A stretch of DNA of 37,599 nucleotides from a virus. Made by a program: the position numbers and the translations under genes. Position 1 is the stretch's first letter. The number at the start of each line of letters is the position of its first letter. The notes below the pieces were generated by a model. That model made no database searches. It was given only the letters and a program-made list of their open reading frames with translations, and was not told the origin of the DNA. The stretch lies in the IMG/VR virus record IMGVR_UViG_3300045012_000070, positions 1 to 37,599 of that record; one strand, written 5' to 3'. Positions 1 through 37,599 of this stretch are shown here, in pieces.

Positions 1-61
1 AGATTCCCTGACTTATGGCGATCTTGTAAAATTCTCGTTTTTGAGTTAGGTATTCGGCCAT
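1..61 (-). CDS. 5' end of a leftward gene cut by the window edge
   Basis: An ATG (complement of 59-61) starts one base after the TAA of the zinc-ribbon gene at 63-263. The frame stays open for 20 codons to the edge, beginning MAEYLTQKREFYK. An AGGG lies about 11 bases upstream. The charged, amphipathic start and tight spacing fit the operon, but too little is visible to name a function. Confidence 0.45.
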   Translation of the reverse strand, partial: MAEYLTQKREFYKIAISQGI

Positions 62-62
62 G

Positions 63-263
63 TTACAAGATTACCCTGTAAGAACCTACAAAGCGACAGT
101 GATCACATTGCCAATAAAAATAGACATTGTTGAAAGGGTTGTCATATTTAAACTCTCGACCACATGCCTGACAATTGTAAAGCCCTTTCTTGGGAATTAC
201 TTTGAGGACGGCGTTGAGATCGACTTCTTCCACACTAATCCGGCTTCGGGGCTTGACACCCAT
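63..263 (-). CDS. small zinc-ribbon-like protein
   Basis: 66 residues. The C-terminal half has two cysteine pairs (CQACG and CDHC) about 20 residues apart, the usual spacing of a zinc ribbon; aromatic residues fill the space between. The frame is open further upstream, but I chose ATG 263 because AGGAG lies seven bases before it and the longer version would be a shadow of the gene at 197-715. It overlaps the end of that gene by 67 bases. Metal binding is inferred from the cysteines; the target is unknown. Confidence 0.6.
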   Translation of the reverse strand: MGVKPRSRISVEEVDLNAVLKVIPKKGLYNCQACGREFKYDNPFNNVYFYWQCDHCRFVGSYRVIL

Positions 264-715
264 TTGGCATACTCCTGAATACGGGTTTTCTTCCAGTTCT
301 TGTCGTGTACCGCAACCACCCATTGATGCCCATTGAGATGCATCCGGTGGTGTTGGACGGTTTGGCACCAAGGCCACTCCATTGCGGTACCGGCGCAATT
401 TGGGTAGTATAGGTACCAAAGATGGTTGTTGATGTGGGTGGCCGGGAGCCCAAAGTGAGGCAACACCGGGAATGATTCCCGGATTGCTCCGCCTCGATCG
501 AACTCCGAAAACCAAAGTTGCCCAGTGGTCATCAAAAGCCCTTGGATTTTTAGGAGAATGATTCGGTTGGGTTTGCCGATGTAATGATACACTGACTTGC
601 CCTTGGAATCCCTCACCCTCACAAACCACCGAGTCGAGAAGGTTCCTGGAAACGGGAGGGGATTCCGACGCTTGGGATCGAAGGATTGTCGATAAATTGA
701 ATACAATGACCTCAT
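197..715 (-). CDS. hypothetical protein, 172 aa
   Basis: Not recognised. The start ATG overlaps the stop of the upstream gene (ATGA at 712-715), which indicates translational coupling. The protein is rich in Trp, His and aromatic residues, with a dense His/Trp/Cys stretch in the middle (around residues 85-125) that could bind metal or nucleic acid. The C-terminus is basic. The alternative reading of this DNA (frame of 63-629) lacks protein-like composition outside its last 66 codons. Confidence 0.6.
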   Translation of the reverse strand: MRSLYSIYRQSFDPKRRNPLPFPGTFSTRWFVRVRDSKGKSVYHYIGKPNRIILLKIQGLLMTTGQLWFSEFDRGGAIRESFPVLPHFGLPATHINNHLWYLYYPNCAGTAMEWPWCQTVQHHRMHLNGHQWVVAVHDKNWKKTRIQEYAKWVSSPEAGLVWKKSISTPSSK

Positions 716-1449
716 AACGTCAAGCCTTGCCTCACCGCCTCATTCCGAACTTTCTCCAAAAACACTGCAACAATCGGGTTGATTTCTTGTTTGAACTTCC
801 AATCCTTTTCACACCTCGGCCCGCAAATCGGCAAATCATACCGGGTGTTGTGGGTTCCCGTATTACATATAATGCACCGCGGATCATTCCTAACCATCTT
901 AAACGCGGCGGTCAATAAAAACATACAAGGCAAGTTGGCTTTGGGATCCATCCACTTCTTGTGGGCCTGCATTTCCTCGGTCGATTGGAACACCCGGCGA
1001 CACGCCCTACACTGGGACCATTGGGTGTTCTTGACTTGAGAACCTACGAAATATCGGTACAATCCGCCCCCAAGATTACCTTCCGGGACTCCAGGGGAAT
1101 CGTTGGTGTACATTGCTTTGATTTGGGCGAGTTGCTCGCGTCCATCTTCCCATCCTACTCCCGAGGTATCGACGGCTTGTTCGACTTCTTGTTCGCCGCG
1201 GAATCGTTTCTCGAAGCAGGAGTTATGGAAACACCGGCGGCGTCCGTCTTTGTCGGTGGTTACTCGTCGATCCATGTTGGTGGTTGCCAACAAGCACACC
1301 CCGCAAATTGATAGTTGGTGGAACCTCTCGCTTGAGGTTGAGGTTCGAGGGCGCGGAAGCAAGGGACGGGGCTTGAGCCGCGGGGCACCATTCTTCCCGC
1401 AAATCACCTTGAGAAACCAAAACGGAACTGTGGATTCAAACATAGTCAT
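712..1449 (-). CDS. cysteine-rich, probably zinc-binding protein, 245 aa
   Basis: Contains several cysteine clusters: CGVC near residue 50, CFHNSC around residue 75, a C2H2-finger-like CRAC..F..HKK block near residues 145-165, and CIIC with further Cys near residues 195-215. This arrangement suggests two or more zinc-binding modules, so nucleic-acid or protein binding is likely, but no catalytic motif is seen. GGAGG lies about 13 bases before the first ATG, a long spacing; a second ATG follows two codons later. A GC hairpin (1469-1496) sits upstream. Confidence 0.65.
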   Translation of the reverse strand: MTMFESTVPFWFLKVICGKNGAPRLKPRPLLPRPRTSTSSERFHQLSICGVCLLATTNMDRRVTTDKDGRRRCFHNSCFEKRFRGEQEVEQAVDTSGVGWEDGREQLAQIKAMYTNDSPGVPEGNLGGGLYRYFVGSQVKNTQWSQCRACRRVFQSTEEMQAHKKWMDPKANLPCMFLLTAAFKMVRNDPRCIICNTGTHNTRYDLPICGPRCEKDWKFKQEINPIVAVFLEKVRNEAVRQGLTL

Positions 1450-1757
1450 GATTTTTTGAAGCCTCCGAGGGGAGGGCTGCTACACACACCCTCCCCCCTT
1501 GATTTTGTCGGTAGGTTTCCTTCTAATCAGGTTCCTTGCCGGGCATTACGGAGTGTTCTTGCTTATCGTGCGCCAGGGTCTCGACCAAGGCTCGCGAAGC
1601 CCTGATTTACAACCTTCCCTCCGTTGCGGCCTGGATCCCCAGAACTGGGGGATGCTGACCTTGCGCACTAGACCCTTGAACCCGCCGTCCCCATTTCGCA
1701 CCTTGCTCAGCTCAGAACCGAGAGATGTTACACGCCGAAGCCAGAGAGCCTCGGACT
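1450..1757. other. mostly non-coding stretch with hairpins
   Basis: No convincing gene. GGGGAGGG (1469-1476) can pair with CCCTCCCC (1489-1496), just upstream of the cysteine-rich gene. A second hairpin lies near 1633-1653 (ATCCCCAG / CTGGGGGAT). A leftward frame with a GTG at 1701 and stop at 1546 (51 codons) is open and basic in composition but has no ribosome site. This may be an untranslated leader. Confidence 0.35.
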
Positions 1758-1865
1758 TTAAGGGCGGCGAGTGAGGAGAACAAGGGGATGCGGTTCAGAA
1801 GCCTTGAAGATCTGGTGACCTTCAAGAACGTGCCCCTGACCTGTAACCCTTGGTTTTCTCCTCAT
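1758..1865 (-). CDS. putative 35-aa basic protein
   Basis: ATG at 1865, 25 bases after the stop of the 1891-2331 gene, then 35 codons to TAA. The product is rich in Arg, Lys and His. The ribosome site is weak (an AGG only), and there is no recognisable domain. It is included because its position and orientation fit the operon. It may be spurious. Confidence 0.3.
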   Translation of the reverse strand: MRRKPRVTGQGHVLEGHQIFKASEPHPLVLLTRRP

Positions 1866-1890
1866 CGGGCCTGGGTTGAACTCGTGCCGT

Positions 1891-2331
1891 TTAGCGACGA
1901 GTTCGGGTAAGACCGTGAACCAGAACCGTCATCCGGTCTGAATCGTTGCCGGGGTAAGTGCCCACATTGACGAAACCGGCGTCCACCAAAATCCCAATCG
2001 CGAGGGATTGGTAGTTGGCCAGAAGCGCGATGTGGCAACCGCCGTCGTCCAGGTCGTTCTTGACCCATTCAACCAGATAATTCTTGAACGCGGTGACGAA
2101 CCGGGCTTTGGTGGTGCGCAGACCTTCGTCGCTCAAATCCACAAAGAAATCATCGATGTCGTCGTTGATTGTTTCGTCGACTTTGAAGTCGTGAAGGACG
2201 GTGGTACTGCAACATCCCGGGGCTGACGAATCTTCTCGCCATAGTCGGTATTCACCAACCTTGTCCTCCAAATAATCCTTGAGGTCTGCGGCGGTTGCAG
2301 TCTTGATTGCGGGTTTCTTTTCGGTACTCAT
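1891..2331 (-). CDS. hypothetical protein, paralogue of the next gene upstream
   Basis: 146 residues, acidic in the middle. The second half shares a clear pattern with the 119-aa protein encoded at 2328-2687: a CC pair followed by a short hydrophobic run, then CH[IL]AL, then VDAG[FY]..VG, then DRM (GRM in the paralogue) and GLT near the end. The start overlaps the upstream stop (ATGA). The N-terminus is a Lys/Ala-rich extension not present in the paralogue. Function unknown; the shared cysteines and histidine could be catalytic or structural. Confidence 0.7.
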   Translation of the reverse strand: MSTEKKPAIKTATAADLKDYLEDKVGEYRLWREDSSAPGCCSTTVLHDFKVDETINDDIDDFFVDLSDEGLRTTKARFVTAFKNYLVEWVKNDLDDGGCHIALLANYQSLAIGILVDAGFVNVGTYPGNDSDRMTVLVHGLTRTRR

Positions 2332-2687
2332 TTTGCCTTTCTCCTTGGTTTTTTAGTTACCGCCCGCTTCTTCTGCGGGGCGATCTTGGGGGTCAAGGGA
2401 GGATAAACCGTCAGTCCCTTAGCATACAAATAAACCATGCGCCCGTCTCCGTGGGCAGACTCAAACTTACCCACCAGTCGATACCCCGCATCCACCACAT
2501 ATTGAGCGGCTTGTTTTTGTTGGTGGTTAAGGGCTATGAGGTGACATCGACAATAAGTGCCTTCTTGTTGGGGGATTGAGGCCGCGGCTTCTCTCAACTT
2601 GACGGCGGTAAACTCGTCTTGAGCGTCGAACGGGAACCCAGCAAGGATGTTTATTCCACAACAGTTCATGAAATTGTAGGATTGCAT
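2328..2687 (-). CDS. hypothetical protein, paralogue of the 1891-2331 product
   Basis: 119 residues. It carries the same core as its neighbour: MNCCGINIL, CHLIALN, YVVDAGY.LVG, GRMVYLYAKGLT. A basic tail (Lys/Arg-rich last 15 residues) is unique to this copy and could bind nucleic acid. The start lies inside the end of the 49-aa gene at 2666-2815; the ribosome site (GGGTT) is weak, consistent with coupling. The two genes probably arose by tandem duplication and divergence. Confidence 0.7.
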   Translation of the reverse strand: MQSYNFMNCCGINILAGFPFDAQDEFTAVKLREAAASIPQQEGTYCRCHLIALNHQQKQAAQYVVDAGYRLVGKFESAHGDGRMVYLYAKGLTVYPPLTPKIAPQKKRAVTKKPRRKAK

Positions 2688-2815
2688 AACCCAACCGGCC
2701 CTTTCGTTGTGAGATTAACCTCGGGATGAGGAAACTCCCTCATACGCTCATCAAACAGCGGTTTCCCCGCTGCCCAAAGTCTTTTGAGTACCTCTTTTAG
2801 ATCGGCGCTTTCCAC
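2666..2815 (-). CDS. hypothetical 49-aa protein with GTG start
   Basis: A GTG at 2815 is preceded by GGAGG at six bases, an excellent ribosome site placed inside the end of the lysine-rich gene upstream. The product starts VESADLKEVLKRLW and has an amphipathic helix followed by a Pro-rich segment. It overlaps the genes on both sides by about 20-65 bases. No known family recognised. It is one of several genes here shorter than 60 codons. Confidence 0.55.
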   Translation of the reverse strand: MESADLKEVLKRLWAAGKPLFDERMREFPHPEVNLTTKGPVGLCNPTIS

Positions 2816-2984
2816 GTTTACCCTCCAGACTTGCTTCCACAAGTGTCAACAACTCGTAGACTCGATCGAGGTGGGCGTGGGCGGACTCTTTGATGAATAC
2901 GTCGCGTTGGACGGTGTCGAGGATCAGACGTGCGTCCTCTAGTTTGTGGCGGAGTTTTTTGGCGGCTTTCTTCTTGATTTTCAT
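2751..2984 (-). CDS. lysine-rich helical protein, 77 aa
   Basis: Begins MKIKKKAAKKLRHKLEDAR, then a predicted long helix and a basic C-terminus (KRGKRRSKRG). The ATG at 2984 overlaps the stop of the small gene upstream (ATGA), and GAGGG lies seven bases before it; the frame extends upstream but the coupled ATG is preferred. High charge suggests a nucleic-acid-binding or structural helix. The last 22 codons overlap the next gene in another frame. Confidence 0.6.
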   Translation of the reverse strand: MKIKKKAAKKLRHKLEDARLILDTVQRDVFIKESAHAHLDRVYELLTLVEASLEGKRGKRRSKRGTQKTLGSGETAV

Positions 2985-3115
2985 GTTTCCCTCACTAGGG
3001 GCCAATCCCATCCCCCCTCCCAAAACTCATCAGAGGGATGGACAAACCTGAATCCGGGTGGACAAGGCGAGTCGAGACTCAACAAAGCATGTCCCTCGCC
3101 CAAAACTGGGTACAC
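2981..3115 (-). CDS. putative 44-aa protein
   Basis: Open frame ending in an ATGA overlap with the lysine-rich gene. I placed the start at the GTG (3115) just after the TAG of the upstream gene; earlier GTG codons in the same frame, near 3160-3175 beside AAGGAGG, are possible. The product is Pro/Trp-rich (ending EGGWDWPLVRET). The overlap is the main support; the function is unknown. Confidence 0.4.
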   Translation of the reverse strand: MYPVLGEGHALLSLDSPCPPGFRFVHPSDEFWEGGWDWPLVRET

Positions 3116-3119
3116 AACC

Positions 3120-3362
3120 CTAGTTCGCGAGGACGCCGCAGATGGTGCATCTCCAGCCACGTTCCTCCTTGACACCTATGCCGTTGACGGCCTTCTTGAC
3201 AGCTCGATTGAACAGGCGGCGTCCCTTGCCGTATTTGGATTCTTGAAATTCGATTCCTTTGGTGGTGTTAAACCAGGGTACCTCGGCTTTGGGCTTTTGT
3301 TCAAAAGTACAACGCCCAGCTTGGATCACAATGATCCCTGCCTTCACACAATCATGCGGCAT
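3120..3362 (-). CDS. hypothetical 80-aa protein with C-terminal CxxC
   Basis: Starts MPHDCVKAG inside the end of the previous gene (the ATG is 8 bases before its TGA) and ends WRCTICGVLAN*. There is one CxxC pair near the C-terminus and two more cysteines near the N-terminus, possibly one metal site. The centre is basic. The frame continues upstream of ATG 3362, but that part overlaps a better-supported gene. It ends in TAG. Confidence 0.5.
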   Translation of the reverse strand: MPHDCVKAGIIVIQAGRCTFEQKPKAEVPWFNTTKGIEFQESKYGKGRRLFNRAVKKAVNGIGVKEERGWRCTICGVLAN

Positions 3363-3522
3363 TATCTTGGTTTCCAAATGAGTGCCTCCATGTCTTGGTC
3401 TTTTCATCCCACGTCTGCCGGGGACGGAGTTGTTGTTTTTTGGATTCTTTGAATTCCTCGGCCCCCGCTCTTGAGCGGCGAATGAGGTGGGGGACTACGG
3501 CGGATTTAGGTTCTTGCTTCAT
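3352..3522 (-). CDS. hypothetical 56-aa basic protein
   Basis: ATG at 3522 is preceded by GAGGG at four bases. The product (MKQEPKSAVVPHLIRRSR...) is Lys/Arg/Gln-rich and ends in TGA just after the start of the following gene. No known domain. The good ribosome site and overlap support it, even though it is short. Confidence 0.55.
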   Translation of the reverse strand: MKQEPKSAVVPHLIRRSRAGAEEFKESKKQQLRPRQTWDEKTKTWRHSFGNQDNAA

Positions 3523-3757
3523 CAATCCCTCATTACTCCCCGCCCAGCCTCGACATCTCCGCAGCGTCTGCTAATCTCCGCCACATCACAACGCGGCTTC
3601 GCCTGCAAGCCTTCGATCTTGTTTTAGATTCCGGGACGCCCAGTGAGTCGTGAAGATGATTACTTGAAGGAATAGTCTAATTGAGCACCTTCACATCGTT
3701 TTCGTCATCCTGGCTGGCCTAACCCCGTATAGTTACGAGGTTAGACTTCACCATAAC
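3523..3757. other. intergenic stretch with a strong hairpin
   Basis: No solid gene. A 17-codon leftward frame (3533-3586) ends in TAATG overlap just upstream of the 3522 start but lacks a ribosome site. The main feature is the hairpin at 3719-3744 (see separate entry), so this is probably an untranslated leader. Confidence 0.4.
3718..3740 (-). promoter_or_regulatory. copy of the CCTCG/CGGGG hairpin motif
   Basis: On the minus strand this reads CCTCG, an eight-base loop, then CGGGGTTAGG. It matches the copy at 22739-22760 at 19 of 23 positions, with the differences mainly in the loop. Flanking bases extend the stem to 11 pairs with one mismatch (3719-3729 with 3734-3744). See the findings for the whole family. 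Confidence 0.5.
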
Positions 3758-3949
3758 TCACTTGCATCGCCCACAGAGGGTCGAAGTTTCTCGTAAGTTC
3801 CCCCGAACTGCGATGTTGTTCTTATTTTTGATACCCAGCAAAGGACGCGAATCCTCCGCCCGGCCCTTGGAGCCGCAGTATCCCAAACAAGACACCAACG
3901 AAGCCCGTTTCGCTTGGTTGTCGAGGCTGGTCGAGAACTTGTCGATCAA
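3758..3949 (-). CDS. small cysteine-pair protein, 63 aa
   Basis: Contains CLGYC near residue 21 and CGRC at the C-terminus, a possible zinc-binding pair. The only start in frame is a TTG at 3949 that overlaps the TGA of the membrane mini-protein upstream, with GAGG almost touching it, so initiation would rely on coupling. The composition is basic and protein-like. Function unknown. Confidence 0.45.
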   Translation of the reverse strand: MIDKFSTSLDNQAKRASLVSCLGYCGSKGRAEDSRPLLGIKNKNNIAVRGNLRETSTLCGRCK

Positions 3950-4044
3950 TCCTCAAAAAGGTCTTTGATTAAAATCAGAAGGAGAATCCAGAGTGCGCCT
4001 ATCACGGGTGTGGCGAATGCAACTAACAATACATTTTCTAGCAT
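3946..4044 (-). CDS. single-helix membrane mini-protein, 32 aa
   Basis: A 32-residue product, nearly all one hydrophobic helix (LLVAFATPVIGALWILLLI) with a short acidic end on each side. GGAGG lies immediately upstream of the ATG, inside the end of the previous gene. Such mini-proteins in phages often sit in the inner membrane as lysis, exclusion or host-takeover factors; nothing here decides which. Confidence 0.6.
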   Translation of the reverse strand: MLENVLLVAFATPVIGALWILLLILIKDLFED

Positions 4045-4412
4045 GATCCTCCCCCTCCACTCACCCAATGCTCCCAATCCTCAATATCCTCTTGAGTTAC
4101 TATCCTTGAGGAAGCCGCGGGGCCATTACGTCTTATAGGCACGATGGCGGACATGATGTTCCTCGTTGGGAGCATCGAGGGATACTTGATGTGATTGGTG
4201 AGTTTGGCGAAGCACTCCGGCCTCCCACAGTACCGGATTGGATCACTCGCCCATGCTGGACGCCCACACCCAAGACACACCTCAAGTATGACGGTTCCTC
4301 CGCCCTCACAAGTGTTGCACCGAATTTCGGCCCCAGTTAAGAGGCTTACCTCGTTCCCAACACCGCGACAGATGGGGCACAGGACGATTTCAACATCGCC
4401 TGACTTGCCCAA
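4038..4412 (-). CDS. DnaJ-like zinc-finger protein
   Basis: Two CxxCxGxG-type repeats (CPICRGVG and CNTCEGGG) followed by CLGCG and C....C, resembling the cysteine-rich domain of DnaJ. The C-terminal half has no recognisable domain. The start is uncertain: I chose TTG 4412, preceded by GGGGG, because the longer frame overlaps the amidoligase and has unlikely composition. It overlaps the amidoligase end by 67 bases and ends in TAG within the start of the next gene. Confidence 0.6.
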   Translation of the reverse strand: MGKSGDVEIVLCPICRGVGNEVSLLTGAEIRCNTCEGGGTVILEVCLGCGRPAWASDPIRYCGRPECFAKLTNHIKYPSMLPTRNIMSAIVPIRRNGPAASSRIVTQEDIEDWEHWVSGGGGSC

Positions 4413-5683
4413 TTGCCCCCGGCGTGCTTGCCGTAAGGAATCCAAGTTCGGTCTCCTTTCCCGCCAATCAACCAATTGGCCTCGATGTTCAAAGGATCGC
4501 TGATTACCGTCCCGATCCCGTTCTCGATTGTCCGAAGGGCCATCTCGGTGACCGGCCCCGACCCCCACACTGATCTGAGGGCACCAAAATAGATGTGACG
4601 GTTGCGCTTAATGATGGCGCGGGCACAATTCACGTCGTTGGCGTTGACTACGTCCTTGATCTCGGACTGGGGGCCATCCCAACACGTCCGATACAACCCC
4701 GAGGTTCCCAACATCACGGCGCGCCGCGTTAACTCAAATACTAGATGTGAAATGGCGGGATGGGAGAGCCAAAAGTTGGAAAGAACGCGATACTCAATTC
4801 CATGAATCGGGAGCCTAAACTCACCACATTTCCCGTACATCTTCCGTCTTTCAGGAGTGTCAATCCCAGATGCCAGGGAGACTCCTGCGATACCCAAAAT
4901 TCCGTCAAGTGCTTCAACAATGGCCTGCGTAATTGGAGCGGTAACCCGGCGCGAGAGGCCAATATGGAGATGTCCGCCAGCGAAACGCCATCGGTACTGA
5001 CGGGGATCTGGAGTAGGTAAATCTGAGTCCTTGTAGATATTGTAACTCGGAGTACACCTAAATCGGATTTGGTCGTCGGTTGCGGCATCAACTAACTCCT
5101 GACTTAACTCGATTGAATTCATCAAACTCAAACGGGCGGCTGGGTTGTGCTTTTGAGCCGCATTGAGGATCGTGGTTAATCCGTTCCTGATCTTGTCATG
5201 CAACGATTCGAGGCACGATGATCCGCTGGGGCAAGTCTCGGCTTGGTATCCATCCCAAAACGAGTGGACGATTTGACGCGCCCTATCTTTTTCGTCGAAT
5301 TTTGAGGGTAAGAATTCCCAAGCCGGGATCACATCTCCCAGTTTATCGACCACGAAGATTTCGGGGTCGGTGCCGGAAGTGAGACTCATCTTGGGAATCT
5401 CGAACTTCGAACCCGAGGCTGCGGTTTTGATGTTCGTCAAAAACTCGCTCGCTTGTTTTTCGGGGGCGAGGTTCAGGGAGGTTCCCTTCTTCACCGGGCC
5501 GATGTTAACCAACACCCAGCCTTGCCAAGCGTTCCAAGTCCGGACAATGGGGTAAACGCTGTCTTTCGAGTTCCCCGGAAACTCCGCCCCCATAAACATC
5601 CCGATTTCTTTGGGGTTCTCAGGGAGTAATACGACGGCCCCCGGTTCGACTTCCTCGACTGCCCGCTTGAGTTCTTCGACCAT
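4346..5683 (-). CDS. phiEco32-type COOH.NH2 ligase (amidoligase)
   Basis: 445 residues. Recognised as the 'phage phiEco32-like COOH.NH2 ligase-type 2' family (glutamine-synthetase-like carboxylate-amine ligase fold) from GTDPEIF (104-110), GGHLHIG (236-242) and GEFR...GIEYRVLSNFW (287-305), all expected active-site blocks. Such enzymes use ATP to join a carboxylate to an amine; the substrate here is unknown, and proposals for the family include peptide tagging or cell-wall modification. The first ~95 residues are extra. GGAGG precedes ATG 5683. No amidotransferase or ATP-grasp partner is in the window. Confidence 0.85.
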   Translation of the reverse strand: MVEELKRAVEEVEPGAVVLLPENPKEIGMFMGAEFPGNSKDSVYPIVRTWNAWQGWVLVNIGPVKKGTSLNLAPEKQASEFLTNIKTAASGSKFEIPKMSLTSGTDPEIFVVDKLGDVIPAWEFLPSKFDEKDRARQIVHSFWDGYQAETCPSGSSCLESLHDKIRNGLTTILNAAQKHNPAARLSLMNSIELSQELVDAATDDQIRFRCTPSYNIYKDSDLPTPDPRQYRWRFAGGHLHIGLSRRVTAPITQAIVEALDGILGIAGVSLASGIDTPERRKMYGKCGEFRLPIHGIEYRVLSNFWLSHPAISHLVFELTRRAVMLGTSGLYRTCWDGPQSEIKDVVNANDVNCARAIIKRNRHIYFGALRSVWGSGPVTEMALRTIENGIGTVISDPLNIEANWLIGGKGDRTWIPYGKHAGGNWASQAMLKSSCAPSVAVLGTR

Positions 5684-5793
5684 ACTTCCTCCAAATCCAC
5701 AGTTTAGGTTGCACTAGAATCAAATTCAAGGCGCAACTAATCCAATAAACCATGATTTTTAAGGAGGCTTTGGACTCCTCGTGTGGTTTAAGC

Positions 5794-5834
5794 GGCGGGC
5801 TGTCCCGTTCAAGGGATCGTTTGAACCCACCGCC
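5794..5834. other. nested inverted repeat between the amidoligase and a lipoprotein gene
   Basis: GGCGG (5794-5798) pairs with CCGCC (5830-5834); inside it GTTCAA (5807-5812) pairs perfectly with TTGAAC (5821-5826) around an eight-base loop. It lies in the 160-base gap between leftward genes, so it may be part of the amidoligase leader or a processing site. A weak stem with TTAAAAAT behind it (5762-5779, minus) could end transcription from upstream. Confidence 0.35.
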
Positions 5835-5846
5835 CCATCACCTGAT

Positions 5847-6185
5847 TTACAACTCCTTGGCAAAGATCACTTCATACCCACAAGCATCGTTCTTCTTGAG
5901 GTTGATTTCAGCGCGCATCCCCTTCCACACAGGAGGCCAATCATGAACGTGAAAATTGATTACCGTTCCATCCTCCCGTTGAAAGAGCAGGTTGGTGCAA
6001 TGATTGTTGCCTCCGCCCCCTGAATATTCGGCCTGGTTAAGCTCAAGCACATAACCGCGGAACGTTTCAAAGGCCGGGGTGTCTTGGCTCACCTTGTCAG
6101 GATCAGCCTTACAACGGTCATTGCAACACCCCACTAAGCCCAGCAGGAGGCTCAAGAGGACTCCTGACAACAGGTTTTTGAACAT
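5847..6185 (-). CDS. small lipoprotein
   Basis: 112 residues: MFKNLL, a hydrophobic run, then the lipobox LVGC at residues 17-20, so signal peptidase II processing and lipidation of the Cys are expected. The mature part is about 90 residues, with further cysteines and a Gly run. GAGGAGG precedes the ATG. It starts within the end of the membrane-protein gene 6118-6396. Possible roles: outer-membrane spanin subunit or exclusion lipoprotein; no family recognised. Confidence 0.7.
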   Translation of the reverse strand: MFKNLLSGVLLSLLLGLVGCCNDRCKADPDKVSQDTPAFETFRGYVLELNQAEYSGGGGNNHCTNLLFQREDGTVINFHVHDWPPVWKGMRAEINLKKNDACGYEVIFAKEL

Positions 6186-6396
6186 TGGTCACCTCCTCAC
6201 TCTTGACATGATCCCAGTAATAGCTGTGTGGGTGCTTGCATCCATCACGACAATGACGAACACAAGCCCTGGGTGCAGCCCACACAGGCCGGATGATTCG
6301 ATGGGCCACCTTGGGGAAGCCCAACACAAGAGCCACAAGCCAAAGGCTAAAGACGAACTTCAGTGCAAATGGACGGCGTATCCCAATAAGAAGCAT
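6118..6396 (-). CDS. membrane-anchored protein, 92 aa
   Basis: One N-terminal transmembrane helix (around residues 12-27, KFVFSLWLVALVLGF) followed by about 65 residues with three cysteines and several histidines. It overlaps the lipoprotein gene by 68 bases. A membrane-anchored protein overlapping a lipoprotein gene recalls phage spanin pairs, but there is no coiled coil and the lysin is 27 kb away, so this is only a possibility. GGAGGG is two bases before the ATG. Confidence 0.5.
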   Translation of the reverse strand: MLLIGIRRPFALKFVFSLWLVALVLGFPKVAHRIIRPVWAAPRACVRHCRDGCKHPHSYYWDHVKSEEVTNVQKPVVRSPLEPPAGLSGVLQ

Positions 6397-6482
6397 AGCC
6401 CTCCAAATGCCACCAAAAATAGAACGTCCATCTTCATCCCAAGCATGAGGCCCAGCATGAAGGCTGTGAGGTTCTTTTTCAA
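6360..6482 (-). CDS. membrane mini-protein, 40 aa, TTG start
   Basis: TTG at 6482, four bases after GGGAGC and one base after the TAA of the preceding gene. The product MKKNLTAFMLGLMLGMKMDV... is almost wholly hydrophobic: a Lys-rich start and two short hydrophobic runs. It overlaps the start of 6118-6396. Likely an inner-membrane protein; function unknown. One of a cluster of such genes at 5.8-6.8 kb. Confidence 0.55.
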   Translation of the reverse strand: MKKNLTAFMLGLMLGMKMDVLFLVAFGGLCFLLGYAVHLH

Positions 6483-6483
6483 G

Positions 6484-6651
6484 TTAGCTCCCGGTTGTGG
6501 TTGATTTCTTGTCGAGGAAGTTGTGGGTCATGGTTTCCAGCTTGGCCTTGAAAGCCCCGCCGAAAAACACCTGATCCAGCAAAGCCACAAACAAGATTGT
6601 GTAGATCGTGTCTTTGTTTTCGCTGATGTACTTCTTTACGTCGTTGAACAT
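6484..6651 (-). CDS. membrane mini-protein, 55 aa
   Basis: Starts MFNDVKKYISENKDTI with AAAGGAGG four bases upstream, then one transmembrane helix (IYTILFVALLDQVFFGGAF) and a polar tail. The frame is open back to ATG 6807 (107 aa) and that part also looks coding (aromatic, polar), so a longer product is possible, but ATG 6807 lacks a ribosome site. Role unknown; the single-helix topology resembles small phage holins and exclusion proteins. Confidence 0.6.
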   Translation of the reverse strand: MFNDVKKYISENKDTIYTILFVALLDQVFFGGAFKAKLETMTHNFLDKKSTTTGS

Positions 6652-6825
6652 CTTGCCTCCTTTGGAGTTGATTAAAGCTTGAAATTGTGGGATGTACGGG
6701 GAATCATCAGAAATCGCGTAAGAATACCATCCATTCTCTGGAAATTGGACATCGAAGTATTGATACTTATTTATGCTCTTGCACCACGCCGCGTTTGAAA
6801 CCTCCATCGATAAGGCAGAACGGGG

Positions 6826-7179
6826 TTAGACTGATGTTCCTTCAACCTCACCAGACGGAGTTTCCTCAACCCTCGACTCCAACCAAAGCCGGGCGGCATC
6901 CCTCACGCGGGGATGGATTTTCTTGTCTCCGCAAATATGCCGTGAGGTGAGGATCATCTCAATGATGTGGGTTTTGACCCGCGGAGCCAAGGGCAACTCT
7001 CCAGTGAGTTTCCCCTTCCTCAAGCGTCCCTCGGCCACGGCACGTGCTCTGGCCCGGTTGAATGAGTCTTTGGGGTTGAACACCGAGAGTGAAAATTGGA
7101 CTTGGTTGGTGTTTGTGAGTATCGACGCAACTCCGGCCACCGGGAACCCTGACTTGTCCCGGAGATAAAAGAATTTCAT
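6826..7179 (-). CDS. hypothetical 117-aa protein
   Basis: Begins MKFFYLRDKSGFPVAGVASI with AGGAGG upstream. The N-terminal half looks like a small beta-rich domain; the C-terminal half is basic and helical. No cysteine cluster, signal peptide or catalytic motif that I recognise. An eight-base-pair hairpin (7197-7218) lies just upstream of its ribosome site. Confidence 0.65.
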   Translation of the reverse strand: MKFFYLRDKSGFPVAGVASILTNTNQVQFSLSVFNPKDSFNRARARAVAEGRLRKGKLTGELPLAPRVKTHIIEMILTSRHICGDKKIHPRVRDAARLWLESRVEETPSGEVEGTSV

Positions 7180-7196
7180 GCTAGCCTCCTCGGAAT

Positions 7197-7218
7197 GAGG
7201 GATTTTGAGGAATCCCTC
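7197..7218. other. hairpin before a ribosome site
   Basis: GAGGGATT (7197-7204) and AATCCCTC (7211-7218) form a perfect eight-pair stem with a six-base loop. No U tract follows on the minus strand, so it is not an obvious terminator. It may protect a transcript end or affect translation of the 6826-7179 gene. Confidence 0.4.
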
Positions 7219-7230
7219 CCTCCGGCGCGG

Positions 7231-7428
7231 CTAGTTGGCAGGGTTCAGCGTGTCGGCGCGGGTAGCTTCAGGGATGTTGTAGTTAATTTGATAGGGCAAT
7301 GTTGATCTCACATGCCCAAACGTGCGATCCTCGAACTCGATGGTGTTGTCTCGCACCGTGATCAATCGGGTGACGAGTTTGTAGGTGATGGTGGTGCCGT
7401 TTGATTTGTGTAGAGTTACGCGATCCAT
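7231..7428 (-). CDS. hypothetical 65-aa protein
   Basis: Starts MDRVTLHKSNGTTITYK with AAAGGAGG seven bases upstream; an earlier GTG in frame is less likely because it lies before the ribosome site. Alternating polar/hydrophobic residues suggest a small beta-barrel-like fold. No known family. A hairpin-motif copy (7444-7466) is immediately upstream. Confidence 0.6.
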   Translation of the reverse strand: MDRVTLHKSNGTTITYKLVTRLITVRDNTIEFEDRTFGHVRSTLPYQINYNIPEATRADTLNPAN

Positions 7429-7429
7429 A

Positions 7430-7637
7430 CTAGGGCCTCCTTTCCTCACCCCGTTTTAAGGCGAGGAGATTGTCAATCTTTTCTGTTACTTTGTAGAGTT
7501 GCTGCCATGCTGCTGCAAGCTCGGCTCCAAGTTCGTCAGGTATATAAGCGAAAGAATCGTGCTTTTTATGCCATTCTTCTTCGGGGGCCGTTGTAAATCA
7601 ACCAATCATAGGTTTCGTCTTGATGAATGTATGTCAT
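7430..7637 (-). pseudogene. small gene split by a one-base insertion in a C run
   Basis: The ATG (7637) overlaps the upstream stop (ATGA). The first 17-18 codons (MTYIHQDETYDWLIYNG) read in one frame. After a run of five C (7583-7587, minus strand) the protein-like sequence continues in another frame (EEEWHKKHDSFAYIPDEL...) to TAG at 7430. Dropping one C gives a continuous 68-residue protein. It is either a real frameshift, a sequencing error in a homopolymer, or +1 recoding. The end carries the hairpin motif in coding sequence. Confidence 0.55.
7444..7466 (-). promoter_or_regulatory. copy of the CCTCG/CGGGG hairpin motif
   Basis: On the minus strand: CCTCG, loop CCTTAAAA, CGGGG, then TGAGG. 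The outer bases also pair (CCTC with GAGG), giving two alternative stems. It ends ten bases before the AAAGGAGG site of the 7231-7428 gene. It also encodes the end of the frameshifted gene. Confidence 0.55.
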
Positions 7638-8044
7638 TGCCACAAGCGTCCACTTAACGCCTTAGCACTGAATTGTCCAAACCTGAGTCGCCGGGCAACT
7701 TCACGGGCGTCTCTTACTTGGAGAGTGAGTTCGTGGATGCGCTCTCGAATTGATCCTAGCGCGGCCTCGGTCACTTCCTCATTTATCAGGTTTCGACGAA
7801 ACAGTCCTAGTTGACGTTTGAGTCTCACGTATTCCATGAGGTATTTTTGGTAATCTGGGATGTCTTTTGCATACGGGCTGGCCTGATGGTCAGTCATGGT
7901 GTTTGCGGCTCTCCCTACCACCAAATTGATGCGTTTGATGTGGGCGAGGGTAATCCGGTCAATAGCCCGAACCAGAACAAGATTCTTAGATTCCCGTGTC
8001 CTAGTCCGGGCCTCGACCTCAGCGTTGATGGCTGCTATGCTCAT
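7634..8044 (-). CDS. hypothetical helical protein, 136 aa
   Basis: Arg/Glu-rich, largely helical, with a coiled-coil-like second half (around residues 65-120). Starts in an ATGA overlap with the membrane mini-protein upstream and ends in an ATGA overlap with the split gene. No cysteine cluster or enzyme motif. Possibly a nucleic-acid-binding or structural helper; not recognised. Confidence 0.65.
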   Translation of the reverse strand: MSIAAINAEVEARTRTRESKNLVLVRAIDRITLAHIKRINLVVGRAANTMTDHQASPYAKDIPDYQKYLMEYVRLKRQLGLFRRNLINEEVTEAALGSIRERIHELTLQVRDAREVARRLRFGQFSAKALSGRLWQ

Positions 8045-8115
8045 CTGCGTGTTAGGATGGTTACCACAGCCGCCAACAGGAGTAATCCCAAAACCCCCGC
8101 CACCAATCCGGCCAT
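8041..8115 (-). CDS. single-helix membrane mini-protein, 24 aa
   Basis: M-A-G then an almost unbroken run of Leu/Val/Ala/Gly ending TILTRR*. AAGGAG lies six bases before the ATG, and the stop overlaps the next start (ATGA). Positive residues only at the C-terminus suggest an N-out orientation. Too short for family assignment, but the ribosome site and coupling make it credible. Confidence 0.6.
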   Translation of the reverse strand: MAGLVAGVLGLLLLAAVVTILTRR

Positions 8116-8116
8116 G

Positions 8117-8506
8117 TCAATCTCCTTGTTTGACTCCTTGAGGTTCTCCGCCTCCACCTTTGGTGAGTTTGGAGAGTTGATCGAAGTCGCCTTCGTCGAT
8201 TGCTTTGTTGAGGGCTTGGGTGAGTTGGTTGACTTTTTCCGTCACCTTGCGCTTCAAACCGAATTTTTCCGGGGTGAAGAACTCAGACACGGTTTCCCCT
8301 TGGGCATTGAGGGTTTTGTCGGGACGGATGTTTGATAACTCTTTTTCCGCCGCCTCTAATAGTTCCTTGCCCTTGAGGATTTGTTTGACTTGAACTTCGA
8401 GGGTTTGTTCGGTGAGTATATCAACCACCCGCCGAATCCTCTCAGCCCCGGAGCCAGCGAGTGATTCACTCACTAACTCCTTGATTGACTTCTTGGGTTC
8501 GTTCAT
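8117..8506 (-). CDS. hypothetical charged helical protein, 129 aa
   Basis: Starts MNEPKKSIKELVSESLAG with GGAGG upstream (an earlier start in frame lies before this site). Dominated by Lys/Glu-rich helices with heptad-like spacing around residues 25-110, ending in a Gly-rich, acidic tail. Could be a coiled-coil oligomer. Not recognised. Confidence 0.65.
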   Translation of the reverse strand: MNEPKKSIKELVSESLAGSGAERIRRVVDILTEQTLEVQVKQILKGKELLEAAEKELSNIRPDKTLNAQGETVSEFFTPEKFGLKRKVTEKVNQLTQALNKAIDEGDFDQLSKLTKGGGGEPQGVKQGD

Positions 8507-8669
8507 TCTTGCCTCCCGTAAAAAATCGATTACCACAATTGGCACAACACCCGGTTTTCAGGGCATAAAGGTGCTGTTTTGCTCCTTCGTTGTCATACCC
8601 GCATTCATCACAGTCAAGCATCTTACTTGACAAGATATGGCCTGTCGTTGTGGGTGTGGCGTCCGCCAT
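8466..8669 (-). CDS. small zinc-ribbon protein, 67 aa
   Basis: CDECG near residue 20 and CCANCG near residue 42 make a classic zinc ribbon (CxxC-x~20-CxxC) with a hydrophilic tail. It overlaps the next gene by 41 bases and the previous one by 47. Zinc ribbons this small in phages are usually adaptor or transcription-affecting proteins; the partner is unknown. Confidence 0.65.
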   Translation of the reverse strand: MADATPTTTGHILSSKMLDCDECGYDNEGAKQHLYALKTGCCANCGNRFFTGGKNERTQEVNQGVSE

Positions 8670-8805
8670 GATAAAACACCTTTCCGGGCCTCAGACACAC
8701 ATCATTGGCCCAAACACACAAATACACTTGTTCAGGCTCGGACGCCTCCGAGGTGGGAGTCTGGCCGGGATTGGATGATATCAATATATCCTCTCTGATG
8801 CTCAT
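8623..8805 (-). CDS. hypothetical 60-aa protein
   Basis: I chose ATG 8805 (MSIREDILISSNPGQ), which overlaps the upstream stop as ATGA and has GGGGCAAG before it. Contains a short beta-like YLCVWANDVCL segment and a His/Gly-rich loop (YHGGRHTHND). Two cysteines. No known family. Confidence 0.55.
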   Translation of the reverse strand: MSIREDILISSNPGQTPTSEASEPEQVYLCVWANDVCLRPGKVFYHGGRHTHNDRPYLVK

Positions 8806-9017
8806 TGACTTGCCCCGCCTTCTCCTTCCCATGTGGACACTTCAACATGGGCATCAGGCAAATCAGACAAAACTTCCCCTTGGTTTGGGGGTTGGATGAA
8901 CTGGTTTCCATTGAGGGTCTCCTGTTTTTGATTCACATCGAGACCGCAGGATTGACACACAGTGTCTTTCCAGTTGTGGCGTTTGTAGGTTACGCCGTTT
9001 CGAATACAGGTTGACAT
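8802..9017 (-). CDS. small cysteine-containing protein, 71 aa
   Basis: Starts MSTCIRNGVTYKRHNW with AAGGAGC upstream. C4, H14 and CQSCG (21-25) look like a half zinc knuckle; the rest is polar and acidic with a Gln/Asn/Pro-rich centre. It overlaps the gene upstream by 28 bases and the gene downstream by 4. Function unknown. Confidence 0.6.
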   Translation of the reverse strand: MSTCIRNGVTYKRHNWKDTVCQSCGLDVNQKQETLNGNQFIQPPNQGEVLSDLPDAHVEVSTWEGEGGASQ

Positions 9018-9211
9018 GCGTTGCTCCTTTCGAGTACTTCAACTTGATTGTGAGCAAGAGTGCCAACAATATGTATGTCCAGATATCGACCCCTTTCATC
9101 TTCTCCAGGCCATAGCTGGACGCCGCGAAGTCTCACGATTTTACCGTAGTTAAGACTCTGGTAGATGGTTTCGATAGTCACCCGCTCCTCCACCTTACAC
9201 ACTCGCTTCAT
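8990..9211 (-). CDS. hypothetical 73-aa protein
   Basis: ATG at 9211 is preceded by AAGGAGC at five bases. Beta-rich composition (VTIETIYQSL...KIVRLRGVQLW...YLDIHIVGTLA), with one Cys near each end. Upstream is a GC hairpin (9230-9253: AGGGCCA / TGGCCCT). No recognised domain. Confidence 0.6.
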   Translation of the reverse strand: MKRVCKVEERVTIETIYQSLNYGKIVRLRGVQLWPGEDERGRYLDIHIVGTLAHNQVEVLERSNACQPVFETA

Positions 9212-9229
9212 GATTGCTCCTTTTTAATC

Positions 9230-9253
9230 AGGGCCACCTTGGAGGCTGGCCCT
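9230..9253. other. GC hairpin between leftward genes
   Basis: AGGGCCA (9230-9236) pairs with TGGCCCT (9247-9253), ten-base loop, lying after the stop of the exported-protein gene and just before the ribosome site of 8990-9211. No U tract follows, so it could be a weak terminator or a stabilising/translation-control hairpin. Confidence 0.4.
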
Positions 9254-9258
9254 TTGAG

Positions 9259-9642
9259 TTATTGCTCCGTCCCCAGCACCAACAAAGTCAAATCATACAA
9301 AATCCCGCGATAAACCACAGGAAACCATATAATCACCATGTTGTTGTTGACGGTTGCTTGGATACCGAAGTTTTGATGCGTGATGCCGTGCTCGTCGGTG
9401 AATAACTCAATCTCACTAAATCGAGTACGTTGGCCATTAACATAGGCCTCAGCATAGCCGCAATGATCCCATCCTGCGGTCTCGCACGTCGCTCCAAGGA
9501 CAACATAGTCCCCGGTGATCGTCATGATCGCTTGATTGCTTGTGGTATCGGTTTGCCACTGTTCGAGGTGTTTGATGTTGGCGTGGGTGGGTTGGGCGAC
9601 AGCGGTTGCCGCCAAGAACATCCACAGCAATGCACGTTTCAT
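9259..9642 (-). CDS. exported protein, 127 aa
   Basis: Sec signal peptide: MKRALLWMFLAATAVAQ, with likely cleavage after AVA or THA (about residues 16-21). The mature part is beta-rich with two cysteines (CETAGWDHC) that could form a disulfide, consistent with a periplasmic or surface location. I chose ATG 9642; the longer frame reads through the upstream mini-gene. Not recognised; a phage-exported protein could act in exclusion or host-surface change. Confidence 0.65.
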   Translation of the reverse strand: MKRALLWMFLAATAVAQPTHANIKHLEQWQTDTTSNQAIMTITGDYVVLGATCETAGWDHCGYAEAYVNGQRTRFSEIELFTDEHGITHQNFGIQATVNNNMVIIWFPVVYRGILYDLTLLVLGTEQ

Positions 9643-9644
9643 AC

Positions 9645-9743
9645 TTAGTCTCTGTCTTTGCGAATCATGCCCCCACTCCGCCAACCAGCTACTCCACAAG
9701 CAACCAGTGTAACGAATATGAGGGCCATGATTATTGTTTTCAT
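9645..9743 (-). CDS. membrane or lipoprotein mini-protein, 32 aa
   Basis: MKTIIMALIFVTLVACGVAG then a polar, charged tail. The hydrophobic run ends in LVAC, which fits a lipobox or simply a membrane helix. It ends three bases before the exported-protein start. The ribosome site is poor, and a terminator (9755-9782) is only 12 bases upstream, so its transcription is unclear; the hydrophobic pattern is the main evidence. Confidence 0.45.
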   Translation of the reverse strand: MKTIIMALIFVTLVACGVAGWRSGGMIRKDRD

Positions 9744-9754
9744 CTGACAACACG

Positions 9755-9782
9755 AAAAGCCCCCTGATGGTCTAGGGGGCTT
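9755..9782 (-). terminator. intrinsic terminator (leftward)
   Basis: On the minus strand AAGCCCCC...GGGGGCTTTTCG: an eight-pair GC stem including CCCCCT/AGGGGG, short loop, then TTTT. It follows the 18-codon ORF at 9804-9860, so the structured leader plus this ORF would make a short transcript of about 220 bases. Confidence 0.75.
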
Positions 9783-9803
9783 GGCTCACTGGATTTGCAG
9801 GAC

Positions 9804-9860
9804 TTACTCTGTCTCACCCTCTTCGGGTTCGTCAGCCAGATAATTCAGGTCACGCTTCAT
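9804..9860 (-). CDS. 18-aa acidic mini-ORF between an inverted repeat and a terminator
   Basis: MKRDLNYLADEPEEGETE*. AAGGAG lies seven bases before the ATG. It is flanked upstream by a 24-base inverted repeat and downstream by a strong terminator. It may be a real mini-protein, a leader peptide, or incidental to a regulatory RNA. The basic start and acidic end are not typical of a random ORF. Confidence 0.45.
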   Translation of the reverse strand: MKRDLNYLADEPEEGETE

Positions 9861-9876
9861 GGCGTTTCTCCTTGGG

Positions 9877-9973
9877 CTAGTTGCCCTTAGGAGAGTGAGC
9901 ATTGTGTGGAATCCATCCCTGCATATACGCACTAGGATAGGACTCTCCTGCTCACTCCCCTAAGCACAACTAG
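9877..9973. repeat. 24-base inverted repeat with an alternative stem
   Basis: 9877-9900 and 9950-9973 are inverted copies matching at 21 of 24 positions (CTAGTTG..CTTAGG.GAGTGAGC). The loop is 49 bases. An alternative eight-pair stem, AGGAGAGT (9889-9896) with ACTCTCCT (9942-9949), excludes the long one. On the leftward transcript it forms the leader of the 18-codon ORF, so it could be a switching RNA or a protein-binding site. Confidence 0.6.
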
Positions 9974-9993
9974 ACTGGCTTGTGCTTGAAACT

Positions 9994-10692
9994 TCAAATC
10001 GAAGCTTCGTATTCCTTCTCGTCCCACACGTCGATGTAGTAAGACTCGTTGTCAAGGCTGGCCACCAAGAATGGATCTCTTAATAACGAGACTGTACGAT
10101 GGTGCTCGTTAACGGTCGTCCCCAATTGCTGAATCTCAAACTGACAGTTGGGCAGAGCCGATTTGATTTCAACGGCCTTGCTCAAGACAAATTCAGGGAC
10201 GTTGCCGGTGTAATTGGACAGCGTAAAACTGTGCCATCTTATTATCTTTCGGGTGCCCTCGCCCATCATTACGTCCAGGCTTACCGAACCCGTAATAGCG
10301 AAGCCAAGTGCCGCAATTGCGGACAAGATGTTTGAAGCATAACGATACCAGGGCCAGAAAGCGTCTGGAGCGTGAGGGCCCCCATTCACGACCATGCCGT
10401 AGACAAACAAAGTCAACATACACGGAACCAACGTCCAAAACAGGATTGTCCACTTTGTTCCTGACCACATTCCGGTGTGTTCTTTGCTGGTCTTGTATTT
10501 CTTGACAGCAGCGGTTTGGAGTGGCTCGATGCCAAGCTCTCGAAGCTTGAACAACAAGGTTCCCGGACAAGCGATTGCGCGAGCTAACACCTTGTAGCCA
10601 AGTTTAGACTCGGCCTCACGGGCCAGATTCACGCGACTATCTTTGAGAGCAGGAGTCTTAAATCCCATTCTCGGCAGAGTTACAGTTGCCAT
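9994..10692 (-). CDS. two-helix membrane protein, 232 aa
   Basis: Cytoplasmic N-terminus (about 80 residues), two predicted transmembrane helices (around 81-101, FWTLVPCMLTLFVYGMVV, and 116-140, ILSAIAALGFAITG), then a soluble C-terminal domain of about 90 residues. AGGAGG precedes the ATG. The architecture is unlike known holins (too large). No enzyme motif. It could be a membrane scaffold or exclusion factor; not recognised. Confidence 0.7.
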   Translation of the reverse strand: MATVTLPRMGFKTPALKDSRVNLAREAESKLGYKVLARAIACPGTLLFKLRELGIEPLQTAAVKKYKTSKEHTGMWSGTKWTILFWTLVPCMLTLFVYGMVVNGGPHAPDAFWPWYRYASNILSAIAALGFAITGSVSLDVMMGEGTRKIIRWHSFTLSNYTGNVPEFVLSKAVEIKSALPNCQFEIQQLGTTVNEHHRTVSLLRDPFLVASLDNESYYIDVWDEKEYEASI

Positions 10693-10738
10693 ATTGCCTC
10701 CTTAGAATTGTGTTGATTGGATAATACCAGACAATAAA

Positions 10739-10767
10739 AAAGCCCTAGCTTGTTAGGCTAGGGCTTT
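10739..10767 (-). terminator. intrinsic terminator
   Basis: AAAGCCCTAGC (10739-10749) and GCTAGGGCTTT (10757-10767) form an 11-pair perfect stem with a seven-base loop; on the minus strand it is followed by TTTTTT. It lies about 115 bases after the gene at 10881-11399 and before the membrane-protein gene. The GCCCTAG stem recurs in the terminator at 14487-14534. Confidence 0.85.
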
Positions 10768-10880
10768 AATCAGGCATTTCTAAGGCTATTTCCTAAGGAA
10801 GCACGTCCCGCTATCTTTGCAGCTTATTTCGGCTTTGGGCCTTATTCGTCTGCACTCATCGCGGGTCTATGCAGCCTGAA

Positions 10881-11399
10881 TTACCCGTCTGTCCTTCCCG
10901 CGTTGGCCGCATTGGGCGCGGGTTTGGCAGCGTTGGCAACTGCCTCAGTTGCAAACACCAGTTGTTCGTAGGTGACCTTGCCCCCGCTCATCTCAGCCGT
11001 GGCCTTGATGCTCATGAGCTTGGCCGCAAACTTGCGGTCGCCGACCAATTCCGACCCGGCCATACGATCAGCAATCACGCCGATTGCAATGGTCTTGTCA
11101 GCCGACAGGCTGAAGGTTTCTGTTTTGGGCTTGGCTCCGCGTGATGCATCGGGCGGTGGGGCTAGGTGTTGCTGGTTTTCTGCAATGAATTGCAGGATTT
11201 CCGCAGCTGGCCCGGTTGTATCCTCACAACCAGCAAACAGCCTTTGCCACGTTGGGGCATAGAGCGTGACAGGAAACCGACCTATCCCGTACACCGACAC
11301 AGCCCCCTTCTCACCGACCGCTACTTGCAAGCCTTCATCCGTGGACAAGGCTTCCTTTGGCGTCCGGCCATTATATACTGCTTTGGGTTTTTCTTCCAT
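10881..11399 (-). CDS. hypothetical protein with the RFPVTLYA domain (larger copy)
   Basis: 172 residues. I chose ATG 11399 (MEEKPKAVYNGRTPK; GGAGG upstream) over a longer frame. Residues about 25-85 match the product of 13806-14072: L.V.V..K.A.S.YGI...RFPVTLYA..W.RL......EI..FIA. This small domain is one I have seen in other soil phage and bacterial hypothetical proteins, function unknown. The remaining C-terminal part is Ala-rich and helical (KTIAIGVIADRMAGSELV). Confidence 0.7.
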   Translation of the reverse strand: MEEKPKAVYNGRTPKEALSTDEGLQVAVGEKGAVSVYGIGRFPVTLYAPTWQRLFAGCEDTTGPAAEILQFIAENQQHLAPPPDASRGAKPKTETFSLSADKTIAIGVIADRMAGSELVGDRKFAAKLMSIKATAEMSGGKVTYEQLVFATEAVANAAKPAPNAANAGRTDG

Positions 11400-11546
11400 A
11401 CTGCCTCCTAGTGCGATTTGGGCAACAGCCCCTGAGACTACCAAAGGACTCCCCGGAGCATAACTGAGGGAGAGAAGCGATTGAGGCGCATGGCCCACAT
11501 GACTAAGCCTTGCACCCTCTTTGGTAATCTCAGGCGCGGTTGCGCC

Positions 11547-11777
11547 TTAAAAATCCCTAATGTCCACAACCAAATCCCACCGATCATGACGAATTTGAGG
11601 ATCAATGGTTGTTTTGCAGTTCGCGGTTGGTATTGGCCCGTGATAGTTGGATTCCACCTGCCTTGCGATCCACGCACCTTGGATGTTCAACACTGAGTTT
11701 GCATCATCCGAGGCTTGCAGGGTTGCAAGGCCGTAAACCAATACAACACACCACAAAATTAGTCTAATGTGTTTCAT
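11547..11777 (-). CDS. exported protein, 76 aa
   Basis: N-terminal signal peptide (MKHIRLILWCVVLVYGLATLQAS) with cleavage likely after LQA. The mature part is about 52 residues and polar, with one Cys. The start overlaps the upstream stop (ATGA). Downstream, 11400-11546 has no certain gene; a leftward frame ending at 11438 (MIGGIWLWTLGIF start near 11593) is open but lacks a ribosome site. Confidence 0.55.
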   Translation of the reverse strand: MKHIRLILWCVVLVYGLATLQASDDANSVLNIQGAWIARQVESNYHGPIPTANCKTTIDPQIRHDRWDLVVDIRDF

Positions 11778-12493
11778 CCGGGCCTAACTAACACTTGATG
11801 GATTTTCTTGCGACCCGCCTCAATCACGCGGGTTTTGAAGCCTCCCAACTTAAATGCTTGGGCCTGACTTTCTGTTTGCACATTCCGCCAATGCCCTGAG
11901 CGTTCTTGTTTGGGGGTGTTGATGTTTGATTTCTTTTGCTTCTTGGCGTTGATGATGATTGCGGCACAGGCCGCTAACCTCTTGGCGTTGTGGGTGATTT
12001 GGTTGACCAACTCATCATCGAGTTTCTTGTAGGCTAGCCCATCCATCCCACCACCTTGGTTCCTCAGCCGGTTGTCTTGACCAGCGAGGAAATAGGTTCT
12101 GAGGACTGCCCTACACGCCTCAAGGTATTTCAAATCCTCATCATGTTCGGCCCGTGAGTAGAATACGAATTTGTCACGTGGCCGCTCGAATGGGTTGCGT
12201 TTCTTGAGTTGGGCGTAGAATAGTTTGTTTGCGGCCACCCGTTTGGCAATGGTTGCTAGGGTGATTGGTTGAAGGCTCAAATCCTCACTGGCTATTTCTC
12301 GAACTGCTTGCCAATATGGTTTGTCTTGGGCCTTGGATAGTGTGGCGAGTGCTGGGTTGACTCGTTTGCGCCCCTTCTTGGGCGGGTTGGATACTCCGAT
12401 TTTGTTTATTTGCCCGTTAAATTGGGCTAGGGCTATTTGATCTTCTGGCGACCATTTAGCCCTCACATATTCCCACGGTCTTTTGCGTGGCAT
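11774..12493 (-). CDS. hypothetical basic protein, 239 aa
   Basis: Lys/Arg-rich throughout, helical in the middle (residues 50-130), with a Gly-rich linker (QGGGMDG) and a basic C-terminus. AGGAGC lies before the ATG. No cysteine cluster or nuclease/helicase motif is visible. The charge suggests nucleic-acid binding. It ends in an ATGA overlap with the exported-protein gene. Confidence 0.6.
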   Translation of the reverse strand: MPRKRPWEYVRAKWSPEDQIALAQFNGQINKIGVSNPPKKGRKRVNPALATLSKAQDKPYWQAVREIASEDLSLQPITLATIAKRVAANKLFYAQLKKRNPFERPRDKFVFYSRAEHDEDLKYLEACRAVLRTYFLAGQDNRLRNQGGGMDGLAYKKLDDELVNQITHNAKRLAACAAIIINAKKQKKSNINTPKQERSGHWRNVQTESQAQAFKLGGFKTRVIEAGRKKIHQVLVRPG

Positions 12494-12496
12494 GTG

Positions 12497-12640
12497 TTAG
12501 CTCCTAAGTTTGAGGAGATGACGTAACGTAATTACATCGTGGATTTTGACTCGGACGCCTGAGGCTAGGATGTCTTTGACCCACATCCTTGCCATCAAAT
12601 AGCCCGTCCAGTTGAAAAGCGGGTTTTCGATGGTTTTCAT
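12497..12640 (-). CDS. hypothetical 47-aa protein
   Basis: MKTIENPLFNWTGYLMARMW... with GAGGAGC before the ATG. Amphipathic and basic, with a helix around residues 12-28 and another at the C-terminus. The TAA lies four bases before the next start. Missed by length filters, but the ribosome site and spacing support it. Confidence 0.55.
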   Translation of the reverse strand: MKTIENPLFNWTGYLMARMWVKDILASGVRVKIHDVITLRHLLKLRS

Positions 12641-12963
12641 GTTGCGATGCTCCTCTCGAATGCCTCACAATCGCGTCAGGATGCGTTTTACGGGGCGTTT
12701 GGGTGTTGGGTGACACCGGAGTGCCACCCACCCGTTTTTGACCGCCTCAAAACGCGAAATTTCCGCGTCCGCGGTCTAGCCAGTGTATCCACTGACTATT
12801 ACAAAGTTCCGAGCGTTCCTAATTTGGGTCGAACCCTGATTCTCTGGGGCTGGCCCGATGCCAAACCGCTCCCTCACAGGCCAGCACACTCATGGAGTCG
12901 GGTTTGCCTGTTTGTTGAGGGTATTACGGTTTGGCGTCGCGCCAGCCTTGGCGCGAATTTGAG
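12641..12963. other. 323-base stretch without a convincing gene
   Basis: No leftward frame has a good start here; a 24-codon frame (MSVLACEGAVW...) exists without a ribosome site, and the rightward 122-codon frame is against local orientation. A perfect eight-pair hairpin TCGCGCCA-GCCT-TGGCGCGA lies at 12937-12956, after the zinc-ribbon gene. Near 12752-12766 is a near-palindrome (CGCGAAATTTCCGCG). Possibly regulatory or origin-like. Confidence 0.4.
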
Positions 12964-13179
12964 TTATCTTAACATGATGTGGGCTAATTCCGGCCTCTCA
13001 CAACTTCCAATGTGAGATGCGGGGTTTGGCCCTTGATAGTGCCAATATTGCTCTTGGCCACATTGGGGACACATGTGGGAGATGCGATTGATTGCTTCCC
13101 CCACACTCAAGTCACCGCACATATCTGAGTGTTCCCAAATTGTGCCGCAAGCAGTACATCGGTGCTTGTGGCTTGCCAT
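12964..13179 (-). CDS. small zinc-ribbon protein, 71 aa
   Basis: CTACG (8-12) and CPQCG (around 37-41) with H/C between (H17, C21), a typical zinc-ribbon spacing. AAGGAGC before the ATG. The C-terminus has extra Cys and His. Could be an adaptor or transcription-modulating mini-protein; no family named. Confidence 0.65.
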   Translation of the reverse strand: MASHKHRCTACGTIWEHSDMCGDLSVGEAINRISHMCPQCGQEQYWHYQGPNPASHIGSCERPELAHIMLR

Positions 13180-13188
13180 GTTTGCTCC

Positions 13189-13365
13189 TTAATCTTGCCA
13201 CGGTTGGAGAGAATGGGTTGAGGTGAATGGTAGATCATCGACAGACTGCCATAAAATGGCGACTTGGCAAGCCTGCCAAACAATCCACCGGGCATAGCGG
13301 GCAGCACTCAACTCACGGGGTGTCGGCCCTATGCCACATTCGGTGTCTCCGAGTGGACATAGCAT
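13189..13365 (-). CDS. hypothetical 58-aa protein
   Basis: MLCPLGDTECGIGPTPREL... with AAGGAGC before the ATG. Two cysteines near the start and one in the middle; a Trp/Ala-rich hydrophobic helix (YARWIVWQACQVAILW) suggests a peripheral or membrane association. The next ribosome site (AAGGAGC) overlaps its stop. Confidence 0.6.
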   Translation of the reverse strand: MLCPLGDTECGIGPTPRELSAARYARWIVWQACQVAILWQSVDDLPFTSTHSLQPWQD

Positions 13366-13405
13366 GTGTTTGCTCCTTGGTTTGTTGGTCTTGCGGGTCT
13401 AGGCT

Positions 13406-13424
13406 AGGCGCAACCAATGCGCCT
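13406..13424. other. hairpin between leftward mini-genes
   Basis: AGGCGCA (13406-13412) pairs with TGCGCCT (13418-13424), five-base loop, just after the stop of 13428-13547 and 40 bases before the next start. No U tract. Similar short GC hairpins precede other ribosome sites in this arm. Confidence 0.4.
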
Positions 13425-13427
13425 CAT

Positions 13428-13547
13428 TCACTCGGCCACTTGGTAGTAGGGGTAGTGGATGACTTGGGTGTTGTGGAATACTTCGGGATTGCCGTATTGT
13501 TTAGGCACGAGTCGCCGCCTTTGCCATGTCTGCGCGAGTTCTCGCAT
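13428..13547 (-). CDS. hypothetical 39-aa protein
   Basis: MRELAQTWQRRRLVPKQYGN... starts 44 bases inside the end of the gene upstream, in another frame. Basic first half, Tyr/His-rich end (HYPYYQVAE). The ribosome site is weak, so it would depend on coupling. The composition is protein-like; support is moderate. Confidence 0.4.
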   Translation of the reverse strand: MRELAQTWQRRRLVPKQYGNPEVFHNTQVIHYPYYQVAE

Positions 13548-13641
13548 GGAAATGGCGATAACGCTTGTTATGGCCTGCGTTCTTGAGTTCAATCATGGCT
13601 GCATTATACGCGCCTAACCAAACCAGTGAACGTCTTATCAT
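13501..13641 (-). CDS. hypothetical basic 46-aa protein
   Basis: MIRRSLVWLGAYNAAMIELK... with AAGGAGC before the ATG (this ribosome site is also coding sequence of the upstream gene). Arg/His-rich second half suggests nucleic-acid binding. It overlaps both neighbours. Confidence 0.5.
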   Translation of the reverse strand: MIRRSLVWLGAYNAAMIELKNAGHNKRYRHFHARTRADMAKAATRA

Positions 13642-13768
13642 TGAATTGCTCCTTGGGGTTGATTGCCCCTAGCCTAGACCTTGGATGAGTTAGTTCGATT
13701 GCAGGGTATCCAATCATCCCATTACCCCATCCACCCTGACTCCTGACGGTAATGGTGCGTTTACTCAT
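13604..13768 (-). CDS. hypothetical 54-aa protein
   Basis: MSKRTITVRSQGGWGNGMIG... with GGAG four bases before the ATG. It overlaps the start of the next gene by 38 bases. Gly-rich first half and basic end. No known family. Confidence 0.5.
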   Translation of the reverse strand: MSKRTITVRSQGGWGNGMIGYPAIELTHPRSRLGAINPKEQFNDKTFTGLVRRV

Positions 13769-13805
13769 CCCACTCCGGTTGGGGCGACAACTAATCGCCC
13801 ACTGG

Positions 13806-14072
13806 CTATTCTTCCTTCCAAGCCAGTTCAGACTTGTGAGCAGCGATGAACTTGGTGATTTCAGGGACGAAAGCCACCAAGCGTTCCCACTGACCTGCGT
13901 ACAGGGTGACCGGAAACCGAGAGTTAATCCCGTACAGCGAGAGGGCTTTGGTTTTGTCGGACACCTTGAGGCGTAGAGCAGCGGGCTTTTTAGCCTCTGC
14001 GAGTGCAGCTTCCGCTTTGGCTAAGGCCGCCTTGACTTGCTCAAGAGTCATTCCGTCGGTTGAGGTTGGCAT
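13806..14072 (-). CDS. hypothetical protein with the RFPVTLYA domain (smaller copy)
   Basis: 88 residues: an Ala/Lys/Glu-rich N-terminal coiled coil (residues 9-30), then the domain shared with 10881-11399 (SLYGINSRFPVTLYAGQW, EITKFIAAHK). AGGAGC precedes the ATG. The conservation of SRFPVTLY between two copies in one genome suggests a binding surface. Function unknown. Confidence 0.65.
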   Translation of the reverse strand: MPTSTDGMTLEQVKAALAKAEAALAEAKKPAALRLKVSDKTKALSLYGINSRFPVTLYAGQWERLVAFVPEITKFIAAHKSELAWKEE

Positions 14073-14486
14073 GTGATTGCTCCTAGGCTAACTGAGAGGC
14101 TGTGTTGCCTGCCTTAAGTTGCCGCCCTAACCGGAGTGTTTACAGGCAAGCTCCCAAGCATGACCAGCCGTTCAGAGGTTTAGCGTGCCGCTGGTCAGCG
14201 GCTTGTGTTGCCATCAGGTTGTCAAGTGTTGCTCAGCGGCCTGTCACGTTGCAAGGCCGAGTGCCTTGTGGCACCGCCAGTCACCCTCCAATCGCCTCGC
14301 CAACCCGCAAACCCCATCGAATCAACAACATGCGAGAGTGACGCGCAAGTGCAACAAAACACAGGGGCGGCGGGCGAACCTCATTCCCCCTAGTCTGGTT
14401 TAAGCTTCCGTCATCGGGGGTGGGTTGCTAATTGGGTGTGGGGGCCCGTCCGAAATTTTAAAAATTTGAATTTTACACAAAAATCA
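14073..14486. other. non-coding stretch with palindromes and direct repeats
   Basis: About 410 bases without a supported gene. It holds a 16-base inverted repeat GCCGCTG-GT-CAGCGGC (14187-14202), a second copy of TCAGCGGC at 14233-14240, a hairpin GTGCC-TTGT-GGCAC (14261-14274), and several GTGTTGC words between 14100 and 14230. A short AT-rich tract near 14454-14475 follows. It lies between the first two leftward genes and could hold an origin, operators or a long leader. Confidence 0.4.
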
Positions 14487-14534
14487 GCCCTAGCCTCAAT
14501 AACCTTGACAAATTCGCAAGTTTTTGACTAGGGC
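14487..14534 (-). terminator. probable terminator with a large loop
   Basis: GCCCTAG (14487-14493) pairs with CTAGGGC (14528-14534); on the minus strand the second arm is followed by TGATTTTTG. Inside the 34-base loop CTTG can pair with CAAG. It follows the first leftward gene (14543-14776), so it may reduce transcription into the rest of the arm. Confidence 0.5.
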
Positions 14535-14542
14535 CGGGGGAA

Positions 14543-14776
14543 TCAATATTTGTCGTAATCCGGGGTAATATCCAGAGGCGGATCGTTGTAATGGGGGGCT
14601 AATGTAATATTATCTACACGGTCAGCTAATTTTATATACTTTCGCACGTAATTCAGCTCTTTGGCGGTTTCATCATATAACTTCTTGTACTCGGGGTAGT
14701 TGTGGCGTTTGAGATATTCAGTACATTTCTCTCTAGTTTTTAGCAAAACCTTGGTCGATAGTGGCATCATATACAC
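14543..14776 (-). CDS. first leftward gene; hypothetical 77-aa protein
   Basis: Lys/Tyr/Glu-rich and helical (KVLLKTREKCTEYLKRHNY...), with an acidic C-terminus. The start is ambiguous: GTG 14776 has AAGGGG at six bases and is preferred; ATG codons follow at 14770 and 14767. It lies about 30 bases downstream of the leftward promoter's expected start site, so it should be among the earliest expressed. Could be a regulator, but no helix-turn-helix is evident. Confidence 0.65.
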   Translation of the reverse strand: MYMMPLSTKVLLKTREKCTEYLKRHNYPEYKKLYDETAKELNYVRKYIKLADRVDNITLAPHYNDPPLDITPDYDKY

Positions 14777-14810
14777 ATTAGACCCCTTGGAAGGCGAATT
14801 CGTTACTAGA

Positions 14811-14839
14811 AATCTAGCTTAGAATGTGTCAAGTGTCAA
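14811..14839 (-). promoter_or_regulatory. leftward sigma70-like promoter
   Basis: On the minus strand: TTGACA (14834-14839), 17-base spacer, TAGATT (14811-14816). The spacer contains TTGACACATT, repeating the -35 element. It reads toward the gene at 14543-14776. Consensus -35 and ideal spacing make this the best promoter in the window. Confidence 0.7.
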
Positions 14840-14870
14840 CCCCCTTATTCAGCCATAGAAAACCCACCCC

Positions 14871-14899
14871 ATGACACATGACACATTATATACTAGATA
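14871..14899 (+). promoter_or_regulatory. rightward sigma70-like promoter, mirror of the leftward one
   Basis: ATGACA (14871-14876), 17-base spacer with ATGACACATT, TAGATA (14894-14899), followed by an AT-rich tract (TATTATATACT). Same layout and same internal repeat as the leftward promoter, 31 bases apart back to back. It reads toward the small terminase gene at 14989. Confidence 0.6.
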
Positions 14900-14988
14900 T
14901 TATATACTACTTACTAACTGTAATTCTTGGGAATTATTTTTTCGCTTTCCCTCACAAAACCCATTCCTCGAGGGTCTAATATAACGCG

Positions 14989-15480
14989 ATGTCCCGAATT
15001 CCCAAAGAGCCTCGATTTTGTCCGGCCTGGTTTGTCCAAGCCGCGGAGGTCATGGTACGGGAATCCTACAACTTGAAGCAAGCCGCCTCCCAAATTGGGC
15101 ATCCACTCGATCCGGATGAGGCAGAAAAAGTCGAGAGGCGGCGCGACTTCCAAGACATACTCAGGATCGAGAAAAACAAATTTTATGCTGCCGTGGCCAA
15201 CGACCCTTCGAGGTCGAAATCCTCGGCGATTGGGAAGATGGAAGTTTTGATTGACTGCCTCATGAGGGAGGGAGAGTATGACAAAGCCGCCGCTGCAATC
15301 GAAAAGCTCGGCAAGCTCGAAGGGTGGGTCGGGGGAGACTCGAACGTCAGCATTTTTGCCGGACTTACCGCACGAGACATTGAAGAAGCTCGCAAACGCC
15401 TTAACGGAAAAGCAATTTCTGAGGGAGCGGCTAAACCGGATTCTAGCGGATCAGCTGTTCCTGACTCATTGGCCAACTAA
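14989..15480 (+). CDS. terS: terminase small subunit
   Basis: 163 residues just upstream of the large terminase. The helical N-terminus (about residues 10-45) contains a probable helix-turn-helix (YNLKQAASQIGH), followed by a central helical part and the AAAAIEKLGKLEGWV and LTARDIEEARKRL motifs typical of phage small terminases. It binds the packaging site and hands DNA to TerL. The TAA overlaps the next ATG as TAATG. A second frame over its end (15278-15493) is judged a shadow. Confidence 0.75.
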   Translation: MSRIPKEPRFCPAWFVQAAEVMVRESYNLKQAASQIGHPLDPDEAEKVERRRDFQDILRIEKNKFYAAVANDPSRSKSSAIGKMEVLIDCLMREGEYDKAAAAIEKLGKLEGWVGGDSNVSIFAGLTARDIEEARKRLNGKAISEGAAKPDSSGSAVPDSLAN

Positions 15481-15884
15481 TGACCAATTTTGAAACCCTT
15501 TGTTATTTAGCAGGATATTTTGATGGAGAGGGTTGTGTCTCTTTCCCTAATGCAAAGAGCATCCGCGTCTCTATAAATTCCGCGGATCGAGAAAGTTTGG
15601 CCCTGTTTCATGAATTATATGGCGGCCATTTCAATACTCGCGATCCGCAACCTGGCGAAAGGCGCCAGATTTTTCGCTGGGAAGCTTCTGGCTTACGAGC
15701 GCAAAAATTTTTAATTGATGTTTTGCCTTATTTAAAGGCGAAACGCGATGTTGCACTTTTGGGTCTCGTGCCAACCTTTGGCATAAAAGGCCAACGAGTC
15801 TCTGAAGAAGAGAAACTGCTTCGTTCAAAGATTCAAAGAGAGATCCAAATAATTAATCAGAGGGTGACTGTTTGTCTCGTGTAG
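15480..15884 (+). CDS. LAGLIDADG homing endonuclease
   Basis: 134 residues with a single LAGLIDADG-type motif, LAGYFDGEGCVSF (about 9-21), so it would act as a homodimer cutting a long DNA target. It is free-standing, inserted exactly between terS and terL: its ATG uses the terS TAATG junction, and its end overlaps the terL start. Base composition is clearly more AT-rich than terS. Presumed target: the uninterrupted terS-terL junction of related phages. Confidence 0.8.
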   Translation: MTNFETLCYLAGYFDGEGCVSFPNAKSIRVSINSADRESLALFHELYGGHFNTRDPQPGERRQIFRWEASGLRAQKFLIDVLPYLKAKRDVALLGLVPTFGIKGQRVSEEEKLLRSKIQREIQIINQRVTVCLV

Positions 15885-17392
15885 ATGAACTAGTCACTAT
15901 GCTTCAACAGCGGTATCCCGATACCGCACTTGAAATTGTTGACGCAATAGACGCCAAACAGCGAAAAGAGAATTTCATTCGCTATTGGGAACCGCAAGAA
16001 CAACAAAGACCCCATTTGGCGTCTTTCACCCCGGATATCAAGATCTTTGGTATTCTTGGCGGCAATCGATCAGGGAAAACCGAAGAAGGTGTGTTTATTG
16101 ATGTTGCTTGGGCCTTGGGAAAAGATTATTTTAAAGGCTTCCCAGCTTATGAATGGGTGAAAGACCTCCCAATTCCTGACCCTCCGGTGGTCGTTTGGGT
16201 CGTAGGATTAGATTATGGCGTTCTCAAAAACGTAATCTGGCACGAGAAATTAAGACAAGGCCGCGGTAAACATCCGCCTTTCCTGCCCCGTGATCCCGAA
16301 GTAATCGAAAAGGTAGTCGACGGTGAGTTCCAAGTCTATTTCAAGAACGGATCTATTATCATTGGCAAGTCAGCTGATGCTGGCCGAGAGAAGTTCCAGG
16401 GAGCTAGCGTTGATCTCGTCCACATTGACGAAGAGTGTGAGGTCGCGGTGTTTGATGAATGCTATCAACGAACCGCTGATTGCGCCGGAAAGTTACTTCT
16501 TACCCTCACCCCTCTTGTCGACGTCGCCTCAGGAGTCCGTACTCCCTGGGTGTTTGACCTCTTCGAAGAGGTTAATCAAGGCAGGAAAGATGTGGTTTTT
16601 TGTAAGTTAAATGTAATGGCCAATCCGTACGTCCCCTCGGAGGAGAAGACCAAGTTAGCAGAGAAGTGGGCCGGTCACTTTGAAGAAAAGGCGCGCCTAT
16701 ATGGGGACTTCATCCAGCGGTCAGGTCTTGTATATCCACATTGGAAGCCCGCAGTTCACTGCATTGATCTGCCGAAAATACCCCGAGAGTGGCGACGACT
16801 GGTCTCAATTGACCCAGCAGCTACTGGAACGACTGCTGCAATATGGGCAGCTGTTAAACCAGGCACCGACGATCTCTATCTTTATCGCGAATACTATGAG
16901 TCGAACGCCACTGTCTCAGACCACGCTAAGAACATCTTATCTGTGAACGGCGGCGAAGCAATTGACACCTGGCTACTAGATCCAAAATGGGCTTCGCAAC
17001 GAAATAACGAGACACATAAAACAGGACTCCAATTATATCGTGAAAGTGGTATTCCTGTGAGACCAGCTCCTGTTGAGTACGAGGATTATGGTTTAAATGT
17101 TTCGCGCGAATACATAAACGCTACGCTTGAACCAACTTCCCGACATGCGAAGGTTTTTGTTTCAAAGACTTTGAAGAATTTTCAACATGAGATACAACAT
17201 TATGTATGGGATTTTTTTGCTAAGGGAGAGCAAAAAGGTTTATCAAAAGATAAACCGATGAAGCGAGCAGACCACTTAATGAATGCGTTCCAGTATTTAT
17301 GTTGTATGAGGCCTCGTGCAAGAAAGATGAGAGGGGGATATGAAGGAGAAGATGATAGGCAGAAAGCGTCGCAGCTTAATTCATATACCTAG
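15872..17392 (+). CDS. terL: terminase large subunit
   Basis: 506 residues. ATPase: Walker A GGNRSGKT (63-70), Walker B DLVHIDEE (181-188), coupling motif LTLTPL (210-215). Nuclease: VSIDPA (Asp 314), WLLDPKW (Asp 370) and KRADHLMNAFQY near the C-terminus supply metal-binding acids. It drives DNA into the procapsid and cuts it. The start is a TTG with AGGG upstream, possibly forced by the endonuclease insertion. It ends in TAG followed at once by TGA. The 3' half looks more AT-rich than the 5' half. Confidence 0.9.
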   Translation: MSRVDELVTMLQQRYPDTALEIVDAIDAKQRKENFIRYWEPQEQQRPHLASFTPDIKIFGILGGNRSGKTEEGVFIDVAWALGKDYFKGFPAYEWVKDLPIPDPPVVVWVVGLDYGVLKNVIWHEKLRQGRGKHPPFLPRDPEVIEKVVDGEFQVYFKNGSIIIGKSADAGREKFQGASVDLVHIDEECEVAVFDECYQRTADCAGKLLLTLTPLVDVASGVRTPWVFDLFEEVNQGRKDVVFCKLNVMANPYVPSEEKTKLAEKWAGHFEEKARLYGDFIQRSGLVYPHWKPAVHCIDLPKIPREWRRLVSIDPAATGTTAAIWAAVKPGTDDLYLYREYYESNATVSDHAKNILSVNGGEAIDTWLLDPKWASQRNNETHKTGLQLYRESGIPVRPAPVEYEDYGLNVSREYINATLEPTSRHAKVFVSKTLKNFQHEIQHYVWDFFAKGEQKGLSKDKPMKRADHLMNAFQYLCCMRPRARKMRGGYEGEDDRQKASQLNSYT

Positions 17393-17771
17393 TGAAACCG
17401 TTTTACAAATGTTTGACGCACGGGTTTCAGTAAATAAGATTGCAAAACATTTTAATGTTGCATGGGGAACAATAGCCAAAGTCTTAAAGGCCAACAATCG
17501 TCCTACAATTCGACCATCCATCTGGGTAATTGATGATGCCGGATATCTCGGCAAAAAAGTAAAGAATCAAACAGTCAGGCAACACAGAGAAATTGCGGAG
17601 AAGGCCCTGGGACGAAAACTTAAACGGCACGAAGTTGTTCATCATATCAACGGAAATAAACAAGACAATCGAAATGAAAATCTTTTGATTTGTGATAGAT
17701 CCTACCATCGTTGGTTGCATGAACGAATGTCTTTTTTGTATCAGCAAGAACATTTTACCTCCTCGCAGTAA
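17340..17771 (+). CDS. HNH homing endonuclease
   Basis: 143 residues. An N-terminal helix-turn-helix-like segment (VSVNKIAKHFNVAWGTIAKV, about 28-47) precedes an HNH domain: EVVHHINGNKQDNRNENL (about 97-114), with a further His in YHRWLHERM. The start overlaps the terL end by 53 bases; ATG 17352 with AAGGAG is a close alternative. AT-rich like the LAGLIDADG gene. Such genes commonly sit beside terL and may help packaging or simply home. Its TAA lies inside a hairpin-motif copy. Confidence 0.8.
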   Translation: MKEKMIGRKRRSLIHIPSETVLQMFDARVSVNKIAKHFNVAWGTIAKVLKANNRPTIRPSIWVIDDAGYLGKKVKNQTVRQHREIAEKALGRKLKRHEVVHHINGNKQDNRNENLLICDRSYHRWLHERMSFLYQQEHFTSSQ

Positions 17772-17782
17772 AACGGGGTCAG
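17761..17782 (+). promoter_or_regulatory. copy of the CCTCG/CGGGG hairpin motif
   Basis: CCTCG, loop CAGTAAAA, CGGGG, then TCAG, five bases before the ATG of 17787-17972. There is no separate Shine-Dalgarno for that gene, so GGGGT in the motif's 3' arm may itself act as the ribosome site, and folding would mask it. Confidence 0.6.
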
Positions 17783-17786
17783 AAAC

Positions 17787-17972
17787 ATGAAACTCTCACT
17801 CAACGCACACATCATCGGTCAAGTAACCGCGGGAATCGTCCAAGTCGCCAACTTGTATGGCGGGATCATCCCCGCCCATTACCAACCCGTTGTGGCATTG
17901 GTGGTTGGGGTATGTCAGGCCATCATGGCCTTCGTGGCTCATTACTCCCCAGCACCTAACACCTCCAAATAA
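17787..17972 (+). CDS. small membrane protein, holin candidate
   Basis: 61 residues with two hydrophobic segments (IIGQVTAGIVQVANLYGGII and VVALVVGVCQAIMAFVA) separated by HYQP, so probably two membrane helices. Similar small proteins are common near phage structural genes, and some are called holins. No lysin is adjacent (the transglycosylase is at 33.5 kb), so the role is tentative. Confidence 0.5.
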   Translation: MKLSLNAHIIGQVTAGIVQVANLYGGIIPAHYQPVVALVVGVCQAIMAFVAHYSPAPNTSK

Positions 17973-18290
17973 ATGGGACTCATTGATTTCCCAGATCCGG
18001 TGTCGATGTTCGAGGGGGCTAAAAACGCCGGTCTCGAACGAGAGGTTGCAAACTCCTTCGTAAGTGCAGCCTACAGCGCCTGGATTTCGGCGATGTGGCG
18101 GTCAGGATCAGCCAAGTGGGCTCAATTCACTGGTGAAGGCCCGGCCCTTAAAGACGCGGCCACCTCGGTTTACCTCACCCTCACTGGCCTCGAAACCAAA
18201 AACTTCCTGCGTTTAACCGTCCCCCTCGACTTACTCGACGCGGACAACCTATCCAAATTCAGAACCGAACAAATCAAGGAGAGCAAATGA
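17973..18290 (+). CDS. hypothetical 105-aa protein
   Basis: Helical, with a Trp/Ala-rich core (YSAWISAMWRSGSAKW). It starts directly after the previous TAA and ends in an ATGA overlap with the next gene. No known domain; the late-region position suggests a virion or assembly role. Confidence 0.6.
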   Translation: MGLIDFPDPVSMFEGAKNAGLEREVANSFVSAAYSAWISAMWRSGSAKWAQFTGEGPALKDAATSVYLTLTGLETKNFLRLTVPLDLLDADNLSKFRTEQIKESK

Positions 18291-18628
18291 GTTTATTTTC
18301 TAGTATTGTTAGCGGCGCCGAAAAAGCATTCGACGATGTCAAGGCCGCAATTGCCAAGGCAGTTGGGGAACTCCCTAAAATCGAAGCAACCGTAGTTAAA
18401 GACGCACCCGAAGTGATTGCCTTAGCCGGGGTTGTATCCCCAGGTCTCGCGTCCTTTTTGACTGCCAAACTCCCGGTCGCCAACTCTCTACTCGAGAGCG
18501 TGGCCTCGGTGTTAGCGGAAGGCGGGGCTGCAACCGAATCTCAGCTTTTGAACGCGGGCCTCGATCAGGCCGTGATTGCTGGGGTTAAAGCCCTGGTTCC
18601 TCAACTTAAAGCCCTCGCTTCTAAATGA
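18287..18628 (+). CDS. hypothetical Ala-rich helical protein, 113 aa
   Basis: Amphipathic helices rich in Ala, Val and Leu, with little aromatic content. The start overlaps the previous stop (ATGA), and GGAGAG lies upstream. The start MSLFSSIVSGAEKAFDDVK and a mid-length hydrophobic stretch (EVIALAGVVSPGLASFL) recall phage membrane-active or minor virion proteins. Not recognised. Confidence 0.6.
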   Translation: MSLFSSIVSGAEKAFDDVKAAIAKAVGELPKIEATVVKDAPEVIALAGVVSPGLASFLTAKLPVANSLLESVASVLAEGGAATESQLLNAGLDQAVIAGVKALVPQLKALASK

Positions 18629-18855
18629 GGGTTCAAGACATCATGGCGCGCGGGCCTCTCGTTATTAAAAACAATGACGAGACCCGTTCGCACTCTGGGA
18701 AACCCGATTTCACCCCCGAGGCTCCCCCGGAAATTTTAACCTTCGCCCCTAAAGGGAAACCTCCAATCCCTCAAGCGGGCTCTAAAGCTCCCGAGTTCAA
18801 GCGACTCGAACCATTGCCCCGTACAAAGGCATCGGAGAATAATTCGTACACTTAA
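18625..18855 (+). CDS. hypothetical Pro-rich protein, 76 aa
   Basis: Low-complexity, Pro/Lys-rich, likely disordered. Ends KASENNSYT*, closely resembling the terL C-terminus KASQLNSYT* (7 of 9 identical, both at the very end). ATGA overlap with the upstream gene. The function is unknown; a shared tail may be a docking or sorting signal. Confidence 0.55.
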   Translation: MRVQDIMARGPLVIKNNDETRSHSGKPDFTPEAPPEILTFAPKGKPPIPQAGSKAPEFKRLEPLPRTKASENNSYT

Positions 18856-18870
18856 AGGAAAAAGGAAAAT

Positions 18871-19257
18871 ATGGCAAATACAGCGAATGCAATTTGGCAA
18901 GGGTCCGGCCCGGCCTTCACATTTCAACAGGTAGCTTTTGGTGGCAAGGATGCCGCCGAAATGGCCTATCGTGGACGCGCCACTTTCACAGGTGATGCAT
19001 CCACCGCCACCGTCACCATTAGTTTTATTGACGGGACTCAGACTCCCTTTTCAACCCCAGGCAACCCCCCAACCGCCGTTGCCCCAACCACAGTGATGGC
19101 AACAGCTGGATCTAACGGATCCACCAATGCGGGCACCTGGAGTTCTACTGTTTATATTGTTGGAGTAACCAGTATTACCACAACTGGTTTTGTGGTCACC
19201 GCGTCAGCTAACTTCGCGGCCACCAGCTACACGATTGACTTCATTGTCATCCCGTAA
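18871..19257 (+). CDS. beta-rich virion-like protein, 128 aa
   Basis: Good AAGGA...AGGA ribosome sites before ATG 18871. Thr/Ala/Gly-rich with alternating hydrophobic residues, the look of a small beta-sandwich such as a head decoration or tail protein. No signal peptide. It ends TAATG onto the next gene. Confidence 0.55.
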   Translation: MANTANAIWQGSGPAFTFQQVAFGGKDAAEMAYRGRATFTGDASTATVTISFIDGTQTPFSTPGNPPTAVAPTTVMATAGSNGSTNAGTWSSTVYIVGVTSITTTGFVVTASANFAATSYTIDFIVIP

Positions 19258-19523
19258 TGGCCAACGAAGTAAATCTCGGAACTGGAAGGGGCTTGGTCCC
19301 CTTCCGTTTCGGATCATTTAAAAAAGAGGAACCAATGGTAAAATGCGCAGGGAGTCATTACATCTACGTCGCCGAGGTGGTTTACATCGCCAAGGACGGC
19401 AAACTCCATGTAGTTAATGTGTGCCGGGCGTGTGGTCAAGTTTCCTTTCATGAGAAACAAATTGCCTCACCTGGCACGCCTGCAATACTCCTAAAAGAAA
19501 AGGAAAAAGAAAATGTCGTATAA
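19257..19523 (+). CDS. small protein with CxxC, 88 aa
   Basis: Starts at the TAATG junction. It has three cysteines (C29 and CRAC near residue 60) plus nearby His, possibly a zinc site. An internal ATG (MVKCAGSHY) with AGAGGA upstream could be the true start. A perfect GGAAGGGG-CCCCTTCC hairpin lies near the 5' end (19279-19300). Basic Lys/Glu-rich C-terminus. Confidence 0.5.
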   Translation: MANEVNLGTGRGLVPFRFGSFKKEEPMVKCAGSHYIYVAEVVYIAKDGKLHVVNVCRACGQVSFHEKQIASPGTPAILLKEKEKENVV

Positions 19524-20019
19524 TGTCAGAGATGATGCCGGGACCTTTGGAGGTCAGGCACAAATTGAATTAAACAATGGTGCCGGGGCTCCAACCATAG
19601 TTCGTATGCAAGTATACGAAGCCGTTGGGCTTTTTGGTATCGCGGCCGCCGGAGCAACAGGAAAGTATGATGTTTTCATTGCTCCTCCAACACCATCAGC
19701 TGCGTCAGTTTTGGCCCCTCTTGGAACCTCTTATCAAATTCTGGGCGGCACTATTAACTATGATACTGCTAGTTCTTCAGGCACCGTGGCGGTTGAAATT
19801 TGCCCGGCGGGAACTGCCTCTGGTTCTGGGAACAATGTCTTAAGCACCACAAACGTATCCACAGCAACCGCAGCCACCAACACCCCGGTTTCATTGACCT
19901 TAAACACCAACATCGACAATTTACTAATCGGGCCACTTGGAAGAATCAACGTCATTTTTGGTGGCACGGCCACCGGACTAGTTAACTTCACAATCGTACT
20001 TTATCTTGGAAGGGTGTAA
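19513..20019 (+). CDS. virion-like beta-rich protein, 168 aa
   Basis: MSYNVRDDAGTFGGQAQIEL... then long Thr/Ser/Val/Gly-rich beta-type sequence, typical of phage tail or decoration proteins. AAAAGGAAAAAG before the ATG. No signal peptide or enzyme motif. Family not recognised. Confidence 0.55.
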   Translation: MSYNVRDDAGTFGGQAQIELNNGAGAPTIVRMQVYEAVGLFGIAAAGATGKYDVFIAPPTPSAASVLAPLGTSYQILGGTINYDTASSSGTVAVEICPAGTASGSGNNVLSTTNVSTATAATNTPVSLTLNTNIDNLLIGPLGRINVIFGGTATGLVNFTIVLYLGRV

Positions 20020-20021
20020 TC

Positions 20022-20396
20022 GTGGCCAACAAATATCCACTCCAGGCCGGAGACATCGCGCCGGATTTTTCGGAACGTGAAACCTCTCCTGCCGCGGATC
20101 GGCGGGATCAACATGCGGCCCCAGTGTCTAGTTATGAAGGGGACCAAGACGCCCCTTCATTAACCAGTTCGGTGGCGCCTCTTTGGAAATGCGGACAAGT
20201 CGCCCCCACTTCCAAGAACACTCCACCCTTTGAACCAGTTCATATGGAGGGCGATACCTCCGGAGACGGAACCACCATTCACTCCATCGACATCTACTCG
20301 TACGGCGATTGCTATGACCCCAAATCTCCTACCCGCGTGCGCGAGGTTGGGAGTGAGTGGTCGGTGGACACTGACTTTGATGGCCCGGTGAACTAA
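20022..20396 (+). CDS. hypothetical 124-aa protein, GTG start
   Basis: MANKYPLQAGDIAPDFSER..., polar and acidic, Pro/Asp/Ser-rich, with little hydrophobic core, so possibly an extended or disordered virion protein. Starts GTG two bases after the previous TAA; ends TAATG. Confidence 0.5.
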   Translation: MANKYPLQAGDIAPDFSERETSPAADRRDQHAAPVSSYEGDQDAPSLTSSVAPLWKCGQVAPTSKNTPPFEPVHMEGDTSGDGTTIHSIDIYSYGDCYDPKSPTRVREVGSEWSVDTDFDGPVN

Positions 20397-20668
20397 TGAG
20401 TACCCTAACTGTTCCTTACAAACACCCCTCCGATTTGAGTGTTAGACTCACCAACACCCAAGAACCTCCCAAGGTCGGGCCTCCTTCCCCTATTGATGAT
20501 AAAGAAGAGTATCTTTGCGGCTCCCTCGCAGGATATCCTAGCGTCAACGCGGGACGAGATCAAGACCGTTCAAGACTCGATGAGTGCATCCCGGCCTCTT
20601 ATCATTATCCCGAGCACGCCTCGGGAGTTGAAGCCGAAAACGAAACCGGCGTAACCGAGGGTTTCTAA
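20396..20668 (+). CDS. hypothetical 90-aa protein
   Basis: Starts at a TAATG junction and ends at another. Pro/Ser/Glu-rich, probably disordered, with two cysteines. Same composition type as its neighbours at 20022 and 20668, so the three may be parts of one virion assembly. No family. Confidence 0.45.
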   Translation: MSTLTVPYKHPSDLSVRLTNTQEPPKVGPPSPIDDKEEYLCGSLAGYPSVNAGRDQDRSRLDECIPASYHYPEHASGVEAENETGVTEGF

Positions 20669-20898
20669 TGGCTCAACACACCCCCCACGTTGGCAACACC
20701 CCTACCGAGCACATGCATGAACCGCCTATGGCGGGGACTTCAATGGCACCAATGGGGATGACTTCCCACACCGACTCAGCTGCGGGAGGTCCAGGCTACA
20801 AACCCGAGACTCATTCTCGGTATCGACCCCAGCAAGGCCGGGCCGACAAGCACGCCTCGAACGTAATCCAGGACGCTTACCTGGCCGGAAAGATTTAA
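20668..20898 (+). CDS. hypothetical 76-aa protein
   Basis: His/Met/Pro/Gly-rich (MAQHTPHVGNTPTEHMHEPP). The end (GRADKHASNVIQDAYLAGKI) resembles the middle of the next gene (GRADRLSANIVGGG), suggesting a short shared motif GRAD[KR]..[AS]N[VI]. Disordered in appearance; function unknown. Confidence 0.5.
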   Translation: MAQHTPHVGNTPTEHMHEPPMAGTSMAPMGMTSHTDSAAGGPGYKPETHSRYRPQQGRADKHASNVIQDAYLAGKI

Positions 20899-20899
20899 G

Positions 20900-21103
20900 G
20901 TGTATCACTTGGATTATCCTGGGCTTTCTCAAACCCAAGTCCCTGATTCTCCTTCAAGCCCTGAATATCTCGGGATGGGGAATCCGGTTCCTTATAAACC
21001 GATGGCCGGGAGGGCCGATCGCCTGTCAGCAAACATCGTAGGGGGCGGGGAATCAACTCTCGGCGCCGGAGGCTACCCTGCTTCTAGTGCTCCTGTTTTG
21101 TAA
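20900..21103 (+). CDS. hypothetical 67-aa protein, GTG start
   Basis: MYHLDYPGLSQTQVPDSPSS..., Pro/Ser/Gly-rich. Shares GRAD[KR]..[AS]N[VI] with the gene upstream. GTG start one base after that gene's TAA. Probably a small disordered virion or assembly peptide. Confidence 0.45.
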   Translation: MYHLDYPGLSQTQVPDSPSSPEYLGMGNPVPYKPMAGRADRLSANIVGGGESTLGAGGYPASSAPVL

Positions 21104-21338
21104 TTTATGCTTGATTGGCTTAGACTCGAAGATCAGTTCCGAGAGATGGAAAAAATTCGGAATGGGAATCGAACTCAATCCTTTGGTTCGGCACTCGCCA
21201 CATCCATCCCTCGCATTTTGGGGCCTGAACCTTTTAGTTCTGGGGGTTGCGTCCCTTTACCAACCATTACTTTGGGTGCTACTAGGTGCCAAGCTGAGCC
21301 TCGCGGCTCTTCAACTCCGAAGTCTCACCCCGTTTTAA
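21087..21338 (+). CDS. membrane protein, two helices, 83 aa
   Basis: GTG start at 21087. A hydrophobic N-terminus (LLFCNLCLIGLDS), a loop with GIELNPLVR, then a long hydrophobic stretch (LAFWGLNLLVLGVASLYQ and PLLWVLLGAKLSLAAL). The ELNPLVR block followed by two helices resembles the DUF5658-like membrane family. The overlapping frame 21107-21349 starts with ATG but loses protein-like composition. Ribosome site weak. Confidence 0.45.
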   Translation: MLLFCNLCLIGLDSKISSERWKKFGMGIELNPLVRHSPHPSLAFWGLNLLVLGVASLYQPLLWVLLGAKLSLAALQLRSLTPF

Positions 21339-21344
21339 GCGAGG
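21324..21344 (-). promoter_or_regulatory. copy of the CCTCG/CGGGG hairpin motif, reversed
   Basis: Minus-strand reading: CCTCG, loop CTTAAAA, CGGGG, TGAG. It sits five bases before the ATG of 21349-21573, but in the opposite direction to that gene. GCGAGGA from its arm would act as the ribosome site of the rightward gene. Confidence 0.55.
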
Positions 21345-21348
21345 AATA

Positions 21349-21573
21349 ATGCCGACTAACGAACCTCTTCGTCCCGCCCTGTCTCCCAACTCCGCCCAAG
21401 ATCCTGATGTTCTTGAGTGTTTGTGTGTGTTCGGGACGGTGCCTTTAGCAACCAACGGAGACTCCCTTCAAACTCGCGCTGACTATGCCCTGTGGGATCC
21501 AACCACCGGCGCTTACGTGTCAATTCAAAATTCCAATGCAGGCACCACCGCGTGCCTCAAAATAGGTCAATAA
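21349..21573 (+). CDS. tandem family member 1 (divergent), 74 aa
   Basis: Contains VPLATNGDSLQTRADYALWD followed by P-TTG-AYV, matching the family core (NG..[AL]..[DE]..D..LWD..[ST]G..V). GCGAGGA before the ATG. First of five related genes at 21349-22638. Likely a small beta-type virion protein. Known family not recognised. Confidence 0.5.
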   Translation: MPTNEPLRPALSPNSAQDPDVLECLCVFGTVPLATNGDSLQTRADYALWDPTTGAYVSIQNSNAGTTACLKIGQ

Positions 21574-21574
21574 C

Positions 21575-21862
21575 ATGTCTAACCGTTACAATGAAACCAA
21601 CAGTTCCGGGTTCGTAACCCTCAATTCCAACACTGTAATTGGGGTTGACAACTACACCGATCAATACAGCCAAGTCCCGTTGGCCCAACAGGTCAATCAA
21701 CCAGGAGTGAGTTTTTATCCGGTTATTACTGTAACCGCCAATGGTCATGCAGTCGAGCGAGACGGAGATATGGGTTTGTGGGACACTGTTTCGGGTGTTG
21801 CTGTTAGAACCGATCAATGCACGTTTGGGCCGGGGCTTAACGCAAACTACCCCAATACTTAA
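21575..21862 (+). CDS. tandem family member 2, 95 aa
   Basis: MSNRYNETNSSGFVTL... and ITVTANGHAVERDGDMGLWD, then TVSG.AV. It is closest to member 5 (22378-22638): both start MS.RYNE.N..G.VT, have NYT..Y, and share ANGHAVE.DGD.GLWDTVSG; DNA is identical over GCCAATGGTCATGCAGT. Ser/Thr/Asn-rich. Probable recent duplication. Confidence 0.6.
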   Translation: MSNRYNETNSSGFVTLNSNTVIGVDNYTDQYSQVPLAQQVNQPGVSFYPVITVTANGHAVERDGDMGLWDTVSGVAVRTDQCTFGPGLNANYPNT

Positions 21863-21877
21863 TCAAAGGAAATTAAT

Positions 21878-22108
21878 ATGGCCGCAAGACCAACAATTAC
21901 AGATGTAGCGATGTCAAATTTCGGATTCCCTATGACAGGGGAGGTTCAAAAAACCCCTATCATTGGGTCTGATGGCAATGCTGGATATGCTTGGAGCACA
22001 GGTGCCTCCGGCGACACCATCACCATCGGGGCCGATTATGGAATTTACTCTACCACCCACTCGTCCAATGTGGCCGTCGAGATGACTACCTTCCGGGATC
22101 CAGTCTAA
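21878..22108 (+). CDS. tandem family member 3 (divergent), 76 aa
   Basis: GDTITIGADYGIYSTTHSSN aligns with the family core (ITV.....D.G.WDT.SG). AAAGGAAATTAAT before the ATG, the same leader as at 27991. The core has Gly-Ile-Tyr in place of LWD. Function unknown. Confidence 0.45.
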   Translation: MAARPTITDVAMSNFGFPMTGEVQKTPIIGSDGNAGYAWSTGASGDTITIGADYGIYSTTHSSNVAVEMTTFRDPV

Positions 22109-22111
22109 CCC

Positions 22112-22378
22112 ATGAGCAATCGAGCCAATTCAACCAACTCAATCGGAATCGGCGTTACTCAAACCCAGGCCGGCAACGTGGCCACTTCGCAAACCTGGGT
22201 CACCACCTTTCCAAGACCTGCGGGCGGAACTATTCTCGTGACCAAGGCGGTTCAGGGGGCCTCGGTCAATGACAACGTCGAGCGAGATTCTGACGGCGGC
22301 TTCTGGGATACCACAGCTGGAGTTCCAGTTGCCCCTGAAAACACCAATGTCGGAATAAACGACATGGAGAGTGTATAA
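22112..22378 (+). CDS. tandem family member 4, 88 aa
   Basis: MSNRANSTNSIGIGVTQTQ... and TILVTKAVQGASVNDNVERD, S-DGGFWDTTAG-VPV. Same order of conserved blocks as members 2 and 5. It ends TAATG onto member 5. No cysteine; exported signal absent, so probably virion-located. Confidence 0.55.
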   Translation: MSNRANSTNSIGIGVTQTQAGNVATSQTWVTTFPRPAGGTILVTKAVQGASVNDNVERDSDGGFWDTTAGVPVAPENTNVGINDMESV

Positions 22379-22638
22379 TGTCTATTAGATACAACGAAGC
22401 AAACAACGGGGGCATTGTCACCATCTCAGGTGGCAACATGCCCGTCCAAAATTACACCAACAAATACCAACCCACCTCTCGAACCGCCGGTCAGGGCGGA
22501 GCAGGAGCCGCGGCCGCGATTACGGTTGTGGCCAATGGTCATGCAGTGGAGGTTGATGGTGACGGGGGCCTCTGGGACACGGTCTCCGGAGTCATTGTTC
22601 TGGCCGAACAAACCACCTTAATGTGTATCGGAACCTAA
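22378..22638 (+). CDS. tandem family member 5, 86 aa
   Basis: MSIRYNEANNGGIVTISGGN... and ITVVANGHAVEVDGDGGLWD, TVSGV-IVL. Best match to member 2. Starts at a TAATG junction. It is followed by the structured RNA at 22647-22732, which falls in its 3' untranslated region. Confidence 0.6.
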   Translation: MSIRYNEANNGGIVTISGGNMPVQNYTNKYQPTSRTAGQGGAGAAAAITVVANGHAVEVDGDGGLWDTVSGVIVLAEQTTLMCIGT

Positions 22639-22646
22639 ACCAAGTT

Positions 22647-22732
22647 ACCCTGGGTCGAAGCGCGTTCCTCCCTCTTTCGCGCCAACCTTCCGCCCTCCTC
22701 CCTGCCTCGCGTAGAAGGTTAAGACCCAGGGT
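22647..22732 (+). ncRNA. candidate three-way-junction RNA with CU-rich loops
   Basis: A closing stem of ten perfect pairs (22647-22656 with 22723-22732, ACCCTGGGTC/GACCCAGGGT) encloses two hairpins. Hairpin 1 has GCGCG (22660-22664) with CGCGC (22678-22682), loop TTCCTCCCTCTTT. Hairpin 2 has AACCTTC (22684-22690) with GAAGGTT (22714-22720), plus three inner pairs, loop CCTCCTCCCTGCCTC. Both loops carry CCTCC, complementary to Shine-Dalgarno sequences. The RNA sits between two genes and is followed by a hairpin-motif copy. Resemblance to 'cuckoo' CU-rich-loop sRNAs is by analogy only. Confidence 0.6.
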
Positions 22733-22738
22733 TATTCT

Positions 22739-22760
22739 CCTCGCTACAAAACGGGGTTAG
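22739..22760 (+). promoter_or_regulatory. copy of the CCTCG/CGGGG hairpin motif
   Basis: CCTCG, loop CTACAAAA, CGGGG, TTAG, eight bases before ATG 22769. No other Shine-Dalgarno is present before that gene, so GGGGTTAGG in the motif may be its ribosome site. Confidence 0.6.
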
Positions 22761-22768
22761 GACATCGA

Positions 22769-23059
22769 ATGGAAGTTATTGGACGAACAGTCGAAAACAA
22801 AGATGGAACAACTCGTGACGAGTTTGTGGTCCGATGTGAAATTCATGACTGGTATTATAAAGGCCAGCCTCCTATCACCCACGGGTGTCGGGAGTGCTGG
22901 CATTGTTTTTACTTCGCTCAGTTAGCCAAGTCCGAAGGTGACAAGTACACCAACTTTGCCCAACTAGAATCCGCAATCAAGAAAATGGCGGAAGAGATTG
23001 ACAAGGGAACTTGGGACTTCAAACCCGATTTTGAAATGAAAATCGAACATGAAAATTAA
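22769..23059 (+). CDS. hypothetical cysteine-containing protein, 96 aa
   Basis: Cysteines and histidines grouped as C..H.W (residues 23-27) and H.CRECWHC (38-45), a possible zinc-binding or thiol site. The C-terminal half is helical and acidic. It is followed by, and overlaps by 11 bases, the exported tail-spike gene. Not recognised. Confidence 0.55.
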   Translation: MEVIGRTVENKDGTTRDEFVVRCEIHDWYYKGQPPITHGCRECWHCFYFAQLAKSEGDKYTNFAQLESAIKKMAEEIDKGTWDFKPDFEMKIEHEN

Positions 23060-26000
23060 GTCTATACTCGCGTCCCTGGTGCTCCTGGCCGGAATGGCCT
23101 TTGGTCAAGGTCAGTTTGCAGGTGGTGGTAGCGGCAATGGCACCATCACTGGTGCCACGAGCGGAGGGGGCCTGGTTGTTACAGGCGGAACCCTCGGCCT
23201 CTTGACCAGTTGTTCAACCAACCAAGTTCTGTCTTGGAACGGATCCTCATGGGTATGCGCCAATTCAAGCGGATCTTCTGCTTTTAGTGCCCTCACTTCT
23301 GGTACCAATACCACCGGCGCTTTCTTGATTGGTAGCGGAGCGTCTTTGGGTACCACAGGCTCCGGCACTATTCAAGCCACTTCTTTGACTGGATTGGGGG
23401 CCTGTCAACCTGTACTAGGCAATGGTTCAAGTGCGGTTATTGTATCTCCGAGTACTTGTTATGTTTCTTAGTTTACCGGCGCAACCGCCGATGTTAAATT
23501 AACAGCCGCCTTAACCGCAGCGGCAAGTCTTGGGTACAACGTTGTCTTGGACTTGACCGGCGTTCAACTTTTAGCCGCCTCTCCGTTTGCCTCCACGGGA
23601 TTTGTCGGTCACGTCACCGTTACAGGAGGCGCCCATTATTATATGCTGGCGCCTTGGGCCCAGCCTAGCAAGGTTGTCACTGATGCCTTGTCACTCACTA
23701 ACGCCGGCTTTACGGCAGGCGGGTCGGTATTTTCGGCTTGCGCAGCTTCAGTAGGAGTTTGTAGTAGCACCGCTTACACCGGGGTTATGTTTTGCCTTGG
23801 AAGTGCCAATGGTAGTGCTTGCCCAGCGGCAGGTACAGGCATTGGTCTCGGCACCCGCATCGAGAACCTTCAAGCCGACGGCAACAACCAAAACGGTGTC
23901 ACGATCTTTCAAAACTACAATTCCCAAGAAGACTCTGGGTTTGTAAACGTGTCGGGCGTGGCATGGGGTTATAACGGCATTTGTGCTGATATCGGCGGTG
24001 GAGCTTCGGCCGCGATCAATAGTACCTTGCGCGTCAATTGCGCCAACTCAACCGGAACTGCCACGGCCATGACCGCCACGGCAGTTGGCGTTCTTATTAA
24101 TGGGGGCGCGACCAGTCTTGGTAGTACACTTCAAAATTATGGTCCGCGTCTTGACTGGGATATCTCGGTCACTAATGGTTGTTCGGCCGGAACCAACTCT
24201 TGTACTACAGGGCACGGTTGCACCGTTGCAGGGGGCACTTGTACGCAAGCCAATGACAATATTCAACTTGTTGGCGTCGGTGGATTGATTTTCTCCGTGC
24301 ACTGCGAAACCTATGCTCGCGCTTGTATCAATATTGGTAACGCAACCCTCTCTGGTACAGACACTCCGTTAGCTACAGCAGGCTATTCAATTGACACAGT
24401 AACTTGCAACGCTGGTCACGATTGCGTACGTCTTGGTAATGCAGCCGCCGTTGACGACATCATCCTCCGTAATATCCAGATGGAAGGAACGTCTGGTAAT
24501 ACAATCAACGACCAGACCAATTCTCCCGTCTTGGCCTCTGTGCATCAGATCGTGCCTTTGTATATAACCGGTGATGCGGCCCAGGTAGTTATTGATGCCA
24601 GCGGCACAAACGTCTCTGGCCTAGTAGTAAATAATCTCAAATTTCCAGTCACAGTCGCAGGCACAACGACCTCTGGAGGAATCCCGTACTTCAACTCTAA
24701 CACGCAGTTATCCGCTTCGGGTGCCCTTGCTGCAAATCACGTCGTACTCGGCGGCGGGGCAGGCTCAGCACCAACCTCAGACTCAAACCTAGATGATGGT
24801 GCAACGGTGGCAAACACTTTGACCTACGGAGGCTCGGCAGGCATCTCCGCCGTCCAGTTGGCGACAACTTCTGCCTCCAATGCAGGCGCGGTCGCTCTTG
24901 GCGGCAACACGGCAAATCCTTCGCTCGCGGCAAACTCGGTCATTCTCCTCGGCCCTGCATCGGCATCGTTCACGAAGTATGCTTTGCAGTTTCCGAGCAC
25001 GGCACCGAGCGGCACGCAATATCTTGGATGCGGGACGCCATCGAGCAATGTTTCAACCTGCACATGGACCAACGACCGTGGGCCTGGAGGATTAACATGG
25101 ACAATCAATCCAGTTCTCTCGTCTAGTGCCCCGAACGCTGCATTTCACGTCAGTCAGTATGGGCAGGATGTTTACATATCCATCGCAGCGGCTACGGCGG
25201 GAGTCGTTGCCACTGGTTACAATAGCACCACATTGAGTACCTTCACCGGAGATACCGTCGCACTCCGATTAGACACAACCATGTCCGATGCGACGGAGTT
25301 GGCATCGTTTGAGATTGGCACAAATTCTACAAACAAGATTGATATCTATCCCTACAACGGCGTTCTTTACTCAGTCGCATGGGATTCAACGAATAATCTC
25401 AATTCCTGCGGAACTGGATACGCGTATCTGGTACAAGGCGGTGGACTAAGTTGCTCCGCGCCAACGCTTGTTTATCAACCGTCAGCAATGCCGTTCCTGC
25501 GGATTTGTCTCGGTTGTAATCTGAACGGAGCCTCGCGCACAAGCACTACATGGTACACGGATTATTCCTCGGATGGACTTGCTGATTCGGCCAACTCCCA
25601 TTGGGTTGCATACGGCAGTATCGCCAAGGCATCGTTTTCTTGGAGTTCTACGAGTGGCGTGATCGTCTATATGGGAGCGGAGGCGGTGACCACGACCGGG
25701 ACATATCCCGGCTATGCTAAGTTCTCCTGTGTAGCCGTCAATGGGCAAGGTGGGTGTGGGGGCGCGATTAGCAGCGGAACATTGAATGCTGGCCCCGGAT
25801 TATTGGGTACAAACGCTGTAAATACAGTTATCTCCTCGACGGTCGCTAATGCCGCAGGTCACTTCACCAATCTGCAAGTGGTGACTTCGCTTGGAGGCAC
25901 CTGTTCGACTGTGCCAGTGTTTAACGTTTTTGATGGAACGAGCAATACTGGGTCAACGGTAAGTGCCAGTGCCTCGACGCAGACGAAGGGGAATGGAACG

Positions 26001-26120
26001 AGTACTGCACAGACACTTACTTTCGCAGTAGGAGATGTAATCGGGATTTATATCTCAACGGCAGGAGCGACGTGTACGACTGACCAGTTTATTGTGTCGG
26101 CGCAGTACTCGATCCCATGA
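23049..26120 (+). CDS. tail-spike-like exported protein with an in-frame amber codon
   Basis: Two open stretches in one frame: 23049-23471 (140 codons) and 23472-26120, separated only by TAG at 23469-23471. Read through, the protein has about 1023 residues: Sec signal MKIKSILASLVLLAGMAFGQ, Gly/Ser-rich collar, then FTGATADVKLTAALTAAASL, which resembles the start of pectate-lyase-like beta-helix spikes, then beta-rich repeats with several Cys. The downstream part has no start with a ribosome site. So it is one gene with a nonsense mutation, suppression or recoding. Confidence 0.65.
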
Positions 26121-27649
26121 TGCTGACTCCCCGCCAATGGCAGATCGTGGTCTTGATGTTGGGCCTGAGCCTTTCAGCCCATGCCGCCTGCACCACTACC
26201 GCCTGCACAAATGGGGAGACGGGAACATGCCGACTAGCGGCGAGTTGCGGACAAGTCGATGTGCAGGCCTGCATTACGGCCTCGGGAGCAGGCACGACTG
26301 GAGTGACGACCCCTACGGCCTTCGGTGGCGATGCGGTTTATGTCCCTTCCGGCTCCTGTTCATGGACAAGTCCGGTATCGTGGACGAATCTAAATATCTT
26401 GGTCATGGGTGGGTACTCGGCGGGCGCATTCGGCGGTACTACGACGATCACCCACACCTCTAACGATGCTTTTGATGTGAGTGTATCGAATACTGGAGCA
26501 ACGGCAGCAGCATGGCGTATCTCAAACTTCACTACCACTGGCAGCACGACTGGAGACTTCCTCAATATCAACGTCGGTAATCCTAACCTGACAGCTTGGG
26601 CGGGATTTTTCCGCGTGGATCACATCACGTATAACTACTCCTCATCTGGGAATGTCTTTATCATCTACGGGCCAGTGTGGGGATTGTTCGACCACCTCAA
26701 TGGCACGACGCCTGGGAACCACTTTGAGCAAGCCGACTTCCTGAACCTTGAGTACAACCAAACGCAGGCGGGGAACTATAGTCAATTTCTCGGAGAGTAT
26801 AGCGGACGATTGTTAGCTGAAAACCTTGGTACCCAATACGCCGACTACATTGAGACTTCGACCTTCAGTTGTCCTGGGAACTACTCTGGTGCCGTGACGG
26901 ATTCTGAAAGCGGCGGCCAGCGAATGGTGTTCCGCTACAACACTCTTTCAGGAACCTGCTACAACTATGCCCACTGGACGCGCAATAACGAATGGGACGG
27001 CCACAAGTTTGAGATTTACAACAACTCATGGAACGGCGGTGCGAATGGAGCTTATCCGATACGGATGTCCTCAGGTACTGGTGTCGTTTTTAACAACACC
27101 TTCGTCAACTATCCGAACAATAACGTGTACGTGGACGAAGCGCGGGGCTGCGGAGCTGAGACGGCGGCGAATGTTTATCAGTGTGACGGAACGCATCCAG
27201 TAGACGGCAATGCCGGAGATACTAATGCTCCTGGCTGGCCTTGCGCGGGACAAATCGGAACAGGCTGTATAAGTGGAGGCTGTACCCGCTCGACCATAAA
27301 CAGTATCCCATTGCGGCTATGGAATAACGGTACTCAAGCCGGATGTTCGAATGGCGGAAGCTGCACAAATTCTACGACGGTCTTAGTTGACGGGCCGCCT
27401 GGCGGCGGAAGTTGCACGCGCACGATGTCGAATTACATCATGAGCACCGCCCATTCGGTGAGCGGGTCGCTGAACGGTGCTGTGGATTACTGCCAAGGGG
27501 CGACAGAGCAGACTACTTGCGGAATTTACACGGATAGCTACGCACCGTACACGTATCCGCATCCACTAACTGGCAGCAGTTCGGCTCCCACTAACTCAGT
27601 ACAAATCACAGGAGCAGTCACTATCAACGGAGCAACGATCATCCCATGA
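26117..27649 (+). CDS. exported right-handed beta-helix-like protein, 510 aa
   Basis: Signal peptide (MMLTPRQWQIVVLMLGLSLS..AHA, cleavage near residue 24), then CTTTACTNGETGTC and GDAVYVPSGSCSW, motifs at the start of beta-helix pectate-lyase-type proteins, then many short Asn/Gly/Thr-rich coils and about fifteen cysteines. It would bind or cleave surface polysaccharide as a spike or depolymerase. Starts in an ATGA overlap. A phage structural protein with a Sec signal is unusual. Catalytic residues not identified. Confidence 0.6.
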   Translation: MMLTPRQWQIVVLMLGLSLSAHAACTTTACTNGETGTCRLAASCGQVDVQACITASGAGTTGVTTPTAFGGDAVYVPSGSCSWTSPVSWTNLNILVMGGYSAGAFGGTTTITHTSNDAFDVSVSNTGATAAAWRISNFTTTGSTTGDFLNINVGNPNLTAWAGFFRVDHITYNYSSSGNVFIIYGPVWGLFDHLNGTTPGNHFEQADFLNLEYNQTQAGNYSQFLGEYSGRLLAENLGTQYADYIETSTFSCPGNYSGAVTDSESGGQRMVFRYNTLSGTCYNYAHWTRNNEWDGHKFEIYNNSWNGGANGAYPIRMSSGTGVVFNNTFVNYPNNNVYVDEARGCGAETAANVYQCDGTHPVDGNAGDTNAPGWPCAGQIGTGCISGGCTRSTINSIPLRLWNNGTQAGCSNGGSCTNSTTVLVDGPPGGGSCTRTMSNYIMSTAHSVSGSLNGAVDYCQGATEQTTCGIYTDSYAPYTYPHPLTGSSSAPTNSVQITGAVTINGATIIP

Positions 27650-27933
27650 AAACCTATATTCTCATCGCAGCCCTCGTCGTTCTGGCTGTAGTCGTCGGCA
27701 GAGGTCAGGCCGCAACCGCAGGTGGGATCACGATCAACACCGTAACCGCCTTGACGCAATGCGCTCAGCCGACTTCAGGCTCCTCGCTGACTCTGATTTG
27801 CCCGATGCCCACAGGACTTTATGTGTCATCGAATGGGTCAGCGTATGCGCCGATTGGGAGTGGACTGCCATCTAATTGCCCACAGGCTACAATTGGGCCT
27901 GTTGGCTTGACGTTTGGAAGCAATTGCAAATGA
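27646..27933 (+). CDS. exported small protein, 95 aa
   Basis: Signal peptide MKTYILIAALVVLAVVVGRG, cleavage likely after GQA; the mature part is Thr/Ser/Gly-rich with five cysteines. ATGA overlap with the spike gene. Composition resembles the N-terminal collar of the 23049 protein, so it may be an accessory spike or chaperone subunit. Confidence 0.5.
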   Translation: MKTYILIAALVVLAVVVGRGQAATAGGITINTVTALTQCAQPTSGSSLTLICPMPTGLYVSSNGSAYAPIGSGLPSNCPQATIGPVGLTFGSNCK

Positions 27934-27990
27934 CGCCAATACCAACTTCGTCTTGGAGGGAAGTGTGAATTGTATATTAAAGGAAATTAA

Positions 27991-28320
27991 ATGGCAACCA
28001 TAACATCAATCTTCGTACCTTTCGAAGGGTCGACCGCAGGGTCAACAACCGCGGATCTAAGTTCCACTGTCTCGACGGTGTCGTCTTCCGCCGAGATCGT
28101 CCTCAACCGATATTCGATTTGCGCGATTAATGCCAACGGGGATATCAATATCCGACGCGGCTCGGCTGGTATGCCAGCAGCGGCCGCTACTGACTTCCGC
28201 CTCCCCGCCAATCAAACCTTCACCTTCCAGGTCCCTGCGAACTGGGACCGAATTCGTATTTATAATTCAGGAGGCAGCACCATCACCTACTGGATTATGT
28301 TCATGGCTAAAACTACCTAA
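27991..28320 (+). CDS. small beta-rich virion protein, 109 aa
   Basis: MATITSIFVPFEGSTAGSTT..., then an all-beta pattern ending YWIMFMAKTT*. AAAGGAAATTAA before the ATG, matching the 21878 leader. No signal peptide. Ends TAATG onto the portal gene. Possibly a decoration or head-stabilising protein. Confidence 0.5.
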   Translation: MATITSIFVPFEGSTAGSTTADLSSTVSTVSSSAEIVLNRYSICAINANGDINIRRGSAGMPAAAATDFRLPANQTFTFQVPANWDRIRIYNSGGSTITYWIMFMAKTT

Positions 28321-30425
28321 TGGCCTTCGACTACCAGAATCCTTCGGTCGCACCTTTCGTATCTGTTTATGATGATCCGAATGCTGATATAACCAACAAG
28401 GCTATATCGCATCTTCGGCGCATGAGGTACTTCAGAAAACAATACGATCAGCGTCGTGCCTTTTTTTACAGACAGTACCTAGGCCAACGCGACCCGAAGT
28501 TCTTCCCGAACAACATCACACCCAGGGCGAACACCTTTGTCCCGTACCCTTATGCCAATGTGGAAACCATTGTATCAAGGGTGCTTGATGCGTTCTTTTC
28601 TTACGAAGACTGGTTAGAGTGTAAGGGGCGGTCCGCGAAGGATGAACCCGCGGCTGAGAAGATGCAAGTGGTTCTCCTTAGGCTCCTCAAGCGTGCAGGG
28701 TTTGTTCAAGCCTTCGAATCCCTCGTGCGAAACATTGTGATTTACGGGCACGCCGCGATGAAGGTGGATTGGGATTGGGATTACGATGTGGTGACTTATG
28801 CCCAGCCTATCCCTGCAATCGGCCCCGACGGTCAGCCCTTGATTCAAGCGGTGATGAACCCCGAGACCATGCAGCCGGAGATGCAACCAGTGATTCTTGG
28901 TTACCGCCCGGCTCAAAAACAAGTTCTACGCAATCGGCCCCGGTTCCTCCCCATCGACGTTTATGACCTTCTGGTCGACCCCGACGGGGGAATCTGGGCT
29001 CACTTGACTGAACGAACCCTCGGACAAATGATCCGTGAACAGACCATGAGCCTCCAAGCCGCTTCCCAAGATCCCTCCAAGAAACCCCTCTATCTTCCAG
29101 AGAGCTTCGACAAACTTGTCCAGCGAGTCTCGGAGAACGTCCGGAAGCCGGACGACCCCATGGATACTGTTATAAGGATCGCAGAGGTCTGGGATGAATA
29201 TGCCCAGACGCAGACGATCCTCACCTACGGTGAAGATGCTGAGGCGATCTCGTGGAAGGACCTGCGCGCTAGCTACCGCGCTGCTGGTTACTCCCCGTTC
29301 AAACGTAAGGTATATGCCGGGGTTCCTCTTCTTCTCTACCATGGTGAAATTCCTTTCATGCACAAGCGTGCGCCAATTGTGGCCACGAACTACGTTAAGA
29401 TTCCGAATGAGGTATTCGGATTAGGTTCAATTGAGATCATATCTGACTTGACGGAGTCCCTCAATACCTTCGTCAACATGATCACTGACAACTGGAACAT
29501 TAGTATCAACCGGCGCTATGCTTACGACGTCAACGCCGACATCGACCACGAAGCCCTTAACAACTTCAACGTCCCGGGCGGCAAGATCGGAGTTACCGGC
29601 GATCCCTCCAAGGTGATCATGCCCCTCCCGTTCTTTACTCCGGCGACTGGGGATTACCAGATCCTCGAAGTTTACAAAATGATGATCGAGAACGCCTCGG
29701 GCGTCTCGGACTTTTATTCCAAGGGCATGGGGAGCCCGACCAACAACAAGACCGCCACTGGGATTAACTCGGTGATGCAGGAATCGAATTTTAGGTTCAA
29801 GATGTTTATCCGGAACCTCGAACTCGACATCCTCCAACCCCTCCTTCAGATGTGCGCGTCGATGGTCCAGCAATACATCTCGGACCCCATCGAACTCCAG
29901 ATCACCGGCGAGAACCCCTCAATCAAAAAATGGATCACCCTCCAACCCGAGGAACTCATCGGGACCTTGGACTTTGATTTGGTGGCGGCTAATTACGCTT
30001 CCAACCGAATGATCCGCCAACGCAACATCATGGCCCTCGTGAACATCATGGCCTCGAGTCCGGTGTTCGCGCCGTATGTCAATCCTTACGAAACAGCCAA
30101 AGAACTTTACAAAGCCTTCGAGATTCGCAACGTCAATAAACTCCTGCTAGCGCCTCCCCAAGTTCAAATGATGCAGATGCAGCAACAGGAGCAACAGATC
30201 AAAATGATGATGCTCGAATCCATGATGGACACCGAAGGTAAGGCCCGCATCGGCCAAACCAAACCCCAAAAGACCACCGGCAAAGATGGGAGGCCTCGGA
30301 CCCAACAGTTCGAAGGCAAGATCCCAGGCGCTGGCCTCGAGGGCAACATCCGCGAGTTGGCCCAATCAATGGGCGCTAACGGGATGGGTCTTGAGGGTAT
30401 GGGTCAAGTTCCCGAGGAAGGGTAA
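28320..30425 (+). CDS. portal protein
   Basis: 701 residues. Position (before scaffold and major capsid) and length fit large portals of short-tailed phages. N-terminal helices with Tyr/Arg/Phe repeats, a long middle domain and a Gln/Met-rich C-terminus (residues 615-640, MQMQQQEQQIKMMML). Motifs such as VYDLLVDPDGG and FGLGSIEIISDL match portal families. It forms the ring through which DNA enters and leaves the head. Starts in a TAATG junction with the gene at 27991. Confidence 0.8.
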   Translation: MAFDYQNPSVAPFVSVYDDPNADITNKAISHLRRMRYFRKQYDQRRAFFYRQYLGQRDPKFFPNNITPRANTFVPYPYANVETIVSRVLDAFFSYEDWLECKGRSAKDEPAAEKMQVVLLRLLKRAGFVQAFESLVRNIVIYGHAAMKVDWDWDYDVVTYAQPIPAIGPDGQPLIQAVMNPETMQPEMQPVILGYRPAQKQVLRNRPRFLPIDVYDLLVDPDGGIWAHLTERTLGQMIREQTMSLQAASQDPSKKPLYLPESFDKLVQRVSENVRKPDDPMDTVIRIAEVWDEYAQTQTILTYGEDAEAISWKDLRASYRAAGYSPFKRKVYAGVPLLLYHGEIPFMHKRAPIVATNYVKIPNEVFGLGSIEIISDLTESLNTFVNMITDNWNISINRRYAYDVNADIDHEALNNFNVPGGKIGVTGDPSKVIMPLPFFTPATGDYQILEVYKMMIENASGVSDFYSKGMGSPTNNKTATGINSVMQESNFRFKMFIRNLELDILQPLLQMCASMVQQYISDPIELQITGENPSIKKWITLQPEELIGTLDFDLVAANYASNRMIRQRNIMALVNIMASSPVFAPYVNPYETAKELYKAFEIRNVNKLLLAPPQVQMMQMQQQEQQIKMMMLESMMDTEGKARIGQTKPQKTTGKDGRPRTQQFEGKIPGAGLEGNIRELAQSMGANGMGLEGMGQVPEEG

Positions 30426-30426
30426 A

Positions 30427-30472
30427 GGAGCAGTGCGAACAAGCAGGCGTGGCCTACGTGGCACCAAGCTCC
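30427..30472 (+). other. structured intergenic RNA element
   Basis: Nested stems: GGAGC (30427-30431) with GCTCC (30468-30472); GTGC (30433-30436) with GCAC (30461-30464); AGGC (30445-30448) with GCCT (30452-30455) around GTG. It lies directly after the portal stop and just before a hairpin-motif copy, mirroring the arrangement at 22647-22760. Confidence 0.45.
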
Positions 30473-30479
30473 AGGGCAT

Positions 30480-30503
30480 CCTCCTCACATAAAACGGGGT
30501 GAG
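30480..30503 (+). promoter_or_regulatory. copy of the hairpin motif (variant stem)
   Basis: CCTCCTCAC, ATAAAA, CGGGGTGAG: here CTCAC (30484-30488) pairs perfectly with GTGAG (30499-30503), while the inner CCTC/GGGG pairing is also possible. The gene at 30517 has its own AGAGGGA ribosome site downstream of the motif. Confidence 0.55.
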
Positions 30504-30516
30504 AATCAGAGGGAAT

Positions 30517-30873
30517 ATGTTTCAAGACGTACATCATTACCACACAGTTGAGATTGACAAGGATTCCAAACTCCCTGAATTAACCGGGGACTTGAGAGAG
30601 TCAATCAAGGCGCTGGTCAACCATCCAGGTTTTCAATATCTCCTGGCTCGCTTCCGTCATCAAAAGGCGGCAATGGAAACCAGCCTTCGGGAAGGGTTTA
30701 ACCTTACCGAAACTCAGTTGAGGTATATCCAGGCTGGAACTTTTTGGGCCGGACACTTCGACCGCGAGATCAAACTTTTAACTCAAACCGCTCCTAAGGC
30801 TCAGCCTGTGCTCGACAACGAGCACGAGCAGTTTGAGAAAATCCGACAGTCAATTGATTTGATCGGATCGTAA
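30517..30873 (+). CDS. hypothetical head-region protein, 118 aa
   Basis: I chose ATG 30517 (MFQDVHHYHTVEIDKDSKL) with AGAGGGA before it; an upstream GTG lies inside the hairpin motif. Helical, with a charged tail. Between portal and scaffold, so likely a head-assembly or minor head protein. No family recognised. Confidence 0.6.
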   Translation: MFQDVHHYHTVEIDKDSKLPELTGDLRESIKALVNHPGFQYLLARFRHQKAAMETSLREGFNLTETQLRYIQAGTFWAGHFDREIKLLTQTAPKAQPVLDNEHEQFEKIRQSIDLIGS

Positions 30874-30916
30874 GCTCCAGGCCACAAGCCTGAATCTAGT
30901 CTCACAAGGACAACCA

Positions 30917-31861
30917 ATGCCTAACAACGTTTCCTCTGGTTTCGATCGAGGGTATGTAAGCCTCGATGGAGCGCCGGTGGCAGACAGTTCCTGGGACGAT
31001 TTGTTCCCGCCCGAAGGAACCCCCGCCACACCGCCACAATCGGTGCAAGGAACAAACCCTCAGAGTCAAACGCCACAAACGTCGAGTACTCCGTCTCAGC
31101 CGTTTTTACAGGCTGGTCAAACGGTTTATCTCACCCCTGAGGCCGCAGTCGAAGGTACTATCCACAAAGACCAGTACATCGATCGCGTACGAACTTTCTT
31201 AAAGGATCAAGGTTTTGATCCCAATAAATTGGAGCGCGTTCCCGAGTCAGCACCACAAGTGACTGCCCCGGCCGGACCCAACTTTAAGTATTATGGCCAA
31301 GGCCAGAAATACTTTGATGCGCTTGCAGGTGCAGCTGATCGTCGAGATCGAAACGCCTACGAGCAGATTACCCGAGAATACAACCAGGAGGCTCTCAATG
31401 CCACCCTGGCTCCTTATGGTCCCTTGCTAGCTGAGGTTGCCCGACAACGAGCAATCCGTCAAGTAAGTGACGAGATTCCTGACTTCCAGCGATTTGCCGG
31501 ATCTCCTGAGTTTCGCCGGACCATAGATTCAATGCCTCTTATTAAAGAATTGGCGAACATCGGGGAATCGGATCCAAACGCTGCAGCCCGTCTTCCTGAA
31601 GTTTACAAGACGGTCTACCTAATGTATCAGGGAACCCGGAACCCGCAAGTGAGTTCACCGGCACCTCTAACCCAGGCGCCTCCTGTCCAAAATACCCCGA
31701 CTGCGAGGCCCACATCCACGATGCCCCAATCAACCCTAACCCCCCCAGCACCGGCCCCTGATACTCGGGATTGGACAACCAATCGCGAGGCTCGTAAGCA
31801 ACTCATCAAGGACGGCGAGCAGCGGGTAGGAATGGCTGATTGGTCTTCGCTTGGAATGTAA
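30917..31861 (+). CDS. scaffold-like protein
   Basis: 314 residues, Pro/Gln/Thr-rich at both ends with helical, charged middle (residues 75-235), the usual make-up of phage internal scaffolds, which guide capsid assembly and are then lost. It lies directly before the major capsid gene. The name rests on position and composition, not on a specific motif. Confidence 0.6.
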   Translation: MPNNVSSGFDRGYVSLDGAPVADSSWDDLFPPEGTPATPPQSVQGTNPQSQTPQTSSTPSQPFLQAGQTVYLTPEAAVEGTIHKDQYIDRVRTFLKDQGFDPNKLERVPESAPQVTAPAGPNFKYYGQGQKYFDALAGAADRRDRNAYEQITREYNQEALNATLAPYGPLLAEVARQRAIRQVSDEIPDFQRFAGSPEFRRTIDSMPLIKELANIGESDPNAAARLPEVYKTVYLMYQGTRNPQVSSPAPLTQAPPVQNTPTARPTSTMPQSTLTPPAPAPDTRDWTTNREARKQLIKDGEQRVGMADWSSLGM

Positions 31862-31892
31862 ACCTTGTAGCGGGTCTAATTCGAGGAAACTA

Positions 31893-32912
31893 ATGAATCG
31901 CTTTACTAAATTCGTGACGAACGCATTGTTCGTCTTCTTCGGGTTGGGCCCTGATGTCGTAACTGTTACGTCGGGTAGTGCGGGCAATGCGGGATCAACC
32001 GCTGCTGAGTTGATTACCTACATGTCTGCCCGTCTCTTGGAAGTGGCCGAGTTTAACACCATCCTCGACCAGTTCGGAGACAAGCATCCTCTGCCAAGCA
32101 ACTCCTCGAAGACGATTCGGTTCGTCCGTGAAGAGAAGCTGACTGTGGCTGCTACCCCGACTCAGTTGACTGAAGGCATCCCCCCGGATGCTGTGGGTCT
32201 CACCCTTAACCAGATTGAGGCAACGATCGAGCAATACGGCTCGGTGGTTAGGTTGTCTGACTTGGCCGAGATCACCGCTCGTCACAACGTGATTGAGCGT
32301 ACGATCTATGTTCTGGGCTTGCAAGCCGCAGAAACTTACGACCAGTTGATTTTCAACGTCCTCAATGCTGCAACCAACACTTATTACCCCTTCAACCGCG
32401 CCGGTGACACCAGTGTCCTCGGTTCGGATTTGGTGGCCTACGTTGACCTGGTTGAACTCGACGCTGCCCTGCAAGATCAGGGTGGACGTCCGTTCGAAGG
32501 CGGGGAATATGTTTTTGTTACACCTCCGCAGGTTTACGCTGGACTCCTGAAGGATCCAGACTTCAAGGCTTCAAACCAGTTCCGCGCGCCAGACAAAATC
32601 TGGCGAGGCGAAGTAGGAATGCTGGGTGGGTTCCGCGTTATTCGCTCGAACTCTCCGGCATTTGCTGCAACGTCTCAGGCGGGCGCTGGTCAGGCCTCGA
32701 AGGTCTTCTCCTCGTTTGCACTCGCCAGGTTTGCTTATCAGATCACTGATTTGCAGAACCTGCGGGTCTATGTGGTCGCTCCTGGCGGCCAGCTGGATCC
32801 ATTGCAACAGTCGCGGAAGATCGGCTGGAAGTTCGCGTTCAAGTCATTGATCACAAACCAAAACTGGGTACGTCGAGTACGCAGCGCTGGTGCGAACAGT
32901 GTTACTAACTAA
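31893..32912 (+). CDS. major capsid protein, N4-gp56 type
   Basis: 339 residues from ATG 31893 (GAGGAAACTA before it). Recognised as N4-gp56-like from the order RLLEVAEFNTILDQFGDK, then LPSNSSKTIRFVREEKL (roughly residues 60-80), LTEGIPPDAVGLTLNQIEAT, and QYGSVVRLSDLAEI; this family is an HK97-type capsid protein found in N4-like and many environmental podoviruses. A GC terminator follows, so it may be the main transcript end of the head block. Confidence 0.85.
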   Translation: MNRFTKFVTNALFVFFGLGPDVVTVTSGSAGNAGSTAAELITYMSARLLEVAEFNTILDQFGDKHPLPSNSSKTIRFVREEKLTVAATPTQLTEGIPPDAVGLTLNQIEATIEQYGSVVRLSDLAEITARHNVIERTIYVLGLQAAETYDQLIFNVLNAATNTYYPFNRAGDTSVLGSDLVAYVDLVELDAALQDQGGRPFEGGEYVFVTPPQVYAGLLKDPDFKASNQFRAPDKIWRGEVGMLGGFRVIRSNSPAFAATSQAGAGQASKVFSSFALARFAYQITDLQNLRVYVVAPGGQLDPLQQSRKIGWKFAFKSLITNQNWVRRVRSAGANSVTN

Positions 32913-32919
32913 TTAACCT

Positions 32920-32944
32920 AAGGGGAGGGTTTCTCCCTCCCCTT
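32920..32944 (+). terminator. terminator after the capsid gene
   Basis: AAGGGGAGGG (32920-32929) pairs with CCCTCCCCTT (32935-32944), five-base loop, then GATTTG. The U tract is short, so termination is likely partial; it would give high capsid mRNA relative to downstream genes. Confidence 0.6.
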
Positions 32945-32958
32945 GATTTGAGGATAAT

Positions 32959-33177
32959 ATGGGTTTCTCTTTTGAACAATCTGGTCCCGGAGATACCATC
33001 ATGAACATGCATCGCCCTGATGGGCACGCGCATCTTGACGAGAAACACGACAAGATGAACCGTACCCCTTGGCTCTCTCAGCTCCCTCAAGGTGCTGGGT
33101 TGGAGACTCCTGAGGATCCTTCTCAGGGGGGCAGTGGTCACGGTGACTCTGGGTTCTCTGGCGGAGGTGGGGTGTAA
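32959..33177 (+). CDS. hypothetical 72-aa protein
   Basis: MGFSFEQSGPGDTIMNMHRP..., then His/Asp-rich, Gly/Ser-rich end (GGSGHGDSGFSGGGG). Likely disordered; perhaps a head or tail peptide. GAGGATAAT before the ATG. Ends TAATG. Confidence 0.5.
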   Translation: MGFSFEQSGPGDTIMNMHRPDGHAHLDEKHDKMNRTPWLSQLPQGAGLETPEDPSQGGSGHGDSGFSGGGGV

Positions 33178-33524
33178 TGTCGCTAGTACCGACTTCTCCT
33201 ACCGCTGTCCAGCCGAACGTTTGGGAAACTCCCAAGGAAACTTGGCAGTTCGTGTCCGTCCCCGAGGAAGACTCCTTGGGCGGGCCGTTCCCAACCATCT
33301 CCCTTAACAAGGAATACTTCGAAGCCGGCAAAACCTATCAAGTGCCGAAGCAGATCGCAGCCTATGTGTTGGACCGAATTAAGGTCCATAATCGTGCGGC
33401 TGTTCGACTGCTCCAGCCTAACGTAGACATGAAGGCTATCGGCGACATCAACAACGCCCCTGCAACTATGGTTGCCGGGAATCGCGCGATTGCTGTTGAC
33501 GGCGCAGGTATTCGCACCCAGTAA
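33177..33524 (+). CDS. virion-like protein, 115 aa
   Basis: MSLVPTSPTAVQPNVWETPK..., mixed alpha/beta with a conserved-looking core (YQVPKQIAAYVLDRIKVH). Starts at a TAATG junction. Located between capsid and lysin genes; head completion or tail-joining role is possible. Family not recognised. Confidence 0.5.
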   Translation: MSLVPTSPTAVQPNVWETPKETWQFVSVPEEDSLGGPFPTISLNKEYFEAGKTYQVPKQIAAYVLDRIKVHNRAAVRLLQPNVDMKAIGDINNAPATMVAGNRAIAVDGAGIRTQ

Positions 33525-33525
33525 C

Positions 33526-33948
33526 ATGGATGCCGAGTTAATCCAACTCGCCAAACAAACGGCCACCAAGTACGGGTTAGACCCCGTACTTGTGTGTGCT
33601 GTGATTGAACAAGAATCGGCCTGGAACCAATGGGCTGCTAGGTTTGAACCCCGTTTTTTAGCGAGGTATATACAACCTCTTGGGCTCTTTGATCTCACCG
33701 AGGCCAATCTCCGATCAACCTCATTTGGGCTCATGCAATTGATGGGCGAGGTGGCCAGGGAGCTTGGTTATAAAGGCCCGTTGTGTCAGTTGTGCGATCC
33801 CCCTGTGGGGCTGGTCCTCGGATGCCAGCACCTCGCTAATAAGTTTAAGCAACACCCCGATGTTACCGCGGCTCTCCTCGCTTGGAACGGGGGCGCCAAC
33901 CTTGATTATCCGGCCCAAGTTTTGGCTCGAATGGACAAGTATAAATGA
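33526..33948 (+). CDS. lytic transglycosylase (SLT-like)
   Basis: 140 residues from ATG 33526. Motifs of the SLT/lysozyme fold: VIEQESAWN with the catalytic Glu at about residue 30, FEPRFLARY, FGLMQLMGEVA (about 67-77) and LLAWNGG near the end. It cleaves peptidoglycan between MurNAc and GlcNAc, probably to let the DNA through or to lyse. No signal peptide. A reversed hairpin-motif copy lies inside the coding sequence (33645-33666). Confidence 0.8.
   Translation: MDAELIQLAKQTATKYGLDPVLVCAVIEQESAWNQWAARFEPRFLARYIQPLGLFDLTEANLRSTSFGLMQLMGEVARELGYKGPLCQLCDPPVGLVLGCQHLANKFKQHPDVTAALLAWNGGANLDYPAQVLARMDKYK
33645..33666 (-). promoter_or_regulatory. copy of the hairpin motif within the lysin gene, reversed
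   Basis: Minus-strand reading: CCTCG, loop CTAAAAAA, CGGGG, TTCA. It encodes part of FEPRFLARY, a segment that the protein family also conserves, so the match could be partly forced by coding. It is the only copy well inside a gene. Confidence 0.4.
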
Positions 33949-34556
33949 CCCCGACCGTGTTTCTTATCAGGCACGGCAAGACCGAGATGAACGACCCTGG
34001 GAACGAGAAGATCCGGGGTTATTCGGATGTCCCGTTGTCGCATGATGGTAAGGCCGGGGTTGAGGCCACCGCGAAGTTCCTCAAAGACGGGGGGTTTAAA
34101 ATCACTCAAGTCTTGTCTTCACCTCTTGCTCGTGCCATGCATACCGCTCAAATAGTAGCGGATGAGCACGCCCGAGTCTACCCTCATGCGGGTTTGCTGC
34201 CTTGGAACCTGGGAGAGTACACCGAGAAAGCAGTTAAGGATGTGGCCCCTAAGATGGATCACCTCCAAGCCATGCCCGACATTAAGGCACCCAAGGGTGA
34301 ATCCTACCGCGACTTCTACAATCGTTGGGGGGATTCTTTGGATCGGATGTTTGATTATGCCAAGAACCACCCTGACTCGATTCTCGCAGGAGTGGTTCAT
34401 TCCCGCAACCTTTTAGCCCTCCCCTCCCTTATTGATGGCAAAGAGATCGGTGACGTCCCTGTTAAAGGGGGTCCGCATCCTGGATCGGTCACTCAATTGA
34501 CCCGCGGGGCTGATGGGACTTGGGAGATGCAAGTAATTTGGGAAGGAATAGAATAA
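33945..34556 (+). CDS. histidine phosphatase-family protein
   Basis: 203 residues. Phosphoglycerate-mutase-like: LIRHGKTEMN with nucleophile His at residue 10, SSPLARAMHTAQ (58-69, Arg 63), NLGEYTE (acid at 91) and VVHSRNL with the second His at 152. It removes phosphate from small molecules or proteins; substrate unknown. ATGA overlap with the lysin gene. Such genes occur in some phages, with unknown benefit. Confidence 0.75.
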   Translation: MTPTVFLIRHGKTEMNDPGNEKIRGYSDVPLSHDGKAGVEATAKFLKDGGFKITQVLSSPLARAMHTAQIVADEHARVYPHAGLLPWNLGEYTEKAVKDVAPKMDHLQAMPDIKAPKGESYRDFYNRWGDSLDRMFDYAKNHPDSILAGVVHSRNLLALPSLIDGKEIGDVPVKGGPHPGSVTQLTRGADGTWEMQVIWEGIE

Positions 34557-35290
34557 TGTTCAAACGACTTCTTTTGACCCTCGGACTATTAACCGGGATA
34601 GCCTTCGCTCAAAGCGGTGGCGCTTTTGGCGGGGTGCCTGTTATCTTTCCAAGCGGACAGTATGTACCGAATGCATCTATCCGCGTGTGTCAGACTCCGG
34701 CTAGTGGTACTCCTTGCTCCAATCTCGCCACGATTTACACTGACGCAACCTTGGCATTTTCACAGTCCAATCCAATTGCATTGACACCATTGAATTTTGG
34801 CCAGTTCTCGTTTGGTGCGGCTCAAGGGAATTATCAAGTTCAGATTAGCGCTCCAGGACTCAATACTTATTCCTTCCCTGTTACATTTGGGATTCCATCC
34901 GGGACTACTATTGCTAGCCCAACAATCACCAATCCAACGGTTAGCAACGGAACCTTTTCTGCCCCGACCTTGACCAATCCGATCATCAAGGGCAGTATGT
35001 GTCCTTCTGGTGCCACGGCGTGTCAAGAAGTACGTACGACATCTGTTTGTACTACCGGTGCAACTTCGTTTTTGGCCGCGTCTGCTTGTGCAACGACCAT
35101 GACTTGGAACACTGCGTTTCCTGATGCCAACTACACCGCTGTGTGCAGTCCGAGTACAGGAGTGGTGTCCGGTGTGCCATTGCTCTGGTATGTCTCAAAA
35201 TCACCGACACAAGTCACGGTCAACTTTATTCCTGCTACGAGTGTAGCCGCGCAATTCTCTGAAATTGACTGCGCTGGATGGCACGATTAA
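34556..35290 (+). CDS. exported cysteine-rich protein, 244 aa
   Basis: Signal peptide MFKRLLLTLGLLTGIAFAQ, then IFPSGQYVPNASIRVCQTPA and repeated beta strands with about ten cysteines, including CQTP..GTPC and CAGW near the end. Pattern like the other exported proteins here, and typical of secreted bacterial surface proteins. Its place between the phosphatase and adaptor genes suggests a tail or receptor role. Start at a TAATG junction. Confidence 0.6.
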   Translation: MFKRLLLTLGLLTGIAFAQSGGAFGGVPVIFPSGQYVPNASIRVCQTPASGTPCSNLATIYTDATLAFSQSNPIALTPLNFGQFSFGAAQGNYQVQISAPGLNTYSFPVTFGIPSGTTIASPTITNPTVSNGTFSAPTLTNPIIKGSMCPSGATACQEVRTTSVCTTGATSFLAASACATTMTWNTAFPDANYTAVCSPSTGVVSGVPLLWYVSKSPTQVTVNFIPATSVAAQFSEIDCAGWHD

Positions 35291-35293
35291 TCA

Positions 35294-36505
35294 ATGCCTA
35301 CTGTAAATCCTGCTGCAGGTAATCCGCTCTTCACCATTACCAACACCGCTCAGAACATCATGGATGCGGTGGCGAGAGACGTGCGTCAAACCATCTCGAG
35401 TTCCGATGTTACGACGCCCGGCCCGACGATCCTCCTCGACTTCGTGAATCGCGTGTCCGAGGAGATGCTCCGTACCTCGCGGTGGACCTTTACTTTGGCG
35501 CCTCCACAATCGTTTGTGACTCAATTAGGGGTTACCAAATACTGGATTGGACCTACGGGTCAGGCTCCAGCAGGAGTGTTTGATACTGGCCTCAATCTCA
35601 CTGACTTTCGTATAATCAAACCTAAGTCGGTCCGGGACCTGTCAAACTCTCGAACCCTGGGTCACATGGACGAGAGTCCTCTTACTACGCGCCTTAAGTT
35701 TCCTGACAATACCTCGCGTCTCGGGCTCCCGCGCGTGTGGCAACAGGACGCCTCGACCCCGAGTGTTCTTACGATTTATCCCGCCCCTGATAACCAAAAC
35801 AACTACTCTCCCCAACCCGAACCCCCGATCCTAGGGATCGTGGCTGGAGGGGCACTCCCTGCTCGAATTTATTTTGTTACGGTGACGTATGTGGATAGTT
35901 TGGGGGGTGAGTCTACTGCCCCTTACGCCCAGCAAATTTACATCCCGGCTAACATGTTACTCCAAGTCTTCCCACCTGAGGAACCTGAAGCTACCAACTC
36001 GGCGGGGTTGGCCTACAATCGATACAACGTTTACGCCGCCAACGCCGGGACCAACGAACATAACGTCATTTACTACCAGAACACCACCCAGCAAGCCACG
36101 TTGATAAGCACTAACTATCCGTGGTTTGAACCCACGTCCGGATTAACCACCACCGGTTCTAACCCCCCGTCCCAAAACAACGCAGCCCCGATCAATGGGT
36201 ATGTGATTGAATTCCGGTATTTTCGGCAGCGCATTCCCTTGACTGATCCAACCCAGGTCCTTCAGATCCCCGATGATTACAAGGATGTGTTGATTGCAGG
36301 AACGGACGCCATGACTTTTCATTACTTGACTCGACCACAAGAAGCAATGGCCAAGTACCAAATCTACCGTGATGGTTTATCTCAAATCATCCGCGACCTG
36401 AACTTCATAACCAAGGGCTCGGATTACATCTCACCAGATTCCGCGAGTTCGACGAGCTTCTCGCCGTCAATCGAGTCTCTTGATATTTCGGTCTTGATTC
36501 CCTAA
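35294..36505 (+). CDS. head-tail adaptor candidate, 403 aa
   Basis: The helical start (NPLFTITNTAQNIMDAVARD, ILLDFVNRVSEEMLRTSRWT), a fibronectin-like insert (VTVTYVDSLGGESTAPYA) and the C-terminal FRYFRQRIPLTDPTQ..IPDDYKDVLIAG..AM match the pattern of phage adaptor or connector proteins of the short-tailed type. No tape-measure or sheath signature. It would join portal to tail. Ends TAATG onto the next gene. Confidence 0.55.
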   Translation: MPTVNPAAGNPLFTITNTAQNIMDAVARDVRQTISSSDVTTPGPTILLDFVNRVSEEMLRTSRWTFTLAPPQSFVTQLGVTKYWIGPTGQAPAGVFDTGLNLTDFRIIKPKSVRDLSNSRTLGHMDESPLTTRLKFPDNTSRLGLPRVWQQDASTPSVLTIYPAPDNQNNYSPQPEPPILGIVAGGALPARIYFVTVTYVDSLGGESTAPYAQQIYIPANMLLQVFPPEEPEATNSAGLAYNRYNVYAANAGTNEHNVIYYQNTTQQATLISTNYPWFEPTSGLTTTGSNPPSQNNAAPINGYVIEFRYFRQRIPLTDPTQVLQIPDDYKDVLIAGTDAMTFHYLTRPQEAMAKYQIYRDGLSQIIRDLNFITKGSDYISPDSASSTSFSPSIESLDISVLIP

Positions 36506-37599
36506 TGGCCTGGTACGATGCTCCAATTCGTCCCTTGGATCCGGTCATCCCTGATGATCAAGCGACTCAGTCTGAACGTTACTTCCGTGACAACTTCACG
36601 GGCACGGGCCAGAACTCGTTCCCTCGACCCCCGGCCCAGGATCAAGGTCAATGGCAACGTCTGTTGAACGTCCAGCCTATTACCCGCGGTACAATCGAAA
36701 AGCGGTGGGGCTACACGGCGTTTACTACTGGTTTAGTGGCCGGAACTAATCGCCTGACCAATTATCAATCTGACGCTACTGGTATTCGAAACATCATTAC
36801 TTCCGGGCCCAGTGATGTGTCGGCGTGGTACGAGAACGGCACTCCATATTTCACCGGGATCTTCAATCCCGCGATCTCCAACGGCCCGGTTCGATCCCTG
36901 ACGTCTCGGAGTTACCAATATTTCTTTGATGGAAACACAGTAGATGCCCTTAAGTGGGACGGGTCTCAATCCAACGCTGCCCCTCATCTATCAAACATCG
37001 GCATCCTGTCTACTAACGTCACCACTTCAGGTGCCGGAAGTACCAACACTAGTTATGGTCCGAATGCACCAGGGACTGCTAGTACCGCGGCGTTTCGGCC
37101 TTGGACCAACCCTAACAACATCAAAGTCAATGACGGGAACGTTGCCACTAGTTTTCAATTGGGCAATGGGGTAACTCAAACGGGCGTTTTGTCGGGTACC
37201 AACTTTGCCATGTCTACGACAGGCACAGCGGTTGTGGGTATTCAGGTCTCGATTAAAGCCTCAGGTGGAAACCCGGCGGCAGGACTACCGGCCTTTGCTA
37301 GTATTCGGTTGACCAAAGATGGCGTTAATGCTTATGGATTCGCCCGCGGGACCGCGAACTTTAGCGGAGGTTTGGCCTTTTACACAGTTGGAAGTAGCAC
37401 TGACTTATGGGGAGGTAGTTGGTCAATAGCAGATGTTAACTCCCCGAACTTTGGGGTTCAAATCATCGGGTATTGCCCTGGAGCTACCGGACCGATCGTA
37501 ACCAACGTCCTCGTCGACTTCGTCGAAGTAACGGTCTTTACAAATGCACAGAGCGGCAGCACCCTTAACTCTGGGGGCGGCGTTGGGATTGCAAGTTCG
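36505..37599 (+). CDS. tail protein, 3' end beyond the window
   Basis: 365 codons without a stop from ATG 36505 (MAWYDAPIRPLDPVIPDDQA), starting in a TAATG junction. Beta-rich, Asn/Gly/Thr/Ser-rich, with NAPGTASTAAFRPWTNPNN and long beta repeats, typical of a large tail or nozzle component. No signal peptide. It is cut at the right edge, so length and domain order are unknown. Confidence 0.7.
   Translation, partial: MAWYDAPIRPLDPVIPDDQATQSERYFRDNFTGTGQNSFPRPPAQDQGQWQRLLNVQPITRGTIEKRWGYTAFTTGLVAGTNRLTNYQSDATGIRNIITSGPSDVSAWYENGTPYFTGIFNPAISNGPVRSLTSRSYQYFFDGNTVDALKWDGSQSNAAPHLSNIGILSTNVTTSGAGSTNTSYGPNAPGTASTAAFRPWTNPNNIKVNDGNVATSFQLGNGVTQTGVLSGTNFAMSTTGTAVVGIQVSIKASGGNPAAGLPAFASIRLTKDGVNAYGFARGTANFSGGLAFYTVGSSTDLWGGSWSIADVNSPNFGVQIIGYCPGATGPIVTNVLVDFVEVTVFTNAQSGSTLNSGGGVGIASS

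Follow-up and report, generated by a model that had tools for sequence, protein, structure and literature searches.

The C4 RNA of phages P1 and P7 consists of stems P1, P2 and P3 with two target-binding loops, is derived from a longer transcript and covers a ribosome-binding site with one of its loops (PMC5320573). The alpha-r14 sRNAs combine conserved CU-rich anti-Shine-Dalgarno (anti-SD) loops with divergent stems and silence mRNAs by occluding the ribosome-binding site (PMC10746234, PMC3927594). CcsR RNAs adjoin a small protein gene (PMC10253847), and the C-rich-loop sRNAs RNAIII, CyaR and AbcR1 have loops with partial anti-SD sequence (PMC3927594). Here, we describe a structured RNA that resembles these systems in a viral stretch of 37,599 nucleotides, which was analyzed as a whole and is referred to below as the window.

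RNA folding of the window revealed a three-way junction on the + strand (Table 1), in which a closing stem of 10 perfect pairs surrounds two hairpins. The second of these pairs AACCTTC and CGC with GCG and, beyond the TA bulge, GAAGGTT. The folding energy of positions 22640-22740 was -36.2 kcal/mol, compared with a shuffle mean of -22.4 (s.d. 3.1; z = -4.5), and none of 200 shuffles folded as well. An earlier note on this DNA had claimed a perfect ten-pair closing stem around two hairpins and a structured RNA that fills an intergenic space. These claims hold: the stem is present at the same coordinates, the element occupies the gap between the two flanking ORFs, and both the fold and the covariation described below support a structured RNA. 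The note had also placed CCTCC in both hairpin loops, which is correct for the window, whereas among the close relatives only a few keep CCUCC in hairpin 1.

Table 1. Features of the RNA element and its surroundings in the window
Feature	Position	Strand	Basis or remark
Three-way-junction RNA, core P1 to P1'	22647..22732	+	Fold, covariation, comparison with outer relatives
P1, closing stem 5' strand, ACCCTGGGTC	22647..22656	+	Outer 8 pairs covary in relatives
Hairpin P2 (hairpin 1), GCGCG/CGCGC	22660..22682	+	Fold, covariation; CCCUCU core conserved
Loop of hairpin 1, TTCCTCCCTCTTT	22665..22677	+	
Hairpin P3/P4 (hairpin 2), TA bulge 22712-22713	22684..22720	+	Fold, covariation
Loop of hairpin 2, CCTCCTCCCTGCCTC	22694..22708	+	
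P1', closing stem 3' strand, GACCCAGGGT	22723..22732	+	Sequence, covariation
Flank CAAGTT	22641..22646	+	Many close relatives have a similar flank; possible weak extension of P1
Membrane-protein-like gene	21087..21338	+	Resemblance suggests homology to outer-relative gene
Upstream gene, last of tandem family (DGDxGLWDTVSG)	22378..22638	+	Neighbour, outside the RNA
Downstream gene, 96-aa protein, CxxH...CxxC pattern	22769..23059	+	Conserved neighbour in most relatives
Dispersed repeat, window sites	7445-7468, 17759-17782, 21327-21346, 22737-22760, 30481-30500, 33648-33668	-, +, -, +, +, - (in this order)	

An alignment of the upstream tandem gene family (A1), used as query, retrieved nine viral loci, and in seven of them (six distinct) the element lies directly 3' of the tandem gene. 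It was identified with a covariance model in the remaining two as well (L015 and L020), where its position differs slightly, and a further member, L089, was reached through the downstream gene. With near-identical contigs counted once, ten phages carry the RNA, that is, the window and nine related contigs, in addition to the outer forms described below. It occurs once per record in the nine whole records searched (that of the window included), and it is absent from L002, which is related through the spike gene only.

Since hairpin P2 was mis-aligned by MAFFT, a structural alignment was seeded from a single-sequence covariance model. In this 10-sequence alignment, which was fitted to the structure and hence biased towards it, 99.1% of the 217 paired cells were standard pairs, both sides had changed in 17 of the 22 pairs, and the covariation score was 0.775 compared with 0.187 after shuffling. 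None of 500 shuffles reached the observed values, and the pairing signal was lost when the partners were slid. A hand alignment of 7 sequences was concordant: all of its 158 cells (158/158) were paired, comprising 154 Watson-Crick and 4 G-U pairs and no A-C pair. The occurrence of G-U but not A-C pairs favors an RNA of the + strand, which is the late-gene direction. Across the ten related phages nearly every variable pair shows compensatory change, and pairing is retained although the letters of the stems change. Because the structure is kept in this way, the element is more than a chance fold, and it is near certain that it is a genuine structured RNA. The earlier note had named missing covariation and stems that are lost in related genomes as grounds for rejecting it, and on both counts the result speaks for the element. 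Among the unpaired letters, CCCUCU in loop 1 and UAA in the last junction are kept in the close clade. A CUNCUGCCU-like run is also conserved there in the second loop, with L089 having lost it, and CUCCU is present in hairpin 2 of nine of the ten close members.

A wider lineage was collected with a TerL alignment (A11), which gave 79 loci, all but one of them 47-75% identical. Strong matches to the close-clade covariance model were confined to the close clade, and its weak matches drew attention to the leader region of genes homologous to the downstream CxxH...CxxC gene. We also used a descriptor that required a hairpin whose pyrimidine loop contains CCCTC, enclosed by a closing stem of 8 or more pairs, with no demand for a second hairpin. 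Over 0.92 Mb it gave 35 sense matches (including the close clade and some near-identical contigs), compared with 3 antisense matches and 1 in shuffled DNA. In 18 contigs, whose TerL is about 47-62% identical, a shorter three-way junction with mostly ACCCUCC in the loop was found near the equivalent site. In these outer forms P1 has about 8-11 pairs and the hairpin loop reads (C)ACCCUCC or close to it; the second hairpin usually has a short ordinary loop, and some members have a CCCUCUC junction strand. Convincing outer elements sit at the 3' end of a membrane-protein-like gene, and the following start codon is mostly 13-27 nt past the closing stem.

Inspection of the site in loci without descriptor matches added three-way junctions in L119, L139 and L153 and reduced forms in L131 and L168/L169/L176. 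All these additions, found by position rather than by loop motif, have CCCUCC in their loops. Among contigs fetched later, L200 and L211 carry the RNA, and L204 and L214, in which the CxxH...CxxC gene has another upstream neighbour, have none at that site. The same is true of several distant members at this site (for example, L116, L160, L163, L164, L170-L172 and L177). A one-sequence outer-clade model reached only 4 loci, and the remaining outer members were assigned by descriptor, position and folding. Position, architecture and loop character, rather than one covariance model for both, lead us to infer that the inner and the outer forms belong to one family. Overall, the RNA was found in about 28 phage contigs, all from metagenomes. 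The phage collection contained no cultured close relative, the portal, capsid and TerL matches being all less than 60% identical and, among the matches listed, about 31% or less. As a side observation, TerL spans both ends of the 67,168-base record G007 (L095 and L096), which is therefore probably a complete circular map.

Searches by primary sequence were less informative. A blastn search of phages with the element as query yielded no useful match. The pattern CCCTGGGTC...GACCCAGGG had 9 viral matches, none of which folds into the element. The pattern CCCTCTTTC...CTGCCTCGCG had two viral matches, L021 and L023, both unrelated, and 53 matches in bacterial genomes, from which only weak matches to the model resulted (best E 0.09); these were taken as chance.

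No single gene accompanies the RNA throughout. In the outer relatives it lies at the 3' end of the probable homologue, judged by resemblance, of the window's membrane-protein-like gene, and in the window clade the tandem genes stand between that gene and the RNA. In L162 the RNA follows the membrane-protein-like gene and the CxxH...CxxC gene is 4.3 kb further on, and in L015 and L016 a different gene is downstream. Such variation would be expected if the RNA does not serve the next gene only.

Some other features of this region were also observed. The tandem small genes (21349-22638) carry a repeated DGDxGLWDTxxGV-like motif and vary in number and order among phages. Homologues of the 96-aa CxxH...CxxC protein are present in 42 of the 79 TerL-related loci; the protein had no convincing Pfam or PHROGs match, and no relatives were found with it as sole query. 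ORFs resembling HNH endonucleases in sequence occupy different points of the same late region in the window (17340-17771), L012 (3670-4017) and L017 (116-469). In addition, a dispersed repeat of the form CTCCTCGC(n3)AAAACGGGGT(n)AG occurs in either orientation and frequently where genes begin or end, with 3 full-pattern matches compared with 0.01 expected and more with looser patterns. It is also present in the relatives L012-L017, and its near-dyad CCYCGYTT-A-AARCGRGG suggests an operator-like site.

Across the lineage the stems diverge completely and the loops stay pyrimidine-rich, usually with an anti-SD core, which suggests selection on the loops. CCUCC complements the SD core, and it is plausible from these letters that the loops are able to pair with ribosome-binding sites. 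This reading is not unique, because any pyrimidine loop partly complements SD sequences. The RNA probably has a role in regulating translation. On the basis of loop conservation and the alpha-r14 and C4 precedents, we favor an operon-derived phage antisense RNA that would block ribosome-binding sites via its loops, a tentative proposal to which we give somewhat less than an even chance. The RNA would be made as part of a late phage transcript and either be released from it or act within it, with the three-way junction as a scaffold that keeps the pyrimidine-rich anti-SD segments open. These segments could pair with purine-rich ribosome-binding sites on other mRNAs of the phage or on those of the host, and translation initiation might then be blocked as with the P1/P7 C4 RNA and the alpha-r14 (NfeR1) sRNAs. 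Against such an antisense RNA, the loop of the outer second hairpin is short and ordinary, so that two anti-SD hairpin loops are not universal, and a strict CCUCC, nearly constant in hairpin 1 of outer members, is not conserved in that of the close clade. A search for loop complements elsewhere in the window found no target, the longest perfect complement being 8 nt. The start of the membrane-protein gene was the best target of its phage in only 2 of 13 cases. The loops of outer-clade members pair slightly better with the 250 nt upstream of their own RNA than with the corresponding regions from other phages (p 0.009), a result of one among 15 tests that fails correction.

The main rival is a cis leader or intercistronic element whose loops pair with the SD of the downstream gene, or which limits re-initiation after the upstream stop; we consider it possible but rather doubtful. 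It would account for the start codon 11-38 nt after P1 in most members, for the overlap of the RNA with the end of the upstream gene in most outer relatives, and for the fact that pairing of the loops is better with the downstream 40 nt than with shuffled versions of these (-6.3 vs -4.7). However, a phage's own downstream region was no better than that of another phage (1626 of 5000 permutations as good; p 0.60 for 60 nt, and 400 nt likewise unsupported), a test that detects phage-specific fit and is blind to generic SD pairing. Moreover, the downstream gene varies (L015, L016, L142, L152 and L162), and some members have no clear SD (L181, L020 and L089). Alternatively, an RNA-binding protein of the phage or the host might recognize the pyrimidine loops, and the product of the neighbouring CxxH...CxxC gene is a possible candidate. 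In favor of this reading, the conservation of exact loop letters (for instance, CUGCCU in the close clade) exceeds the needs of SD pairing, a gene for a small CxxH/CxxC protein is nearby in most phages, and CcsR with CcaF1 provides an example of an RNA located next to the gene of a small RNA-binding protein (PMC10253847). We nevertheless regard this as unlikely, given the 4.3 kb between RNA and gene in L162 and a protein that matches no known RNA-binding family and was modelled by AlphaFold with low confidence (pLDDT 48). A sponge for CsrA-like factors, as proposed in the earlier note, has no support: a CsrB-type sponge has GGA in its hairpin loops, and the loops of the transcribed (+) strand are pyrimidine-rich and without GGA.

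A stable closing stem within the operon, between upstream and downstream gene blocks, would also suit an element of late-mRNA processing or stability that separates these blocks and in which loop sequence is secondary. This explanation is quite improbable, as it leaves the conserved loop letters and the freely varying stems unexplained. The element is not an intrinsic terminator because no U-tract follows the closing stem, and no fitting intrinsic terminator or sigma-70 promoter was found for the RNA. Least probable by far is an element that acts at the DNA level (as a cruciform or as a site of packaging or replication) or a structure that arose by chance, with which the single copy per genome would agree, but not the compensatory changes, the presence of G-U and lack of A-C pairs on the + strand, the strand-specific pyrimidine loops or the result of 0/500 shuffles. 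Nothing ties the element to packaging, another role that had been suggested for it. A bolder form of the antisense idea, in which a late RNA imitates the anti-SD end of 16S rRNA and represses a broad range of SD-dependent messages from the host and from other phage genes, is a long shot. If true, weakly SD-dependent late genes would be favored, which would amount to a host-to-phage or early-to-late translational switch. Strong SD sites seem to be more frequent per length in the opposite-strand module than in the structural one, both in the window and in four long relatives, on crude gene calls, with an effect that is uneven between contigs and with an assumed timing of the modules. This distribution would agree with a late RNA that acts on messages rich in SD sites, and it is taken as a lead only.

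Comparison with known systems places the element close to two of them. With C4 (RF01695) it has in common that it is a phage RNA of similar size with stems P1/P2/P3 and loops that would face targets (PMC5320573, PMC12197685), and its closing stem with two hairpins is a C4 feature. No Rfam 15 family matched the window at gathering, and the elements of the window, L018, L181 and L153 gave no Rfam match up to E 5. Furthermore, the element lies among late structural genes, whereas C4 lies in an immunity operon, and the searches near it found general SD complementarity but no specific target. CU-rich anti-SD loops on diverging stems, as in alpha-r14/NfeR1/SmelA075-SmelA099 and CcsR, are both present in the phage element, and positions 22694-22702 in the loop of hairpin 2 match the alpha-r14 anti-SD motif, CCUCCUCCC, exactly (PMC10746234). 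This motif is not identical in every loop, the others being related but variable pyrimidine runs. In contrast to the separate modules of alpha-r14/cuckoo RNAs, the hairpins are enclosed in a three-way junction, and there is one copy per genome, in phages, rather than the several copies of the cuckoo type. The 'cuckoo' label of the earlier note is thus a good functional analogy with regard to loops and diverging stems, but membership does not follow, considering these differences and the lack of an Rfam match. RNAIII, CyaR and AbcR1 share partial anti-SD loops with the element, but they are regulatory RNAs of bacteria and differ from it in architecture and context. Taken together, we have an RNA family that is absent from Rfam, shows strong covariation in the close clade and belongs to a lineage without a cultured close relative. 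If the loops do act on ribosome-binding sites, small constructs in a laboratory strain would allow a direct test of whether phages steer translation with anti-SD RNAs. By Rfam and the features tested the element is neither C4 nor cuckoo/alpha-r14, although it may work like them; in that case it would represent the phage equivalent of the anti-SD sRNAs of Alphaproteobacteria, built on a scaffold like that of C4.
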